Shown here in pieces: positions 1 to 64,000 of a stretch of DNA of 64,000 nt. Every line of letters begins with the position of its first letter. The stretch's first letter is position 1. This DNA comes from Rhodopirellula sp. P2 (lineage in GTDB: Bacteria > Planctomycetota > Planctomycetia > Pirellulales > Pirellulaceae): NCBI RefSeq assembly GCF_028768465.1, contig NZ_CP118225.1, positions 5,871,001-5,935,000 of the forward strand, in the 5' to 3' direction. Made by a program: the position numbers and the translations under genes. A model generated the notes under the pieces. It saw only the letters and a list, made by a program, of their open reading frames with translations, was not told where the DNA came from and did not search any database.

Positions 1-18
1 TTTGGTCCCAAGCAACGC

Positions 19-1254
19 ATGCTGATCTTCACGCTGGAAGGATTCACCCCCGCTGCGATCTCCGCCTATGGATCGTCTTGGAATCGGACCCCCGCTATCG
101 ATCGCTTGGCGGCCGAAGGCACCACATGGAATCGAGCGATCACGCCGGTCACCGATCCACTGGAACAATGGGACCGGTGGGCGAACACCTTGGCGGGAAC
201 CCCGCAGGCCAATCACATCGTCGTCATCACCGACGACCCGCGACTGCTGGAACGAGATTCCGCAGCCATGTTTGAAGAAATCATCTTGCTGGAAAGCGAC
301 CTGGAGACGGCCCCCGACGCGGACGATGAATCCGAGGCAATTGACATCGAGGACACCTCCATCGGCCGCTTGACCGCCCTCGCCGCGGACCGGCTCGCAC
401 AAGGCGACTCCGTTTGGCTGCACACGCGTTTCCTGACACATTGCTGGGACGCCCCCCGCGAACTCAGCGACGACACCATCGCGGACGAACCCAGCTACTA
501 CGACGAGGAATCCGGGGAAGACCTTCCGGCCGAGGAGCTCGGCGAGGACCATGATCCAGTCCCCTTCATCGTCGAATCAGCCACTCCGCCGAACCATTCC
601 ATCACAGCGGACGACGACCCAGACTGGATCACCACCTGGATGCGTACCTATGGGTGTCAGATCAAATTGGTCGACGCCATGCTCGACATTTTGGGTTCGG
701 TGTTGGCCCCCGACGAAACGATCGTGCTCAGTGGAACCAGCGGTTTCGCCCTGGGACAAAACGGTTCGATCGGGCATCGCACTGGGCCCTGGCGTTCGTG
801 TCACCTGCACGTGCCACTGGTCTGTTCGGGCGGATCTGGACTGCGATCTCGATTGGTGGCCTCGGCCGATGAAGTCGCTGCGGTGATCGGCACCCGCTTG
901 GCCAACCCAAGTGGGGATCTCTTGCCAACCCATCTGTTCGCTTGTGAAAACGTTGCGGACGCTCCAACGGAAGAATCCAAACCCGAGGAATCTTTGCCCT
1001 CGAATCCCTCGTCGCCATCACCCACAGAGCGTGTTATCACCCAACATCGCAGCGTTCCCATTGCGATCACCACCAACGATTGGTTTTACGTTCCTTCGGA
1101 CGACCAATCCTTGCCCAGTGATGCAGTCGAGCGATGTCACTTGTACTTGAAGCCCGATGATGTCGACGACTTCAACAACGTGGTGCGTTTGCGACAAGAA
1201 GAGGCGGACCGACTTCACCAAACCCTTTTGAACGAATTCCATCGAGCAGAGTGA
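19..1254 (+). CDS. Degenerate sulfatase-like protein (alkaline phosphatase superfamily)
   Basis: The 411-residue product begins with the sulfatase N-terminal pattern: a hydrophobic strand, then a YG...TPAIDRLAAEG segment at about residues 17-34, which matches the usual yG...tPniDrLAxeG. The catalytic hallmark CxPSR is absent, and the metal-binding aspartates after the first strand are not seen (TLEG stands where xxDD is expected). The distal SDHGe.lG motif appears as SGTSGFALG near residues 239-247, with Asp-His lost. The middle is acidic (about residues 100-180). I read this as a sulfatase/phosphatase-fold protein that has probably lost catalysis. There is no signal peptide, so it is probably cytoplasmic. 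Only 3 bases separate its stop from alanine dehydrogenase, so the two are probably co-transcribed. The ATG at 19 is the first start visible; an upstream operon partner may lie outside the window. Confidence 0.7.
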   Translation: MLIFTLEGFTPAAISAYGSSWNRTPAIDRLAAEGTTWNRAITPVTDPLEQWDRWANTLAGTPQANHIVVITDDPRLLERDSAAMFEEIILLESDLETAPDADDESEAIDIEDTSIGRLTALAADRLAQGDSVWLHTRFLTHCWDAPRELSDDTIADEPSYYDEESGEDLPAEELGEDHDPVPFIVESATPPNHSITADDDPDWITTWMRTYGCQIKLVDAMLDILGSVLAPDETIVLSGTSGFALGQNGSIGHRTGPWRSCHLHVPLVCSGGSGLRSRLVASADEVAAVIGTRLANPSGDLLPTHLFACENVADAPTEESKPEESLPSNPSSPSPTERVITQHRSVPIAITTNDWFYVPSDDQSLPSDAVERCHLYLKPDDVDDFNNVVRLRQEEADRLHQTLLNEFHRAE

Positions 1255-1257
1255 TTC

Positions 1258-2343
1258 ATGATTGTTGGCGTGCCCTCGGAAATTAAGACCGACGAATATC
1301 GTATTGGCATGTTGCCGGTGGGGGTCGCGGAACTGACTCAAGCCGGCCACACCGTTTTGATCCAAGCCGGCGCGGGCCTGGGATCGGGATTGCCCGACCA
1401 TGACTACCTCCGAGCGGGTGCCGAATTGGTTGCCACGGCCGAGGACATTTTCGCGCGAGCGGATCTGATTGTGAAAGTCAAAGAGCCTCAGCCGTCGGAG
1501 TACGAATTGATTCGTCCCGGCCAACTGGTGTTCACGTACTTTCACTTCGCCGCCGACGACTCGCTGACCAAAGCCATGCTCGACAGCGGCGCAACCTGCC
1601 TGGCATACGAAACGCTCCGCAACAGCTCGGGACAACTTCCGCTGCTGACACCGATGAGCGAAGTGGCCGGACGGATGAGCATCCAAGAGGGTGCGAAGTT
1701 CCTCGAACGACCTCAGATGGGACGCGGCATCTTGCTGGGCGGTGTTCCTGGTGTCGCCCCCGCTCACATCACCATTCTCGGTGGCGGCGTGGTGGGAGCC
1801 AACGCGGCCAAAATCGCCGCGGGTTTCCAAGCTGATGTGGCCATCCTCGACGTCAACCTGGATCGCTTGCGATACCTCGATGATGTGATGCCCGCCAACG
1901 TGAACACGCTGTACAGCGATCGGGACAACATCGTCGAACAACTGGAACGAGCCGACCTCGTGATCGGATCGGTGCTGATCCCTGGTGGCCGCGCCCCCAA
2001 CTTGGTTCGTGCCGAAGACCTTCGGATCATGAAGTCCGGCGCCGTGGTCATCGATGTCGCGGTCGACCAAGGCGGATGCATCGAAACCAGTCGCCCGACC
2101 ACGCACAGCGAGCCGACCTTCATCATCGACGAGGTCGTCCACTACTGCGTCGCCAACATGCCCGGAGCGGTCGGCCGGACGAGCACCTTTGCACTCTGCA
2201 ACGCAACCATGCGTTGGATCTTGAAAGTCGCTGCGGCAGGGATCGAAGGCGTTGTAAAAGACACCGGCCCGCTGCAAACCGCCGTCAACATCCACGCAGG
2301 CGAAATCGTTCACGAAGCCGTCTCGACTGCCTACCAAGGCTGA
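1258..2343 (+). CDS. ald: Alanine dehydrogenase
   Basis: The 361-residue NAD-dependent L-alanine dehydrogenase interconverts L-alanine and pyruvate plus ammonia in the cytoplasm. Length and order match the family: an N-terminal catalytic domain opening with GVPSEIKTDEYRIGMLP, a Rossmann domain with the glycine-rich loop ILGGGVVGANAA (about 173-184), and a C-terminal return to the catalytic domain. Active-site residues sit at family positions: Lys75 (VKVKEP), His96 (TYFHFA) and Asp270 (IDVAVDQGG). It begins 3 bases after the sulfatase-like gene and is followed by repeat-rich intergenic DNA, so it is probably the last gene of its unit. Function is secure; the link to its upstream partner is unexplained. 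Confidence 0.96.
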   Translation: MIVGVPSEIKTDEYRIGMLPVGVAELTQAGHTVLIQAGAGLGSGLPDHDYLRAGAELVATAEDIFARADLIVKVKEPQPSEYELIRPGQLVFTYFHFAADDSLTKAMLDSGATCLAYETLRNSSGQLPLLTPMSEVAGRMSIQEGAKFLERPQMGRGILLGGVPGVAPAHITILGGGVVGANAAKIAAGFQADVAILDVNLDRLRYLDDVMPANVNTLYSDRDNIVEQLERADLVIGSVLIPGGRAPNLVRAEDLRIMKSGAVVIDVAVDQGGCIETSRPTTHSEPTFIIDEVVHYCVANMPGAVGRTSTFALCNATMRWILKVAAAGIEGVVKDTGPLQTAVNIHAGEIVHEAVSTAYQG

Positions 2344-2349
2344 GCGCAA

Positions 2350-2712
2350 GAGACCTGTCGTCCCCTCAGGTTCCATTGGCTGACGCCAATGGCTACATCC
2401 TGTCGCCACTTCGTGGCTGAAATGTTCACGCGAGCCCTCTCGACACAACCATCCAACCAGTCCCAACGGGACGACACGTTGTCGCCACGGGCGCGAGCCC
2501 GTGGATGCCCGACAACCCACACCCCAAAAAGCCCCGAAGGGGTGACAGGTGTCGGGACCTGGCATGAGACCTGTCGTCCCTTCAGGTTCCATTGGCTGAC
2601 GCCAATGGCTACATCCTGTCGCCACTTCGTGGCTGAAACGTTCACGCCAGCCGAGTCCATCGGCTGACGCCAATGGCACCATCCTGCCGCCACTTCGTGG
2701 CTGAACCGTTCG
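2350..2712. repeat. Imperfect direct repeats with internal palindromes between ald and the next gene
   Basis: A unit of about 84 bases starting GAGACCTGTCGTCCC occurs at 2350-2433 and again at 2566-2649, about 216 bases apart. A third partial copy lies at 2656-2712. Each unit contains the inverted repeat ATTGGC-TGAC-GCCAAT (2375-2390 in copy 1) and the phrase GCCACTTCGTGGCTGAA, which can form a second small hairpin. Between the copies lies CCCCGAAGGGGTGACAG (about 2533-2549), which recurs near 63,715. The region between genes (2344-2787) shows no convincing coding sequence. It looks like dispersed REP-type repeats and may act as a transcription barrier between convergent genes. Confidence 0.8.
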
Positions 2713-2787
2713 CGCTAGCATTCGCCGCGGCCCAAACCCCGAGCGTGCCAGGAACCTGCACGGATCCGATTCAACCTTCAGAACCGA

Positions 2788-3675
2788 TCACTCGTCCGAT
2801 TCGGCATCGTTGGATTCGGCATCGGCGTCTTTGGAGTCGGATTCGCTCGGTTCGGACTTGCTAGACTCGGATTCGGCTGGCTTCGCTTCCTCCAACTGCG
2901 AACTTTCCTCTGGTTCGCCATACAGAAGTTCGGGAGCGTTTGGGTCTTCCATCCATTCAATTCGCTCGACGGTCACGTAGTCGTAGTCATTGAACAGGAC
3001 TCGGACGTGGGTTTCCCCCGCATCGCCTCGGACCACAAACACGTAGCTGGCCGCTTCCGCGTCGGTGTAGTCGTCGGTCAATTCCCAATCGTAGGCGACG
3101 TACTGGACCGTTCCCACTTCTTTCAGGATCGTTGCGTTCTCTTTGATCAACTCGTAAGTCGACAGCGCCATCGCGGAATCAAAGGGCACTGGGATGGTCT
3201 CCAACTGCACTCGGGTGTCCAAGTCCGTTTCGTCAGGAACCAAATCAACGCGGTCAAACCATTCGTCTTCTTTGGCGCTGACCTCGACCCGCACGATCGC
3301 CTCACCCACCGTTCCAATCACGCGGTAGAAGTACTCGTCGGTGTAGACCGAATTGTCGAGGTTGTGCTCGGCGGCAAACTCAACCGACTCGATCTCGCCC
3401 ACCTGTTCTTGGATGGTTTCATTTTCCGACAACGCGAACTGCAACGCCGTGGGGGTTTCCTCGTCGTCAGCCATGTAGTCGTAATTGACCGCATTGAGTT
3501 CGCTCGCGAGCCTTTCGACCGCGTAGTAACCCAGTCCCAGCACACCTCCGCACATCAGCAACATCGTCACCGAAACAATCGCGACGATGATCACCGTGTT
3601 CTTGGACGAACCACCGCCACCGGACGATGAGTTTGGAACCGGTTGGCTGTACGGTGAGTGCGGCGCGTGGGACAT
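2788..3675 (-). CDS. Membrane-anchored hypothetical protein with acidic C-terminus
   Basis: This 295-residue protein has no recognised family. A Ser/Gly/Pro-rich cytoplasmic head (residues 1-26) precedes one transmembrane helix at about 28-51 (NTVIIVAIVSVTMLLMCGG). The body that follows is presumably exported. The last 40 residues are almost entirely Ser/Glu/Asp/Lys (PAESESSKSEPSESDSKD and similar). The body contains two similar Val/Glu-rich stretches, each with a VxxVExxxxxDEW/Y-like pattern, which could be repeated beta domains. It lies downstream of htrA on the same strand but behind a strong terminator, so it is probably transcribed separately. The ATG at 3675 gives a sensible N-in membrane topology. 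Confidence 0.8.
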   Translation of the reverse strand: MSHAPHSPYSQPVPNSSSGGGGSSKNTVIIVAIVSVTMLLMCGGVLGLGYYAVERLASELNAVNYDYMADDEETPTALQFALSENETIQEQVGEIESVEFAAEHNLDNSVYTDEYFYRVIGTVGEAIVRVEVSAKEDEWFDRVDLVPDETDLDTRVQLETIPVPFDSAMALSTYELIKENATILKEVGTVQYVAYDWELTDDYTDAEAASYVFVVRGDAGETHVRVLFNDYDYVTVERIEWMEDPNAPELLYGEPEESSQLEEAKPAESESSKSEPSESDSKDADAESNDAESDE

Positions 3676-3730
3676 GGATGAATGTCTTGATTGAATGAAT
3701 GCCGAAAGAAAGCGATGCCGGTCGAAGTAT

Positions 3731-3766
3731 AAACAAAAACGGGCCCGTGAATTTCACCGGCCCGTT
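3731..3766 (-). terminator. Rho-independent terminator of the htrA-like gene
   Basis: Read on the minus strand, the 8-base arm AACGGGCC (3759-3766) pairs with GGCCCGTT (3738-3745). The loop itself can extend the stem through GTGAA/TTCAC. The hairpin is followed directly by a T-rich run (TTTGTTT, 3731-3737). It lies about 90 bases past the htrA stop and before the start of the next minus-strand gene. Confidence 0.85.
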
Positions 3767-3851
3767 CGCTTTCTTCCGATCCTCCTGCCTTCGATCTCCG
3801 CGGATGCATCACGATCAAGCATGCTGCATCCGCGAAATGAAGTCCCCGCGA

Positions 3852-5348
3852 TCACTGCAGCGGAACGATCATCCGGGTGTTCCCACGACGAATGATCAAT
3901 CGCAATGGAATGCCTTGCCGCTTGGCTTCCGCGATGATCACCTGCAATTCATTCACTGTTTGGACCGCGTTGCCACCGGCACTTTCGATCACATCGCCGG
4001 CCATCAGTCCGGACTCCGCCGCGATTCCACCATCTTCGACTCCGACGACGATCAATCCCGATTCCATTCCCGCGTAGCCATAGCGTTGAGCGGATTCAGG
4101 CGTGATTGGTTCGAGTTTGGCCCCCAGCACGCTGCCGCCATGGAACATCGCCATCGCTTCGCTGGTTCGCTCTTGCAAATCGACGGTTTTGTCCAGCGTT
4201 TCGCCATCGCGATTGATGACCATCGAGACGCTCGCCCCCGGAGGACGACTGGCGATGTAGTTGACCAATTGCGAACTGCTACGGACTTTCTTTCCATCCA
4301 CACTGACGACCACGTCGCCAGGTTGCAGATTCGCATTCGCGGCAGGTTGTTTGTCCAACACGCCTTGAATCAACGCACCGTCTTTGACCTTCAATCCCAT
4401 TTCATCAACCAATTCCGGTGTCACGTCACGGACTTGGGCTCCCAAGAATCCGCGCCGCACCTGCCCGTATTCGATGATCGACGTTAGCACGGGCCGAGCC
4501 AGAGAAACAGGGATTGCGAATCCGATGCCGGCGCTGGCACCACTGCGAGAAAGAATTGCAGTGTTGATCCCGACCAATTCGCCACGCAGGTTCACCAACG
4601 GCCCGCCGGAGTTCCCCGGGTTGATGGCCGCGTCGGTTTGCAAGAAGTCCTCGAACCCTTGGCCGTTGTTGACGATCTGACGGTTGCGGTTCTTGCCACT
4701 GATGATGCCCGCGGTCACGGTTTGATCCAAACCGAAGGGACTGCCGATCGCCAGCACCCAATCCCCCACTTGAATAGCATCGGAATCGCCGAAGGCAATC
4801 GCCCGCAACCCTTTGGCTTGGATTTTCAAGACCGCCAAATCGGTTTCGGGGTCGGTCCCCACCACTTCGGCGGGCAATCGACGATCGTCACTCAGTTCGA
4901 CATAAACCTCGTCAGCGCCTTCCACCACGTGATTGTTGGTCAGGATGTAACCGTCTTCTCGAACAACCACACCACTGCCCTGGCCTTCCCGAGTGGGCAT
5001 CTGCTGGCTGCCTCGCGAACGTTCTTCGAAGAAATCTTCAAATCCAGGTGGCAACTGGCTTCGCAGTCCCGGCGGCAGGCGATTGCTCACGGACTTGGCT
5101 GTCGTCTTGGAACTGATGCTAACAACGCTGGGACGCATTGCTTCGGCAACGGTTCGGAAAGAAGCCGACAAATCCTGAGCCGTGTTCAGTCCCTGCCCCG
5201 GATCGATCGAGGTCGCGGTTCGATTCGTTTGATCCGCCAGCGCATCGGACCGCATGCCGTCAGGCAAACTCACCACGACCGCGGTGGTCAGCGTGGCAAG
5301 CCACAAACTTCCCAAAGCAAAGCTGATTGGTTTCCATTGATTTCGCAT
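3852..5348 (-). CDS. Periplasmic HtrA/DegP-type serine protease with two PDZ domains
   Basis: The 498-residue Do-family protease degrades or chaperones misfolded envelope proteins. A signal or anchor segment (about 8-27, ISFALGSLWLATLTTAVVVS) precedes the trypsin-like domain. The catalytic triad is His140 (TNNHVVEG), Asp170 (TDPETDLAVL) and Ser248 (NPGNSGGPL). Two PDZ domains follow, the first with LGAQVRDVTPEL and the second ending in a strand rich in Ile/Arg. Coding potential continues upstream to 5471, but I chose the ATG at 5348 because AGGAG lies 12 bases upstream (minus-strand complement of 5361-5365) and the signal sequence then sits at the N-terminus. It is monocistronic, with a clear terminator at 3731-3766. 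The MucD/DegP/DegQ subtype cannot be decided here. Confidence 0.94.
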   Translation of the reverse strand: MRNQWKPISFALGSLWLATLTTAVVVSLPDGMRSDALADQTNRTATSIDPGQGLNTAQDLSASFRTVAEAMRPSVVSISSKTTAKSVSNRLPPGLRSQLPPGFEDFFEERSRGSQQMPTREGQGSGVVVREDGYILTNNHVVEGADEVYVELSDDRRLPAEVVGTDPETDLAVLKIQAKGLRAIAFGDSDAIQVGDWVLAIGSPFGLDQTVTAGIISGKNRNRQIVNNGQGFEDFLQTDAAINPGNSGGPLVNLRGELVGINTAILSRSGASAGIGFAIPVSLARPVLTSIIEYGQVRRGFLGAQVRDVTPELVDEMGLKVKDGALIQGVLDKQPAANANLQPGDVVVSVDGKKVRSSSQLVNYIASRPPGASVSMVINRDGETLDKTVDLQERTSEAMAMFHGGSVLGAKLEPITPESAQRYGYAGMESGLIVVGVEDGGIAAESGLMAGDVIESAGGNAVQTVNELQVIIAEAKRQGIPLRLIIRRGNTRMIVPLQ

Positions 5349-5881
5349 CGTGAATATTTTCTCCTGAGAGGGGATGGTCGGGTGACTGATATTTCGCTCG
5401 TACCGTGGCGAAGTCAACGCACCATCGCGAGACCTCGGCCAAACTCTTGTCATGGCAAGCGTGTCGCCCACTCCGGGACGGATTGCCGTGACTTTTCAGA
5501 GCAGTACTACTGAGGAGGGTGCCCGTTTGGTTCACTTTGAACCGGAGATGAATTTCGACCCAAGACCTCCGAATTGCGCCCCTGAGTCCCCGCTTCGGCC
5601 CCCAATGTGCAATCACTGAGTCGCAAGCTCGCAGCAGGCAAGAACACACGAATCGCCTGCTTGAGCTCGCCCAAGGGGTGTGCGTTATTGAGCAACCTGC
5701 GCACTCATGCCGTCGAATGTCAAAATGGTGAAGCTGTTCCGCATCGACGCATGAAACTCCCTTTCAAGCCGATGAGGGAAAACTAATTTCCGCTCGACAG
5801 TCAACAAGGGACTTTGCTAGCATGCTCGTTCAGCATGTTGCGGGTGCCGACATGCCCAACGCGGTAGGAAACCACGAATCC
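5349..5881. other. Intergenic region between htrA-like gene and glgC
   Basis: These 533 bases separate two divergent genes and should hold both promoters. No coding frame here is convincing; short open frames on both strands lack any recognisable protein signature. A GGAA-type ribosome-binding site (AGGAA, 5866-5870) precedes glgC. No operator or hairpin stands out. Confidence 0.5.
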
Positions 5882-7162
5882 ATGATGCGACAAACAGTAA
5901 CGGTGATTTTGGCCGGAGGTCGTGGCTCACGACTGGAACCACTCACGCGCGATCGAGCGAAGCCGGCGGTGCCCATTGGCGGCGCCTATCGCATCATCGA
6001 CTTTGTGCTGAGCAATTGTTTGAACAGCGACATGCGACGGTTGTTGCTGCTGACGCAGTACAAAGCCCAGTCGTTGGACCGACACATCAACGTGGCCTGG
6101 CGAAACTATTTCTGTCGTGAATTGGGCGAATTCATCGACGTCGTTCCGCCTCAGCAACGCATCGATGACAATTGGTACCAAGGCACCGCCGACGCGGTCT
6201 ACCAAAACATCTACGCAATTGAACGGGAAGCCCCTGAATACGTCGTGATTTTGGCGGGCGACCACCTGTACAAAATGAACTATGAATCGATGGTGAACTT
6301 TCATCATCGCAAAGGAGCGGATGTCACCGTTGGCGCGCTGCGTGTCAGTCGCGAGGAAGCCAGACAGTTTGGCGTGATGCAGGTCGACACCGACAACCGG
6401 TTGGTCGAATTTCAGGAAAAACCGGAAAACCCGCGTCCCACACTCGACGATCCGGATGTCTGCTTGGCGTCGATGGGCATCTACGTGTTCAACACCCGGT
6501 TCCTGTTCGAGCGACTGTGTGACGACGCGACTCAGCCCAACAGCGACCATGACTTCGGCAAAAACATCATCCCGGATGCCATTCAAGACAGCCAAGTCTT
6601 TGCGTTCCCATTCACCGACGAGAACCGCAAACGCGAAGCGTACTGGCGGGATGTCGGCACGCTCGAGGCGTACTACGAAGCCAACATGGATCTGGTTGGC
6701 GTGGATCCTCAACTCAACCTGTATGACCGGCAGTGGCCGATCCGTTCCTTCCAGCCCCAACTGCCGCCCCCCAAGTTTGTCTTCGGCAGCGAAGGCCGCT
6801 CATCACGCCGCGGGGAAGCCTTGGATTCAATCGTTTGCCAAGGCGCGATCATCAGTGGCGGTTGTGTTCGCCGCAGCGTCATCGGCTCGGGCTGTCGCAT
6901 CAACAGCTACGCTCAAGTTGAAGACAGCATTTTGTTTGACGATGTGAACGTCGGACGCCACAGTCGCATCCGCCGCGCCATTATCGACAAGGGCGTGCAG
7001 ATCCCACCGGAAACAGAAATTGGATATGATCTGGCGATGGACCGCGCTCGTGGTTTAACAGTCACTGACAGTGGACTCGTTGTGATAGCGCGCGGCGAAA
7101 TGATCGCACCGCCAGTCACCACGAACGGATCCTCCGATCCATCCTCGACCTTGACTTCCTGA
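5882..7162 (+). CDS. glgC: Glucose-1-phosphate adenylyltransferase (ADP-glucose pyrophosphorylase)
   Basis: It makes ADP-glucose from ATP and glucose-1-phosphate, the committed step of bacterial glycogen synthesis in the cytoplasm. The nucleotidyltransferase signature VILAGGRGSRLEPLTRDRAKPA opens the protein, followed by GGAYRIIDFVLSNCLNSD, the YQGTADAVYQNI loop, and a KREAYWRDVGTLEAYYEAN segment typical of GlgC. A C-terminal left-handed beta-helix follows (ISGGCVRRSVIGSGCRINSYAQVEDSILFDDVNVG). I chose ATG 5882 (427 residues) because AGGAA sits 11 bases upstream and the catalytic motif then starts near residue 7. A longer start at 5822 is possible. No other glycogen gene is in the window. A diguanylate cyclase-like gene follows after about 50 bases on the same strand. 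Confidence 0.95.
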   Translation: MMRQTVTVILAGGRGSRLEPLTRDRAKPAVPIGGAYRIIDFVLSNCLNSDMRRLLLLTQYKAQSLDRHINVAWRNYFCRELGEFIDVVPPQQRIDDNWYQGTADAVYQNIYAIEREAPEYVVILAGDHLYKMNYESMVNFHHRKGADVTVGALRVSREEARQFGVMQVDTDNRLVEFQEKPENPRPTLDDPDVCLASMGIYVFNTRFLFERLCDDATQPNSDHDFGKNIIPDAIQDSQVFAFPFTDENRKREAYWRDVGTLEAYYEANMDLVGVDPQLNLYDRQWPIRSFQPQLPPPKFVFGSEGRSSRRGEALDSIVCQGAIISGGCVRRSVIGSGCRINSYAQVEDSILFDDVNVGRHSRIRRAIIDKGVQIPPETEIGYDLAMDRARGLTVTDSGLVVIARGEMIAPPVTTNGSSDPSSTLTS

Positions 7163-7213
7163 CCGCTGTCTTCGGCGAACGCTGAGGGCCTCCTTGCAAC
7201 CCTTCGCTGCACC

Positions 7214-8182
7214 GTGAATCCGTCTCTGATCGCCGCCGGTTTCTTCTTTGCAGCGGTCTTGGTCGCAATCGGTTATGTCGTGGGACGTCGCCGACGCAAA
7301 CACCCGACGGCCGTCCCCGAAGGTCCGATCATCCACGAGGACGAGCGTCAGCGAATGCTGGGTTTGCTCGAAGGTCTTTCACGATGGACCAATGAATACT
7401 CCGGCAACGTTTCGAACTACCAAAGCGAGCTGGGCGAACTCAGCGACGCGATGCGGATCAGCATCCAACAATCGCGATCCGGGGCCGCCCGAAGCGGTCC
7501 TCAGACGGACAATCAAAACGCCAGTGACGCGAGAATGGTGACTCTGATCAATCAGATCATGTCAACCAACACCGAACTGCAAACCCGTCTGGAAGCCGCC
7601 GAAAAACAGTTGGAAGAACAGACCGAGCAAATTCAGTCTTACCTGACCGAAGCTCGCACGGACGGATTGACGGGATTGTTCAATCGTCGTGCGTTCGACA
7701 AAAAGCTCGATGAACTTTTTGTGGCCTACCGCGGCGGCGGCAAGTCCTTCACGCTGATCTTGATCGACATCGATCACTTCAAAATGATCAACGACACGCA
7801 CGGGCACCCCATCGGCGATGTTGTTTTGCAACAGATTTCTCAGCGTTTGGGCAACGGCATGCAAGACGCGGAGATCGTCTCTCGATTTGGCGGCGAAGAA
7901 TTCGCGATCCTGACCTATCTGCCAATTCGTGTGGCAGCGGACAAAGCCAACAAACTACGCGAACGCATGGCCAATGACTCCATTGAAATCGGTTCCGCCG
8001 AACTGACGGTCACATTGAGCGTCGGGCTGAGCACGCCGCATGAGGACCTGGTCATCGGCCCCATCGTGCGTCGCGCCGACGAGGCCCTGTACTCCGCGAA
8101 AAACATGGGTCGCAACCGGGTGTACTTCAACGATGGCAACGGGGCTCAATTGATCGGTGCCCCGGAGGTTGTCCGCTCGTAG
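7214..8182 (+). CDS. Membrane-anchored GGDEF-domain protein (probable diguanylate cyclase)
   Basis: This 322-residue protein begins at GTG. One N-terminal transmembrane helix (about 5-23) is followed by basic residues GRRRRK, so the rest is cytoplasmic. A helical linker spans about 45-145. The GGDEF domain spans about 150-310, with signature GGEEF at 226-230, the substrate motif DIDHFKMINDTHGHPIGD and the late motif ADEALYSAKNMGRNRV. It should make cyclic di-GMP from two GTP. The inhibitory RxxD site normally ahead of the signature reads QDAE, so product inhibition is probably lost. It could be co-transcribed with glgC. The tandem-PilZ protein at 19529 is a candidate c-di-GMP receptor. Confidence 0.92.
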   Translation: MNPSLIAAGFFFAAVLVAIGYVVGRRRRKHPTAVPEGPIIHEDERQRMLGLLEGLSRWTNEYSGNVSNYQSELGELSDAMRISIQQSRSGAARSGPQTDNQNASDARMVTLINQIMSTNTELQTRLEAAEKQLEEQTEQIQSYLTEARTDGLTGLFNRRAFDKKLDELFVAYRGGGKSFTLILIDIDHFKMINDTHGHPIGDVVLQQISQRLGNGMQDAEIVSRFGGEEFAILTYLPIRVAADKANKLRERMANDSIEIGSAELTVTLSVGLSTPHEDLVIGPIVRRADEALYSAKNMGRNRVYFNDGNGAQLIGAPEVVRS

Positions 8183-8477
8183 AGCCGCTCAGCATCCCGA
8201 CCTCCGAGGGCGTGCCGTTTTCGGATGCTGCGTTTCGGCAGTTTTCCAAATGGTGCACCTCTCCCGAAACGCAGTTGGGGGAGAGCGATAGTACGAGATC
8301 GAGCGGCGCCGTTCAGGCGGACGCGAGGGTGAGGGCCGGGCATGGGAAGTGGCGCGTGTTACCGCTCCCCCGGAAAGCATGCTTTCCGACACCTCCCGCT
8401 GCGCGGGCGAGGTTCGCAAGACGTCACAAACACAGCACTTCAAAACGGCGTGATCTCCGAAGCAGTGGGACCGCCGA
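8183..8477. repeat. Intergenic palindromic elements between GGDEF gene and nagA
   Basis: The region lies between convergent genes. It contains a stem CTCTCCC (8259-8265) with GGGAGAG (8279-8285) and a perfect 18-base palindrome CGGAAAGCATGCTTTCCG at 8371-8388. No coding frame is credible. These hairpins could terminate transcription in both directions, but neither has a clean T-run. Confidence 0.6.
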
Positions 8478-9389
8478 CTACTTTCCGTCCAGCAATCTCG
8501 CTGGATTGGTCTGGGTCCACGCTTGGATGCTGGCTTCGTCGACACTCAATTCTTGACGCAGCTTTTCGGTCATGCTTTGAACCGATGTCGCGCACCCCGC
8601 GAAGTGCGTGCGGCACTCTGCCCAGGCCGCACCGTCGTCATCGACGTGCACGTTTTGGCCGGCCAACGCATACGTCCCTGGCCCCAACCCAGCCGCACTG
8701 ATCGCATCACTGACGATGATGATGTTCTGTTCGGGCACACACTTCAAATAGTTGCCCAGCGCCATCATCGGAATGTGAAAACCATCGGCAATGAAGCTGA
8801 TCGCCAACCGCGAGGCACGCGAAAGAACTCGCTGCACGATGTTGTCGTGACGGGGCACTTCCGAAGGACACGCGTTGCCCAGGTGAGTGAACATCGTCAG
8901 TCCGGAATCGATCGCGACATCCAAATCCTTCAACGTCGCGTTGGTGTGCCCCGCCGCCACGATGATTCCCTGCTCACTCAGCCAATTCGTCGTTTTGCCT
9001 GCCGAATCTTGCTCCGGTGCCAACGTGACCAATCGAACATGCCCGCGTCCCGCATCCACCAATCGCTGGGCATCCTCGCGATTCGCTGCCCGGATCTCCG
9101 ATTTCGGGTGCGCCCCCGCGTAACCATCCCAAGGGGAAAGGAACGGTCCTTCAACATGGATTCCGGCGACCGTTTTCGCGACCTCCTCATCCTGTTCGAT
9201 CGCGTCCGCCAAGCGGCCGATGCGAGCGCACATCGCGTCCATCGAGTCGGTGATCACCGTGCCCAAGCACCGATCCACCTGATGAGAACGCATGACTCGA
9301 CAGGCCTGCTGAACTTGCTCGATCGACAATTCATCGCCGTTGAAATCCACGCCCGCGTAACCGTTGACTTGCAGATCGACGTGGCTCAA
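8478..9389 (-). CDS. nagA: N-acetylglucosamine-6-phosphate deacetylase, barrel-only form
   Basis: It removes acetate from GlcNAc-6-phosphate to give glucosamine-6-phosphate for NagB. The TIM-barrel core is recognisable: HVDLQVNGYAGVDFNG at the start (the E. coli-like QxN form of the metal-site strand), HVEGPFLSPWDGYAGAHP, GHTNATLKDL, TMFTHLGNACPSEVPRHDN, ADGFHIP, and IIIVSDAISAAGLGPG with the catalytic aspartate. I chose the TTG at 9389 because it overlaps the nagB stop as TTGA and gives 303 residues. An in-frame start at 9674 would lie entirely inside nagB in another frame and adds only low-complexity sequence. NagA proteins are usually about 380 residues. Here both halves of the small beta-sandwich domain are missing, as the product stops at NPARLLDGK. 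Confidence 0.88.
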   Translation of the reverse strand: MSHVDLQVNGYAGVDFNGDELSIEQVQQACRVMRSHQVDRCLGTVITDSMDAMCARIGRLADAIEQDEEVAKTVAGIHVEGPFLSPWDGYAGAHPKSEIRAANREDAQRLVDAGRGHVRLVTLAPEQDSAGKTTNWLSEQGIIVAAGHTNATLKDLDVAIDSGLTMFTHLGNACPSEVPRHDNIVQRVLSRASRLAISFIADGFHIPMMALGNYLKCVPEQNIIIVSDAISAAGLGPGTYALAGQNVHVDDDGAAWAECRTHFAGCATSVQSMTEKLRQELSVDEASIQAWTQTNPARLLDGK

Positions 9390-10153
9390 TTGCCAGGCTC
9401 CATCGAATTGCGAGTGTCGCGATCCAGTTCTGCTGACGACGCGATGTCGATGATCAGCGTCGCATTGGGATGCTGATGCAGTGCCGAAGCCGGAACCATT
9501 GGGTCGTTGACCACCGACAGAGTTTTCGCCACCGCTTCCGCCTTTTGAGCGTCGGGAACGGAACAAAAGATTTGACGGGACTTCAGGATCTGCTGAACCG
9601 ACATGCTGATCGCTTGGGTCGGCACTTCCTCCAGAGACGAGAACCAACCTTCGCCAACCTGTTGCTCGCGACACCGTTGGTCCAAGTCCACCAGGAGATA
9701 CGGATCGGTGGTGGTGAAGTTGGCAGGGGGATCGTTGAACGCCAGGTGTGCGTTCTCACCGATTCCCACCAAAGACACGTCGATGCGTGTTTGACGAAGC
9801 AAATCGCCCACACGTTTCATCGTTTCCACCGGATCGCGATCCCCGCGAAGAAAATGAAACTCGCCAGGCGAGACTTTTTCAACAAAGCGTTCGCGAAGGT
9901 ATTTGCAAAACGAGGCGGGATGATCCGGCGAAATCCCGACGTACTCATCGAGATGGAAACCGGTCACTTTGGACCAATCGATGCCTGGTTGTTCTGCCAG
10001 AGACGACAAAACTTCAAACTGTGACGCACCGGTCGCCACGACGAGATTGGCATGACCGAACTCATTCAGTGCCATTCGGATGGAATCGGCGGCATTTCGG
10101 CCCACCCACAGCCCCATTTCGAAGCGGTCAGCGGCTAGGATCTTGTTCAACAT
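9386..10153 (-). CDS. nagB: Glucosamine-6-phosphate deaminase
   Basis: The 255-residue cytoplasmic enzyme converts glucosamine-6-phosphate to fructose-6-phosphate and ammonia, feeding amino sugars into glycolysis. Family motifs are the phosphate loop VVATGASQFEVL (about 38-49), FHLDEYVG with Asp69, and GIGENAHLAFNDP (130-142) with the catalytic His136. In E. coli the residue five after this histidine is Glu148; here it is Asp141. The usual GxxGH is GENAH. It overlaps nagA by 4 bases (translational coupling). It is divergent from the Nramp-type transporter, with only 54 bases between, which must hold both promoters. Substrates may come from chitin or peptidoglycan sugars. Confidence 0.93.
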   Translation of the reverse strand: MLNKILAADRFEMGLWVGRNAADSIRMALNEFGHANLVVATGASQFEVLSSLAEQPGIDWSKVTGFHLDEYVGISPDHPASFCKYLRERFVEKVSPGEFHFLRGDRDPVETMKRVGDLLRQTRIDVSLVGIGENAHLAFNDPPANFTTTDPYLLVDLDQRCREQQVGEGWFSSLEEVPTQAISMSVQQILKSRQIFCSVPDAQKAEAVAKTLSVVNDPMVPASALHQHPNATLIIDIASSAELDRDTRNSMEPGN

Positions 10154-10207
10154 TGGCGGTCGCAGAAGGCGGCTAACAAATCATACGTTCATCGACAAGG
10201 CTTCATT

Positions 10208-11527
10208 GTGACACAGCCGGTAGCAGTAAACGAGAGTGGTTGGAAACGATATCGACGAATTGGCCCCGCGATTGTGGTCGCGGCCGTCGTTCTCGGCCCC
10301 GGAAGCATCGTCAGCGCCAGCCGCGTGGCCTGCGGCGAAGGCTTCGATCTGCTGTGGATCGTCCCCTTGGCGGGCATTTTAATGATCGGAATGACCGCTG
10401 CCTCGATGACCATCGGCGTTTGCAAAGAAAAAACTCTGTGCGGCTTGGTCGCCGATCGTTTTGGACGCTGGGCCGCGTGGGTCGTCGGATTGTCGCTGCT
10501 GATCGCGATCACGTTGTTCCAAGCCTCCAACAACAACGCGATGTGGATGGCCGTCAGTGGTTTCATTGGCCACGAAACAGTGGACAAATGGTCAACGCTC
10601 GGCCGAGCTTCGGGATTGCTGCTGTTCAACGGAGCCATCATTGCCTTGGTGTGGTTGGGCCGCCGAGATCTGTATCGCTGGATCGAACGAGCGATGGCGT
10701 TCCTCGTCGGTGCAATGGTGCTCTCGTTTGGAGCCAGCATGTTTGCATCGGCACCGGATTGGAGCGAAGTCATCGGCGGACTGATCCCCAGTTTGCCGAC
10801 CCCGGACGCGACAAGCACGCTGCCGACCGAAGCCGAAGCGGTGGCCAGTTCCGACAACGCCTCGATCGCCTGGATGAGCATGGCAGCGCTCGTCGCGACC
10901 ACGTTCTCCGTTGCGGGAGCGTTTTACCAGTCCTACCAAGTCAAAGAAAAAGGCTGGAAGCGAGCCAACCTCTCGACCGGTTTGGTCGACGTGTTTGTGG
11001 GCATTTCTTCCTTGGCCCTGATCACGGGAATGATCTACGTCACCGCTGCAACCGCCCTGCACGGCAACATCGCCCCCCAGGATCTGACCGACGCCTCCGT
11101 CGTCGCCTTGTCCCTCGAACCGCTGTTCGGATCCTGGGCCCGGATTGTCTTCTCCATCGGAATCTTCGCGGGTGCGGCCAGTTCATTCCTGGTCAACGCG
11201 TTGATCGGCGGTGTCGTCTTCTGCGACGCGATCGGAACCGATTGTCGAGTTTCCTCTCAACCGGTCCGACGAGCCACCATCGCGGCCCTGCTGGCGGGCT
11301 GGGCGGTTGCCAGCCTGGCGGCGCTCACCAACGTGGACCTGGTCAGCTTCATCGTCATCGCCCAGTCCCTGACGGTGCTTTGCTTTCCTTTGCTGGCCGG
11401 CGTGATCGTTTGGCAATTGCACACCTTGGACCGCCACGATGTCGCCTGGCCCATCCGAGTGCTGGCCTGGATCGGCTTGGCCGTCGTGATTGCCCTGTCC
11501 CTGAAAACGCTCAGCGGGTTGATTTGA
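10208..11527 (+). CDS. Atypical Nramp-family divalent-metal transporter
   Basis: The 439-residue inner-membrane protein begins at GTG and has about 11 hydrophobic helices in the Nramp order. The first helix carries GPAIVVAAVVLGPGSIVSASRVA. Canonical Nramps have DPGN in this helix; here it is GPGS (30-33), so the metal-binding Asp and Asn are both absent. The helix-6 MPH motif is also replaced, reading GAFYQSYQVKEK. The fold is clear, but the substrate (Mn, Fe, Mg or something else) cannot be inferred from the normal signature. It is divergent from nagB. No MntR-like or Fur-like operator was identified in the 54-base gap. Confidence 0.85.
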   Translation: MTQPVAVNESGWKRYRRIGPAIVVAAVVLGPGSIVSASRVACGEGFDLLWIVPLAGILMIGMTAASMTIGVCKEKTLCGLVADRFGRWAAWVVGLSLLIAITLFQASNNNAMWMAVSGFIGHETVDKWSTLGRASGLLLFNGAIIALVWLGRRDLYRWIERAMAFLVGAMVLSFGASMFASAPDWSEVIGGLIPSLPTPDATSTLPTEAEAVASSDNASIAWMSMAALVATTFSVAGAFYQSYQVKEKGWKRANLSTGLVDVFVGISSLALITGMIYVTAATALHGNIAPQDLTDASVVALSLEPLFGSWARIVFSIGIFAGAASSFLVNALIGGVVFCDAIGTDCRVSSQPVRRATIAALLAGWAVASLAALTNVDLVSFIVIAQSLTVLCFPLLAGVIVWQLHTLDRHDVAWPIRVLAWIGLAVVIALSLKTLSGLI

Positions 11528-11576
11528 GCGTGATCGCAAAAATCGGTGGCAACCGAGCGGAAACCGGGCAACCGAC

Positions 11577-12917
11577 TCAGTGAAGCGCCGCGGCAAACAC
11601 CTTCGAAATCTGAGCCTGTTGGTCCGGTGTGATCCAGCGCAAATCGATTGCCACACCGTCGTCGGAAGGTTCCACCAACAAACACGTGTCCCCCTTGGTC
11701 AATCGCTCGACGATGACCGCGGGGCTGGCCGTGTTGACTCGCACCAGCACCTGCCGAGAGGGCAACCGACCGGTGTCGAGAGGCATCGACGCGGGCTCCT
11801 GCGTGACCGTCGCCGACGTCACGCCGTCCACCCCTGACAACTGCGTCGCCAATCGCTCCGCTCGGTCTTGCAAATTGCTTTCGCCGGCGGAGATCAACCG
11901 GTCCACAGGCAATCCACTGTCACAGGCCAGTAGCGCCGCCGCGTTCAACATCGCGACCATCGCATCGGGTGCCTGCAACATCGAAACACGCGGGTCTTCG
12001 TCCCAGGCCTTCATCCATTCGGAGCGTCCGATCAGCATGCCCATGCCAGGCGTTCCGGTCAGAACCCCGCCGCCCATCAAGACGGCATCGGCCCCCGCCT
12101 TGATCAACGCCGCAGCACTGCCGCTGTTTTCCGATGAGGCCCCCAACAGCCGAGTCGAGGGTGCCACCACAACTTCCGAAACATGGTGCTTGCGTCGCGT
12201 TTCCGTATCGAGCGTGCAGCATGCTTTCGGCAACCGCACCAACGTCGTGGTTCGCTGACCGCCAAACGATCGACTGGGACAGCCCCCCATCGCGCCGACC
12301 AAGTCAGCTTCCGTGAAGCCCTCCGCTGTGCCCACTTCGCGGACCGAGCCTCCGGTCCAACGTTGCAGTTCATCGGCCAAGCACGCGGAACTGCCCGCTT
12401 GCAGCGGCACGGCACAACACCGCGGCACGAGAATCCGTCCCGATCGCCGGCCGCATTGTCCGAGCAAGCTCAAACCTGCATCAAATGAATTGACCACCAG
12501 GACTTGCACTTCGGTGCCACTGGCGTCGGATAAAAATCGTTCGACCGGTTGGGTGCGGCGCTGTCCCACAGGCAGAACGCAGTCGCCCATCAGATACGGC
12601 GCCGCAGCGGCCATCACGGCTGCGTCCACGGCCACGCCGCTTCCCAGTTCGTGCGTCAGATTCCCTGATCCATTGATCAGAGTGTGGGGACGCTGAAAGG
12701 ACGCTGCTGAAGACCACGCGTCGCGAAAGGGTCCCGCCCCGGCTTCGGCTTGCTTGAGGATCGAATCGACCTTTTCGCGAGCGACCCGAGGCAGTTCCTC
12801 GACCAATTTCGTGGCTTGGTCCTTGAGGTTCTGAGCGGTTTCCGGATCGGTCGCTTGCCGAGCCAGATCCGCCACACCACGTCGCAACAAATCCACCGTC
12901 CAGGGAGGCAGTGCCAT
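11577..12917 (-). CDS. SelA-like PLP-fold protein lacking the catalytic lysine
   Basis: This 446-residue protein aligns by eye with L-seryl-tRNA(Sec) selenium transferase. An N-terminal helical region (1-70) is followed by RPHTLINGSGNLTHELGSG (76-94), matching SelA's xINATGxxLHTNLGR. GADAVLMGGGVLTGTPGMG (275-293) matches GADLVxFSGDKLLGGPQAG. Then DPRVSMLQAPDAMVAMLNAAA parallels HPLxRALRxDKMTLAALEAT. The SelA lysine that binds pyridoxal phosphate falls at Val285 here. It is therefore probably not a SelA-type transferase as normally understood. It could be a non-catalytic paralogue, a structural or binding protein, or an enzyme using other chemistry. No selB, selC or selD is nearby. It is convergent with the Nramp-type gene. 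Confidence 0.78.
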   Translation of the reverse strand: MALPPWTVDLLRRGVADLARQATDPETAQNLKDQATKLVEELPRVAREKVDSILKQAEAGAGPFRDAWSSAASFQRPHTLINGSGNLTHELGSGVAVDAAVMAAAAPYLMGDCVLPVGQRRTQPVERFLSDASGTEVQVLVVNSFDAGLSLLGQCGRRSGRILVPRCCAVPLQAGSSACLADELQRWTGGSVREVGTAEGFTEADLVGAMGGCPSRSFGGQRTTTLVRLPKACCTLDTETRRKHHVSEVVVAPSTRLLGASSENSGSAAALIKAGADAVLMGGGVLTGTPGMGMLIGRSEWMKAWDEDPRVSMLQAPDAMVAMLNAAALLACDSGLPVDRLISAGESNLQDRAERLATQLSGVDGVTSATVTQEPASMPLDTGRLPSRQVLVRVNTASPAVIVERLTKGDTCLLVEPSDDGVAIDLRWITPDQQAQISKVFAAALH

Positions 12918-13245
12918 CAGAAATCGTTTTCAATAGGAGGAGAAGACCAGTCCAAAACCGTCCTCTCCATCATCCTCCACCCCACCTCAACACGCAAGAA
13001 AGGATTTCCGGCCGCGAATGGTCGCCACGACACGAACCTCTCCGATCGAAAAGCAACTGGGTCGAAACGCAGCTTGCACATCGATTCACGCGGGACTCGA
13101 ATCGCACCAGGCTTTCGCACTCATGGCGTATCCGGCGACTTCGCGATGCAGATCACGCTGATTGCCATCGTCGCACGGGACAACATCCCTCCGAAACAAT
13201 CTCCCTGACAAACAGGGGACCACGGCCTGATTCGTCCCAGTGAGA
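12918..13245. other. Intergenic region with no gene recognised
   Basis: These 328 bases lie upstream of the SelA-like gene and downstream of the small secreted protein, both on the minus strand. Short open frames on both strands have no recognisable motif. The region presumably holds the SelA-like promoter. No hairpin with a T-run was seen. Confidence 0.4.
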
Positions 13246-13740
13246 TCAGGGGCGTTGTTGACCCAGGAAGTCGTTGACGTTGGCGACTCGTTCTTCGGGG
13301 CCCGTTTCAGCTTTGGGAGCACCGAACATCGAACTGAAGAACCCAGGCGAATCGGACTTTTCAGTCGCTGTCGACTGGGTACCAGCTCCGGCGAACATGT
13401 TCATCGGATTCAGACGAGCTGGATTGAATGTTTCTTTGGTTCGCTGCCAAGACGCTGACGCGGTGTTTTTCACATCCGTCATCAAGCCGTCTTTGCGTTC
13501 CACAATCCGATTTTGATCGTCGTCCGGAACCAGAAAGGATGGCATGCGAAAGCTGGGAGCCTTCGGCATCGAGGGCATCTTCCAGTTCGCTGGGTTGAGT
13601 GTTTGAGCCATCTTGGAGAAAGCTCCTGGCTCAGCGTCTTGCGCAGACGCCGACGTGGCAACCAGAAACTGGCTGCCGACAAACAAACAAACACAGACCG
13701 TGAGTCGATGCGAAAAAGGCGACATTTTAAAACGGGGCAT
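13246..13740 (-). CDS. Small secreted hypothetical protein
   Basis: The 164-residue protein begins MPRFKMSPFSHRL, followed by a signal peptide with hydrophobic core LTVCVCLFVGSQFLVATSA and cleavage near ASA-QDAEP. The mature part is rich in Met, Pro, Asn and Phe. It includes repeats of a short theme: NPANWKMPSMPKAPSFRMPSF and ARLNPMNMF, then PGFFSSMFGAP. The C-terminus reads ERVANVNDFLGQQRP. I chose the ATG at 13740 because the signal peptide then starts the protein and GGAG lies about 8 bases upstream. Coding frame extends to 13914 without supporting signals. Family and function are unknown. It is probably periplasmic. Confidence 0.7.
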   Translation of the reverse strand: MPRFKMSPFSHRLTVCVCLFVGSQFLVATSASAQDAEPGAFSKMAQTLNPANWKMPSMPKAPSFRMPSFLVPDDDQNRIVERKDGLMTDVKNTASASWQRTKETFNPARLNPMNMFAGAGTQSTATEKSDSPGFFSSMFGAPKAETGPEERVANVNDFLGQQRP

Positions 13741-13861
13741 TGAGAACGCTCCACGTGCTACGATTCGGAAATTCAACGTTGGATCAGCTATCGCCTTTCC
13801 GCCAGAACCGCCGCAAGCCCAGTTTCCGATTCCACTTCCCAAAAAGTGTGACAAAACGGAA

Positions 13862-14563
13862 TCAATAAGGCACCTCGACCGCGTCGCACAAGAAACGCAT
13901 GAACGGCCTGGCATCTCGAATCAATTGCGTGATCCGAGCCACCGAGTCCTTGGCGGTGATCTCTTTGGGGGCCAACGTGGCGATGCCGATGAAGTCGATC
14001 CGCCGCAAGTCCTCAATCATCGGATGGTCGCGGTCGTAGTCGCGTGGGGACGTCTTCAGCCGGTCCCCGCCCAACTCAAACGAGGTCCGAAAGGACTTGG
14101 CATCGCGAGCCCGTCGCCAAGCTTTGGGATCCTCCGCGAGGGCGGCTCGAATCGCCGCCAGTGTCTCACGTTGCGGTCGCCACACCCCCATCCCCACAAA
14201 GCATTCCTCCGCGGACAAATGAACGTAGCCGCCGGGCGCATGAATGTCGTCGGACACCGTGCCGGTGAAGCACGCGTCATGTCGCAGAGAGATCCCCACG
14301 TTGGTCTTGTACGGCGTCTTGTCCTTGCTGAACCGCGTGTCGCGGTGGATCCGCATCAGCGATCCACCCTGGGTTTTGTCGATCACGCGCAGCATCGGTG
14401 CCGATCGTTTCAGCGGAACGGCCAGTTGCCGAATCAGCTCGAATGCCGGTTGCCGAACATCAGCTTCGTAACGGGCCTTGTTTTCAGCGAACCACTCCCG
14501 GTTGTTGTTGTCCGTGAGATCTTCGAGGAACTGAAACAACTCGGGTTGGATCGGAGACGTCAT
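13862..14563 (-). CDS. DUF2461 family protein
   Basis: The 233-residue protein matches the DUF2461/TIGR02453 pattern: FQFLEDLTDNNNREWFAENKARYEADV at the N-terminus, then RIHRDTRFSKDKTPYKTNVGI near residues 72-92, and GGYVHLSAEECFVGMGVWRP. Family members are about 220 residues, so it is full length. The molecular function is not established. There is no signal peptide. It starts 5 bases after the flhB stop, so it is probably on the flagellar export transcript, but no functional link to flagella is known to me. Confidence 0.88.
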   Translation of the reverse strand: MTSPIQPELFQFLEDLTDNNNREWFAENKARYEADVRQPAFELIRQLAVPLKRSAPMLRVIDKTQGGSLMRIHRDTRFSKDKTPYKTNVGISLRHDACFTGTVSDDIHAPGGYVHLSAEECFVGMGVWRPQRETLAAIRAALAEDPKAWRRARDAKSFRTSFELGGDRLKTSPRDYDRDHPMIEDLRRIDFIGIATLAPKEITAKDSVARITQLIRDARPFMRFLCDAVEVPY

Positions 14564-14568
14564 GAGGA

Positions 14569-15651
14569 TCAGGCTGCGGTTGCTTGAGGAACTTTCTTGC
14601 CTTGCATTTGATACACGTACCGCAAGATTTCTGCCACGGCTTGGTATTGCTCGGCCGGGACCTCTTGGCCCACATCGACCAGCTTATAGAGAGCCTGAGC
14701 CAGCTCCTTTCGTTCCACCACCGGAATGCTATTTTCCAAAGCCAATCGCCGGATCCGCTGTGCGATCATGCCAGCGCCTTTGGCCACCACGATGGGCGCC
14801 GGCATCGTCAACGGATCGTACTTGATCGCGATCGCGAGTTCCGTTGGATTGCTGGCCACCACGTCGGCCTTGGGAACTTCCGTGCCGAGTTGCCCCATCG
14901 CCAATTGACGAGCGACCTGCCGACGACGTGCCGCGACTTGTGGGTCCGCCTCCGTGTCCTTCATTTCATCGCGAACTTCTTGGTCTGTCATCATCAAGTC
15001 TTGTTCTGTCTTCCACCACTGGTAGACGTATTCAATCAGCGCCAACACGAACAACCCCACACCGATCCACAACGACACCCCGAACAAGGTGTCAAACATC
15101 GACTTGGCCAATTGCGGCACGGACAACGACGCCATCGAGATCACGTCGCCATGGTGTGCTCGCAGTGCCAAGTAAGCGATGCCACCAATGATGCCGACTT
15201 TGAACATCCCGAACACCAATCGCATCACGCCCTGCAGGGATAGAATCCGTTTGGCTCCGGACATCGGGCTGATGTTGCTCAGCTTGGGCATCAACTTTTC
15301 AGTCGACAGCAACAACCCTGACTGAAAGACGTTGATCAACACGCCACCGATGAACATCAAAATCATCATCGGAACGGCAGCCATCGCCAGTCGTTGCGAG
15401 ATCTGCAAGATGTACTGCGTGGCATCTTGGTTGGTCATGGGCGCCAACTTGGTTTGACCGAGGGCATGCTCAATGCCTCCCGCCAAATAAGCCGCCATGT
15501 TTCCGCCGATGGCGTACAGGGCCCAGATCGCAGCCAGCAGCAGAGTCGCCGACGTCAGGTCTTGGCTTTTCGCGATCTGGCCTTTTTCGCGAGCCTGCCT
15601 GCGTTTGCGTTCTGACGCTGAGTGTTTCTTATCTCCACCGGAATCAGACAT
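14569..15651 (-). CDS. flhB: Flagellar type III export apparatus protein FlhB
   Basis: The 360-residue membrane protein switches substrate specificity of the flagellar export gate. A basic N-terminus (KKHSASERKRRQAREKGQIAKSQD) is family-typical. Four hydrophobic segments lie at about 33-60, 88-115, 145-165 and 190-212. The cytoplasmic domain carries the autocleavage motif NPTE at 268-271 (NPTH in E. coli), within VVASNPTELAIAIKYD. The end contains VGQEVPAEQYQAVAEILRYVY. It overlaps fliR by 8 bases, and DUF2461 follows after 5 bases. Confidence 0.96.
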   Translation of the reverse strand: MSDSGGDKKHSASERKRRQAREKGQIAKSQDLTSATLLLAAIWALYAIGGNMAAYLAGGIEHALGQTKLAPMTNQDATQYILQISQRLAMAAVPMMILMFIGGVLINVFQSGLLLSTEKLMPKLSNISPMSGAKRILSLQGVMRLVFGMFKVGIIGGIAYLALRAHHGDVISMASLSVPQLAKSMFDTLFGVSLWIGVGLFVLALIEYVYQWWKTEQDLMMTDQEVRDEMKDTEADPQVAARRRQVARQLAMGQLGTEVPKADVVASNPTELAIAIKYDPLTMPAPIVVAKGAGMIAQRIRRLALENSIPVVERKELAQALYKLVDVGQEVPAEQYQAVAEILRYVYQMQGKKVPQATAA

Positions 15652-16438
15652 CAGGCGTCGTCCAAATCGCGGACAATCGCTCGACGTTCGCCGTCAAGTC
15701 TTCTTGGAACATCCAGGCGACCGAACCGATGGTCAAAGCCGTGACCACCAGCATCGCCAGGGCGTTGATCGACAACCCAATCGCCAACACGTTGATCTGC
15801 GGCAATGTCCGACTGATCAAACCGGTCACCAGGTTCGCCAGCAACAACGCCGCGATCACCGGTCCGGCCACGCGAACGCCACTCGCCATCGAATTGCCCA
15901 TCACCACAATCACGGCGTCCATCATCGAATCCGTGAACCGCACGTTGCCCGGTGGAATGTGCTGAAAGCTTTCGACCAGCAAACGCAGCACCACTCGGTG
16001 GCCTCCGGTGATCAACATCACGGTTGTGACCAACATCCCGACCATTCGCGCCAACGCCGGCATGCTGCTGGAGGTCGTCGGGTCCACCGAATCACCGAGC
16101 TGCATGCCGCCGGTGCTGGTGATCGCTTCGCCAGCCAGTTGCAACCCGGTGATCACCATTTGAGTGGTCGCACCGATCAGCATTCCGATCAACGCTTCGC
16201 GACCGATCGCAACGGCCAGTTCAGGCAAGTTTTCGATCGTTGGCATCGAAGGATGGTCACACTGGGCCGCCAAGGTCGGCATCAGGATCGCCGTCAGAAC
16301 CAGTGCCAGCAAAGCTCGGATCCGTTTGGGAACCCCCACACCGATCGCGGGCATCGCCATCAGCAACATGCCCAAGCGAGTCAGCACGAGTGTGCCGAGC
16401 ACCAGATGACTGAAAATCAAATCAACGAAGGCTTGCAT
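15644..16438 (-). CDS. fliR: Flagellar type III export gate protein FliR
   Basis: The 264-residue protein is nearly all transmembrane segments. It has FliR-typical sequences: LTRLGMLLMAMPAIGVGVPKRIRALLALVLT at the N-terminus, then GREALIGMLIGATTQMVITGLQLAGEAIT, QLGDSVDPTTSSSMPALARMVGML and LPQINVLAIGLSINALAML. It forms the export gate core with FliP and FliQ. It starts 2 bases after fliQ and overlaps flhB by 8 bases, so these four are one tight operon. Confidence 0.95.
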   Translation of the reverse strand: MQAFVDLIFSHLVLGTLVLTRLGMLLMAMPAIGVGVPKRIRALLALVLTAILMPTLAAQCDHPSMPTIENLPELAVAIGREALIGMLIGATTQMVITGLQLAGEAITSTGGMQLGDSVDPTTSSSMPALARMVGMLVTTVMLITGGHRVVLRLLVESFQHIPPGNVRFTDSMMDAVIVVMGNSMASGVRVAGPVIAALLLANLVTGLISRTLPQINVLAIGLSINALAMLVVTALTIGSVAWMFQEDLTANVERLSAIWTTPDV

Positions 16439-16440
16439 CG

Positions 16441-16707
16441 CTACAAACCACCTGCGTCTTCAAAGACGTGCCGAGTGAACTCAACCATCCGCGACATCAA
16501 CCACGGCAAACAAGCGATCAAGACCGCAGCCATGGCCATGATTTTCGGAACGAATGAAACCGTTTGATCTTGGATTTGCGTGAGCGCCTGGATCAGCCCG
16601 ATGACCAGTCCGGCGAGCATGCCGACCGCCAACATCGGCAGCGCCAAAATCACGGCGGCCAACAAAGCCTCACGAACCAAATCAATTGCATCGGAAGATT
16701 CAAACAT
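16441..16707 (-). CDS. fliQ: Flagellar type III export gate protein FliQ
   Basis: The 88-residue protein has two transmembrane helices (about 13-36 and 49-72). It carries the family core GMLAGLVIGLIQALTQIQDQTVSFVPKIMAM. Length is normal for FliQ (about 89). It starts 6 bases after fliP. Confidence 0.95.
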   Translation of the reverse strand: MFESSDAIDLVREALLAAVILALPMLAVGMLAGLVIGLIQALTQIQDQTVSFVPKIMAMAAVLIACLPWLMSRMVEFTRHVFEDAGGL

Positions 16708-16713
16708 ATTGCA

Positions 16714-17664
16714 CTATCCCATGGTTCCGAAGCTGTTCATCAACATCTCGACCACCAATCGCCAACCATCCACCAACACAAACAACAACAGTTTGAATGG
16801 CAACGCGATCACGGCGGGAGGCAACATCAGCATCCCCATCGAGATCGTGACGCTGGCAACCACCAAGTCGACGATCAAAAAGGGCAGGTAAATTTGAAAG
16901 CCCATCAAGAACGAGGTCTTCAGTTCGCTCAAGATGAACGCGGGCAAAAGGACTCGCAGGGGCACGTCATCAAACGTGCTGGGCACGACCGCGTCGGGAT
17001 CCATGTAGCCATAAAACAACACCACGTCGTCTTCGTTGCGAGCTTCCCGGATTTGCCAGGACATGAATTCGCGAATTGGAATGGCGCCCTTTTCGAACGC
17101 CTCTTCCAACGTCATCTCAACTTCTGGATCGGTGTAGGGTTTGATTGCATCGTCGTAGACCCGCGTCCAAACGGGGGCCATCACGAACAGCGTCATGAAC
17201 AAAGCCACGCTCGTCATCACTTGGCTGGGGGGCAGGGACTGCAGACCAATCGCCTGTCGCAACAACCCGAGCACGATGATGATGCGAACGTAGCACGTCG
17301 TCATCAACAAAATCGCGGGGGCCAATGACAGCACCGTGAGCAGCAGCATGACTTGCAAACTGCCAGCCAATCCCTCGGGGCTGGTCCACTGATCCGGGCC
17401 ACCCGCAATGAAGTCGAGCGGTGTGCGGTCAGAGGGTTCGGATTCTTCGAGGTTTTCAGGGCCGCCAAAGAATTCGAGCGGAGTTCGCTCCAGCACTTCG
17501 GGGTCGGAAACCGTCGCTTTGCTGGGCAAAGGATCGTTGGGGCGAACGATGCTGGGTTCGGATTGCTGTGCCGAGACGTTGGAGCCCCCACCGAAAACGC
17601 AGACAATCAGAAACGCCTTGGCCAACCACCACTGAACAGGGGCGATCCGGTCGCGTTCGTTCAC
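16714..17664 (-). CDS. fliP: Flagellar type III export gate protein FliP
   Basis: The C-terminal 230 residues are standard Fli[97 protein letters not shown] and [10 protein letters not shown] chose the GTG at 17664 (316 residues) because a clean signal peptide then begins the protein ([21 protein letters not shown]..., cleavage near NVSA-QQ). Starts at 17781 or 17910 would put a long charged stretch ahead of it. No clear ribosome-binding site supports any of these. About 75 residues lie between signal peptide and core, including a duplicated RTPLEF/RTPLDF element. fliO was not found upstream. Confidence 0.9.
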
Positions 17665-18105
17665 TCGAAGACAATTCAGTCGGGCAAACACAGCCAAAGC
17701 CACGGGAAAATGGAGAGCACCCAGGTTCGCCGAGCCCCACGCTCGACCGTTCCGAGTCGCGACTTTAGAAGAATTTGGCATTTCACCGAAAGTCAGATTC
17801 TGGCCCTGATTGTCTCCCCGGAGTTCCTGGGGGGTGAAAGCTTGTTTTGTGTCGTGATTCCGTGCCCAGATCCGTTCCCAGGATTGCCCATTCCCCACGA
17901 ACCAGCCCATTTCAAACTAAAAGCCGTCCGTGGGCGGGAAAAGAAGCGTTCCAGGCGATTCGGAACGCCCAGAATCGAAACTTTTCGGATGCCAGAGGGT
18001 TGAAACGATGTAGGCTGGAAACCAATCCGATTCCGCTGATCGTGAATCGGATTTTGGCGTCCAACGCTCTCTTTTCTCGCTTCGTCTCGTCATTCAGACA
18101 TTGCC
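17665..18105. other. Divergent upstream region of fliP and the EF-hand gene
   Basis: These 441 bases separate divergent genes. The minus-strand frame of fliP stays open to 17910 but looks non-coding, so the true start is uncertain. The section near 17,900-18,100 presumably holds both promoters. No sigma-28 or sigma-54 promoter could be assigned with confidence. Confidence 0.4.
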
Positions 18106-19488
18106 ATGCTCACGAGCCCATTCTCCATCCGATTGCTGCTCATCCCTGCCCTCGCCGTGCTGATGTCGTTGCCGACATTGGCCCAGCCCCCTGGACGGGG
18201 AGGTCCTGGCGGCGGTGAAGCGGGAGGCGACCGAGGTGGCCGTGGTGGTGGTGATCGCGGCGGCGGCGATCGCGGTGGTCGCGGAGGCGGCGACCGAGGT
18301 GGAGGCGGTGAGCGCGGTGGTGGCGGCCGCGGTGGTCCTGGTGGCGGCTTCGACCCCAGCAGCATGTTGTCGCGTCTGGATCGCAATGGAAACGGCACCT
18401 TGGACCCCGACGAGCAAGAAGGCCCCGCTGGATTCCTGATCCAACGCCTGGCATCGACTGACTCCAGCATCAAAGTGGGTTCGCCCATTCCCCTGTCCAA
18501 ATTCAGCAGCGCCTTTGACAAGATGCGAAAAGAACGTGAGGGCGGTGGTGACTCACGCGGCAACGACGACCGCCGAGGCGGCAGCAGTGGTTCCACCGAC
18601 GAAATGGAACTGGAGATGCTGGTCCCCGGATTTGGCTTGGAAGTCGACCCGGTCTTGGTGCCCGGTTTTGGTCCCGCCGCTGAGATCATGGCGACCCCGA
18701 CCACCGAAGAAGACCGCAAAAGCGCTCGCGAAACCTTGGGACGCTACGATCGCAACAAAGACGGCCAGCTTGGGAAAGATGAAATTTCGAGCCGGTTCTG
18801 GGGCAACCCCATGGACTTTGACCGCAACGGCGATGGCAAGCTCTCGGAAATGGAACTGGCAACCCGCCAAGCGGTTCGTCGAGGCAATGAAGAAGCGTCG
18901 CGCGACAATCGTCGTGATGACCGCGGCAGCAGCAACGATGAAAATCGCGTTCCGGTCGAAGTCGACTTCGGCGGCCGCAAATCGTACCGGGTTCAAGAAG
19001 CCGGGATGGCGGAGGGGATGCCGAGTTTCTTCGCTCAACGCGACCTCAATCGCGACGGCCAGGTGTCAATGAATGAGTACACCAGTGAATGGACCCCTGA
19101 TCGGATCCAAGAATTCTATCGCTGGGATCAAAACCAAGACGGCGTGATCACTCAATCCGAAGTTCGCCAAGGTGTGAACGACGGTGCCGTTGCAACGGAT
19201 GCACCCACGGGACGTGCCCTCGCGGGATCCACATCCCCAAGCGGTGCAAGCTCCAGTGCCAGCGGCTCCTCCAGTTCGCCCGCGGCGGACGGCCCGCCGC
19301 CGTCGGAAAAACAACTGAAATACGCGGCGACCATCATCGGACGCTACGACAAAAACAACGACGGGGCGCTCACGGCAACCGAATGGAAGTCGATGTTGCT
19401 CAGCCCTGCCGGAGCAGACGCCAACGGCGATGGCCGTGTCACCGTGCAAGAATACGCACAGCAAATGTCCAACCGCTCGAAACGCTGA
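18106..19488 (+). CDS. Secreted RGG-rich multi-EF-hand protein
   Basis: The 460-residue protein has a signal peptide (residues 1-26, cleavage near TLA-QPP). A Gly/Arg/Asp repeat region (about 29-81) of GGDRGGRGGGDRGG-type units follows. Seven EF-hand-like loops come next: LDRNGNGTLDPDE, YDRNKDGQLGKDE, FDRNGDGKLSEME, RDLNRDGQVSMNE, WDQNQDGVITQSE, YDKNNDGALTATE and ADANGDGRVTVQE. These should bind calcium or give a calcium-stabilised fold outside the cytoplasm. A Ser/Ala/Gly-rich linker lies before the last pair. EF-hand secreted proteins are common in planctomycetes; the RGG prefix is less usual. The base composition of the repeat is strongly G-rich. Confidence 0.9.
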   Translation: MLTSPFSIRLLLIPALAVLMSLPTLAQPPGRGGPGGGEAGGDRGGRGGGDRGGGDRGGRGGGDRGGGGERGGGGRGGPGGGFDPSSMLSRLDRNGNGTLDPDEQEGPAGFLIQRLASTDSSIKVGSPIPLSKFSSAFDKMRKEREGGGDSRGNDDRRGGSSGSTDEMELEMLVPGFGLEVDPVLVPGFGPAAEIMATPTTEEDRKSARETLGRYDRNKDGQLGKDEISSRFWGNPMDFDRNGDGKLSEMELATRQAVRRGNEEASRDNRRDDRGSSNDENRVPVEVDFGGRKSYRVQEAGMAEGMPSFFAQRDLNRDGQVSMNEYTSEWTPDRIQEFYRWDQNQDGVITQSEVRQGVNDGAVATDAPTGRALAGSTSPSGASSSASGSSSSPAADGPPPSEKQLKYAATIIGRYDKNNDGALTATEWKSMLLSPAGADANGDGRVTVQEYAQQMSNRSKR

Positions 19489-19528
19489 GGCTGAAACGGT
19501 TGGAGTTCAACTGACGACGACGGCCGAA

Positions 19529-20191
19529 TCAAACCAAAATTTGGTTCAACTCGTCGTTGATGGCTCGAGCCGAACGCAGGTTCTGGAACACGCACCCGCA
19601 TTCGCACCGGTCGTCTTCCGTGCGACGCAACCAGATCACGGTCACGGTCCCGCTCACGCCCGAGGGCGTGCTGATCAGCAATCGTTCGGATGGGTCCACG
19701 TGACCGAGCAACGTGATTCGCATGCCCGATGCGGAACAATCTTCCAGCACCACATCGTCGACGTCAGGCTTGCCGTGTGCTCGACGGACTTGCACGGGCA
19801 TTCCGACCTGCATTCGTTCCTCTTCCCGACGTGTGATCAAGCCACCGTCCACCATTTGGTCGATCAGATTGGGAGCGATCGGGCGTCGAAAACGGAATCC
19901 AAAGGTGTTGGATCCAACCGAAGTCTGCTGGTTCCAGCACAGGCGTCCAGCAACTTCCAATTCGATTCCCAACGTCGGCGCTTGAATCCGAAGCACCGCG
20001 ATCGTGACATTGGAATCTTCTCCCAGCTTCGCTCGCACGGCGCAGCCACCTTGGCTGAGATCCGCTAATTGACATTCATATTCTTTGACGATGTCGTCAC
20101 GAAGAATCACCACCACTGCCTGCAACTGATCACGATGCTTGGCATGGAAGCGATCACTGGCTCGGTTTTGGCCGTTTACATCACGCGTCAT
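19529..20191 (-). CDS. Tandem PilZ-domain protein (candidate c-di-GMP receptor)
   Basis: The 220-residue cytoplasmic protein seems to hold two PilZ-like units. The first (about 15-105) has a YECQLADLSQGGCAVRA strand and ends GNTFGFRFRRPI-like. The second (about 112-215) begins ITRREEERMQVGMPVQVRR with an RxxxR-type motif and then DVVLEDCSASGMRITLLG, matching the D/NxSxxG half of the c-di-GMP site, and ends CGCVFQNL. The second unit keeps the binding residues better than the first. It is convergent with the EF-hand gene. The GGDEF protein at 7214 is the only cyclase candidate in the window. Confidence 0.85.
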   Translation of the reverse strand: MTRDVNGQNRASDRFHAKHRDQLQAVVVILRDDIVKEYECQLADLSQGGCAVRAKLGEDSNVTIAVLRIQAPTLGIELEVAGRLCWNQQTSVGSNTFGFRFRRPIAPNLIDQMVDGGLITRREEERMQVGMPVQVRRAHGKPDVDDVVLEDCSASGMRITLLGHVDPSERLLISTPSGVSGTVTVIWLRRTEDDRCECGCVFQNLRSARAINDELNQILV

Positions 20192-20426
20192 GAGAATTCG
20201 AAGAGGGTTAGAGAATCATGGGGGCAGAATCATCTGTGAAACCCTACGTCATGAAACCCCTGGGGGGGGCAAAATTCGCATTCTCCGTGAACTTGTAACG
20301 ATTTTGCCGCTTGTCCCACCGCTGCAACTGTTGTGATTCGATCGGAAGGCAAAATCATCACAACCGGACCGAGAGACCGCCCGATGACATGGGTGTCGAA
20401 CATCATCCCGCTGTTGATCGAGTCTT

Positions 20427-22391
20427 ATGTTGCGTCCCCTCCGTCATCGGTTTGTCCCCGCGAATTGCCGTGCTCACGGTGCGCAGCGACGGCGTGCCCG
20501 GATGCTCGCGATGTTTGGGTTGGCCCCGCTGACCTTGTTGGCTTCGCCCGCTTTTGCTCAGACCACTCGCACCAACCAGTTCGTGACGGGGCCTCCAGCC
20601 ACTTCCTATGAAGCCATCTCCGCCTCGCCGGAGGTCGCCACCGCTCGATTGATGCTGCCGCAATCGGACTCGTCGTTGGTCAAACAACCCGCCTCCGAAA
20701 TGCCGGTTGAGCTCGGGATGCCACCGACAGCATCCCGACCAGCGGAAACCGCCGGATTCACTGGCCACGCTCCAGTCGGCCCAAACCCGAACAGCTTCGA
20801 AAGCTTCCAACCCGCAGGGCTGGAGACGGCCAACGCGTCCCAGCAACACTCGGGTCATTCCGAAACCCAACCGATGCTGGGCCAACCCACACTGGGTCAA
20901 CCCACGCTGGCACCAGACGCACTGCGAATCGCGATGCGTCCTGCCGACCGCTCTCAAGCAACCGACACTTGGGCAGCAGAACGAGCACCAGCCTCCCCGG
21001 TTGGAAACGCGAGACCGCAACGCCTGCCCGCCGCCGGACCTTCGTCCAACGAGATGGGGCAATCCACTGCTGTGCCGCAACCACGCCCGGGATCCGTCGG
21101 TCAGAATCCCGTCAACCAACGCTTCATGGATGCGATCGCGAAACGCCGAACCGCGGAACGCGCCCGTGCCCCCGTCACTCCACCGGCCGCCGCATCCGGG
21201 ATGTACTTGGCGACTCAAACCGCAAAATCCAAACTGGACGAAGCCTGGACACACTTCCAACAAGCCGAACTGGAGTACAGTTCCGCGGCCTACGCGTCGG
21301 CCGAAACCTCGGCTTGGAAGACACTGCACTTGGCCGCCGAAGCCATCGACTTGCACGATCAGCACACACGCTCTCGGTCCGCCATTGAATCAGGCCAAGG
21401 CATCGCGGCAGCCCCTTCTCGCTCCGCGGTTCAGCGACTGCAATCTGGACGCAATGCCTTGAACGAAGCTCAAGACTTTGTCGGGCCCTATGCGACCAGT
21501 GCCCCGGAATCCATCGCCCGCTTGGCTCGTTCCCACCGCACCCCCGTCGTTCGCGAAGGTCTACCTCGTCGCGGCCGAAACGCAGACAGCGCTTCGCATC
21601 CCAAGTCGCCGTCCGCCCCCAAAGACAACCTGGGGTGGTACACCGAGATGTTGGTCGAAAGCTCCGAGGGTGGAACGTCGACCATTCCCAAGGCAACCGA
21701 AGCCATCGATCGGTACCTCGATTTGGCTCGCATGGAACTCAGTGAAGTGGCAGGCAAAAGTCTGCTGGCCGCTCAAGCCATGGATCTCCTCGCCGCCATT
21801 CGACTTGGTCGTGGCGAGGCATCGCAGTTGCCCGGTCCATCCGCGATCTGTTTGCGAAGAGCGGCCGTGCAGGGTCAGAGCAACAACCCGGACCTCGTCG
21901 CCAAACTGGGACTCCACTTGGCCGATGTCGGCTTGGTCGAGGAAGCCAGTTGGGCACTTCAGCATTCACTGACGCTGCGTTACGACCCTCAAGTGTTGAG
22001 CAAACTCAACCAACTGCAAGCCATGACGCCTTCGGCCACCACGGTCATGAAGGGGGCTCCTATCCAATCGCAAGTCCAAACCCGACGCACGCCTGACGTC
22101 GTCACGATGACCCCCGAACAATTCGCTTCGGTCTCTCGGAGCGTCATCCCGGGACAGGGACGTCAGATGCAAACCGCCATGGGATCCACCCCCGCCAGAA
22201 ACGTTGCGGGAACCTCTTCGGTCGAAGCACAACCGGCCAGCTATCGATTGACGAACACCCCGCCAGCCACGGCAGCTTTGGGACAAACCAATTCGAATCC
22301 CCAACCGAACTCGACTGGACCTTCCGATCCTCCCGAACCACCGACGCGAAACAGTTCCCGTTTCTTGCCTCAACTCAAAAAGTGGTGGTAA
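20427..22391 (+). CDS. Secreted helical-repeat protein upstream of the polysaccharide-export gene
   Basis: The 654-residue protein has a basic N-terminus and signal peptide (RRRARMLAMFGLAPLTLLASPAFA-QTT). Low-complexity Pro/Gln/Thr-rich sequence runs to about residue 250. A TPR-like helical section follows (about 262-320, SKLDEAWTHFQQAELEYSSAAYASAETSAWK) and another at about 405-535 (KLGLHLADVGLVEEASWALQHSL). A Pro/Asn-rich tail ends RFLPQLKKWW. Only 4 bases separate it from the export protein gene. I infer an envelope-assembly partner, perhaps a scaffold. The family is not recognised. A long antisense frame at 20403-21365 was judged non-coding. Confidence 0.82.
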   Translation: MLRPLRHRFVPANCRAHGAQRRRARMLAMFGLAPLTLLASPAFAQTTRTNQFVTGPPATSYEAISASPEVATARLMLPQSDSSLVKQPASEMPVELGMPPTASRPAETAGFTGHAPVGPNPNSFESFQPAGLETANASQQHSGHSETQPMLGQPTLGQPTLAPDALRIAMRPADRSQATDTWAAERAPASPVGNARPQRLPAAGPSSNEMGQSTAVPQPRPGSVGQNPVNQRFMDAIAKRRTAERARAPVTPPAAASGMYLATQTAKSKLDEAWTHFQQAELEYSSAAYASAETSAWKTLHLAAEAIDLHDQHTRSRSAIESGQGIAAAPSRSAVQRLQSGRNALNEAQDFVGPYATSAPESIARLARSHRTPVVREGLPRRGRNADSASHPKSPSAPKDNLGWYTEMLVESSEGGTSTIPKATEAIDRYLDLARMELSEVAGKSLLAAQAMDLLAAIRLGRGEASQLPGPSAICLRRAAVQGQSNNPDLVAKLGLHLADVGLVEEASWALQHSLTLRYDPQVLSKLNQLQAMTPSATTVMKGAPIQSQVQTRRTPDVVTMTPEQFASVSRSVIPGQGRQMQTAMGSTPARNVAGTSSVEAQPASYRLTNTPPATAALGQTNSNPQPNSTGPSDPPEPPTRNSSRFLPQLKKWW

Positions 22392-22395
22392 GACC

Positions 22396-23730
22396 ATGAG
22401 ATTGATTCTCGCTCCGTCATTGCTCATGTCATCTCCGACCTCGTCGTCTCATTGCGCATCATCGTGGCTCAGAAACAGCACCCGGTGGATCGCTGCGGGG
22501 ATGCTGGTCGCTTGGTCGTTGTTGCATCTCCCCTGCGTCCAAGCACAGGTTCAATCGGGTGAGTTGCTGCCAGCAACCAACGCTCATCGCGTTCCAGTTC
22601 CGACTCTGACAACCGTCCCCCACGCTTCCACCTATGGTCCCTGCGAATCCTGTGGCACGCATTTGATACAAACGATGGATGGTTACGGGTGCCCCAAGTG
22701 CATGCTGGGCGTCGACTGCGCCACCGCATGTGGCAGCGAGGCTCGTTGGCAAGACATGAAGCCCATGGACTTCGACAAGTATGGACCGGGTGGCTACACC
22801 GGCCCGGCTCGCATGCGTCATTTGGCGAAATACCATGTTCGGCCTGGTGACCAACTGCAAATGGTGTACTTGGTCACACGCCGGCAGAGTGCGGGTCAGT
22901 ACCGGTTGATGCCCGGTGACCAAGTTTCCATCGAATCCATCGCGGACGAAGACCTGGACCGAGGAACGCTGGACAGCGGATTGCTGATTCAACCGGACGG
23001 AACCATCACGGTGCGTCTGCTCGGACAAATCCAAGCGGCCGGATTGACGGTGACGGGACTGCGTGAGTTGTTGGAACGCGAATACAAGGCGTTCTACGAT
23101 GACCCCGCCATTGATGTCACTCCTGTTCGCACCAACACCTTGGCGGAAGACATCCGCGCCGCAGTTGGTGGACTGGGTGGGTTCACCGCGCAAGCGATCA
23201 CGACCACGGTCATGCCCGATGGGCACGTGCGACTGCCAGGAATCGGGCAAGTCAGCGTGCAAGGCTTCACACTGGAACAACTCAAACGCGAAGTCAATCT
23301 TCGCTACGCAGAAGTCGTGGTGGGATTGGAAGTCGAACCCATTCTGACGCAACAAGCACCTCACTTTGTGTACGTGCTCGGACAAGTCGGCCAACCGGGG
23401 CGTCTGGAAATCACCACCCCCACCACCGTGCTCGGCGCAATCGCTTCTTCTGGCGGACACTTGCCCGACGGCAACCTGCGTCAAGTCATCGTGTTCCGAA
23501 GAGCTGAAGATTGGCGACTGATCAGCACCATGCTGGACCTCAACGGGGCCATTCGCGGAAAACGCCCCACGCCTGCCGACGAAATCTGGGTCCGCGATGG
23601 CGATGTGATCGTGATCCCCGATCGACCGATCACTGTCTTCGGTGACTTTGTGCGTCAAGTCTTCACCGAAGGCGTCTACGGCATCGTTCCCTTTGGCGGA
23701 TTCTCCATCACCCAAGACGTCGGGAATTAA
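22396..23730 (+). CDS. Polysaccharide biosynthesis/export (Wza-like) protein with cysteine-rich insert
   Basis: The 444-residue protein has a signal peptide ending near residue 50 (CVQA-QVQ). A cysteine cluster follows (C83, C86, C99, C102, C108, C112), arranged like a zinc ribbon. The export domain then starts with VRPGDQLQMVYLV (148-160) and a second YRLMPGDQVSIESI (169-181). SLBB-like beta-grasp modules follow (LDSGLLIQPDGTITVRLLGQIQAAGLT; VMPDGHVRLPGIGQVSVQGFT; VYVLGQVGQPGRLEI). No lipobox is present. It should form part of an outer-membrane export channel for exopolysaccharide. No Wzc or Wzx gene is nearby. It is co-transcribed with the upstream helical-repeat gene. Confidence 0.9.
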   Translation: MRLILAPSLLMSSPTSSSHCASSWLRNSTRWIAAGMLVAWSLLHLPCVQAQVQSGELLPATNAHRVPVPTLTTVPHASTYGPCESCGTHLIQTMDGYGCPKCMLGVDCATACGSEARWQDMKPMDFDKYGPGGYTGPARMRHLAKYHVRPGDQLQMVYLVTRRQSAGQYRLMPGDQVSIESIADEDLDRGTLDSGLLIQPDGTITVRLLGQIQAAGLTVTGLRELLEREYKAFYDDPAIDVTPVRTNTLAEDIRAAVGGLGGFTAQAITTTVMPDGHVRLPGIGQVSVQGFTLEQLKREVNLRYAEVVVGLEVEPILTQQAPHFVYVLGQVGQPGRLEITTPTTVLGAIASSGGHLPDGNLRQVIVFRRAEDWRLISTMLDLNGAIRGKRPTPADEIWVRDGDVIVIPDRPITVFGDFVRQVFTEGVYGIVPFGGFSITQDVGN

Positions 23731-23732
23731 TC

Positions 23733-23833
<101 letters not shown>

Positions 23834-23835
23834 CC

Positions 23836-25632
23836 CTACTCAGGTGGCGTGTCGATCAGCGGGTCGAATCGGTTCCAGCATCGCACCAAGACCCAGCCGG
23901 CCAACGCAGCGACGCTCCAAACGGCGAACAGGGTCCCTGCAAAGGCAGCGGGCCCCACCCAGAACGATGGCAACAGCCGTTCGCACATCATCACGTAGCT
24001 GATCAGCCCGATCGGAGCGATGGCCAGCATCACCCCTTTCCAAAGGAAGGTGATCTTGGCCCGGATCACCATCGCGATGCCTTGAGCATGCACGTGATGC
24101 GGGAACGCCAAGAACAGTGCGTTCTCAACGGCGAAGGTCACGACAGCAAGTGACGGCAGTGCCATGAACAACCAAATCGTTTGCCATTTCGGTGGGGCCG
24201 CGATCCAAGCTCCCAGTGCCAGCGTGATCCACTGAAACAACACCGTGATCGCGACCGGCACGCTGAGCATGCCCACGCACATCGCTACATTTCCCAGCGG
24301 CAACGAACGGACCAAGAACATGCGTTTCAAATCACGACGAAAGTCAATCTGCAGCGCCGGCGGAGCCAGCAGCAACGAACTGAGCGCAATCCCGCCAATC
24401 ACAAACACCCACTGCTTGGTCGTTTGATCCGTCAACAACGGCGAGAGAGAAAGCGCCATTGGGATCGCGAAACTGACGATCACATTGGGCAGGTAGCGAC
24501 GAACGCATTGCAATTGCCGGACCACCAATCCCGACATCCCACCAGCGCGTTCCGGCAACCATCTGGCCAAGGCATCCCCAAATCGTTGAATCCAGGTGAC
24601 TTGCAGCGACCGCGAGAGGTCATCCAGCGCCGCCGATCTTCCTTGGATCACGTTGCTTTCCAGCCATCGCAATCGTTGCCGTTCGGTTTCAATCCGGCGA
24701 TCGGTCGACCAAGCATCCACGCGGACCAGTGTCTCCGCCAACACCAAAATGACGGCGACCGCGAGCATTGTCATCAATGCCAACGAGATCGGTGGTGCCA
24801 GCGAGCCAAACAACAACCACGGTTCGGCCGATGCCACCGAGGCGGCCGGCAACAAAGCGAACGCCATGATCTGAATCCAAGTCGATCCCGCGTAGTTCCC
24901 CACTTCGGACATCGCCGACAACACATAAATCACAGGGTCACTGCCCGGCGGTGTGGATTGCCAAATTTGAACGCCGAGCTGGAACACCATCGCCAACCCA
25001 ACCACCACACTGATCGTGCAACCAAGTCGTCTTTCGCTGGGTCGCAGTGCATCGATGCCGTGGGTGATCACGCGGCGTATCAATTCCAATGCGATCAGCG
25101 CCAAACAGACTCCTGCCAACAACAGCGGCAGAAATTCCGCGTCTCGCCAGAGCACCACGCCAAGCAGAGCCGTCTTGGCAAGCGCCGACGGAATCGCTGA
25201 CATCGCTTCTCGCAGCACCATCGTGCGGCGAGAGACCGGGCCACCGCCCAACCACAATCGGTCGGCATCCGTCCAGGTTTCCGCGTCGGGTTCCAGCGAT
25301 GGCTTGGCCCACAAATGTTTGACGGTGTGATACATCGCGTACAACACCATCCCACCGGACAACCACAATCGCAGTTGTTCCGGGTCGTTGGCTTCGCGAC
25401 GGGACAGCAGTGTCAGTCCGGCCAACAGATACAGGGACATGAACGCGATGGACAGGAACGATGCAATCGCTTGGCGAGGCGAAAACATCCGCTTCCAAAA
25501 TCGCTTCACGCGAAAACGGATCTGGGCCCGCGACAAGTATCGCAATCCATCGAGCGAATGGTCAGGGAACAACCAGTCCCCCAGACCGTTCGTCTGGACA
25601 ACGCGTTCCGAAGTGTACCCAGATGCACTCAT
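23836..25632 (-). CDS. ABC-2-type exporter permease (module 1)
   Basis: The 598-residue protein has about 12 hydrophobic helices (for example SIAFMSLYLLAGLTLLSRR, AVAVILVLAETLVRVDAW, and WSVAALAGWVLVRCW near the C-terminus). Long soluble loops separate some of the helices. There are no ATPase motifs. I chose ATG 25632 because it overlaps the upstream ATPase stop as ATGA and starts MSASGYTSERVV. In-frame sequence up to 26073 overlaps the ATPase in another frame and is not protein-like. The pair should export or rearrange an unknown substrate across the inner membrane. It is paralogous in layout to 34866-37264. Confidence 0.85.
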   Translation of the reverse strand: MSASGYTSERVVQTNGLGDWLFPDHSLDGLRYLSRAQIRFRVKRFWKRMFSPRQAIASFLSIAFMSLYLLAGLTLLSRREANDPEQLRLWLSGGMVLYAMYHTVKHLWAKPSLEPDAETWTDADRLWLGGGPVSRRTMVLREAMSAIPSALAKTALLGVVLWRDAEFLPLLLAGVCLALIALELIRRVITHGIDALRPSERRLGCTISVVVGLAMVFQLGVQIWQSTPPGSDPVIYVLSAMSEVGNYAGSTWIQIMAFALLPAASVASAEPWLLFGSLAPPISLALMTMLAVAVILVLAETLVRVDAWSTDRRIETERQRLRWLESNVIQGRSAALDDLSRSLQVTWIQRFGDALARWLPERAGGMSGLVVRQLQCVRRYLPNVIVSFAIPMALSLSPLLTDQTTKQWVFVIGGIALSSLLLAPPALQIDFRRDLKRMFLVRSLPLGNVAMCVGMLSVPVAITVLFQWITLALGAWIAAPPKWQTIWLFMALPSLAVVTFAVENALFLAFPHHVHAQGIAMVIRAKITFLWKGVMLAIAPIGLISYVMMCERLLPSFWVGPAAFAGTLFAVWSVAALAGWVLVRCWNRFDPLIDTPPE

Positions 25633-26498
25633 GACACGTTGGTCACGGACGATGGGGGAACCGCGTTTGTGGGCAGGGGACGGATCGGTGCTCCGACGGA
25701 TCTCGGTTCCAGGTTTGTCGGTTCCAAGTTTGGAGACGCGGTCATGACCAGGGTGTCGCCTGCATCGCTCCCCTCCGTCTTGGCAGCCGGCTTCATCGCG
25801 GCGAAGAACGCTTCTTCCAGTGAGTTCGTTTCCGGAAACTCGTTTCGCAACCCGGCGGTTGTCCCGTGATATCGGACCAGACCATTTTGCAGCAACCAAA
25901 CTTGGTCGCACACATCGCCGATCATCGCCAACAAATGGCTGCTGACAATCACCGTGCGGCCACTGCGAACAAACTCTCGCACCGATTCCAACAACACGCG
26001 GATGCCGGGCGGATCGAGCCCCGTCAAAGGTTCGTCCAACAACAGAACTTGAGGTTGGATCAGGTAGGCGCACGCGACCGCCAATTTTTGCCGCATGCCT
26101 CGCGACAGAGAGGTGACCATCGCGTCGTATTTGCTGAGCAATTCAAATCGCTGCAGCAGATCAATGGCCGTGCGTCGGTGATCTTCGATCTGGTACAACC
26201 GGGCGATGAAGTCCAGGTGTTCGCCCACCGTCAGGTCGTCAAACAATGGCGGATCGTCCGGCACGTACGCAATTGTTCTTTTGTGACGCACGGGGTCGGA
26301 ATCGGGTGAAAATCCGTTGATTCGGATCTCACCAGCAGTGGCCGGCAACAGCCCCGCCATGCACCGCAAGGTCGTCGTTTTGCCCGCTCCATTGGGGCCG
26401 ACCAATCCGCAGACCACCCCAGCAGGGATCGACACCGTCACGTCCTTGACGGCAATCGTATCGTCATAAAGCTTTTGTAAATGAATCAGCTCGATCAT
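25629..26498 (-). CDS. ABC exporter ATPase (module 1)
   Basis: The 289-residue ATPase has Walker [10 protein letters not shown] (about 34-42), a Q-loop region [20 protein letters not shown], signature [16 protein letters not shown] (a variant of LSGGQ), Walker B VLLLDEPLTGLDPPGIR and the H-loop VSSHLL. I chose ATG 26498 (MIELIHLQKLYDD), the normal ABC start. The frame continues upstream to 26741 without signals. The C-terminal 50 residues are a Pro/Thr-rich tail. It overlaps its permease by 4 bases. Confidence 0.92.
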   Translation of the reverse strand: MIELIHLQKLYDDTIAVKDVTVSIPAGVVCGLVGPNGAGKTTTLRCMAGLLPATAGEIRINGFSPDSDPVRHKRTIAYVPDDPPLFDDLTVGEHLDFIARLYQIEDHRRTAIDLLQRFELLSKYDAMVTSLSRGMRQKLAVACAYLIQPQVLLLDEPLTGLDPPGIRVLLESVREFVRSGRTVIVSSHLLAMIGDVCDQVWLLQNGLVRYHGTTAGLRNEFPETNSLEEAFFAAMKPAAKTEGSDAGDTLVMTASPNLEPTNLEPRSVGAPIRPLPTNAVPPSSVTNVS

Positions 26499-26734
26499 CG
26501 GCCGGTGCCAGGTCAGGGAAGAATGCCTCTGGTTGACGCTACCCCACGCAGAGCGTCCCCGTGGTGAACCTTCGTCCTGGAACTGGTCTCGTTTCCCGCC
26601 TTGGGACCGACTGTGCGTTTTGGCGCGATTACGAACGTCTTTGCCGTCGTCGCGGTGTTCCAGTGCAGGCTGCTCGTCCATCGGGGATCCAGCCCCATGA
26701 CCTACCCTGAATCGTCCACTCCCGTTGCTTTTGA

Positions 26735-28024
26735 ATGTCATTGAATTCCTCCCGACCGATCTCCTCGCCGTATGCTTCCGTCGTCGTCGACGCGGGTCAG
26801 CCAGCGCCGACGGCTGGACGTTCCGCCTGGGAACCGTTGCGGCAACCCATGTTCCGCATGTTCTGGCTCGCCTCCCTGGCGTCCAATTTGGGGACCTGGA
26901 TCCACGAGGTCGGTGCCGGGTGGTTGATGACGACCCTGGACGCGACCCCCGAAATGGTCGCCGCCGTTCGAACCTCCATGGCGTTGCCGATTGTGTTTTT
27001 GGCGATCCCCGCCGGTGTGGTCGCAGATCGAATTGACAAACGTCACCTGCTGATCGGTACCCAATCGATCCTGCTGTTCATCACCGCGATGCTGGCGGTC
27101 AGCACCGCCACCGGTGTCATCACCGCCTGGGGGCTGCTCGCGATGACCTTCGTGATTGGACTGGGAATGGTGGTGCACGTTCCGACCTGGCAATCCGCCA
27201 TCCCGGAACTGGTTCCACGCTGGCAAATCAGCCGCGCCGTGGGATTGGGCAGCATCAGCTTCAACCTCGCTCGCGCCGTCGGGCCAGCAATCGGAGGCGT
27301 CCTGATCGCCGTGCTCGGGATCTGGAGCACGTTCGCGATCAACGCCATTTCCTTCGCCGGTGTGCTGACGGTCTTGATCCGTTGGAAACGCCACACGACC
27401 GAAACCAGTCGTGGTCGATCGTTCCTTTCCTCCATGCGACAAGGCGTGCGTTATGTGATTTGGAAACGAACGATGCGTCACGTGATGTTGGGGGTGGTCC
27501 TGTTTGTGCTGCCCGGCAGTGCTCTGTGGTCGTTGATGCCGCTGTACGCCAAGACCGCGCTGGGCTGGGGAGCCCAAGGGTTTGGAATCTTGGTCGCGAT
27601 GGTTGGAATCGGCGCCGTCATTGGAGCCTCCATGTTGCCGCGTGTTCGCTCGCACCTGGGGTCTGACCGAACGATTGCCGCTGCGATGACGTTGTACGCG
27701 ATCGGCATGCTGACTTTGAGCACCGAGCCCGCTTGGCCGATCCTATTGTTGGCCACGCTGCTGATGGGATGCGGTTGGATGGCGACCCTCACCACCTTGA
27801 ACGCCACCGCCCAAATCACGTTGCCGAGTCGCTTGCGAGCCCGGGGCATGGGCTGCTACCTGACGATGATGGCCGGCTCCATGTCCCTCGGATCATTCAT
27901 TTGGGGACAAACCGCCGGGGCCATCGGCATGCCAGGCGCGATGCTGGCATCCGGAATCACCATGATCCTGACCGCCCTGATCAGCCTGCTGTTTCCCCTC
28001 GCCGCATCGCTCGATGACGCCTAA
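26735..28024 (+). CDS. Major facilitator superfamily transporter
   Basis: The 429-residue inner-membrane protein has about 12 helices in two halves. The N-terminal half starts LRQPMFRMFWLASLASNLGTWIHEVGAGWLM, typical of the MFS_3/enterobactin-exporter-like group. The loop 2-3 motif GVVADRIDKRHLLI matches the MFS signature GxxxDRxxRR. The second half carries VIGASMLPRVRSHLGSDRT. The substrate is unknown; drug or siderophore export is typical of the group. It is divergent from ABC module 1 and convergent with the ROK kinase gene. Confidence 0.88.
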   Translation: MSLNSSRPISSPYASVVVDAGQPAPTAGRSAWEPLRQPMFRMFWLASLASNLGTWIHEVGAGWLMTTLDATPEMVAAVRTSMALPIVFLAIPAGVVADRIDKRHLLIGTQSILLFITAMLAVSTATGVITAWGLLAMTFVIGLGMVVHVPTWQSAIPELVPRWQISRAVGLGSISFNLARAVGPAIGGVLIAVLGIWSTFAINAISFAGVLTVLIRWKRHTTETSRGRSFLSSMRQGVRYVIWKRTMRHVMLGVVLFVLPGSALWSLMPLYAKTALGWGAQGFGILVAMVGIGAVIGASMLPRVRSHLGSDRTIAAAMTLYAIGMLTLSTEPAWPILLLATLLMGCGWMATLTTLNATAQITLPSRLRARGMGCYLTMMAGSMSLGSFIWGQTAGAIGMPGAMLASGITMILTALISLLFPLAASLDDA

Positions 28025-28050
28025 CGCCGAAGACGTTGAGCAACGCGCAA

Positions 28051-28073
28051 CGTAGGCCAGGTCTTACCTGGCA
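28051..28073. repeat. Short palindromic dispersed repeat
   Basis: CGTAGGCCAGGT and ACCTGGCA flank a few bases (CTT), giving a small hairpin. Near-identical copies lie at 43271-43293, with related sequence at 54401-54480. It sits between convergent MFS and ROK genes. Confidence 0.7.
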
Positions 28074-28156
28074 AGGGGTGAAACGCCGCGACTACCGACG
28101 CTCGCGAAAGAACGCCGCTCGCGGATCGTTTCATTGCAGCAGCGAAAAAACGCCAA

Positions 28157-29146
28157 TCACTCCGGCGGTTGCGGGTAGGTCTTCTTCGCCCAGGCGGCGG
28201 CGCCGAGCACTCCGGCGTCGTCACCCAGTTTGGCAGGTTTGACCTCAAAGCGATCTTTGTAGACCGGCATCACACATTCGCGAGCCGTCTTGCGGACGGT
28301 GCTGACAATCAGGTCTTCCATCGCTTCGACCAAACCACCGCCCAAAATGATGGTGTCAGGGCAGAGCAGATTGACGACGTTGGCGACCCCATACCCAATC
28401 GTGACGCTGGCAGATTCAACCAACGCTTTGATGGCTTTGTCACCGTTGTTGATCGAATCCGCCAAAGCACCGCTACGGATATCGGCCAGGTCCGTCCCGG
28501 TGTCCTTGAGCAACGCGGGGGCTTCCCCTCGATACGCGGTTTTGGCCGCTTCCGAAGCGATTGTCAAACGACTGGCTTCCGCTTCCAAGGTCCCCGTCAT
28601 GCTGCTGCCGCTCAGACGCGTGCCGCTGCTGACTCGTGTGTGCCCGATCTCCATGCAGGAGATTCCGGCACCATGCAGAATCTGACCCTCGTAGACGCAG
28701 CCGCCGCCGATGCCCGTTCCTGGGAACACGCCCACTGCACAACGACTGCCCTTCGCCGCACCAAACAGAAACTCGCCGTACACGCCCGCGTCCACGTCGT
28801 TGAGAACGGTCGCGGGACAATCAAATTTTTTCTCCAAGAACGATTGGATATCGACGTCATCCCAACCCAAGTTGGGCGTCATCAAAATCCGCCCCTTCTT
28901 CAAATCGATTGGCCCCGGGCATCCAATCCCAATGCCAGCGATTCGGTCAACGTCCAACTCATTCTCATCAAGCAAGCGTTGAATCGTCGAACCAATCCGA
29001 GCGATGCCACTGTCAGACCCTTCCCGACCGCGAGTCTTGCGGCGGCGGCGTCCGAGTTCTTTGAATTCGTGGTCGTAAGCAACAGCCAGCATTTTGGTGC
29101 CGCCGAGATCAAAACCGATCCAGATGTCTTTCAAGGGAAATTCCAT
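28157..29146 (-). CDS. ROK-family sugar kinase without the zinc motif
   Basis: The 329-residue cytoplasmic protein has the ROK phosphate-binding loop IGFDLGGTKMLAV (10-22), catalytic region GIGCPGPIDLKKG, LNDVDAGVYGEFLFGAAKG and PGTGIGGGCVYEGQIL, followed by MEIGHTRV. ROK kinases usually follow this histidine with CxCGxxGCxE; here the segment reads SSGTRLSGSSMTGTLEAEA with no cysteines. The likely reaction is ATP-dependent phosphorylation of glucose or another hexose. Repressor-type ROK proteins have an N-terminal helix-turn-helix, which is absent. I chose ATG 29146 because the earlier in-frame start (29203) adds a non-conserved tail. Confidence 0.88.
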   Translation of the reverse strand: MEFPLKDIWIGFDLGGTKMLAVAYDHEFKELGRRRRKTRGREGSDSGIARIGSTIQRLLDENELDVDRIAGIGIGCPGPIDLKKGRILMTPNLGWDDVDIQSFLEKKFDCPATVLNDVDAGVYGEFLFGAAKGSRCAVGVFPGTGIGGGCVYEGQILHGAGISCMEIGHTRVSSGTRLSGSSMTGTLEAEASRLTIASEAAKTAYRGEAPALLKDTGTDLADIRSGALADSINNGDKAIKALVESASVTIGYGVANVVNLLCPDTIILGGGLVEAMEDLIVSTVRKTARECVMPVYKDRFEVKPAKLGDDAGVLGAAAWAKKTYPQPPE

Positions 29147-29241
29147 GGGTTGATTGTAAAAGGCGACAGAAACACGAACGGTTTCGACCCTCGGACGACG
29201 CAAAGAAGTGTTGTCCGACGATCCAATCCCATCCGCCTGCG

Positions 29242-32200
29242 TTACTTTTTCGCTTTCAATTTCAAAATGTCTTTGGCAACGGCTTCCAGTTGCGTTTGCA
29301 AACCAGCCAATGACTCGCGTTCCTTTTGAACAATATCGGCTGGAGCCCGGCTGACAAAGCTTTCGTTTGAAAGTTTGTTTTGCTTGCCCGTGATTTGCCC
29401 CGTTAGTTGCCCCTGAAGTTTTTCCAGGCGAGCTAACTCGGCTTCCACATCGATGAATTTCTCCAAATCCACGTGAACATCCACGTCCACGTCGGGTAGC
29501 GCCAGGTGAGCATCGGTCTCGAAGGCCGCCGTGGCGGGGCCGATCGATTGCACCTCCGCCCCTGCCAACGCTTCGAAGTACGCCGTCATCGGTTGCAGCA
29601 ACTCTTTCGACGACTCACTGCAACGAATCGCAGCGGGAACCGTCTCTTTGGGAGCAATGTTTTGGCTCGCTCGGATCTGACGAATGGCAGCCACGATCTG
29701 CTGGAACTCGCTGAACTGACGTTCGATCTGCGAATCATGATGTGACTCGTCGGCCACGGGGAAACTGGCCGTCATCACAAACGGGCCGACTTCCACTGGT
29801 TCAGGAACACCGCGTTTGGGTGCGATCTGGCCCAGATGGCTCCACACCGATTCGGTCACGAACGGCATGATCGGGTGCAACAACCGCAGCAACTGATCCA
29901 AACCATGTGCGATCACGTTCTGTGCGATCTGACGCTGGGAAGCATCCGACAACCGAGGCTTGGCGATCTCCACATAGAAACTGCAGAACTCGTCCCAAGC
30001 AAAATCGTACAACACGCGAGCGGCTTCCCCGAACTGGTAACGCTCAATCGCGTCGCCAACGGTTTGCGTCACCGTTGACAACCGCGACAGCAACCAGCGG
30101 TCCTCGATGGGCAAGGAGGCCACATCCAGCGACGTGGGCTCGAAACCATCCAGGTTCATCATCACGAATCGTGACGCGTTCCAAAGTTTGTTCACGAAGT
30201 TACGAGCCGTCTCAAATCGCTCGCTCACCACCGCCGCTTTTGGCAACGCCTTGTCAGCCTCGGTTTCTGCCCACTGGGTCGAGAAAGGTTTGCCGCACGC
30301 GGGGCAATCCATCGACGGCAGCGCTCGGTTCTTCTTCGTTTGATCGATCAGCTTTTCGCACGACGGGCACTCGTACTGGACCGGCATCCGCACGTCTTGC
30401 GTTTCCGTGGCCAAACGAGCCAAACCGAAACGCAACGCGTCGGGACCGAATTTGTCGATCACATCGATCGGGTCCACCCCGTTGCCTTTGGATTTGCTCA
30501 TCGTCTCGCCGAGTCCATCCAAAATTTTCGGGTGAATGAACACTTCGCGGAATGGAACCTCGCCCACATTGTTCAGTCCCATCAACACCATTCGAGCCAC
30601 CCACAATGTCAGGATGTCTCGCGACGTGATCAGCGTGGATGTGGGATAGAACTTGGCGAGCTCTGGAGTTTGGGCGGGCCAACCCAGCGTGCTGTGCGGC
30701 CACAGAGCGGAACTGAACCAGGTGTCCAGCACATCGGGGTCTTGCTGCAATCCCAACGATTCCACGTCGGCTTCCACCGTTTCGTCTTCACTGCGGATGC
30801 AAACGAAGACCGCCTTGGTGGGTTCACCCGAGTCATCCACTCCGTCCGAATCGATCCGCTGGGAGATTTGTTCGGGATGCCGTTCGGCCAACTTCTCCAG
30901 ATCGCTGGAAAGCTCGTTGGCTTGGGTTTGCGACAGACCACCCTTGGACCAGATCGGAATTCGGTGTCCCCACCACAATTGCCGACTGACGGGCCAATCG
31001 CGTTTTTCACTCAGCCAATCCAAATAACCCTTGCGATAACGAGCCGGGAAAATCTGCACCCGTTCATCGCTGACCGCGTCCATGGCGGACTGAGCCAGTT
31101 CATCCATCGCCACGAACCACTGATCGGCCAAGTAAGGCTCGATGGGTGTCTTGCTGCGATCGCTGTGTGGCAATTCGATGTCGCGGTCGTCGATGTCGCC
31201 CATCAACCCCAATTCCTCCAGCGCAGCGACCACAGCCTTGCGAGCTTTTGGAATCGTCAGGCCAGCAAACTGGCCGCCTTCGCCGTTGAGCGTGCCATCC
31301 GAATTCAGGATGTTGATCATCGGCAGGTCTTGCCGGATCCCCACCTCGTAATCGTTTGGATCGTGCGCGGGCGTGATCTTCACGCAACCGCTTCCCATCT
31401 CGGGCTTGGCCCACTCGTCGGCCACCAAATCAATTTCGCGATCGACCAGCGGCAACTTCAACTTGCGACCATCAGCCGCCATGTCGCGAAGCTGAATCAG
31501 TTCTGGCAAACGATCCTCGCGACGTTGCTGCAACGCCTCGAGTTGCTTGTTCAGTTCCGCGGTTTCCTTCTCGTTGGCCGTTCCCAACTTCTCACGCAGG
31601 TCAGCCTCCATCGCATCCAGGGCTGCGGCGGGATCAGGGTGCACGGCCACCGCGGTGTCACCCAGCATCGTTTCGGGACGCGTCGTCGCGATCGTCACGA
31701 ACTCGGGTTCTCCCGGCTTCGGATCGATCACCGGGTAACGGAAGTGATAGAAGTGACCTTTCTTGGTCTCGTTGAAAACCTCGTCGTCGCTGACCGCGGT
31801 CTGCAAGAACGTGTCCCAGTTCACCAACCGCTTGCCACGGTAAATGCGACGTTTGCCGAACAAGTCAAAGAAGGTGGCTCGCACGGCAGCGGCACAAACC
31901 GGATCGAGCGTGAATCGCAATCGTTCCCAGTCACAACTCGTGCCCATCCGTTTGAGCTGGCCCAAGATGCGTTCTTCGTACTGGTCCTTCCATTGCCAAA
32001 TCCGCTCGACCAAGGCTTCGCGGCCGAGGTCATGCCGCGTCTTGTTCTCCTGTTCTTTCAGGCGTCGTTCCACCACCGCTTGCGTCGCGATCCCGGCGTG
32101 ATCAGTTCCTGGCATCCACAGCGTCTCAAACCCTTGCATCCGTTTGCGGCGAACCACGATGTCTTGCAAGGTGTTGTTCAGCCCGTGCCCCAGGTGCAAA

Positions 32201-32349
32201 GCACCGGTCACATTGGGCGGCGGAATCACCACCGAAAACGGAGGCTTGCTGGATTCTGGATCAGCGTGTGAACACTTGGCATCAGCCCACGCCTGAGCGA
32301 TTTTGTCGGCTTCTTCGGCGTGTTCGAATCGAGTTGGAATTTCGGACAT
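29242..32349 (-). CDS. valS: Valyl-tRNA synthetase with zinc-ribbon insert
   Basis: This class I synthetase of 1035 residues charges tRNA(Val). The HIGH motif is HLGH (52-55) in PPPNVTGALHLGHGLNNTLQD. KMSKS appears as TMSKS (616-620) followed by KGNGVDP. The editing domain contains TIATTRPETMLGDTAVAVHP and GCVKITPAHDPNDYEVG. It is longer than E. coli ValRS (951) because of a charged helical insert in the editing domain (DAMEADLREKLGTANEKETAELNKQ) and a zinc-ribbon-like insert with C661, C664, C682 and C685 just after the KMSKS region. The C-terminal coiled coil that clamps tRNA is present (about 960-1030). The long open frame on the other strand (30340-32271) is a shadow. Confidence 0.97.
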   Translation of the reverse strand: MSEIPTRFEHAEEADKIAQAWADAKCSHADPESSKPPFSVVIPPPNVTGALHLGHGLNNTLQDIVVRRKRMQGFETLWMPGTDHAGIATQAVVERRLKEQENKTRHDLGREALVERIWQWKDQYEERILGQLKRMGTSCDWERLRFTLDPVCAAAVRATFFDLFGKRRIYRGKRLVNWDTFLQTAVSDDEVFNETKKGHFYHFRYPVIDPKPGEPEFVTIATTRPETMLGDTAVAVHPDPAAALDAMEADLREKLGTANEKETAELNKQLEALQQRREDRLPELIQLRDMAADGRKLKLPLVDREIDLVADEWAKPEMGSGCVKITPAHDPNDYEVGIRQDLPMINILNSDGTLNGEGGQFAGLTIPKARKAVVAALEELGLMGDIDDRDIELPHSDRSKTPIEPYLADQWFVAMDELAQSAMDAVSDERVQIFPARYRKGYLDWLSEKRDWPVSRQLWWGHRIPIWSKGGLSQTQANELSSDLEKLAERHPEQISQRIDSDGVDDSGEPTKAVFVCIRSEDETVEADVESLGLQQDPDVLDTWFSSALWPHSTLGWPAQTPELAKFYPTSTLITSRDILTLWVARMVLMGLNNVGEVPFREVFIHPKILDGLGETMSKSKGNGVDPIDVIDKFGPDALRFGLARLATETQDVRMPVQYECPSCEKLIDQTKKNRALPSMDCPACGKPFSTQWAETEADKALPKAAVVSERFETARNFVNKLWNASRFVMMNLDGFEPTSLDVASLPIEDRWLLSRLSTVTQTVGDAIERYQFGEAARVLYDFAWDEFCSFYVEIAKPRLSDASQRQIAQNVIAHGLDQLLRLLHPIMPFVTESVWSHLGQIAPKRGVPEPVEVGPFVMTASFPVADESHHDSQIERQFSEFQQIVAAIRQIRASQNIAPKETVPAAIRCSESSKELLQPMTAYFEALAGAEVQSIGPATAAFETDAHLALPDVDVDVHVDLEKFIDVEAELARLEKLQGQLTGQITGKQNKLSNESFVSRAPADIVQKERESLAGLQTQLEAVAKDILKLKAKK

Positions 32350-32448
32350 GAAAACAAAACGTCAACGGAGGTGGTTTGGATTGGCGGCGAACATCCAGGT
32401 CGCGCCGCTGGAATCATGACTCAGCGATTGATGGACCGGTTCGGCCAA

Positions 32449-34041
32449 TCAAGCTTCACTGCGGTGCAACTTGTACTCAACGCTATCGACCAAGGCTTGC
32501 CAACTGGCTTCGATGATGTTGTCACTGACACCAATCGTTCCCCAAGTCTCTTTGCCATCGGTGCTCTCGATATTGACTCGAATCGATGCCGCCGTGCCGC
32601 TGCTGGAATCGACCACGCGAACCTTGTAATCGATCAGAGAAATTTCACTGAGTACCGGATACGCTCCCGCCAAGGCCTTCCGCAATCCCGCATCGAGCGC
32701 GTTGACCGGACCATGACCTTCTGCGGCATCAAACCACAGCGTGTCACCGACCTGCAACTTGATGATCGCTTCGGCAAATGCGACTTGGCTCTTCACATCG
32801 CGATCACCAGCAACCACTCGGAATTTGATCGTCTCAAAGTGGGGACGGAAGGTCCCGGCCACACGGCGAACCAACAGGTCAAACGAAGCTGTCGCGGACT
32901 CAAATTGATAACCACGATTTTCCAGTCGCACGACCTCGGCCAAGATCTTGTTTTGAAGTTCTTTGTCGTCGCCCAGATTGTACTTTCCGGCGATCGCCTC
33001 GATGTTGCTGCGCCCGGACAACTCGCTCACGAGGATCCGGCGTTCGTTGCCGACCAACGTGGGGTCAATGTGCTCGTACGTGCTGGCGGCTTTGTTGATG
33101 GCGTGCACGTGCATGCCGCCTTTGTGAGCGAAGGCGCTTTGGCCGACAAACGGTTGGTTGTTACGCCACTGCAAATTGGCTGTCTCGTAGACGAATCGTG
33201 ACAGTTCCGTCAGTTGATGCAGCGGTCGGCCCCCCAGAACAGTCGTGTTCTCTTTCTTGAGTGCCAAGTTGGCAATCACAGCGATCAAGTCGACATTCCC
33301 ACATCGTTCCCCGATGCCATTGATCGTGCCTTGCACCTGAGTCGCACCGACATCGACGGCGGCCAACGAATTCGCCACCGCGAGTTCACAATCGTTGTGA
33401 CAGTGAATTCCGAACTCCACGTCGTAAGACGCCATTGCTTCTTTCGCGATCCGGGTCACCTCCGCCACTCGTCCGGGCAACGTGCCACCGTTGGTATCGC
33501 ACAGAGCCAACCACTTGGCACCCGACGCCGCTGCGGCCTGCAGCGTTTTGATCGCGTACTCCGGATTCGCGTTGTACCCATCAAAGAAGTGTTCCGCGTC
33601 GTAGATCAGTTCGCTGTGTCCCGCCAAAAACTCCGCCGACTCACCGATCATGGCCAGGTTTTCATCCAGCGAGGCCCGCAGCACTTCGGTGACATGAAAA
33701 TCCCATGTTTTGCCAACCAACGTGCAACACGGCGTCTTGGCGGCAACCAAAGCTTGCATCCCGGGGTCGTCTTCGGCTTTCATCGATCGCCGCCGCGTCA
33801 TCCCAAAGGCACAGACCTTGGATTTCCCCAGATCGTGGTTGCGAATTTGTTCAAAGAAGGCAACGTCTTTTTCGTTGCTCAGCGGGTAACCGCCCTCGAT
33901 GAATTCAATGCCAATTTCAGCCAACCGAACCGCAATGTTCAGTTTGTCTTGCAGGGAAAAACTCACACCTTCGCCTTGCGAGCCGTCTCGCAAAGTGGTG
34001 TCGTAGATCAAGACCGGTTGGGCCGACGAAGTGGCACTCAT
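32449..34041 (-). CDS. cimA: Citramalate synthase
   Basis: The 530-residue enzyme condenses acetyl-CoA with pyruvate to (R)-citramalate, the entry to the threonine-independent isoleucine route. The HMGL-like barrel starts LIYDTTLRDGSQGEGVSFSLQDK and has the metal-site HCHNDCELAVANSLA (about 207-220) and GTINGIGERCGNVDL. A C-terminal LeuA-type regulatory domain follows (about 385-520). CSLVG-type sequence (CCTLVGKTWDFHVTEVL) and overall length favour citramalate synthase over 2-isopropylmalate synthase. Substrate choice is inference from family resemblance. Confidence 0.9.
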   Translation of the reverse strand: MSATSSAQPVLIYDTTLRDGSQGEGVSFSLQDKLNIAVRLAEIGIEFIEGGYPLSNEKDVAFFEQIRNHDLGKSKVCAFGMTRRRSMKAEDDPGMQALVAAKTPCCTLVGKTWDFHVTEVLRASLDENLAMIGESAEFLAGHSELIYDAEHFFDGYNANPEYAIKTLQAAAASGAKWLALCDTNGGTLPGRVAEVTRIAKEAMASYDVEFGIHCHNDCELAVANSLAAVDVGATQVQGTINGIGERCGNVDLIAVIANLALKKENTTVLGGRPLHQLTELSRFVYETANLQWRNNQPFVGQSAFAHKGGMHVHAINKAASTYEHIDPTLVGNERRILVSELSGRSNIEAIAGKYNLGDDKELQNKILAEVVRLENRGYQFESATASFDLLVRRVAGTFRPHFETIKFRVVAGDRDVKSQVAFAEAIIKLQVGDTLWFDAAEGHGPVNALDAGLRKALAGAYPVLSEISLIDYKVRVVDSSSGTAASIRVNIESTDGKETWGTIGVSDNIIEASWQALVDSVEYKLHRSEA

Positions 34042-34133
34042 GTAGCTGATTCAGGTGGGGGATAAAATCAAAGAACAGGGAAATCGGTGAGACGATCGCA
34101 GCTTGGGAAAGCATCGCAGGTTTGCGACCCCGA

Positions 34134-34688
34134 CTAACGGGTCTCCGTCGAATTTTCAATCACGCGAGGCGATTGGTACGGGTTCGCAGAGGTTGCCGCC
34201 GAAGATGAAACGGGGTCGACCTCCGAGCCCGCAGAAATCGATGCGTCCGGAACGGCCGTCGTTTCGTGGTCGTCCGCCGACAAGTCCGTTTCTGGTTGCG
34301 GTTGCTCCAGATTCACACTTTGATTCTTTCGTTCTCGCCGTTTGCGAACCCAAATCATCGCCATCAGTGCAAAAACCAAACACACGATCGTCATCGCAAC
34401 GACCAATCGAAATGACAACGGGTTGATGTCTTCCCCCGCCGCCTGTTCAACCATCAAAACAACAAATCGAATCGCTCCACAACCAAAACCAAGCATCCCC
34501 AGCGTCAACGCGACCACGGTTGCACTCATGCGTCGATGCGGGTTCAGCCCCACCACGCCCAAGAACAACAGCGGGATGCCAAACATCATCGGGACGAACT
34601 GGGTGTAGCTTTTTTCCGTCGTCACGCTGAGTGCGGCCACCGTCAGTCCACACAGGACCAGCCCGAAGAAAATTCCGATTCTGGCCAT
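34134..34688 (-). CDS. Four-helix membrane protein with C-terminal NPYQSP motif
   Basis: The 184-residue protein begins MARIGIFFGLVLCGL at ATG 34688. It has four predicted membrane helices (about 2-19, 30-48, 57-80, 96-117), then a basic patch VRKRRERK and an acidic, Ser-rich tail. The tail ends SANPYQSPRVIEN, a motif common in planctomycete membrane proteins. The open frame extends upstream to 34808, but the chosen start puts the first helix at the N-terminus. Function is unknown. It is downstream of cimA's promoter region and convergent with nothing close. Confidence 0.75.
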   Translation of the reverse strand: MARIGIFFGLVLCGLTVAALSVTTEKSYTQFVPMMFGIPLLFLGVVGLNPHRRMSATVVALTLGMLGFGCGAIRFVVLMVEQAAGEDINPLSFRLVVAMTIVCLVFALMAMIWVRKRRERKNQSVNLEQPQPETDLSADDHETTAVPDASISAGSEVDPVSSSAATSANPYQSPRVIENSTETR

Positions 34689-34865
34689 GGTTGTTTCAGG
34701 TGCCCGTCGCGATTGGACATAGGTGTTCCGCCGAAGAAACCAAAGGACGGTTTCCAGAGCCCTGTTGTATCGTTTTGAAGCCAATTTCTGTAGGGCCAGT
34801 GCTTTCATCGCGTGGAGCGGGCAAAAACATTTCCTCCAGAAGTCGTAAACACCGGGTTTTACGGG

Positions 34866-36536
34866 TCAATCACCCTGAAAAAGCTCGCGGTCTCTGAAAA
34901 AGACCGCGGTCACCCACCAAATCACCGGCTGGACCGCCAGCAACCCCGCACCGACCGCGATCGCAATCACCTGCCGATCCATGTCCGTCATCACCGCCGC
35001 GGTCCCTCCGGCCACTCCCGCGGCAAGGAACGAGGGCACCATCCCGACCGCCAACACAAACATGTACAGCATCGCTCGCCCGCCCTGCAGCACATCCGGC
35101 GTGCCGCTGGGCATCGCCCTCAACACCGTGGCCGCGGTGACCAGGTTGATCGCGGATCCATACGCCACATCGAGCCCCAATCCTGCCAACAACACCGCCA
35201 GGTTCTCCCCCCATCCCCGCGTCGTGACGAATGCGGCCACGACCGCGAAAGCGAGTCGAATCGCAAACAAGATCACCAACTGCCCCGCCAGCATCCCAAT
35301 CACAATCGCGATCGGACGACACGGCAACATCCGAAACCATGTCAACGTCTTTGGCGTCATCGCCATGCCAATCGGCTGACTCAATGTCAACAGGAACCCC
35401 AAGTAGGTCGAAGCCACCATCGCAATCGGCATCGACCATTCTCGAAAATGGGCGTGAATGGTTTCCGGTCGAAAAAATGGCAGGACCATCAACACCACCC
35501 CAGTGACCAGCCCCACGCAAACAAGACCGAACAACAACTTTCCATTGCGACGAACCGCGAAAGTGACTTGATGCCAAGCCACCGGTCCAATGCCTCCCCA
35601 CCAAGGGAACTCAAACAGCCTCCACGTCGATCGATGTTCTGTCTTGTTGAGCCGTCCGAATTGCCCCGAACGAAATCGCTGGATCCGAACCTGTTTTCGC
35701 GAGACGCCTTCCACGGCAAGTTCCGCAAACCCGACATTGACCCAATAGCAAGCCCCAAACCCAACCACCAAGGTGGCCAGGCACACGCACGTCCACCCCA
35801 GCATCGCCATGCCAAGCGGTGCACTGAGCAACTTTCCAAACGCCAGGAACGGCAGCGTCATCACGGTCCCCAACATCGATGACTGACACCCCAGCAACCA
35901 CGCTTGCCAAGAGAACCCGGCGTCGCTCATCCCCAGCGGCAGCGACGTGATCAACAACAATGCCACCGCCCCCAACAACGCCGACGCAACCAGCGTGCGA
36001 ACCGTCGAATTCAACACCGGCTTGCTGATCGCGTGCAAGGTCGTCAGCGCAGTGACCGTCATCCCACCCGTGTAAATCGCAAGCACCGCCGACGGGTAAC
36101 TGCCCGCACCGGGCAAAGCGAACACCGCCATCAAACAACTGCTGACCACCCAGGTCATCGCCAACGTCATCAACCGATAGGAAAGGATTTGATGATCGCT
36201 GAACGGCCCCGCCAACACGAACTGCAACTCCGGGGGACGCAGTTCCGTGATCTGCTGCCCAATGTCGAAGTAAACCGCCATTGCCACAATCACCAACATC
36301 ATCAACGGAATCGTCGATGTGACGGTCGAATACATTTGGATGCCATCCAGCGACCCTGTCTGACTCGCGACGATCATGGGCATCAATCCCATGCCGACCG
36401 TCCCCACAACCATCAGGGCCACAAAGATTCCCGACGGGGTCTTCAGATGCCGAGCCAATTGACGCAAAGCGGACTTCAACAGCACCCCGGTCAATCGAGT
36501 CAACGCGGGATCGATGATCGAACGCCTTTCGCTCAT
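34866..36536 (-). CDS. ABC-2-type exporter permease (module 2)
   Basis: The 556-residue integral membrane protein has about 12 hydrophobic helices, such as GIFVALMVVGTVGMGLMPMIV, LVIVAMAVYFDIGQQI, and VIAIAVGAGLLAVQPVIWW near the end. It starts [32 protein letters not shown], an amphipathic N-terminus typical of ABC export permeases. It overlaps its ATPase by 4 bases and is third in a coupled unit with the CrtI-like oxidoreductase and ATPase. Substrate unknown. Confidence 0.85.
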   Translation of the reverse strand: MSERRSIIDPALTRLTGVLLKSALRQLARHLKTPSGIFVALMVVGTVGMGLMPMIVASQTGSLDGIQMYSTVTSTIPLMMLVIVAMAVYFDIGQQITELRPPELQFVLAGPFSDHQILSYRLMTLAMTWVVSSCLMAVFALPGAGSYPSAVLAIYTGGMTVTALTTLHAISKPVLNSTVRTLVASALLGAVALLLITSLPLGMSDAGFSWQAWLLGCQSSMLGTVMTLPFLAFGKLLSAPLGMAMLGWTCVCLATLVVGFGACYWVNVGFAELAVEGVSRKQVRIQRFRSGQFGRLNKTEHRSTWRLFEFPWWGGIGPVAWHQVTFAVRRNGKLLFGLVCVGLVTGVVLMVLPFFRPETIHAHFREWSMPIAMVASTYLGFLLTLSQPIGMAMTPKTLTWFRMLPCRPIAIVIGMLAGQLVILFAIRLAFAVVAAFVTTRGWGENLAVLLAGLGLDVAYGSAINLVTAATVLRAMPSGTPDVLQGGRAMLYMFVLAVGMVPSFLAAGVAGGTAAVMTDMDRQVIAIAVGAGLLAVQPVIWWVTAVFFRDRELFQGD

Positions 36537-37264
36537 CCAGCCGAATTCTCTTCCGAAGTCAAACGAAAGAACACTTCTTCGAGCGAATGCGAATCCCCAC
36601 CAAACTCCTGGCGAGCCTGCTCGAGCGGACCATGAAACAACACTTCGCCGCGTCGCATCAGCACCAGGTGATCGCAGATGTCATCGACCAATGACAACAG
36701 GTGAGAACTGACCAACACCGTTGCACCATGATCAGCTTGCTCTCGAACCGTTTCTTTGAACCGGCGGATGCTTGGAGGATCGAGCCCCGTCATGGGTTCG
36801 TCCAGCAACAACACGTCGGGCTGCCGCAGGTAAGCGCAGACAATCGCCACCTTTTGCCGCATCCCGCGAGACAAACCTGACGCGACGGTGTCGCGTTTTT
36901 CGGTCAATTCAAATCGCTGGCAGAGTTGTTCGGCCAGCGGTTCCCAGTCCGTCAACCGGTACGCCGAGGCCACAAAACGCAAGTGATCATCGACGGTCAA
37001 CGAATCAAACAACGGTGGGTCGTCGGGCACATAGGCCGTTCGTCGTTTGACCGCCAACGGATCGTCATTCAATGACGCCCCGGCCACATTCAACTCGCCC
37101 GCGGTCGGCGAAAGGATCCCGCACAGCGTTCGAATCGTGGTCGTCTTGCCCGCCCCATTGGGCCCGACCAACGCCGCGACTCGGCCCGCCGGAACACCGA
37201 ACGAAATCGAATCCACCGCCGTGAAGTCGTCGTAGCACTTCGTGAACTGGCGAACTTCAATCAT
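36533..37264 (-). CDS. ABC exporter ATPase (module 2)
   Basis: The 243-residue ATPase has Walker [12 protein letters not shown] (about 35-45), [20 protein letters not shown], signature [16 protein letters not shown], Walker [18 protein letters not shown] and [16 protein letters not shown]. These stretches match module 1 (25629) closely, so the two are paralogues. Its start overlaps the stop of the CrtI-like gene and its stop overlaps the permease start (both ATGA). Confidence 0.93.
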
Positions 37265-38709
37265 ACCGGCGTCGACTCGGCAACCAGGTTTTGATCGACC
37301 TCGTTGCTGACGATGACGCCGTAATTGATTGCTCCCAACCAGCCACTCATGATGATCCCGACGCTGCCCGCGTGGTACATCCCTTTGATCTGTTGCGGCA
37401 AAGACCGGCTGACACCCAGACCTTCAAACTTGGTCCCAAAGCTTGCGCCCATTTCATGCTGCGTGTAATGATGGAACGTCTTCGGCGTTGCCGCTTCCGC
37501 ACGATCGATCTTGTTCCGCACCCCGGGGATGTACTTCTCAAGCGCATCGATCGTCGTCTCAACCAAATCCGCCTTGCTGGCTTCGTACTCCGCTTCGCTC
37601 AAATCAGCCCAGTCCGACCAATTCGCGTTGGTGCTGCTGACGATTGCAAAACGTTCTTTCGCTTTGTGCGGGCGAGTTCGTGGGTAATAGAAACTGAATG
37701 TTCGCGATGTGATGTCTCGACTGAGCAACAGATCTGTGCGGAACTCCTTCGCCGTGCTGGTGAAAAACAAGTCACCACTGGACTCATCAATCTCTTCACC
37801 TGGCTTCAGAGCCATGTAGACCTGCGTGCTGCTGTTGTTCAGTCGCACCGCCTGGGCTTCTTCCACGAAGCTTTTGTCCAGCTTTTCAGTACCCAGCATT
37901 TTCAGAATCGTGGTCCGCAAATTCGCGTTGCTGACCACCGCCCGACACTTGATCGAACGACCGTTCACCTTGACTCCCGAAACACGTGTGCCCTTGATCG
38001 GTGAGTCGGCGACTTCGATTTCTTCGACGGGACAATTGATGCGAATGTCAACACCGTTGGACACAAGCTCCTTCTTCATCCGAGCGACCAAGTCATCGGT
38101 GCCGCCTTCGTAAATGAAGACACCTTTGCTCATGAAGTTGCTGAACACGATCCCATACGTGATCGCGGGATCTTCCAAAGTGGAACCGTTGGCATATGTG
38201 ATCGGCTCCATCAACAACCGGACCACATCGTCCCGTCCGGGAAAGAAACGATCGAACAACTGACGTGTCGTCGTCGCTTGATCGTCGTAAAAATTCATCC
38301 CTCGCGCGGTGTCGAAGAACTCGTTGACCGTGCCGTGTTCGATGCCGAACTTCGTGGTCAACAACTTGGTGAAGTCCTCTCGGTTGAACGTGGTCGTCAG
38401 CGAGAACTGCGGGTTGTCAAACCGAATGTTCTTCAGTTGCACGATTCGGTCGGCGATATCGCGGCTCCAGTATCGCCGACAGGACTTGATCATCCCGTGC
38501 GGGAAACCGTGCAGAGAGACGTCAAACGTGTGCCCGCCGGGACGCAGGAACCAAGTCGCCAATCCGCCGAGCTTGTAGTGCTGTTCCAGCAACAACACCC
38601 GGTGTCCAGCGCGGCCGAGAATGTTGGCCGACGTCATCCCAGCCAATCCGCTGCCGATCACGACCACGTCGTATTCGTCGGCGGCTCCCTTCAAAAAATC
38701 CTTTGCCAT
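37261..38709 (-). CDS. CrtI/phytoene-desaturase-like FAD oxidoreductase
   Basis: The 482-residue flavoprotein has an FAD-binding Rossmann motif [17 protein letters not shown] (15-31) and [20 protein letters not shown], typical of CrtI and carotenoid isomerase-like enzymes. It continues with a phytoene-dehydrogenase-like pattern ([37 protein letters not shown]) and a C-terminal motif [18 protein letters not shown] and [22 protein letters not shown] end. I chose ATG 38709 because the in-frame sequence upstream to 38910 is not protein-like. The likely role is desaturation, isomerisation or saturation of an isoprenoid or retinoid-like substrate. It is coupled to an ABC ATPase by ATGA overlap. The marine Rhodopirellula are pigmented, but no other carotenoid gene is in the window. 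Confidence 0.88.
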
Positions 38710-38779
38710 GGCTGGGGTCTTTGGTCTCGCGAAAAGCTTGTGAATGGAAATGTTACGGGGGGTGCTGCGGCCAACTGAG

Positions 38780-39460
38780 TCAGCGTGCCACGGGCTGCAA
38801 TTCGGCGTACACACCGATTTGGTCGGTATCAACGGGTTTGTCGCCGGACAACAGCAGCGATTCGTCACCCACCAACCACCGATCGTCCAGTATCCGCAAG
38901 GACTGGCCAATCGGCAACGTGACCATCGAACCCGCCACCCCCGTGGATATCACGTCGTGAGAAGCACGAAAGATCGCTGTGTGAGCCTCGGGCAACGTCG
39001 TGCCCATCCGCCGCACCCCGCCAGAATCTCGCACCAGTGTAGAGATTTTCCAACGTTCGTCGCGGGGATCTTCCGCAATCCGGACCGTGATCACCGATTC
39101 ACCAGGCCGAACCGCGATCATCGAGTACCAATCGGGCTGCGTTTTTCCCTTGGGCAACCAAGTGCTGTAAGCCAACCGGTACTCCCAACCGAGGCTCTCA
39201 GGCACGCGAACGCGAAAAACGGTGGTCAGTGGCTGGTGCGAAGGCGCCCGAATGGCGGCGACCAAATCATCTTCACTCGGAGACAAATACCCCGATTCGG
39301 CCCGCAGTGCCGACAAAGCCGATTCCGCTTTCCGCAACCGCAGAATCGAAACCACATTCCCCAGCACCAACGCGATCATCGTGATCGCGAGCAACAACTG
39401 CCGGAGAGAAAATCGTCCGCGACGGCTTGGCAACGGACGCGGCTCGGAATTCTCATTCAT
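38780..39460 (-). CDS. Membrane-anchored hypothetical protein with FSLRQLLL motif
   Basis: The 226-residue protein begins [15 protein letters not shown] at ATG 39460. The motif [19 protein letters not shown] (17-35) forms a single transmembrane anchor, seen often in planctomycetes. A short coiled coil ([16 protein letters not shown]) follows. The rest looks like an extracytoplasmic beta domain with [12 protein letters not shown] and [16 protein letters not shown]. Family and function are unknown. It lies 70 bases upstream of the CrtI-like gene, on the same strand, so it may be part of the same transcript. Confidence 0.72.
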
Positions 39461-39981
39461 CAGCGTTGGTGATCGCAGCGGGTTGGAGGGCGAAGAACTG
39501 ACCGTCAGACCGGTTCCAACAGAGTAGCGTTTCGCAAACCCGCCATCAGACACTTCCGAACTGAGTGCCATCCAAAACTGGATCATTCCGGCTCATCCGA
39601 CGGAAGCGTGCGTGGTACCCTGACTTCAGGTTTCTGGAGGGATTTCTCCGATGCCCGAAGTTTGAACAGACCATTTCGAGGCGTTCGAATTGAGTTGCCA
39701 AGTGAAGCGGAAGCAAACTCTGCTGAGGAGCAACTTGTTTCTCAGCAGTGAACACGGCTGAGAATAGGTTGTCACGGGTGTATCGGACGGCTGGCGGTGA
39801 GAACGAGTCGAGTGATTGGGGGGCACGGGGCCTGGGCAATCAGAGACGATCGGCCGCCATTGGCCTCAGGCCTGGAAGGCCGACACAGCCTTTGCCGGGG
39901 TCGTCTGGCCCCGGACTAGGCGGAGATCCGGATAGTCCGTCGCCGACGGACGGCCTCCGTCGGTTACGGCGGTGGTGAGCT
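39461..39981. other. Intergenic region with one dispersed repeat
   Basis: These 521 bases contain no supported gene. A repeat of type GGCCTGGAAGGCCGACACAGC ... TTGCCGGGGTCGTCTGGCCCC lies at about 39868-39917. The same phrase recurs at about 63625-63683 and 63906-63968. Short open frames here have no recognisable motif. Confidence 0.55.
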
Positions 39982-41412
39982 TTACGCCTGCAAGGCTTTC
40001 TTCAACTCGTTGAGCTGCTTGCGTTCGTCGCTTTTTTTGTAGAACGGGTCCAAGGGATAGCAACCGCTGATGATTCCGTTTCGTGGTGCGGTGGTGCAAT
40101 CGCTGAATGTGCGACACACCTTCTTGCGTTGCCACACGGATCCCGCCGTCACATCCGCCGGCAGATCAGGATACGACAACACCATGCGTCCCAAACCGAT
40201 GGAGTCCACCATGCCAGCTTTCACGACGGCTTGCGCCACGTTGGGCAAGTAATCCTGCAAGTAGGTGTACCCCGAACCAATGAAGACCATGTTGGAATGA
40301 CGCTTCTTCATCTCCGCCACCGCTTCGATTTGGCGAGCGACACCGGCCAAAGGATCCTCCGGCGGCGTGTAGCCATCGCTGGGCGGGAAGAACGCGGGGC
40401 GTTGCAGGTGCGGTGTGCTGTAGGGACTTCCCGCCGTCGTGCAAACCATCCGGATGCCAATTTCATGCATCAGGTTAATCAGCTTCGACGTCTCGGTCAT
40501 GTCGATCGTCAATCCGTCTTCGCCTCCACCAAACACCTTGTTGGGTTCGCCGCCGGGCTCCGGCTCACCGACGCGGTCGGGGCCGGGATGATAAGGCAAG
40601 AAATCGAACAAGCTCAAACGCACGCCGATCTTCAGATCGTTCGTGGCCGCTTCGATTCCTGAAACGATATCACGCAAGAAACGCGTTCGATTTTCAAAGC
40701 TGCCGCCAAACTTGCCCGTCCGTTCTCGCCCCGCCAGCAACTCGTGGCCCAAGTAGCCATGGCAGTGTTTGACATCGACGAAACGATACCCAGCCTTTTC
40801 CGCTCGGACTGCGGCCGCGATGAAGTCATCGATCAACGTTGACAATTCGTCATCGCTGAAAATGGCCGAGTCATCCGTGATTTTCACTCGCCGATCCAAG
40901 ACCACGTTTCGCTGCACCGTCCGGGGCTCGGTCACCGATTTAATATTCGGTCGAGCGAACCGCCCCGAGTGCGTCAGTTGCAAGCCGATCAGCAGGTCAT
41001 CACTGCGACCAAAATGCGACTCATGCTCGTCGACCAATTCTTGTCGCAACGAGGCAATCGCCGATAAGTTCTTTTCAGTCAGCAGCAACTGATTCGGGTT
41101 GGCGCGGCCGTCGTGCCGGACCGCCACCGCTTCGCCGCCCCACATCAATTTAGCACCGCTCAACCCAAAGTTCCGCCACCGTCGCCGCGTCAGATCCGTT
41201 GGCAAACCATCGGTGGTTCCGTCCCAGCCTTCCATTGGCAAGATGCACCAGCGGTTCCCGACAGTTTGACCATGGACCTCGAACGATTGAGCGAGCGGAG
41301 ACTCCTCCCCCGATTCGACGTCCGCATCGGACGGCATTGAGATGTGGTTGTCCCGCAAATGCGCAACAAAGTCATCGTGAGTCTTCAGCGAAGCAACGCG
41401 TGGGTAGGCCAT
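39982..41412 (-). CDS. Old-yellow-enzyme-family NADH:flavin oxidoreductase
   Basis: The 476-residue protein is an FMN-dependent barrel. It has WCILPMEGWDGTTDGLPTD at the FMN site, LIGLQLTHSGRFARPN (matching the QLxHxGR motif), VDVKHCHGYLGHELL (the substrate-site H/N pattern) and GSFENRTRFLRDIV (matching GGSxENRxRF). The C-terminal part has SIGLGRMVLSYPDLPADV followed by a cysteine-containing tail. It likely reduces an activated alkene or acts in dienoyl-CoA or similar catabolism. Unlike 2,4-dienoyl-CoA reductases it has no second flavin domain. It begins 164 bases downstream of the DapA-like gene on the same strand. Confidence 0.88.
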   Translation of the reverse strand: MAYPRVASLKTHDDFVAHLRDNHISMPSDADVESGEESPLAQSFEVHGQTVGNRWCILPMEGWDGTTDGLPTDLTRRRWRNFGLSGAKLMWGGEAVAVRHDGRANPNQLLLTEKNLSAIASLRQELVDEHESHFGRSDDLLIGLQLTHSGRFARPNIKSVTEPRTVQRNVVLDRRVKITDDSAIFSDDELSTLIDDFIAAAVRAEKAGYRFVDVKHCHGYLGHELLAGRERTGKFGGSFENRTRFLRDIVSGIEAATNDLKIGVRLSLFDFLPYHPGPDRVGEPEPGGEPNKVFGGGEDGLTIDMTETSKLINLMHEIGIRMVCTTAGSPYSTPHLQRPAFFPPSDGYTPPEDPLAGVARQIEAVAEMKKRHSNMVFIGSGYTYLQDYLPNVAQAVVKAGMVDSIGLGRMVLSYPDLPADVTAGSVWQRKKVCRTFSDCTTAPRNGIISGCYPLDPFYKKSDERKQLNELKKALQA

Positions 41413-41505
41413 GGAAACAATTCAATCGAGAAAAAGTGAGAAGGGTGCCGGATCTTCGCGGCGGTCGTTCCAGCCGACTTCGAGCCGTGGGGCGATCAAT
41501 TCGTT

Positions 41506-41562
41506 TTAGCGGAGTGGCGCAAGCCGCCCGGTGCTTCACCGCAGGGCTCGCGTCCTTCCGCC
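41506..41562. repeat. GC-rich dispersed repeat
   Basis: TTAGCGGAGTGGCGCAAGCC ... GGGCTCGCGTCCTTCCGCC lies between the DapA-like and OYE genes. A clear second copy lies at 43434-43493 in the reverse-neighbour gap. The ends are complementary (GCGGA/TCCGC), so a hairpin is possible. Confidence 0.75.
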
Positions 41563-41576
41563 ATTCAGTTCGAAGT

Positions 41577-42542
41577 TCACAAGTACGCGGCGAGATCCTG
41601 CGAAATCAGGTCCAAGATCGCTTGATCGCTGGCAGGTCGCTCAGGGCTGCCCGGATAAGTCTGACTGCTCGCGATCTTGCCGCGTGAATGCAAGAACATC
41701 GCGGCAGAGTGCTTGTACGCCGGCACGGGGTCACGGAACGCAAACGCGCCGAGGTACTGCAACAAATCGTTCAGCCCGTAAAACCGTGGGTCGTCGTTTT
41801 GCCACATCGCATCGCGAATCGCGAACTCCGCGGGACAAAACGTCGACAGCCCCAGCAGGTAATCGCTGCCATACATCACCATGTCGATGGCCAGGTCATT
41901 GCCGGTCAACACTTTGAAGTCCGGGCGAACACGATCCCGCAATTCCAAACGTTGCCATTCCAAAATTCGATCGAGCGACGAATGCTTGGCTCCCAAGCAG
42001 TTGCCGATCCCCATCAATCGCTCATACAGCGACAACGAGTAGATTTTGCCGAACGGAGCGAACATGGTTCCCAGTTCGAAGGCGTAGAACTGCTCGCATT
42101 CGGACGCGAGTTTCGCATAGGCGTCAAAGATGGAATCGTCGTCACCCCAGGTCAGCCCAAAGGATTGAAACAGAATCGGCGTCCCGTTGTGACGTTGGAC
42201 TTGCTCGATTCCACGGCGATACGCTTCCCCGTTGAAGTCGTCTCCCTCGTGGTCGCCGACAAACACCCCGCCCAAGTACGCACGGTCCTTGGCGATCGCG
42301 GCGGTCAGCGACAAAGCTTCTTCACGAATTTCATCCGAAATCAAATTCGCGTAACCGGTGTCCATGTTGACGGCCGGCGTCAGCCCCGCGTCCAGCGTCG
42401 CCACGACGTGGGATTCAAACCCATCCCAATCAATCTTGCCACCCGGTGCAATCGGCAACAAAATGGCCGACATCCCGGTGATCTTGCGATTGCGGATGGG
42501 TTGTGGAGCGGGCGACGATTTGGGTTCCGTGGTGTTGTTCAT
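41577..42542 (-). CDS. DapA/dihydrodipicolinate-synthase-superfamily lyase
   Basis: The 321-residue protein is an aldolase-type barrel. It begins ITGMSAILLPIAPGGKIDWDGFESHVVATLDAGLTPAVNMDTGY, matching the DapA/NAL entry strand. ICNCLGAKHSSLDR-type sequence (GNCLGAKHSSLDRILEW) carries a lysine that fits the Schiff-base position in this superfamily. The GTG/TTS glycine-threonine motif is replaced by MDTGYANL. Substrate is unknown: sugar acid, dihydrodipicolinate-like or 2-keto acid lyases are possible. It has no signal peptide. Confidence 0.8.
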   Translation of the reverse strand: MNNTTEPKSSPAPQPIRNRKITGMSAILLPIAPGGKIDWDGFESHVVATLDAGLTPAVNMDTGYANLISDEIREEALSLTAAIAKDRAYLGGVFVGDHEGDDFNGEAYRRGIEQVQRHNGTPILFQSFGLTWGDDDSIFDAYAKLASECEQFYAFELGTMFAPFGKIYSLSLYERLMGIGNCLGAKHSSLDRILEWQRLELRDRVRPDFKVLTGNDLAIDMVMYGSDYLLGLSTFCPAEFAIRDAMWQNDDPRFYGLNDLLQYLGAFAFRDPVPAYKHSAAMFLHSRGKIASSQTYPGSPERPASDQAILDLISQDLAAYL

Positions 42543-42626
42543 GGCCGAATCCTAGCGACGACTCACCGCCGCGTCTTGGAAATTCGGGTGAAACCAGGGC
42601 TATGCAATTCGGGCAAATCCCCCGAA

Positions 42627-43091
42627 TCACGCTTTCACTTCGAAAATCGCTTCGATTTCCACTGCAATTCCGCCTGGCAACGCGTTGGTCCCAATGGCAC
42701 TGCGAGCGGCCACGCCCACCTCTTCGCCAAACACATCGCGAAACAATTCGCTGCATCCGTTGATCACAGCAGGTTGGTCTTCAAACGAATCGGTGCACCG
42801 CACCAACCCCAACAATTTGACCAATCGCGAAACCTTGTCGAGTGATCCAAGGTGTTCGCGGAGCGTCGCGAGCATGCCCAAACCGGTCTGGCGAGCGGCG
42901 TCGTAACCAACTTCCACGTCCATGTCCAAACCGAGACGACCAGTGATCAGCGTTTTGTCGCTCTTCAAAGGACCGTGACCTGACAAGTAAACCATGTTGC
43001 CGACCTGCACAATCGGCTTGTAAACGCCCATTGGCTTGGGAGCAGGTGGCAACTCGAGTTTCAGTTCATCAATGCGTGCGTCGTAAGACAT
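42627..43091 (-). CDS. Rid-family (YjgF/YER057c/UK114) protein
   Basis: The 154-residue protein belongs to the Rid superfamily, in the longer subgroup whose N-terminus reads IDELKLELPPAPKPMGVYKP. It has YLSGHGPLKSD, DKVSRLVKLLGLVRC, and the end GVAARSAIGTNALPGGIAVEIEAIFEV, which includes the arginine expected at the active site. Such proteins hydrolyse reactive enamine/imine intermediates or act as related deaminases. It is first of three same-strand genes with the DapA-like lyase and the OYE, though gaps of 84 and 164 bases mean the cluster may not be a single operon. Confidence 0.88.
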   Translation of the reverse strand: MSYDARIDELKLELPPAPKPMGVYKPIVQVGNMVYLSGHGPLKSDKTLITGRLGLDMDVEVGYDAARQTGLGMLATLREHLGSLDKVSRLVKLLGLVRCTDSFEDQPAVINGCSELFRDVFGEEVGVAARSAIGTNALPGGIAVEIEAIFEVKA

Positions 43092-43534
43092 GGATTTCGT
43101 CGTGGGGTCAAAGGGGCAGAGTGGTCAAATTTCAGAATCGAACGCCAGGCATTCGCCCTGCTAAGATGACGAGTCTTCCGCTCCCTTCCAAGATGACGTG
43201 CGGCCAACAATTTCCGACACCCTCGACGATGCTCCCGCGTCGAATCGAGAGAAGCGTCTACCAGAACCATCGTAGGCCAGGTTCCACCTGGCAGGGCAAT
43301 TCGCCGGCAAATATCGGACTGGAGACATCACACTGAAACGCCTTTAACCAAACACGCAACCAGTTAGAGACAACTGTTCGCCTCCTGCTTCCGGGGACCC
43401 TGGCGTCGGAACGCGTGAGCAATAAGTGACGATGTTAGCGGTGCGGCGCAAGCCGCCCGGTGAGGAACCGGAGGGCTCGCGCCCTTCCGCTACGTCACTT
43501 GTGGTTCACGTGGTACTTACGAATTGGCGACGAT
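43092..43534. repeat. Intergenic region with two dispersed repeat types
   Basis: No gene is supported in these 443 bases. The CGTAGGCCAGG type palindrome lies at 43271-43293, and the GCGCAAGCCGCCC type repeat at 43434-43493 (related to 41506-41562). The promoter of the Rid gene presumably lies in the first 150 bases. Confidence 0.65.
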
Positions 43535-44659
43535 TCAGCACTCCTCTTGCGAACCGTGCAGTTCTCGAGGGACGTATTGGCCGGGGCCATCGGTGGAATA
43601 GTGCTGTTCCAGCGCCGCTTCGAACTCTTCCCGTGATCGCAAACGGATGAACGCCATCCGGACGTCTCGATAATTCGGATGGCTCTGCGAATACTTGATG
43701 CAGAATTTCCGCATCAACAACGGTGCTCGCTGGAGCGTGTAAGTCTCCTCACACAACGCGAAATGCTCTCGCATCACAGCAGCTTGTTCCGCGATCGTGG
43801 GCGGCGCGGGCAACGGTTCACCAGCGGCCAACGCTCGCGATTGTTGAAAGATCCACGGGTTGCCGATCGCTCCACGAGCAATCGTGACACCGTCGATCCC
43901 CGTTTGACGCATCATTTCCAAGCCATCTTCGGCAGCAAACAGGTCGCCACTGCCGAGCACCTTCAACCGATCCCCCACGTGCTGCTTGACTTCCTTCAGA
44001 AACGACCAGCGACTGGGACCAACGTAACGTTGGACCACCGTTCGGCCATGCACAGTCACGCCAGCCAAACCAGCGTCAATCGCTCCATCCAAAATTTCGA
44101 AGAACTGTTCGCGTGATTCCGGCGTGTCATCCATGCCACGTCGCATTTTGACCGTCACGGGAATGTGATCCGGCACCACGTCCCGAGTCCGACGCAGAAT
44201 CTCGATTGCGACGGCGGGTTGTGACAGATGGAATCCACCACGGCAGCGGCCCAGCACCTTTTTGACGGGACACCCGAAGTTCACATCGATGACGTCAAAG
44301 CCGGCCTCGACCAACTTCAACGCTCCCGCGGAAAACTGCTCGGGTTCGGCCCCCATCAATTGCCCGCCAACCGGGTGTTCTTCGTCCGCAATGTCCAGGA
44401 AGTGCCGCGTCTTTTCGCGTTTGGTCAGCGACAGCAGGAACTGATCCAGCATCACCTCGCAAATCGTGTAGCTGGCACTGTGCCGCCTCGCGATCACCCG
44501 CATCGGCAAATCGCTGTACCCGGAAAGCGCCGCTTGCACGACGGGGAAGCCAATTCGCACGTTCCCAAGCGACAGTTCATTCCATTCCAACGGAACGGAC
44601 GGTTTGGCTGGGGCAGGCGATTCGCTGCAGACGATTGATTCAGGCGATGGGGAATTCAT
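43535..44659 (-). CDS. dus: tRNA-dihydrouridine synthase
   Basis: The 374-residue FMN enzyme reduces uridines in the tRNA D-loop. Family motifs: VQAALSGYSDLPMRVIARR at the start, QLMGAEPEQFSAGALKLVEAGFDVIDVNFGCPVKKVL (with the catalytic cysteine in GCP), VKMRRGMDDT, GVTVHGRTVVQRYVGPSRW, LGSGDLFAAEDGLEMM and GVTIARGAIGNPWIF. The DusB-like subgroup fits best, but the subtype cannot be fixed. It is divergent from dnaE2 with about 110 bases between. Confidence 0.94.
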   Translation of the reverse strand: MNSPSPESIVCSESPAPAKPSVPLEWNELSLGNVRIGFPVVQAALSGYSDLPMRVIARRHSASYTICEVMLDQFLLSLTKREKTRHFLDIADEEHPVGGQLMGAEPEQFSAGALKLVEAGFDVIDVNFGCPVKKVLGRCRGGFHLSQPAVAIEILRRTRDVVPDHIPVTVKMRRGMDDTPESREQFFEILDGAIDAGLAGVTVHGRTVVQRYVGPSRWSFLKEVKQHVGDRLKVLGSGDLFAAEDGLEMMRQTGIDGVTIARGAIGNPWIFQQSRALAAGEPLPAPPTIAEQAAVMREHFALCEETYTLQRAPLLMRKFCIKYSQSHPNYRDVRMAFIRLRSREEFEAALEQHYSTDGPGQYVPRELHGSQEEC

Positions 44660-44769
44660 GCCCGCAGTTTAGCCCCCGAAACCAAAATCGACGATGGGAA
44701 ATCGGTCGCCTTCGCCCGCGACTCTTGCCAGTGGGCAAATGCTCCCGCATCCGCGACAATTGTCACGCT

Positions 44770-47700
44770 ATGCGTTACGTCGAACTTCACTGCCGGAGCA
44801 ACTTCAGTTTTCTGGACGGGGCGTCTCACCCGGACGAATTGGTGCAACGTGCCGCTGAACTGGGCTACGAAGGGCTGGCGATCACCGACCGAGAATCAAT
44901 CGCCGGCGTGGTCCGCGGCTTTTCCCCGGCCCAAGAACTGGGACTGCAGTACCTCGTCGGCACGCAAGTCCACCCGACCGACGCACCGCCAATGGTGCTG
45001 TGGCCAAGCGACCGAGAGGCGTACGGACGGATGTGCCGGATGCTTTCCAAGGGCCGCATGCGTTGCGAAAAAGGCCGCAGCGAATTGTCGTTTGCTGACA
45101 TTGCGGAACACGCCCAAGGGATCTTGGCCGGCGTCATCGCCACCGACGAATCAAGATCGATCGAAGACCATCACACGCACGTCAACGATTCCCGGCAATT
45201 CCTTCGTGGCCCGTTTCGCGATGTATTCGATGACCGTGGTCACCTGCTGGCGTCGTTTCATCGCGGAGTCGACGATGCGGCCAAAGCCACCTGGCTGCGA
45301 GACCTTTCGCTGGCCACCGACGTGCCGCTGCTGGCCTGCGGTGACGTGCGTTACCACACCGCCGAACGCATGGCATTGCATGACTGCGTGGTCGCCATTT
45401 CGAAAGGCAAATCGGTTGAACAAATCCAATCCGAACGCCTGGTCAATAGCCAGCACCACCTGCGCTCGCTCGACGAGATCGCCGAACTCTACCGCGATGT
45501 CCCTGATGCGGTGGCGCGAACCATGGAAGTGGCCCAGCGCTGCACGTTCACGCTGGACCAATTGAAATACGAATACCCGGTGGAACTCGCACCGCAGGGA
45601 ATGACGCCGATCGAGCATCTCAAACGCCTGACCTGGGAAGGCGCCCGCGGTCGCTGGCCAGGCGGTGTGCCGGAGAAGATCATCGAAACGCTCCGCCACG
45701 AAGTCACCCTGATCGAGGAACTGAACTACGAAGCCTACTTTTTGACGGTCTGGGACCTGGTCCGGTTTGCCCGCTCCCAAAAAATCCTTTGCCAAGGCCG
45801 TGGGTCGGCGGCGAACTCCGTCGTGTGTTACTGCCTCGGGATCACGGCGGTGGATCCAACCCACACGGATTTGCTGTTCGAGCGTTTCATCAGCCGTGAA
45901 CGTGGAGAGGCCCCCGACATCGACGTGGACTTCGAACACCAACGTCGCGAAGAGGTGTTGCAGTACTTGTACGAAAAATATGGTCGCGATCGAGCGGGCA
46001 TGACCGCCGTCGTCACCTGTTACCGAGCCAAAAGTGCGATTCGCGAAGTCGGCAAGGCTCTGTCCATTTCTCCCGACATCATCGATGCGGTTGCCAAGTT
46101 GGCGGGCAGCTATGGACGCAACCCGGAACTGCCCGAACGCTGTCGCGACGCGGGATTGGACCCTGACACACCGCTGGGTCGGCGATTTCTGTACCTGACT
46201 GAAACACTGATCGGATTCCCCCGTCACCTGTCCCAACACGTTGGCGGGATGGTGATGACGGCCGGCAGTTTGTGCGAGCTGTGCGTGACCGAAAATGCGG
46301 CGATGCCAGGCCGCAGTGTGATTCAGTGGAACAAGGATGACCTCGATGACATTGGCATCCTGAAAGTCGACATCTTGGCACTCGGGATGCTCTCCGCGAT
46401 CCGGCGCTGCTTTGAACTGGTCAAGGATCATCACGACCGTGAGCTGTCACTGTCGACCATCCCACCGGATGACAAACCGACTTACGACATGATTTGTGCC
46501 GCCGACACGATGGGTGTGTTCCAAATCGAAAGCCGGGCTCAGATGAGCATGCTGCCGCGACTCAAACCACGTTGCTACTACGACCTGGTGATCGAAGTCG
46601 CGATCGTTCGGCCGGGCCCGATCCAAGGCAACATGGTGCATCCGTTCTTAGCGGCTCGCGAAAATCCGGCGGCGGCCAAGTACCCCAACGACGCCATTCG
46701 CAAGGTGCTCGAGAAAACGCTCGGCGTTCCGATCTTTCAAGAACAAGCGATGAAGCTGGCCGTCGTCGCCGCCGGATTCACGCCGGGAGAGGCCGACCAA
46801 CTCCGCCGAGCCATGGCGGCATGGCGACGCCCCGGTGTGATCGACCGTTTCCGCACCAAGCTGCTCGAAGGAATGAACGCGAATGGGCTCAATGGTGAAT
46901 TCGCGGAGAACGTGTTCCGGCAAATCCGCGGCTTTGGCGAATACGGGTTCCCTGAATCACACGCGGCTTCATTTGCTTTGCTGGTTTACGCCTCGTGCTA
47001 TTTGAAACGCCACTATCCCGCCGCGTTTTGTGCGGCGTTGCTGGACAGCCAACCGATGGGGTTCTACGCCCCCGCGCAGCTCATTCGAGACGCTCAGCAA
47101 CACGGCGTGCAAGTCCTGCCCGTGGACGTCAACGACAGCGACATTCGCACCAAGCTGATTCCTGATCTTAACCGCTCTCAGCCCAAACTCCGGCTGGGCC
47201 TGCAAATGATTCGTGGGCTTCCCTCAGCTGTCGCGGACAAGATCCTGAGAGCCCGTGATGCCGGCGGCCCCTTTGAGAACCTGCATGACTTGACCACGCG
47301 AGCCAATCTATCTCGATCAAACATCGCCACGCTGGCAGATGCCGATGCGCTCGCCTCAATCGCTCAAGACCGCCGGGCCGCGGTCTGGCAGTCGCTCGCT
47401 CAAGATGACTCGGGCGACTCGATGCCGTTGCTGGCGGATTTGGATCCGGATTGCAGCGTCCCAGAAGAATTGATCCCAATGTCACCGGCCGAGGAGGTCA
47501 AGAACGACTACGCGACAACGGGCTTGAGTTTGAAGGCCCACCCGGTCTCGTTTTGGCGGGATGACTTGGATGCGCTGCGTTGCAAGCGTGCCTCGGACTT
47601 ACCAAAACTACGCGACGGCGTGCACGTTCGCGTCGCCGGCCTCGTCTTGATGCGTCAACGACCGGGCACTGCCAAGGGCATCACATTTGTGACGCTGGAA

Positions 47701-47901
47701 GACGAGACGGGATCCATGAACCTGGTCTTGTTCGCTCAGGTTTGGAAGCGATTTTTCAAGATCGCGCGTTCCAGCGATGCCTGGATCGTCGATGGCAAAC
47801 TGGAAAACAAACAAGGCATCATCCACGTCATCGTCGGCCGAGTCGAAGACCTCAGTGAAAAGGCCACCGGGCTGCGGGTCCCCCGACGCGACTTTCACTG
47901 A
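44770..47901 (+). CDS. dnaE2: Error-prone DNA polymerase III alpha subunit (DnaE2/ImuC)
   Basis: The 1043-residue C-family polymerase acts in translesion synthesis after DNA damage. The N-terminal PHP domain begins MRYVELHCRSNFSFLDGAS, typical of DnaE2. The HxH metal pattern seen in DnaE1 reads HCR, so the PHP site is probably degenerate. The polymerase core has the catalytic Asp pair in PDIDVDF (382-388) and SDGSAANSVVCYCLGIT-type palm sequence (GRGSAANSVVCYCLGI). FGEYGFPESHAASFALLVYASCYLK is strongly DnaE2-like. An OB-fold lies near the C-terminus (VRVAGLVLMRQRPGTAKGITFVTLEDE). I chose ATG 44770 because it starts directly at the PHP domain; the frame opens at 44635 but that part overlaps dus. 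The usual partners imuA and imuB are not in the window, and no LexA box was recognised. Confidence 0.94.
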   Translation: MRYVELHCRSNFSFLDGASHPDELVQRAAELGYEGLAITDRESIAGVVRGFSPAQELGLQYLVGTQVHPTDAPPMVLWPSDREAYGRMCRMLSKGRMRCEKGRSELSFADIAEHAQGILAGVIATDESRSIEDHHTHVNDSRQFLRGPFRDVFDDRGHLLASFHRGVDDAAKATWLRDLSLATDVPLLACGDVRYHTAERMALHDCVVAISKGKSVEQIQSERLVNSQHHLRSLDEIAELYRDVPDAVARTMEVAQRCTFTLDQLKYEYPVELAPQGMTPIEHLKRLTWEGARGRWPGGVPEKIIETLRHEVTLIEELNYEAYFLTVWDLVRFARSQKILCQGRGSAANSVVCYCLGITAVDPTHTDLLFERFISRERGEAPDIDVDFEHQRREEVLQYLYEKYGRDRAGMTAVVTCYRAKSAIREVGKALSISPDIIDAVAKLAGSYGRNPELPERCRDAGLDPDTPLGRRFLYLTETLIGFPRHLSQHVGGMVMTAGSLCELCVTENAAMPGRSVIQWNKDDLDDIGILKVDILALGMLSAIRRCFELVKDHHDRELSLSTIPPDDKPTYDMICAADTMGVFQIESRAQMSMLPRLKPRCYYDLVIEVAIVRPGPIQGNMVHPFLAARENPAAAKYPNDAIRKVLEKTLGVPIFQEQAMKLAVVAAGFTPGEADQLRRAMAAWRRPGVIDRFRTKLLEGMNANGLNGEFAENVFRQIRGFGEYGFPESHAASFALLVYASCYLKRHYPAAFCAALLDSQPMGFYAPAQLIRDAQQHGVQVLPVDVNDSDIRTKLIPDLNRSQPKLRLGLQMIRGLPSAVADKILRARDAGGPFENLHDLTTRANLSRSNIATLADADALASIAQDRRAAVWQSLAQDDSGDSMPLLADLDPDCSVPEELIPMSPAEEVKNDYATTGLSLKAHPVSFWRDDLDALRCKRASDLPKLRDGVHVRVAGLVLMRQRPGTAKGITFVTLEDETGSMNLVLFAQVWKRFFKIARSSDAWIVDGKLENKQGIIHVIVGRVEDLSEKATGLRVPRRDFH

Positions 47902-48047
47902 GCCGTTTTGGGTCTCGAATCATCGAGCAGGGAAGAACCTTCCCAGTGTCACCTGGCCGACCTCGCCTTCTCCAGGCGTAGCAATTTTCAACCCGTCTCG
48001 TCCAATCGTTGCTCGGCCGAGTTCACTATGATGAACGGCTGAACCTT

Positions 48048-51000
48048 GTGACAACCAAGCTCCCGAGCGGACTCACCTTGCATTTTCAACCACTCCATCA
48101 AGAGGCCATCGCCGCTCGCCATCTGCACACCGGCATCCTGCTGGGCAGCTTGCTGCTCAGTGGATTGGTTGGCTGCCGCGAAAAAGAACCGGTTCGCATC
48201 GTGCCGAAAATGCAAACCTCGGTCGAAGCCGCCCCTGCCCAGGCACCCGACGCTCGCGAATTGCTTGCGTCAGCCGAGAAAGCGGTGACGCAGGGGAATT
48301 GGTCCGATGCCAAGCGATTCTTGAAAGATCTGTTGGTTGCCAAACCCGATCACCCGGCGGGTTTGTTTCTGATGTCCCGCGTGCAAGCCGAAACCGGCCA
48401 CCTCGACGACGCGATCGAGATGCTTGCCAATATCCCAGACAACGACGCCGAATTTGGAATTGCGGCCTTGGGCCAACGTGGCGAGTTCTTGCGTCAGGTC
48501 GGGCGAAATCATGAAGCGATCCAAGTCTGGCAGACGTTGCTGGCCAAACCCAGCGTGGCCAACGATCCGTTTTCCAATCAGATCCGCTCGCAATTGGCGG
48601 CTGACCTGCAGCGCGTCGGTCGCCGAATCGAGGCGGGAGAGCAACTTCGAATTCTGGTGAAACAATCGGCAGCCAACGAAGACCAATTGCGGCAACTGCT
48701 TTACATCACTCGACCTCCCAAGACACGCGAGGAATTCGCCGCCGAGGTCGAACGTGAACGACTGCGAACGCAAGGTGTGGCCGTCGACTCACCAGATGCG
48801 TCGGCCAGCTCCGACCTCAACTCAGCCTGGACGTCGTTGATCGAACGACGCACACGAGAAGCGATCGAAACGTTGCAGGCCGTGATCAAGCACCAACCGA
48901 GCATGCAGGCTCAGGCGTTGCTCGCCTACGCCTACGCAGATTTGCAAGCGTTCCCACAAATGCGAGCGACAATTGTCGACGCCAATTCAAACTCTTCGCT
49001 GCCGGGCAACCTCCGCGACTTCCCGTCGTTTTGGATGGCGGTGGGTGCCCAAGCTTTGTTTGAGCAATCAACCGACGACGCCATCGGCGCTTTTGCCGAA
49101 GCGATGCGATTGGACCCCACGTCCGACCGAGCCCACGAACTGTTGTCAGCGGCGTTGTTGCAGGCCGGCCGAGTCAATGACGCGGAAGCGGTCGACGAGC
49201 GTCGTTACCTGTTGGCTGGACCTCGCGAAGCCTACGTGGCGGTCGGTGACGGACAACCCGATGACCTGCGAGCAGGCAGGTTCCTGGTCGAAGACTTGCT
49301 CCGTCTGGGCGAAATGGACCAAGCCTGCGAGTGGCGAAAGGCCATCGCCAAACGACATCGCGGTCAGTGGGGAAGCGCCGACGAAATCCAACAGGACTGT
49401 GCCCAGTGGAAATCGCTGGCGAAGGAAGAGCGTCTGAAACGTCAGCTCGCTGGCATTTCGATCGAAGGCAATTCCAAACCCGATTTGGCTTGGTTGCGTT
49501 CCACCCCGAAAGACATCTCGTCCACTATCAGGTCGCCAACAACGCCAAGCGGACAGCCCTCATTCACGCCGCCGCGTTTGGTTGATGTGGCCGTGTCAGT
49601 GGGGTTGCAGGCGGTCTTTCACAATCGCCCGGAACGAGTGCTGAAACTCATGCGTCTGCACGAGTCACTGGGCCCGGGCACCGCAGCATTGGACTACGAC
49701 CGCGATGGGCAAATTGACTTTTACATCAACCAAGCTTCCGGCGACCCGCCCCAGTCCCCTGGAACTCGCCCCAACCATTTGTTTCGTGGAACGACCAGTG
49801 ACCATGAGCCACCGGTTTACGTCGATGCGACGGCGCCGGCCGCCGCGGATGACCGTGGTTACGGCGTTGGATTGACGGCAGGTGATTGGAACCAAGATGG
49901 CTGGGAAGACCTGGCAATCGCGAATGTGGGCCAGAACCGATTGCTCCTCAACCAAGGCGACGGGACGTTCATCGACGCGACGAATGGAATCGGATGGAAC
50001 TCCGAACAATTCACCGCGTCGCTGGCGATGGCGGACATGGACGGCAACGGTTCACCGGATTTGATCGAAATCAACTACGCCGATGACCCGCGTGTGTTTG
50101 AACCGGTCCAAGTCAACTCACTCGGTCTTCCAACTGACTTGCCCGGTCCCAACCATTTCCGTGCAGCGAACGATCAACTTTGGCTCAGCGACCCCCAAGG
50201 CCAAGCTCGGCAGGTGATCCTCCGACGTGACGCCATCGTTGACTTGAATCGCGAGACTCCCGAGCAGAGTTCGCCGAGCACCCCAGACCCGCCCCAGGCT
50301 TCTGGCACTCATACTCCGAAGAACCAGCTCCCCAAACTGGGCGATGATGCCTTCCCTGGCCTGGGCTTGATCGCCGGCGAACTGGATGGGCAACCAGGAC
50401 TGGAGTGCTTTGTCGCCAACGATTCTCGCCCCAATCAGTTCTGGAAAATCAGCCGGAACGGTTCCATCGTGAAGTTGTTGCAATACGCTGAAACGATCGG
50501 GCTGGCGACCAGCTCCCAAGGCAAAACAACCGCTTGCATGGGGGTGGGCGCCGCGGACTTCGATCGCAACGGAACGCAAGACATGGTCGTCGCGAATTGG
50601 TACGACGAATGGCTGAACCTGTATCAACAAGTTCGTCCGGGGATGTACCGTGACGTCGCCATCGCGTTTGGACTGGATCGATTCAGCGACCATCACGTTG
50701 GCTTTGGAATCCAAGGCCTGGACTACGACAATGATGGCTGGGTCGACCTTGTCATCGGCAACGGCCACATCGAGGACCTGACGCATCAACAGCTGCCGCT
50801 TCAAATGGAAACCCAGGTTCTGGTCAATTTGGGCGACCACTTTGAACAAGCCGACATGAAGTCGACGCTGGGCGGGTACTGGGACACGCCTCACATCGGG
50901 CGTAGCTTGACCCGCTGTGATCACAACCGCGATGGCCGCCTGGATGCGTTGCTGTCAGACCTGCATGATCCGCTGGCTTTGCTTGAGAACCAAACTGAAA

Positions 51001-51290
51001 GCGACCATCACTGGATTCAGTTTTCATTGGTGGCGACAAGCAGCGAACGATCGGCGATCGGAACTCGCATCGAAGTCCTCGGCACCGAAAAGCCCGCGGT
51101 TGCCAGCCTGAATGCCGGTGACGGGTTCGCTTGTCGCAACGAACCCGTCGTGCATCTGGGACTGGCCAACCGCAGCGATCCGGTGGACGTGCAGATCACT
51201 TGGCCAAGCGGCGAGGTTCAAACACTCGGCCAACTCTCACTCGACCGCAGGTACCTCGTCGTTGAGAATCAACTTGCCTGGCCGGAGTGA
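48048..51290 (+). CDS. Large lipoprotein with TPR, FG-GAP/VCBS and ASPIC-UnbV domains
   Basis: The product is about 1080 residues. A signal with lipobox LSGLVGC (near residue 43) indicates lipid anchoring. The first half (about 60-480) has TPR-like helical pairs such as LLASAEKAVTQGNWSDAKRFLKDLL and AIGAFAEAMRLDPTSDRAHELLSAALLQAGR. The second half is a beta-propeller of FG-GAP/VCBS repeats (LDYDRDGQIDFYINQ, GDWNQDGWEDLAIANVGQN, ADMDGNGSPDLIEINY, ADFDRNGTQDMVVANWYD, LDYDNDGWVDLVIGNGH). The last 90 residues are ASPIC/UnbV (IGTRIEVLGTEKPAVASLNAGDGF; VQITWPSGEVQTLG). GTG 48048 is my choice; TTG 48009 and TTG 48078 are possible. Function of such planctomycete proteins is unknown. Confidence 0.88.
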   Translation: MTTKLPSGLTLHFQPLHQEAIAARHLHTGILLGSLLLSGLVGCREKEPVRIVPKMQTSVEAAPAQAPDARELLASAEKAVTQGNWSDAKRFLKDLLVAKPDHPAGLFLMSRVQAETGHLDDAIEMLANIPDNDAEFGIAALGQRGEFLRQVGRNHEAIQVWQTLLAKPSVANDPFSNQIRSQLAADLQRVGRRIEAGEQLRILVKQSAANEDQLRQLLYITRPPKTREEFAAEVERERLRTQGVAVDSPDASASSDLNSAWTSLIERRTREAIETLQAVIKHQPSMQAQALLAYAYADLQAFPQMRATIVDANSNSSLPGNLRDFPSFWMAVGAQALFEQSTDDAIGAFAEAMRLDPTSDRAHELLSAALLQAGRVNDAEAVDERRYLLAGPREAYVAVGDGQPDDLRAGRFLVEDLLRLGEMDQACEWRKAIAKRHRGQWGSADEIQQDCAQWKSLAKEERLKRQLAGISIEGNSKPDLAWLRSTPKDISSTIRSPTTPSGQPSFTPPRLVDVAVSVGLQAVFHNRPERVLKLMRLHESLGPGTAALDYDRDGQIDFYINQASGDPPQSPGTRPNHLFRGTTSDHEPPVYVDATAPAAADDRGYGVGLTAGDWNQDGWEDLAIANVGQNRLLLNQGDGTFIDATNGIGWNSEQFTASLAMADMDGNGSPDLIEINYADDPRVFEPVQVNSLGLPTDLPGPNHFRAANDQLWLSDPQGQARQVILRRDAIVDLNRETPEQSSPSTPDPPQASGTHTPKNQLPKLGDDAFPGLGLIAGELDGQPGLECFVANDSRPNQFWKISRNGSIVKLLQYAETIGLATSSQGKTTACMGVGAADFDRNGTQDMVVANWYDEWLNLYQQVRPGMYRDVAIAFGLDRFSDHHVGFGIQGLDYDNDGWVDLVIGNGHIEDLTHQQLPLQMETQVLVNLGDHFEQADMKSTLGGYWDTPHIGRSLTRCDHNRDGRLDALLSDLHDPLALLENQTESDHHWIQFSLVATSSERSAIGTRIEVLGTEKPAVASLNAGDGFACRNEPVVHLGLANRSDPVDVQITWPSGEVQTLGQLSLDRRYLVVENQLAWPE

Positions 51291-51298
51291 CTCCGCCC

Positions 51299-52339
51299 TC
51301 AGTCTTTCAAGCCACTGATCGCGACGACCGAACCGACGGGTTTGTCAAACTCTTCGCCCAATTGCGACACGTACAAACGGTTGTCAGGTCCAAACTCGCA
51401 TGCGACGGGGCCGTTGAGCGAAACACCCGTCTCTTCGATTGCCGCTTCGCCGGGTTCTCCCAACGTTGCCATTAAGACTCGACCTTCGTTGGTTTGATCG
51501 AGCGACCAATTGTTCTCGACCACGGCAAACGTGTCGCCTTCGACGTGAGCCATTCCCATGGGGTTGATGACGCCGGGCAATGTCCATTGACCGCTTGGTT
51601 TCTTGGTGGCCAAATCCCAACGGACAATCAAACCATCCGCCTTCCCACCTGCGCCGGAATACAGGACGTACAACGTGTTGTCATCCCCGACGACGGTTTG
51701 CATTGGAGAATTGGTTTCGATTCCGTTGTCGTCGGCCGACAACAAAGGCTTCAACTGTTTCGATGCGATGTCGCCAGCCAGCACCCACGACTTTCCATCG
51801 AAGCCTTGCCCACAAACGTAAACCGTCGAACCGTCTTGGCTCAAACTCATGCCGGTCAAGTTGCCTTCGCCTTTGTCGGCAGCATCATCCGTGGTGGGTG
51901 GCACCGAGTTGGTTTTGGTCCCGGCGTCAGCCTTGCCTTTTTCATCAAAGAACAACAACGTTTCTTCGCCATCGACTTTGCCGGCATCGGTCACGACCAA
52001 CGTCGAACCCGACCAGATCGCTGACAGTGGCCCGACGGCGTACCACTTCTTGCCCTCGTCATTGGACTTCCAGTGTTCGGTGTCGAATCCAGTGATGTAG
52101 TTGACTGGTTGATCCCCCTTCAAAACCACGACCAATCCGCGCGCGTCACAAACCGTCAACTCGCCTGCTGGACTGAAGCTCACACTGGATGGATTGACCA
52201 ACCCACGCAGCACAGTTTGGACATTGGTTTCTGCCATGGCGGCGGTGGACATCAGCCCAACGCAGGCCAGCGTTGCAGCCAGCCGCCCGGGCAAATTGGC
52301 AAAGAAACGAGGGCGGGCAAATCGGGGGTGGGAAAGCAT
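51299..52339 (-). CDS. Secreted beta-propeller (NHL/SMP-30-like) protein
   Basis: The 346-residue protein has a signal peptide (LAATLACVGLMSTAAMA-ETN). The rest shows repeated blade-like strands: SVSFSPAGELTVCDARGLVVVL, GMSLSQDGSTVYVCGQGFDG, TVVGDDNTLYVLYSGAGG, GMAHVEGDTFAVVENNW and CEFGPDNRLYVSQLG. A role in binding or hydrolysing a ligand outside the cytoplasm is plausible, but no catalytic site can be named. It is convergent with the FG-GAP lipoprotein, with 8 bases between stops. Confidence 0.82.
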   Translation of the reverse strand: MLSHPRFARPRFFANLPGRLAATLACVGLMSTAAMAETNVQTVLRGLVNPSSVSFSPAGELTVCDARGLVVVLKGDQPVNYITGFDTEHWKSNDEGKKWYAVGPLSAIWSGSTLVVTDAGKVDGEETLLFFDEKGKADAGTKTNSVPPTTDDAADKGEGNLTGMSLSQDGSTVYVCGQGFDGKSWVLAGDIASKQLKPLLSADDNGIETNSPMQTVVGDDNTLYVLYSGAGGKADGLIVRWDLATKKPSGQWTLPGVINPMGMAHVEGDTFAVVENNWSLDQTNEGRVLMATLGEPGEAAIEETGVSLNGPVACEFGPDNRLYVSQLGEEFDKPVGSVVAISGLKD

Positions 52340-52671
52340 TCCAGAAGCTCATTCAATCGAGGTGGGAAAATCAAGCCGACGACGAAGGCAAATGGCATCA
52401 ACAGGGCAACCATCCCCAACATCGCCGATCGTCAAAGGACATTGCAACCGAACATGGTTGCCTTATGAAGCCCCCTTCCACTCATTCGCAATCAGGGGCA
52501 GGCCAATCTTCGAATTCACTGGGAACATCGGTCTCTGGGAACACCGGACACGGAGGACAAACTCATTGGTGCCCAACACCAGAGACGCCGACATCCGCAC
52601 TCGCTGAGCAATGGGGGTGCCAGCGAGCAATTCAGACGCCAGCCTTCGCCCCCAAAGGCAACGAACTCAAG
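52340..52671. other. Intergenic region with no gene recognised
   Basis: These 332 bases lie between two minus-strand genes. Open frames on the plus strand run across it, but their products lack recognisable sequence. No repeat or hairpin stands out. It presumably contains the promoter of the beta-propeller gene. Confidence 0.4.
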
Positions 52672-53109
52672 TCATTCTTTGCCTGCAAGAATCGCTTTGG
52701 CCAGGAGGCCTTCCTGTCGGATGCTTCCCCAAGCCAACGCAACCGAGGCCAACGCGTATCCCCAGATCAGGATGCACACCGGCCGATCGGCATCCCTTGG
52801 ATTCCAAGCCATCACGTTGATCAACACCACGATCAAAATGGCAAATGCGAGCGATGAAAGTCCAAAGAGCATGGCAATCCGATTGCCGCGACGAAACGCG
52901 ATGATCGCCAAGACGATTCCCGACAACGTGAAAACGGTTCCCGAAAACATGATCGATTCGATGTCATATTCTGCTCCCGCCACGGACGCAGCGATCAATG
53001 CCAGATGCCAAAGCAACCAACTCAGCAACCACTTGGATCGCGGCGGCTTTTCATCCGAAACACAGAGCCCCGGTAAATCAGTTGTTGGTGCGTAAGGATT
53101 CAGAACCAT
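52672..53109 (-). CDS. Small four-helix membrane protein with N-terminal NPYAP motif
   Basis: The 145-residue protein begins MVLNPYAPTTDL at ATG 53109, resembling other planctomycete proteins with an NPYxxP start. Four hydrophobic segments follow (about 30-48, 54-74, 80-101, 108-130). The sequence is Ala/Leu/Ile-rich with GNRIAMLFGLSSLAFAILIVVL. The frame continues upstream to 53559 but that section overlaps the sialidase-like gene and is not protein-like. Function unknown. Confidence 0.72.
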   Translation of the reverse strand: MVLNPYAPTTDLPGLCVSDEKPPRSKWLLSWLLWHLALIAASVAGAEYDIESIMFSGTVFTLSGIVLAIIAFRRGNRIAMLFGLSSLAFAILIVVLINVMAWNPRDADRPVCILIWGYALASVALAWGSIRQEGLLAKAILAGKE

Positions 53110-53249
53110 TTGATGGGCTCGAACGGGATCACTGAACAGGTGTCTTCCATCACCACAACAAACTACCACAGCCACCTGCTCCCTTGCCCAAACAAACCCC
53201 TGACACGCAACGTGAGGCAGTGCGTTGCTATAAAATTGCGATTCGAATT

Positions 53250-53291
53250 CCCGCCTTCCCTTTCCCGCCTTCCCTTTCCCGCCTTCCCTTT
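53250..53291. repeat. 14-base tandem repeat, three copies
   Basis: CCCGCCTTCCCTTT occurs three times in direct succession just upstream of the sialidase-like start. Read on the plus strand it is pyrimidine-rich; on the other strand the unit is AAAGGGAAGGCGGG. Confidence 0.95.
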
Positions 53292-53307
53292 CCCACCGGA
53301 CCGCCTC

Positions 53308-54399
53308 GTGAAATTTCTTCGATGGACAAAGCCGCTTGCCTTGGCAGCGTGTTTGACAATGACCGCCTCCGCCCAAAACACCCCACCGGAAGACACCTCC
53401 ATCCCCGGTGTCGTGCAACAACAATTCATCTACGACGAAGCCCCGTTTCCTTCCTGTCACGCCTCGACCATCTGCCAAACGCCCGACGGATTCGTGGCAG
53501 CCTGGTTTGGCGGGGAACGAGAAGGGGCCAAAGATGTTTCGATCTGGGTCAGTGATCACGACGGAATGTCCTGGTCAGCGCCGCGAAAAGTGGCGGATGG
53601 TGTTCAAACCGATGGTTCGCGTCAGCCATGTTGGAACCCGGTTCTTTTCCGGGCCCCCTCCGGCGTCACTTGGTTGTTCATCAAGGTCGGTCCCAACCCG
53701 AAAGAGTGGTGGGGGGAAGTCTTGTTCAGCGACGACGGCGGCAAGACATTCCGCGATCGCACGCGACTTCCAGAGGGAGTCTTGGGCCCCATTCGGTGCA
53801 AACCCGAATTGGTTGATGGCGGCAAAACGTTGCTGTGTGGCAGTTCCACCGAGCACGCTGGATGGCGAGTTCACTTCGAACGCTTGACGCTGACCGGCCA
53901 AGCGAATCCGGAAGCTGTCTCGGAACAGCATTGGGACCGCGGCGAAGCCATTCATGACGGCCAAGAATTTGCCGCGATTCAGCCGACCATCCTCCGATTG
54001 CCCAACGATCGTCTGCGGACCCTGTGCCGAACCATGCAAAGCGTGATCGTTCAAGCCGACTCGAACGACAACGGGCGGACTTGGACCAAGCCCGTGTCGA
54101 CGAAGATGCCCAACCCAAACTCAGGCATCGATGTGATCACGGCAAACGATGGCCGGCACTGGCTGATCAGCAACCCACTGCCATCCAAAGAAAACGGCTG
54201 GGGCGGACGCAGTCAGCTCACGCTTTCCGTCAGCACCGATGGCGAGGAATATCGCGAGGTCGCGGTCCTGGAAAATGAACCCCGAGGCGAATTCAGCTAC
54301 CCAGCAATCATCCAAGCAGAAGACGGCAAGTTGCACATCACCTACACCTGGAAACGCCAGAAGATCAAACATGTGATCTTCGATCCAAGTGCGATCTGA
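53308..54399 (+). CDS. Secreted sialidase-like (BNR/Asp-box) protein
   Basis: The 363-residue protein starts at GTG 53308 with a signal peptide (VKFLRWTKPLALAACLTMTASA-QNT). Three Asp-box motifs (SxDxGxTW-type) are visible: SDHDGMSWSAP, SDDGGKTFRD and SNDNGRTWTKP. Nearby conserved pieces are PSCHASTICQTPDGFVAAWFGGEREGAKD and GPIRCKPELVDGGKTLLCGSS. This is the BNR-repeat sialidase/neuraminidase fold, but the arginine triad needed for sialic-acid cleavage was not confirmed. In planctomycetes this group often degrades algal sugars. The upstream frame from 53110 overlaps other features and was rejected. Confidence 0.85.
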   Translation: MKFLRWTKPLALAACLTMTASAQNTPPEDTSIPGVVQQQFIYDEAPFPSCHASTICQTPDGFVAAWFGGEREGAKDVSIWVSDHDGMSWSAPRKVADGVQTDGSRQPCWNPVLFRAPSGVTWLFIKVGPNPKEWWGEVLFSDDGGKTFRDRTRLPEGVLGPIRCKPELVDGGKTLLCGSSTEHAGWRVHFERLTLTGQANPEAVSEQHWDRGEAIHDGQEFAAIQPTILRLPNDRLRTLCRTMQSVIVQADSNDNGRTWTKPVSTKMPNPNSGIDVITANDGRHWLISNPLPSKENGWGGRSQLTLSVSTDGEEYREVAVLENEPRGEFSYPAIIQAEDGKLHITYTWKRQKIKHVIFDPSAI

Positions 54400-54400
54400 A

Positions 54401-54480
54401 GTAGGCCGGACCGGAGCGGTAGCGGAGTTCCGGCAGGCACAGACATCCTGCCGTCGCTCCCTTCGGTCGGTACGGCCTAC
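54401..54480. repeat. Dispersed repeat with terminal inverted ends
   Basis: The stretch begins GTAGGCCGGACCGGAGCGG and ends GGTACGGCCTAC, so its ends are complementary (GTAGGCC/GGCCTAC). It lies just past the sialidase-like stop. The GTAGGCC core matches the small palindromes at 28051 and 43271. Confidence 0.75.
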
Positions 54481-54558
54481 GCGCCGAACCCGTCACACCG
54501 TGATCGTGGCGCGATCACGCCGTGAGACGGGTTGGGGTTCTTGCTGGCAATGATCGCC

Positions 54559-54686
54559 TAAGCAGGTACGCAGGTGTCATCGAGTATGTGAGCCGTTTGG
54601 CGTTAGCCACGGTTCCCACGCAAAACCGGGGCTAACGCCCAAACGGCTCACAAGATGAAACCCAATCATTCCTGCGTACCTGCTTA
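54559..54686. repeat. Nested inverted repeats between convergent genes
   Basis: The outer arms TAAGCAGGTACGCAGG (54559-54574) and CCTGCGTACCTGCTTA (54671-54686) are exact complements. The inner arms GTGAGCCGTTTGGCGTTAGCC (starting 54588) and GGCTAACGCCCAAACGGCTCAC (ending 54651) are near-perfect complements. The outer right arm overlaps the stop codon of the DUF4340 gene. It may act as a bidirectional terminator. Confidence 0.88.
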
Positions 54687-56738
54687 ATTGCCAAAACCGG
54701 CTGGCAATTGCATCCCCGGTGGCAACCCTCCGGGAGGACCAGCGGGAGCCGCGTTGTTCGCCCCTGGCTCAACGAACAATTCGTCGCGGTTGATTCGCAG
54801 TTGGCGATAAGTCGCTTCGGGAATGATGTAGTACCAATCGGCGAACCGAGCGTTCAAGTCAGCGACGCGCCGTTTGGCAGCGTTCAGACGATCCTTGCGT
54901 TCATCCAACAAACGCGTGTTGGCTTTCAAGATCTTCTCCTGTTCCGCTTCCAAGCGTTCTTGCTTCTCTTCGTCCGTCAGCTCGTTGAACGTCAACTCGT
55001 CGCTTTCTTCTTCCGCGGGTGCTTCAACAGCGGGCGCCTCAGTCGCATTGTCGCCCGCCGGCTCCAAAGCCATTTCTTCGTCAGCCGCTGCTTCCTCGGT
55101 CGCTGCTTCAGCGGGTGTTGCGTTCTCGGTTTGGGCGTCGGATTCCGCAGACGGCTCGTCGGTGGCATCGTCTTCGTCTTGCGGGTTCGCACCCTGACCT
55201 TGACCCGAAGCCTCGCCTTCACCAGTCACTTCGACCTCCTCAGACGCCTCCACTTTCTCAGCCGCTGGCTCCGCTTCCTCCGCCGGTTCGGCGGACGCCT
55301 CGTCCGTTTCCGTTTCCGTTTCCGTTGCTTCAGCTTCAGCTTCCTTCATTTCTGCTTCGGCCGCTTCGGGCTGGTCCTCTGCTTCGGCAGCTTCCTCCGC
55401 TGATTCTTCTGCAGGAGCGTCCGTTGTTTCCTCTTTCATTTCGGCTTCCGCAGCAGCGGGTTCTTCGCCCTCGACCTCGGCATCTTCTTCCCCAACGCCC
55501 AGCATCGCAGCGAGTTCTTCGATGGTCTGAGGAACGGGCTGCAAGTCAGGAGCGGGGAATTGGTCTTCGTTGACGCGCGCGGTGACCAACAGGTAACGAT
55601 TCACGCCGCCGACGTCCCCGTCCTCTTCGCCTGCGGTGTCATCTGACAAACCTTGGACGTCGCCGAATCGGAGCACGTACTCGATCCCTTCATCCACGGT
55701 GACGTTCAACTCACCGTTTGCCGACAAGACCTCAAACTCACCTTCGGCACCTGATCCCACAGGGAAGAAGCCACGGGTGTACAACGACTGAACTGCTTCG
55801 TTGTCCGAAATCAAATCCTTGTCTGCGCGAAGGTTGGCACTCATGCCTTCTGGTTTGCGAACGACATCGACGATTTTCAAATCGTCGAGTGCATTTTTCA
55901 TTTCGTTCAGCTTGGTGGTGTTGAGCTCCTTGTCAGCGGGTTGCTCCACCAGCTTGGGTTCCGCCAGCGGGTTTTCGGAGTTGTATTCCAGCAACTCTTT
56001 CATCGCCCACTCAGCACCATCCATCGCGAATTTTGCGGTGTAGTTGCGTTCCAAAGCAACGCTTCGGCCAGAGATCGACGCGGAGTAGTCTTTGACGACC
56101 GCTTCTTTGATGTCGATGCTGCTCATCTGCAGCAAGTCATCTTCGATCCAGTCCTGGAACTTGGTCGACAAAACCGAGTCGTCCATTTTGACGACGTACA
56201 CCGGGTCTTGGCCGGGTTTGCGAACGTAGATTTTGCCCTCTTCGTTCTTGACCGGATTCCCGATGATCAAGGAGGCAAGCGTCTGCTGAGATTCGTCTTT
56301 GAAGGTGACCAAGCGTCCCACACCGGTGTCGCCGACCTGCAAGTCTTCCAACTTGGGTTCAACAACGCCGAGTGCCGCATGGTCGCCTTGGTTCTCGGTC
56401 TGAACGTCCAGAATGTTCAGCCCCACCAAAGCGTTGGCAGCGTCTCGCATCTGTTCCACCGCATCCGCCGGATAGCCTTTTCGCGAAGGGATCGTCCACT
56501 GGCCCGATTCAGCATCGCGGCGAACCTCGAACGTTCCCAATTGGCCCTGTTCCTCGTCGAACGTGACAATCTTCAAGTTCGAGGCGGTCAACGGATCCTT
56601 GAACTTTTCAAAGAGCGGTTTCCCAGGCGAGTAAGGCGATTCCGTTTGAGTGGATGTGGGCCACGCCACAAACAATCCCACGGCGAGCATGACAGCCGCG
56701 GCAGCCCAAAACGCTCCGGTCTTCTTTCCTTCGTTCAC
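54684..56738 (-). CDS. DUF4340 protein of a Gld-type ABC system with an acidic insert
   Basis: The 684-residue protein has an N-terminal membrane anchor (GAFWAAAAVMLAVGLFVAWP, about 8-27). DUF4340-like repeats of ASNLKIVTFDEEQGQLGTFEV and TFKDESQQTLASLIIGNPVKN type follow. From about residue 412 to 582 it is almost entirely Glu, Ala, Thr and Asp. The conserved end returns as DWYYIIPEATYRQLRINRDELFV. The last 25 residues are Pro/Gly-rich. It is last in the ATPase, permease-GldG, DUF4340 series, and in other bacteria DUF4340 proteins accompany GldG-like proteins. Role is inferred only. Confidence 0.87.
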   Translation of the reverse strand: MNEGKKTGAFWAAAAVMLAVGLFVAWPTSTQTESPYSPGKPLFEKFKDPLTASNLKIVTFDEEQGQLGTFEVRRDAESGQWTIPSRKGYPADAVEQMRDAANALVGLNILDVQTENQGDHAALGVVEPKLEDLQVGDTGVGRLVTFKDESQQTLASLIIGNPVKNEEGKIYVRKPGQDPVYVVKMDDSVLSTKFQDWIEDDLLQMSSIDIKEAVVKDYSASISGRSVALERNYTAKFAMDGAEWAMKELLEYNSENPLAEPKLVEQPADKELNTTKLNEMKNALDDLKIVDVVRKPEGMSANLRADKDLISDNEAVQSLYTRGFFPVGSGAEGEFEVLSANGELNVTVDEGIEYVLRFGDVQGLSDDTAGEEDGDVGGVNRYLLVTARVNEDQFPAPDLQPVPQTIEELAAMLGVGEEDAEVEGEEPAAAEAEMKEETTDAPAEESAEEAAEAEDQPEAAEAEMKEAEAEATETETETDEASAEPAEEAEPAAEKVEASEEVEVTGEGEASGQGQGANPQDEDDATDEPSAESDAQTENATPAEAATEEAAADEEMALEPAGDNATEAPAVEAPAEEESDELTFNELTDEEKQERLEAEQEKILKANTRLLDERKDRLNAAKRRVADLNARFADWYYIIPEATYRQLRINRDELFVEPGANNAAPAGPPGGLPPGMQLPAGFGN

Positions 56739-56777
56739 GATTGCAGTCTCTATGAAATTGTTTGAATGGTTGAGAAG

Positions 56778-59636
56778 TTATTTCAGGCGGCTTTTGCTGA
56801 TGTTTTCACGTTCACGCAAACGACGTGAGGCGAACACCATGATGCCGACGATCAACGGCGGAATGCAGGGCAGAATCACTGCGGCCGTTTTGACTTGATT
56901 CTGAATCGCGGTGACTTCTTGCTCCGCTTCGCGACGAACGTCTTGGATCTTTTGCTCTCGTTCGTTCTGCAATTTTGCCTTCTGAACGTCCAAGATCCGC
57001 TGCTGGTTCGCTTGCTTGATTTGGAACGCGGTCAGCTTTTCACGCAAAACACTCTGCGGAACGGAACCGGTCTCCCGATCTTCTTGCAGCTTCTCGATCT
57101 CCTCCCGCAACGCTTGCACTTCTTGGTCGCTCTTTTCCTGAGCCTCACGAATCGTTTCATCGTACTGCGTTTGGAATTCACGACTCCGTTTGCGAACCAA
57201 GCTGGCCGCCTCTTCTTTGACCGAGTCAATCATTCGCAAACTGGCGTAGATCGGCTCGTGATTTCGAACATCGATGAAGCTCGTGTCGCCGGTCAACCAG
57301 TCGATCACGTTCAATGCGAACGTCACGTTCTGGAACTGGAACCGCATGTCCGAGATTTGGTCGGGATCCGCCCGAATGAGCAAGAACTCAGGCAGGATGA
57401 TGTCCATGTCGGCCACGTAAACGGCTTTGATGCCGGCGGCTTCGGAGTCACTGCCTTCCGCGGACTTGTTCGCTTCAATCGCCATCGCGATGGGCACGTT
57501 TGGATTGACGCCTTGGATCTCTTGAGCCAATGTCGTTTGTCCCGTCATGACTTGCCCCACCACTTGCGACGGCAGAGTTCCTGACAGAGGTCCAGTGGAA
57601 AGCAACGCGGTGTGCTTCAGCGTCGCGTCTTTCTTGGCGTAGACCGCACCGCCGAGAATGGCCAGCACTTGACGCAAACCACTGGTGATCGGACTGTCGT
57701 CACTGAGCGCTTCGCCGGGCTGAACCCCACGTGCTTGCTCATCGATGAACAACCAAAGTTCGTTGGCCGTGTCGAGGTTGGGATAAGGATTGTGCTGTTG
57801 CCAAACCAACTCGGGACTGAACAGACCTTGCATGCCAGGTTGGCCAGGAACGTTGAGTTCCAACACATCCCACAATTGACGGATGTCACCCTTGGGCGAA
57901 GCACCACCGCCACCGAACATGCCGCCCTGTGCCTGCTTGGCATCGCCGGTTGCAGTGACGTACTGAGCGCCAATGGGCCGCGGGTCTTCAAAGATCGCCG
58001 TGGGAACGCCAGCTTGAATCGCAGCGGTCAAACGATCGAATTGCTGAGGAGCCAACGAGGAAGGCTGAACGGCCACCAAAGCGTCGTACACGCCGGGGGT
58101 GATCGGACCAGACAGGTCGACTTCTTCCACGTCGTATTGTTTGGCGAGTTCGTCGACCAAGGGGTGTTTGTCAATCCGCTGCATCGACATGCCATTCATG
58201 ACCGTGCCGCCCATCAAGCGAGCGTCGGTGGCGACGATGCCCAATCGTTTTCGGGTGCCGCGAGCAACCGTGTTGATACTGCGAACAAGCTCGTATTCAA
58301 CGGGAATGCCGTATTCAAAAATCGGCACAGTGACTTTCTCGAGCCCCGAGCGGAAAGCGGCACCAAGAATCAATTGCTTCTGGGTGTAGGCCCCTTTCTC
58401 ACGGAACATTCGCGTGACGGGTTCGATCCCAAAGCGATCTGCGGCGAGGGCCGCGTCTTCACTGAACAAGTCGATCCCGTCGTACAAATTGACTTCGATC
58501 GTGCGCCCGTTCTTGGCGGCTTCGCTGCGGAATTCCTTCAGCAGATTGACCAATTCATAACGAGTCTTGGCATACAGTTCCGGGACTTCTTTGCTGATGA
58601 ACGCGTCGATCACGATCGGTCGATCGTCGTCGAGTTCACGGATCAGTGTCTTCGTTGCATCCGCCAGCGAACTGACTTTGCCTTCGGTCATGTCTGCCCG
58701 CACCACGTCCTTGCTACGGAACAACATGACCGCACCGACGGTGAACAACACGAGCGCCAACGAACGAGCGACATAGTGCCAGGCCATCGAGTTGCCGTCT
58801 TTGCCACCTGTCCAGTGACGACGCCCAATCAGAACCATGCAGACGTACAAGGCAACCGCAGCGACCAGAATGAAGTAGATGATCGAGGAGGAACTGATCA
58901 CACCGCGGCCGAAGTCATCGAACGGACGAGCGATCCCGCTGTCACGGACCCATTCCGCCACACGTTGGCTGGGACTGACCGAGTCAGCCAGCGAAGCGAA
59001 CGCAAGCGGAGCGTTGAACAACGCACCGAGGATGAAGCCAACGGTCAAGTTCCCGGTCAAGAACGAAGCGATCATGCCGATCGCGATCATCGCCAAACCG
59101 ACGAACCAATACCCCAAGTAAGTCGTGAAGATCAGCCCGGTGTCCAGGCTGCCTTCGGTGAGAATGGCCAGCGTGGTGAACGTGCTGAGTTGGCTGAACA
59201 GCAGCGACGAGGTGAAAATCGCCGCGGCTGACATGTACTTCCCGATCACAATGTCAAAGTCATCGGCGGGCAACGTCAGCAGCAATTCGTCGGTGCCCTG
59301 GCGTTTTTCTTCCGCCCAGATGCTCATCGTGATGGCGGGGATGAAGACCAGCATGATCACAGGGAACCAGTAGTTCAGCTGATCCAAGGTGGCCAAGTTT
59401 GAGTTGAAGAACTCGTAAGGCCAAAACGCGGCGACCGAAGTCAGGAACACGAAGATACAGAGAAAAACGTACCCCGTCGGGTTGCTGAAGTAACCAATGA
59501 AGTTTCGCTTCATCACCGCGAAGGCGGCTTGCTTGGTGCGGGCCAATGCGGACACGACCATCAGCAAAATCAACAGAAAGATCGCGTCTTTCGTGAGCAA
59601 GCTGATCAAGGCCATCGAGACGTTGTTGAGCGCCAT
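56778..59636 (-). CDS. Fused ABC-2 permease (GldF-like) and GldG-like auxiliary protein
   Basis: The 952-residue protein joins two domains. The N-terminal 270 residues form a six-helix ABC-2 permease (SVLARTKQAAFAVMKRNFIGYFSNPTGYVFL-like opening; FIPAITMSIWAEEKRQGTDELLLTLP, typical of GldF). Beyond about residue 290 comes a GldG-type auxiliary domain (YDGIDLFSEDAALAADRFGIEPV; PVEYELVRSINTVARGTRKRLGIV). A helical coiled coil (about 850-920, EAQEKSDQEVQALREEIEKLQED) and a final transmembrane helix follow. It lies between the ATPase (263 bases upstream) and the DUF4340 gene (39 bases downstream). Confidence 0.9.
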   Translation of the reverse strand: MALNNVSMALISLLTKDAIFLLILLMVVSALARTKQAAFAVMKRNFIGYFSNPTGYVFLCIFVFLTSVAAFWPYEFFNSNLATLDQLNYWFPVIMLVFIPAITMSIWAEEKRQGTDELLLTLPADDFDIVIGKYMSAAAIFTSSLLFSQLSTFTTLAILTEGSLDTGLIFTTYLGYWFVGLAMIAIGMIASFLTGNLTVGFILGALFNAPLAFASLADSVSPSQRVAEWVRDSGIARPFDDFGRGVISSSSIIYFILVAAVALYVCMVLIGRRHWTGGKDGNSMAWHYVARSLALVLFTVGAVMLFRSKDVVRADMTEGKVSSLADATKTLIRELDDDRPIVIDAFISKEVPELYAKTRYELVNLLKEFRSEAAKNGRTIEVNLYDGIDLFSEDAALAADRFGIEPVTRMFREKGAYTQKQLILGAAFRSGLEKVTVPIFEYGIPVEYELVRSINTVARGTRKRLGIVATDARLMGGTVMNGMSMQRIDKHPLVDELAKQYDVEEVDLSGPITPGVYDALVAVQPSSLAPQQFDRLTAAIQAGVPTAIFEDPRPIGAQYVTATGDAKQAQGGMFGGGGASPKGDIRQLWDVLELNVPGQPGMQGLFSPELVWQQHNPYPNLDTANELWLFIDEQARGVQPGEALSDDSPITSGLRQVLAILGGAVYAKKDATLKHTALLSTGPLSGTLPSQVVGQVMTGQTTLAQEIQGVNPNVPIAMAIEANKSAEGSDSEAAGIKAVYVADMDIILPEFLLIRADPDQISDMRFQFQNVTFALNVIDWLTGDTSFIDVRNHEPIYASLRMIDSVKEEAASLVRKRSREFQTQYDETIREAQEKSDQEVQALREEIEKLQEDRETGSVPQSVLREKLTAFQIKQANQQRILDVQKAKLQNEREQKIQDVRREAEQEVTAIQNQVKTAAVILPCIPPLIVGIMVFASRRLRERENISKSRLK

Positions 59637-59899
59637 GGTGGTACTGGAGAACAGGGGTTGGAGTGTGGGTTCAGGAACGAACGGATCGGAGACGCGAAGA
59701 CGACGCCTCGGGTGAAAGTGTGATGAGACGGGCCCCTCACGCTTTTGCCGCTAATCCGATCGTGGAAGATCAATGTCAGAATGTGTCGTTGCTCGGCATC
59801 AGAATCGGCAGCCAAGCCAAACTTCGGTGCCGAAGCTGTTCCGAGCCAAAACCGAATTCAGGTCAAACCCGGTTTCAAACTCAAATCGGAGTGCGAGAC

Positions 59900-60703
59900 T
59901 CAAGCCTTTTCGTCAGGCTCGGATTCGGATTGTCCGGTCAAGTGATGGAACGCTTCGTCCAGGTCGCCTTTGCCGGTGGTTCGCAAACCTTCGACCGAAC
60001 CGTCGTAGACCATCCGACCTTCGTTGATCATCACAACCCGGTCGGCCATCGCCTCGACTTCTTGCAAAATGTGCGTGCTGAGCAAGATCGTTTTGGTCTC
60101 GCTGAGTCGTCGCATCGTTTTCCGGACGCCACGAATTTGGTTGGGATCCAAACCAGCCGTGGGTTCGTCCATGATCAACACATCGGGTTCGTGCAGCAGA
60201 GCTTGGCTCATCCCGACCCGTTGTTTGAAACCCTTGGACAGTTTGCTGATCGGTTTGTACATCACCGACGAGAGGTCACAGATGTCGACCACCGCCTCGA
60301 TCCGATCGCGTTTGATGCGAGGCGACAAACCACGAGCATCGGCAAAGAATTCCAGCATCCCTTTGGGCGTCATTTCCGGATACAGAGGCCCGTTTTCGGG
60401 CAAGTATCCCAGGCGACGACTGCCCGCGATGCGATCGTCCATCATGTTGTGACCGGCGATCCGAGCGAACCCTTCGCTGGGAGCGATGTAGCCGGTCAAC
60501 ATCTTCATCGTCGTGCTTTTCCCGGCACCGTTGGGGCCCAGAAAGGCCACCAGTTCACCTTCGCCGACATTGAAAGTGACATCGCGCGCGGCCGCGAAGG
60601 GGCCATAAAACTTGCTCAGCCCCACCGCTTCGATCATGGGTTTTCGACCGCCCGCTGTGGATTCGGGGGAGGTCGTTGTGTCCGCCGTTGTGGCTGTTGC
60701 CAT
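59900..60703 (-). CDS. Gld-type ABC exporter ATPase
   Basis: The 267-residue ATPase has Walker A GPNGAGKSTTMKML (about 54-67), a Q-loop YLPENGPLYPEMTPKGMLEFFADARGL, signature LSKGFKQRVGMSQALLH (an LSGGQ variant), Walker B VLIMDEPTAGLDPNQIRGVR and the H-loop LSTHILQEVEAM. The sequence is of the GldA/NosF-like group and not close to the other two ATPases of the window (which share a [10 protein letters not shown] motif). It probably powers the fused permease encoded downstream. Confidence 0.93.
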   Translation of the reverse strand: MATATTADTTTSPESTAGGRKPMIEAVGLSKFYGPFAAARDVTFNVGEGELVAFLGPNGAGKSTTMKMLTGYIAPSEGFARIAGHNMMDDRIAGSRRLGYLPENGPLYPEMTPKGMLEFFADARGLSPRIKRDRIEAVVDICDLSSVMYKPISKLSKGFKQRVGMSQALLHEPDVLIMDEPTAGLDPNQIRGVRKTMRRLSETKTILLSTHILQEVEAMADRVVMINEGRMVYDGSVEGLRTTGKGDLDEAFHHLTGQSESEPDEKA

Positions 60704-60825
60704 CAGTGTCGTACCCGTCTTCTATCGTGGAAGAAATGGTTCAAGAGCGATTGCTACGCGGTTAGGTCGCGTTCGGTTCGCAACTTTTGAACGCTCGCAA
60801 CTTCAAACCGCGGGCGAAACAACGA

Positions 60826-61002
60826 TCAGGCGAGACCTTCGCGTTTGATAATGACGTCCGCACCAGGAGTCAACTTACGAAGCTTGCGAGCGGCTTCGGT
60901 CTTTTCCATCGTGCCGGCTTTCACTCGCTGCAACAGGTTGATGGTTTTTTTGCGACGGGCTCGCAGACGTGAAATTTCGCGACGACGTTCGGTTCCTGCC
61001 AT
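60826..61002 (-). CDS. Small highly basic protein (58 residues)
   Basis: The product begins MAGTERRREISRLRARRKKT at ATG 61002. It is rich in Arg and Lys and ends with ADVIIKREGLA. GGAA lies about 9 bases upstream. It resembles small basic proteins annotated as conserved in planctomycetes (possibly the DUF6800 group, which I could not confirm). It has no transmembrane segment. An RNA-binding or ribosome-associated role is possible but not shown. The longer frame to 61137 lacks support. Confidence 0.65.
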   Translation of the reverse strand: MAGTERRREISRLRARRKKTINLLQRVKAGTMEKTEAARKLRKLTPGADVIIKREGLA

Positions 61003-61286
61003 GAGGATTGATTCCGTTGTAATGAGTGTTGAGTCAGAAATACGGTCCAGAAGGGTCCCGAAATAAGGGACCACCCACTCGGACCGCCAGGCGAATCGGG
61101 CATTATCGCGCTCAGTGGTCAATGCGAAAGGGGTCAATCGGCGGAATCACGGGCTATCATTGGCGTTCAGTCCCCCTCACCCCGATCTCCCCACCTTTCG
61201 ACGAGTTCCCCCGCATGAGCCCCTCGTGTCTGATTCCTTCCTCTCGAGAACACGCCGACACCCATCGTGATCAGCAGGGTTACCGG

Positions 61287-62675
61287 ATGGCTCCCGCCGT
61301 GCCTCACAAATCAGCCGTGCCGCGCCGATCAGCAGCGGCCGCCGACCAATCGATCGCAGAAGGCCTCACGCCCTCCAGTTGCTCATCTCGGAACAGCCAG
61401 CCAATCTCGCTGGTTCTGCTGGCGGGATTGCTGCTCACAACGCTCCAATTGACGCCGGCAATCGCGGCCGAACCCGCCGCTGGATCGCCCCGGGAGACCC
61501 CGGACGGTTCGCAATCGCTGCTTGAGGGGACGTTGGCGGATTCCTGGGAAGGCAGTCTCGACGATTGGACCCTGGAAGACGGCGTTTTGACCGGAACGAC
61601 GGATGGATCGGTGAAGGTCAATCGCTTCATCACGTCGAAATTGCCCCCGGCCGAAGACTTTGAACTGGAAGTCGATGTGTGGGTCAGCGCCCGCGGCAAC
61701 AGTGGCATCCAGTATCGCAGCGAGGTCCGCGAAGACCTCGGCCCAAATGTCATGGTCGGCTACCAATGTGATGTGGTCGCGGCCAACCCCAAGTACAACG
61801 GCATGCTGTACGAGGAACGTGGCCGCCGCATCCTTTGCCACACCGGTGAACAGGTCGTCACCGATGCTGACGGGCAAGGCTGGGTCGTGAAATCCTCTAC
61901 CCCGCCCAAATTCGCCCCTGAAACCTGGCACCGGTTCAAGGTTCGTGTGGTTGGGAACCATCACCAACACTGGATCGATGGGCAACCGACCGCCGAACAT
62001 TTTGACTTGGACCCGAACGGGCGAGCCCTGTCCGGTCGCATTGGCGTGCAGGTCCATGTCGGGCCGCCAATGGAGGTTCGCTATCGCAATTTCTTCGTCA
62101 AACGCTTGACGCCCACCACCCAACCCAAGGAATCGATCGAGATTCCCGCCGACGCAGAAAAGATCGTCCCACAAGGCGGCTGGAAGAACGCGGGGCAACG
62201 CGACAGCAACCACAAACTGGTAGCAGCGGAACTCCCCGGCACCCGCAACGTCCACCGTGCCGGCCCCATTTGGCTGGCCTCACAACCCGATGCGGAAGGC
62301 CTGGCCGCCGCCAAAAAAGCCGGCGTGACCCGAGTGATCACGCTGCGAAGTGAACGCGAGCTGGACTTTGACGACGAAGCCTTGGTGAAGGAAGCGGGAT
62401 TGGAATTTCACGCGATCCGATTTGGTGGTCACCAACAAATGACGGATCAAAAGATCGATCAAATTCGCGAATTGCTCCAAACCGCTCGGCACGATGCCCA
62501 AATCCTCCTGCACTGCGCGTCCGCCAATCGTGTGGGTGCCGTCTGGATCGCTCACCGTGTCCTGGATGGCCGCCAAGCAATCGAGAACGCGTTGCTGGAG
62601 GGCAAGCAAATCGGACTGCTGGATCCCGATCTTGGCACGACCGCCATGGAATACGTGAACCAGCGAAAACGTTGA
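61287..62675 (+). CDS. Secreted DUF1080-DUF442 fusion protein
   Basis: The product is about 462 residues from ATG 61287. AGGG lies 7 bases upstream of this start; ATG 61215 is an alternative. The N-terminus is long and basic, with a hydrophobic signal (ISLVLLAGLLLTTLQLTPAIAA-EPA). The first domain (DUF1080/3-keto-disaccharide-hydrolase) has LEDGVLTGTTDGS, FELEVDVWVSARGNSGIQYRSEV, and GVQVHVGPPMEVRYRNFFVKRL. The second (DUF442/phosphatase-like) has GPIWLASQPDAEGLAAAKKAGVTRVITLRSERE and the active-site loop HCASANRVGA (around 62511-62531), a CX4R loop typical of that family. Sugar hydrolysis plus phosphatase-like chemistry outside the cytoplasm is possible. Confidence 0.85.
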   Translation: MAPAVPHKSAVPRRSAAAADQSIAEGLTPSSCSSRNSQPISLVLLAGLLLTTLQLTPAIAAEPAAGSPRETPDGSQSLLEGTLADSWEGSLDDWTLEDGVLTGTTDGSVKVNRFITSKLPPAEDFELEVDVWVSARGNSGIQYRSEVREDLGPNVMVGYQCDVVAANPKYNGMLYEERGRRILCHTGEQVVTDADGQGWVVKSSTPPKFAPETWHRFKVRVVGNHHQHWIDGQPTAEHFDLDPNGRALSGRIGVQVHVGPPMEVRYRNFFVKRLTPTTQPKESIEIPADAEKIVPQGGWKNAGQRDSNHKLVAAELPGTRNVHRAGPIWLASQPDAEGLAAAKKAGVTRVITLRSERELDFDDEALVKEAGLEFHAIRFGGHQQMTDQKIDQIRELLQTARHDAQILLHCASANRVGAVWIAHRVLDGRQAIENALLEGKQIGLLDPDLGTTAMEYVNQRKR

Positions 62676-62825
62676 TGGCAGCCGCCGGGGAACCGCCCAA
62701 TGCTTGATCCACCCTCAGTTCCTCCCGTTCCGTGTTCGCTCGTGACCTAACGTGTCACGGCGGTGGCGATGATACCAACATCGAAGTTTGATTCACCGCC
62801 GCCCAGTTCCATCGGACCGCCCACC

Positions 62826-63191
62826 ATGTCAGTTGCAACGCTTTCCCCCGCCGCATCGACCGCATCTTTCGCACCCGCCAGCGAAACCTTCGCCCGTGCT
62901 CACGGCCGCGTCTGCCAACGAGCCAACACGAAGTGGAGCCCCGCAAAAGTCTTGCGAACCGCGATGGCGGACAGCGATCGCTTTGTCGTGCAACTGGATT
63001 ACGTCGACTCGAAAGGCAAGCGAACTCGTCGAACCATCAGCCCAATCCGGTTCGGAGCCGCGGACCGCTTTCTCGGCCTGTGTCTGTGCCGCGAAGAACC
63101 TCGCCAGTTTCACTTGTCTCGTTGCAGCAACTTTCAGCTGCTCGACGCCGACGACGTGATCATGCCGGTTGAAATGGTCGAGCTGGACTGA
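62826..63191 (+). CDS. Small WYL-like protein
   Basis: The 121-residue protein begins MSVATLSPAASTASFAPASE and then shows VVQLDYVDSKGKRTRRTISPIRFGAADRFLGLCLCREEPRQFHLSRCSNFQLL, matching the WYL/Sm-like domain pattern (strand, R-x-x-P, hydrophobic-C, R-x-F-x-x-x-R). There is no helix-turn-helix, so it is not a complete WYL transcription regulator. I chose ATG 62826; an in-frame start at 62763 is possible. Function may be ligand sensing or nucleic acid binding. Confidence 0.65.
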   Translation: MSVATLSPAASTASFAPASETFARAHGRVCQRANTKWSPAKVLRTAMADSDRFVVQLDYVDSKGKRTRRTISPIRFGAADRFLGLCLCREEPRQFHLSRCSNFQLLDADDVIMPVEMVELD

Positions 63192-64000
63192 TTGAGCTGG
63201 ACTGATTGCGGCCACTCGACGCGATTTTGGGTGTTGGATCGACGGAGCGATTCAAAGCCCATGATGCAGGACAGGTCACAACTGGAATTGGTCAACGGCC
63301 GACCAATGACGGGCTCGCGAGGCCCGTGGACCGCTCGCAACGCCTCCCTCCCCCCAAGCATTGCACACGGTTGCCAGTTGCGACCTGGCCTACAGATTTG
63401 CCCCTTCCTTGCCAATGGATCAATGCAAATTGCAAATTGGTTGCCCCCTAAACCTGAGCCGCTTGACGCTCGCCACGGCTGTCGTCCAGAACCTGAGCCG
63501 CTGGCGCTCGCCACGACTGTCGCGCGCAACCGAGGCTAACGCCAACGGCTCACATGGTGGCTGTCGTTTCTGCCAGCCCAGCCAATTTCAGATCGGCAAT
63601 GTTCACCTTGCAATTTGCAATCGACCAGGACGCACCAGGCCCGGACGGGCCGACACAACCATTGCCGGGGTCGCCAGGCCCCGGAAGCAGGCATGTTCTC
63701 CAAGCATCAAAACCCCGAAGGGGTGACAGAGGCTGCGCACCCAACCTGAGCCGCTGGCGTTAGCCACGGTTGCTACACCCAACCTGAGCCGTTTGGCGCT
63801 CGCCACGGTTGTCGCGCGCAACCGAGGCGAACGCCAACGGCTCACATGGCTGTCCTCGCCTCCCCCAAAATCAGATCTGCAATGCCCACTTTGCAATTTG
63901 CAATCGACCAGGACGCACCAGGCCCGGATGGGCCGACACAACCATTGCCGGGGTCGCCAGGCCCCGGAAGCAGGCATGTTCTCCAGGCATCAAAACCCCG
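63192..64000. repeat. Repeat-rich intergenic region with a ~290-base tandem duplication
   Basis: No gene is supported. A unit containing the phrases CCTGAGCCG...GCGCTCGCCACG, CGCGCGCAACCGAGG, CAACGGCTCACATGG, GCAATTTGCAATCGACC, GGGCCGACACAACC and GCCGGGGTCGCCAGGCCCCG appears twice. The corresponding marks are about 283-292 bases apart (for example GCAATTTGCAATCGACC at 63610 and 63893). Copy 2 runs to the end of the window. The CCCCGAAGGGGTGACAG phrase also seen near 2533 lies at about 63714-63730. Confidence 0.85.

Follow-up and report, generated by a model that had tools for sequence, protein, structure and literature searches.

The lysine-less SelA-family gene

The window, by which we mean the whole stretch of 64,000 nucleotides that was analysed, comes from a genome of 7.29 Mb assembled as a single contig. 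It carries on its reverse strand a gene for a protein of the SelA family in which the lysine that would hold pyridoxal phosphate (PLP) is replaced by valine. The gene and the parts of its product are as follows.

11577..12917, (-) strand: coding sequence of the lysine-less SelA-family protein, 446 residues, with an ATG start and the stop codon at 11577-11579
12708..12917, (-) strand: N-terminal helical domain, residues 1-70, where SelA has its tRNA-binding domain, with the clade motif MALPPWT
11919..12707, (-) strand: large fold-type-I domain, residues 71-333, with an emptied cofactor site (AlphaFold fold and substituted catalytic positions)
12063..12065, (-) strand: codon of Val285, which replaces the PLP lysine (phmmer and family alignment)
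11580..11918, (-) strand: C-terminal small domain, residues 334-446 (AlphaFold model), with the clade-specific S387-R388-Q389 and W428
11835..11882, (-) strand: helix 346-361 (ESNLQDRAERLATQLS), which carries Asn348; of the surface elements held in common with the sister group of lysine-bearing SelAs, it is the most constrained

The original prediction, made from the sequence alone, was of a SelA-like fold with valine at the lysine position, and both parts of it are upheld. The protein matches the Pfam SelA model PF03841 with 35.2 bits (gathering score 22.8) over residues 270-429, and phmmer against the PDB aligns residues 271-439 with the Aquifex SelA 3w1h (E 1e-7), placing V285 on K285. It scores 48.1 bits with the NCBIfam selA equivalog model TIGR00474, far under the cut-off of 267.9, and so falls within the broad family and outside the equivalog. 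An AlphaFold model built on a 48-row alignment has a pLDDT of 84.5 and a pTM of 0.78, and the best 22 PDB matches that Foldseek returns for it are all SelA chains, with a target-normalised TM of up to 0.81. The N-terminal part is poorly modelled, residues 1-60 lying mostly at pLDDT 54-69; residues 1-70 are predicted to form three helices (pLDDT 54-74), which align at the N-terminal domain of SelA with a different sequence and low model confidence. Orthologues in four congeners are 82-91% identical.

The likeness to SelA (8UZW) lies in the fold of the whole chain (Foldseek), in N-terminal helices that precede the fold-type-I domain and in the common descent indicated by the trees described below; in contrast to SelA, the window protein lacks the PLP lysine and the selenophosphate-binding arginines, and its genome lacks SelB, tRNA-Sec and SelD. 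D-Glucosaminate-6-phosphate ammonia-lyase (7LC0) and Cap15 (8T7J) have a related fold and stand further off than SelA, at Foldseek ranks 23-27. They are PF03841-like proteins with no role in selenocysteine synthesis and, unlike the window protein, are annotated as catalytic PLP enzymes.

Absence of the cofactor lysine in relatives

Among 13 proteins of the genus, the position of Lys285 holds V in 12 and T in one; lysine is absent from 13/13, which rules out a one-off sequencing or annotation error as the source of Val285. The same position was read in 131 SelA-family proteins of the Pirellulales (at least 360 residues long, contained copies removed), where it is K in 37 and another residue in 94, numbers that are not a frequency because the genomes were picked for having a match. 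The 94 lysine-less proteins hold G (51), V (13), P (6), F (6), H (5), L (3), A (3), R (3), T (2), C (1) and Q (1), and seven further Pirellulaceae proteins have K, K, Q, N, K, G and K, the N being that of L192. Outside the order, K was found in 22/22 SelA loci, these being the best-scoring ones; it should be noted that the lysine of the 37 and the 22 lysine-bearing SelAs is present by selection or by reading. Relatives thus also lack the lysine. Valine itself is not a conserved feature, there being eleven residue types at its place, and N in L192. An alternative conserved lysine, which might have taken over the role, was rejected as well, since K occupies at most 49% of the lysine-less rows at any column compared; the two columns richest in it, residues 16 and 32, both lie in the N-terminal helices.

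Selenocysteine machinery in the genomes

It had been remarked that no selB, selC or selD is seen near the gene. This is correct, and by the criterion of matches over cut-off it extends to the whole genome. A genome-wide profile search found neither SelA nor SelB over the curated cut-off; the best SelD match has 63.3 bits against a cut-off of 125, and the best match to the tRNA-Sec model has 46.9 bits, just under the gathering score of 47. The window protein thus does not have the SelB, tRNA-Sec and SelD that belong with a SelA proper. Here and below, only matches over cut-off are counted for SelB and SelD, because their models give matches below it in all 14 control genomes. The Rfam tRNA-Sec model exceeds its gathering score in 34/80 genomes: 18 of these matches are convincing (64.7-75.9 bits), and the other 16, at 47-50 bits and with lengths of 83-86 bases, we take to be tRNA-Ser.

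A tally of SelB was drawn from two sets of 80 genomes (80+80), selected by us and joined with the site readings. SelB is over cut-off in 37/41 genomes in which a lysine-bearing SelA was read and in 4/80 in which only lysine-less forms were read (G172, G342, G344 and G351). G342, G344 and G351 also have a SelA over the family cut-off whose site is unread, and G172 has a second full-length family member. The four genomes in which a lysine-bearing SelA is unaccompanied by SelB over cut-off (G001, G005, G220 and G380) indicate that loss of the lysine did not follow immediately on loss of SelB; the genes concerned (L118, L013, L193 and L195, respectively) may represent intermediate stages. Full selenocysteine genes are described for a Rhodopirellula-like isolate P2 (PMC4807772), which fits the presence of a second SelA, with the lysine, in some of the genomes analysed here.

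Probable descent from selA

In an unrooted tree of the 131 proteins, a single branch parts the lysine-less from the lysine-bearing forms (SH-aLRT 96). When rooted with SelAs from outside the order, a tree with 42 of the 94 lysine-less rows places these as one clade inside the lysine-bearing proteins (SH-aLRT 96); a second rooted tree, with 30 lysine-less rows, recovers their clade with UFBoot 99 and SH-aLRT 95 and puts the lysine-bearing L193 (G220) inside it. Both rooted trees are subsets from which several long branches were left out.

The gene neighbourhoods add to this. In eight lysine-bearing contexts, selB lies directly upstream of selA in L197, L198, L199 and L206, guaB lies downstream in these four and in L200, proC is upstream in three, and in most a gene whose product has ~290 residues stands between selA and guaB. 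The order selB-selA-(290-residue gene)-guaB, with proC nearby, is found in L197, L198 and L206 and partly in L199 and L200. Five lysine-less loci, L202 (genus g2), L096 and L097 (g3), L092 (G280) and L208 (from another family, f7), have guaB, the 290-residue gene or proC as well, and selB is absent from each; the 131-row tree unites L092 with the window protein in the PPWT-type group. These neighbours, common to both forms, place the lysine-less and lysine-bearing genes at one ancestral locus. The markers occur at 5/46 lysine-less contexts, and the other 41, that of the window included, no longer have them; the lack of a conserved gene order across the lysine-less genes counts against the reading. 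The protein had been described as a lysine-less paralogue of SelA. The SelA fold and the missing lysine stand; the gene, however, is better seen as selA itself, descended in place once the selenocysteine system had been lost, than as an independent paralogue, as the neighbours at five loci suggest and with the window locus itself among those devoid of them. Also seen was a pair of inverted lysine-less copies with identical scores (L083; G369:C58:31579-32856 (-) and 33966-35243 (+)).

Alternatively, the lysine-less protein could be an ancient paralogue that arose by duplication before or early in the Pirellulales, lost its lysine once and replaced SelA independently of function. We regard this as rather unlikely. 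The single clade of the rooted trees speaks for it (with L193 inside the clade in one of them), as does the occurrence of both kinds together in nine genomes. In those nine, however, the lysine-bearing SelA falls outside the sister group, which suggests a later or separate SelA and fits a different SelA having been reacquired or having replaced the earlier one. Moreover, a SelA scoring 500 bits or more is present in 75 Pirellulaceae genomes, and at E 1e-15 a second family member is absent from 73 of them, contrary to what would be expected of two free paralogues; in the two exceptions, the second copy has the lysine (G237) or is unread (G253). The common neighbours again assign both forms to a single locus. 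Proteins that decayed independently may be grouped by their long branches, which may partly explain the single lysine-less clade. If a single locus holds both forms within one family, simple descent requires the lysine to have been lost more than once; a single early loss combined with gene replacement is an alternative.

Decay of the active site

The account of orphan SelAs by Cravedi et al. (2015, PMC4607533) names as catalytic or ligand residues of SelA Lys285, Arg86, Arg312, Arg315, Arg119, Asp284, Ser217 and Ser282. Each is kept in 36 or 37 of the 37 lysine-bearing Pirellulales SelAs and in 22/22 outside the order. In the 94 lysine-less proteins R86 is kept in 4, R119 in 8, S217 in 10, S282 in 17, D284 in 25, K285 in 0, R312 in 13 and R315 in 10. 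The window protein keeps 0/8: K285 has become V285, R86 G94, R312 S312, R315 Q315, D284 G284, S217 A232 and S282 G282, and R119 is deleted. At such a distance the positions of Ser217, Arg312 and Arg315 are aligned with less certainty, although the independent phmmer alignment agrees for Arg312 and Arg315. None of the selenophosphate-site residues (Arg86, Arg119, Arg312, Arg315 and Asp284) is therefore found in it.

Contacts between subunits are affected too. Arg174, which bridges dimers in the SelA decamer, is kept in 10/94 lysine-less proteins, and its partner Asp199 in 70/94; the corresponding residues of the window protein are S177 and D205, and it hence lacks the decamer contact. Because Arg174 is mostly lost, the window protein is probably a dimer rather than a ring of ten subunits.

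In fold-type-I sugar 3-dehydratases, which depend on pyridoxamine phosphate (PMP), a conserved histidine takes the place of the Schiff-base lysine. By analogy, the window protein might still be an enzyme that holds PLP or PMP without such a lysine and performs new chemistry, an option that had been raised with the original prediction. The site loop, GGG-x-LTGTPGMG, is still recognisable; G283, G288, P290, G293 and G297 are 79-100% conserved in the lysine-less proteins; and one group, g2, has His at the lysine place (G015, G075, G087 and G091). The kept glycines and proline are, however, also those that the fold requires, and in contrast to the conserved histidine of the dehydratases the lysine-less family is variable at the same place, with eleven residue types that include Pro and Phe. 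The residues reported to contact PLP or the anion have gone as well, and L136 (G172, genus g79) has lost ~90 residues from the cofactor domain with both ends kept. Since all eight catalytic and ligand residues are gone from the window protein, we consider lysine-free chemistry very unlikely. Related frames of 373-382 residues in G109, G121, G160, G164, G176, G180 and G188, putatively lysine-less, give the same two-piece match to the profile.

Retention and constraint

A profile built from the lysine-less proteins finds a family member of either kind in 226/241 Pirellulaceae genomes and in 156/159 good ones. The good genomes without it are G295, G388 and G390, so the gene is not strictly essential. 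In an even draw from the other families of the Pirellulales a member is present in 84/159 genomes, and near-universal retention is therefore a feature of the Pirellulaceae. Within the genus the dN/dS of the lysine-less gene is 0.07-0.21, which exceeds the 0.015-0.083 of five neighbouring genes two- to tenfold, and in most pairs residues 1-70 have the lowest value of three parts of the protein (0.01-0.18). Judged by these substitution rates, the gene is alive under purifying selection, with a constraint that is moderate and weaker than that on its neighbours.

The PPWT group has residues identical in 23/23 representatives, namely P4, W6, A35, P43, A46, N82, G85, R166, G297, N348, R352, A376, S387, L406, D425, L426 and W428; the new, clade-specific invariant residues are W6, A376, S387, Q389 and W428. 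That the gene is a functionless, decaying relic of selA is hardly credible: the selenocysteine machinery and the catalytic residues are lost and dN/dS lies above that of the neighbours, but the reading frame is intact at a dN/dS of 0.07-0.21 across the genus, nearly every good Pirellulaceae genome has the gene, and its new invariant residues are specific to the clade.

Asn348 has a particular distribution. It is present in 23/23 of the PPWT group, in 97% of 38 other lysine-less rows and in 95% of 20 SelAs of the sister group, as against 0/16 other Pirellulales SelAs and 0/22 outside the order; in this comparison neither SelA group includes L013, and L128, which lies just outside the sister group, was counted with the other SelAs. 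No other column in the list is so sharp, and L341, R355 and A357 lean the same way. Being common to the sister SelAs and the lysine-less proteins, Asn348 predates the loss of the lysine and has persisted beyond that of the active site.

A possible second function

The window protein is, in our judgement, probably a SelA-derived pseudoenzyme kept for a non-catalytic binding role that does not depend on the lysine. The ancestral selA would have had, or gained, a second role independent of PLP, for which the fold as a scaffold, the helical domain at the N terminus and the Asn348 helix of the C-terminal part would be needed. Once selenocysteine decoding was lost, this role would have retained the gene as the active site decayed. 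It would most likely consist in binding an RNA or a protein partner rather than in catalysis, and most likely as a dimer; the earlier thought of a regulator or a structural partner is possible in these terms. We put forward more tentatively, and with distinctly less assurance, a fuller account in which Pirellulales SelA was bifunctional before the lysine was lost, through a role of the Asn348 helix and the N-terminal domain. That role alone would then have kept a family-wide pseudoenzyme at the locus in nearly every Pirellulaceae genome, and lineages that reused selenocysteine would have taken a different SelA beside it.

The surroundings of the gene did not point to a partner. Beyond its nearest species the window gene has no recurrent neighbour, and an operon partner was accordingly rejected; elsewhere, alaS divergently adjoins lysine-less genes in five loci (L068-L071 and L091), and a gene taken for acnA adjoins them in three (L086-L088). 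No sigma-70-like site that would make a strong promoter was found near the gene, and terminator-like sites there number 2 against 1.8 expected. Nor is RNA binding supported by charge, the N-terminal domain being at most weakly basic, with a net charge of 0 in the window protein and a clade mean of +1.2.

SelA homologues in organisms without the selenocysteine trait have been noted before, and a new function was suggested for them by Zhang et al. (2006, PMC1794560) and again in the 2016 survey of Zhang and co-workers (PMC5029168). The closest parallel is the orphan SelA of Helicobacter pylori and H. acinonychis, for which Cravedi et al. describe a selA kept after loss of the trait under relaxed but purifying selection, with the dimer-dimer contacts lost. 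The lysine-less family resembles it, as there portrayed, in the retention of selA without selenocysteine, in purifying selection and in the lost contacts between dimers. In other respects the two are mirror images: the Helicobacter protein, by the same account, has no N-terminal tRNA domain any more but retains Lys285 and the arginines, whereas the lysine-less family retains an N-terminal domain and has lost Lys285 and the arginines. Because the published orphan SelA kept its PLP lysine, an alternative enzyme activity was the natural guess from that description. Our searches of the literature, which covered open-licence papers, found no earlier report of a lysine-less SelA. Where the catalytic site has gone and the gene is kept across a whole bacterial family, a second function becomes separable from catalysis and can be tested directly, also in relatives that have a lysine-bearing SelA at the same locus.

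Other genes in the window

Two further genes of the window deserve mention. On the reverse strand at 8478-9674, beside nagB, is a NagA-like frame for which, read from its GTG start, Pfam gives no match at E 1, although congeners have a similar but shorter one. At 10208-11527 on the forward strand lies a gene for a divergent transporter of the Nramp fold, with 156.6 bits to the Pfam Nramp model, 43.5 bits to NCBIfam Nramp_1 against a cut-off of 50 bits, and scores far below cut-off for the other two Nramp models. Its N-terminal part reads GPGS at the place where canonical Nramp proteins have DPGN.
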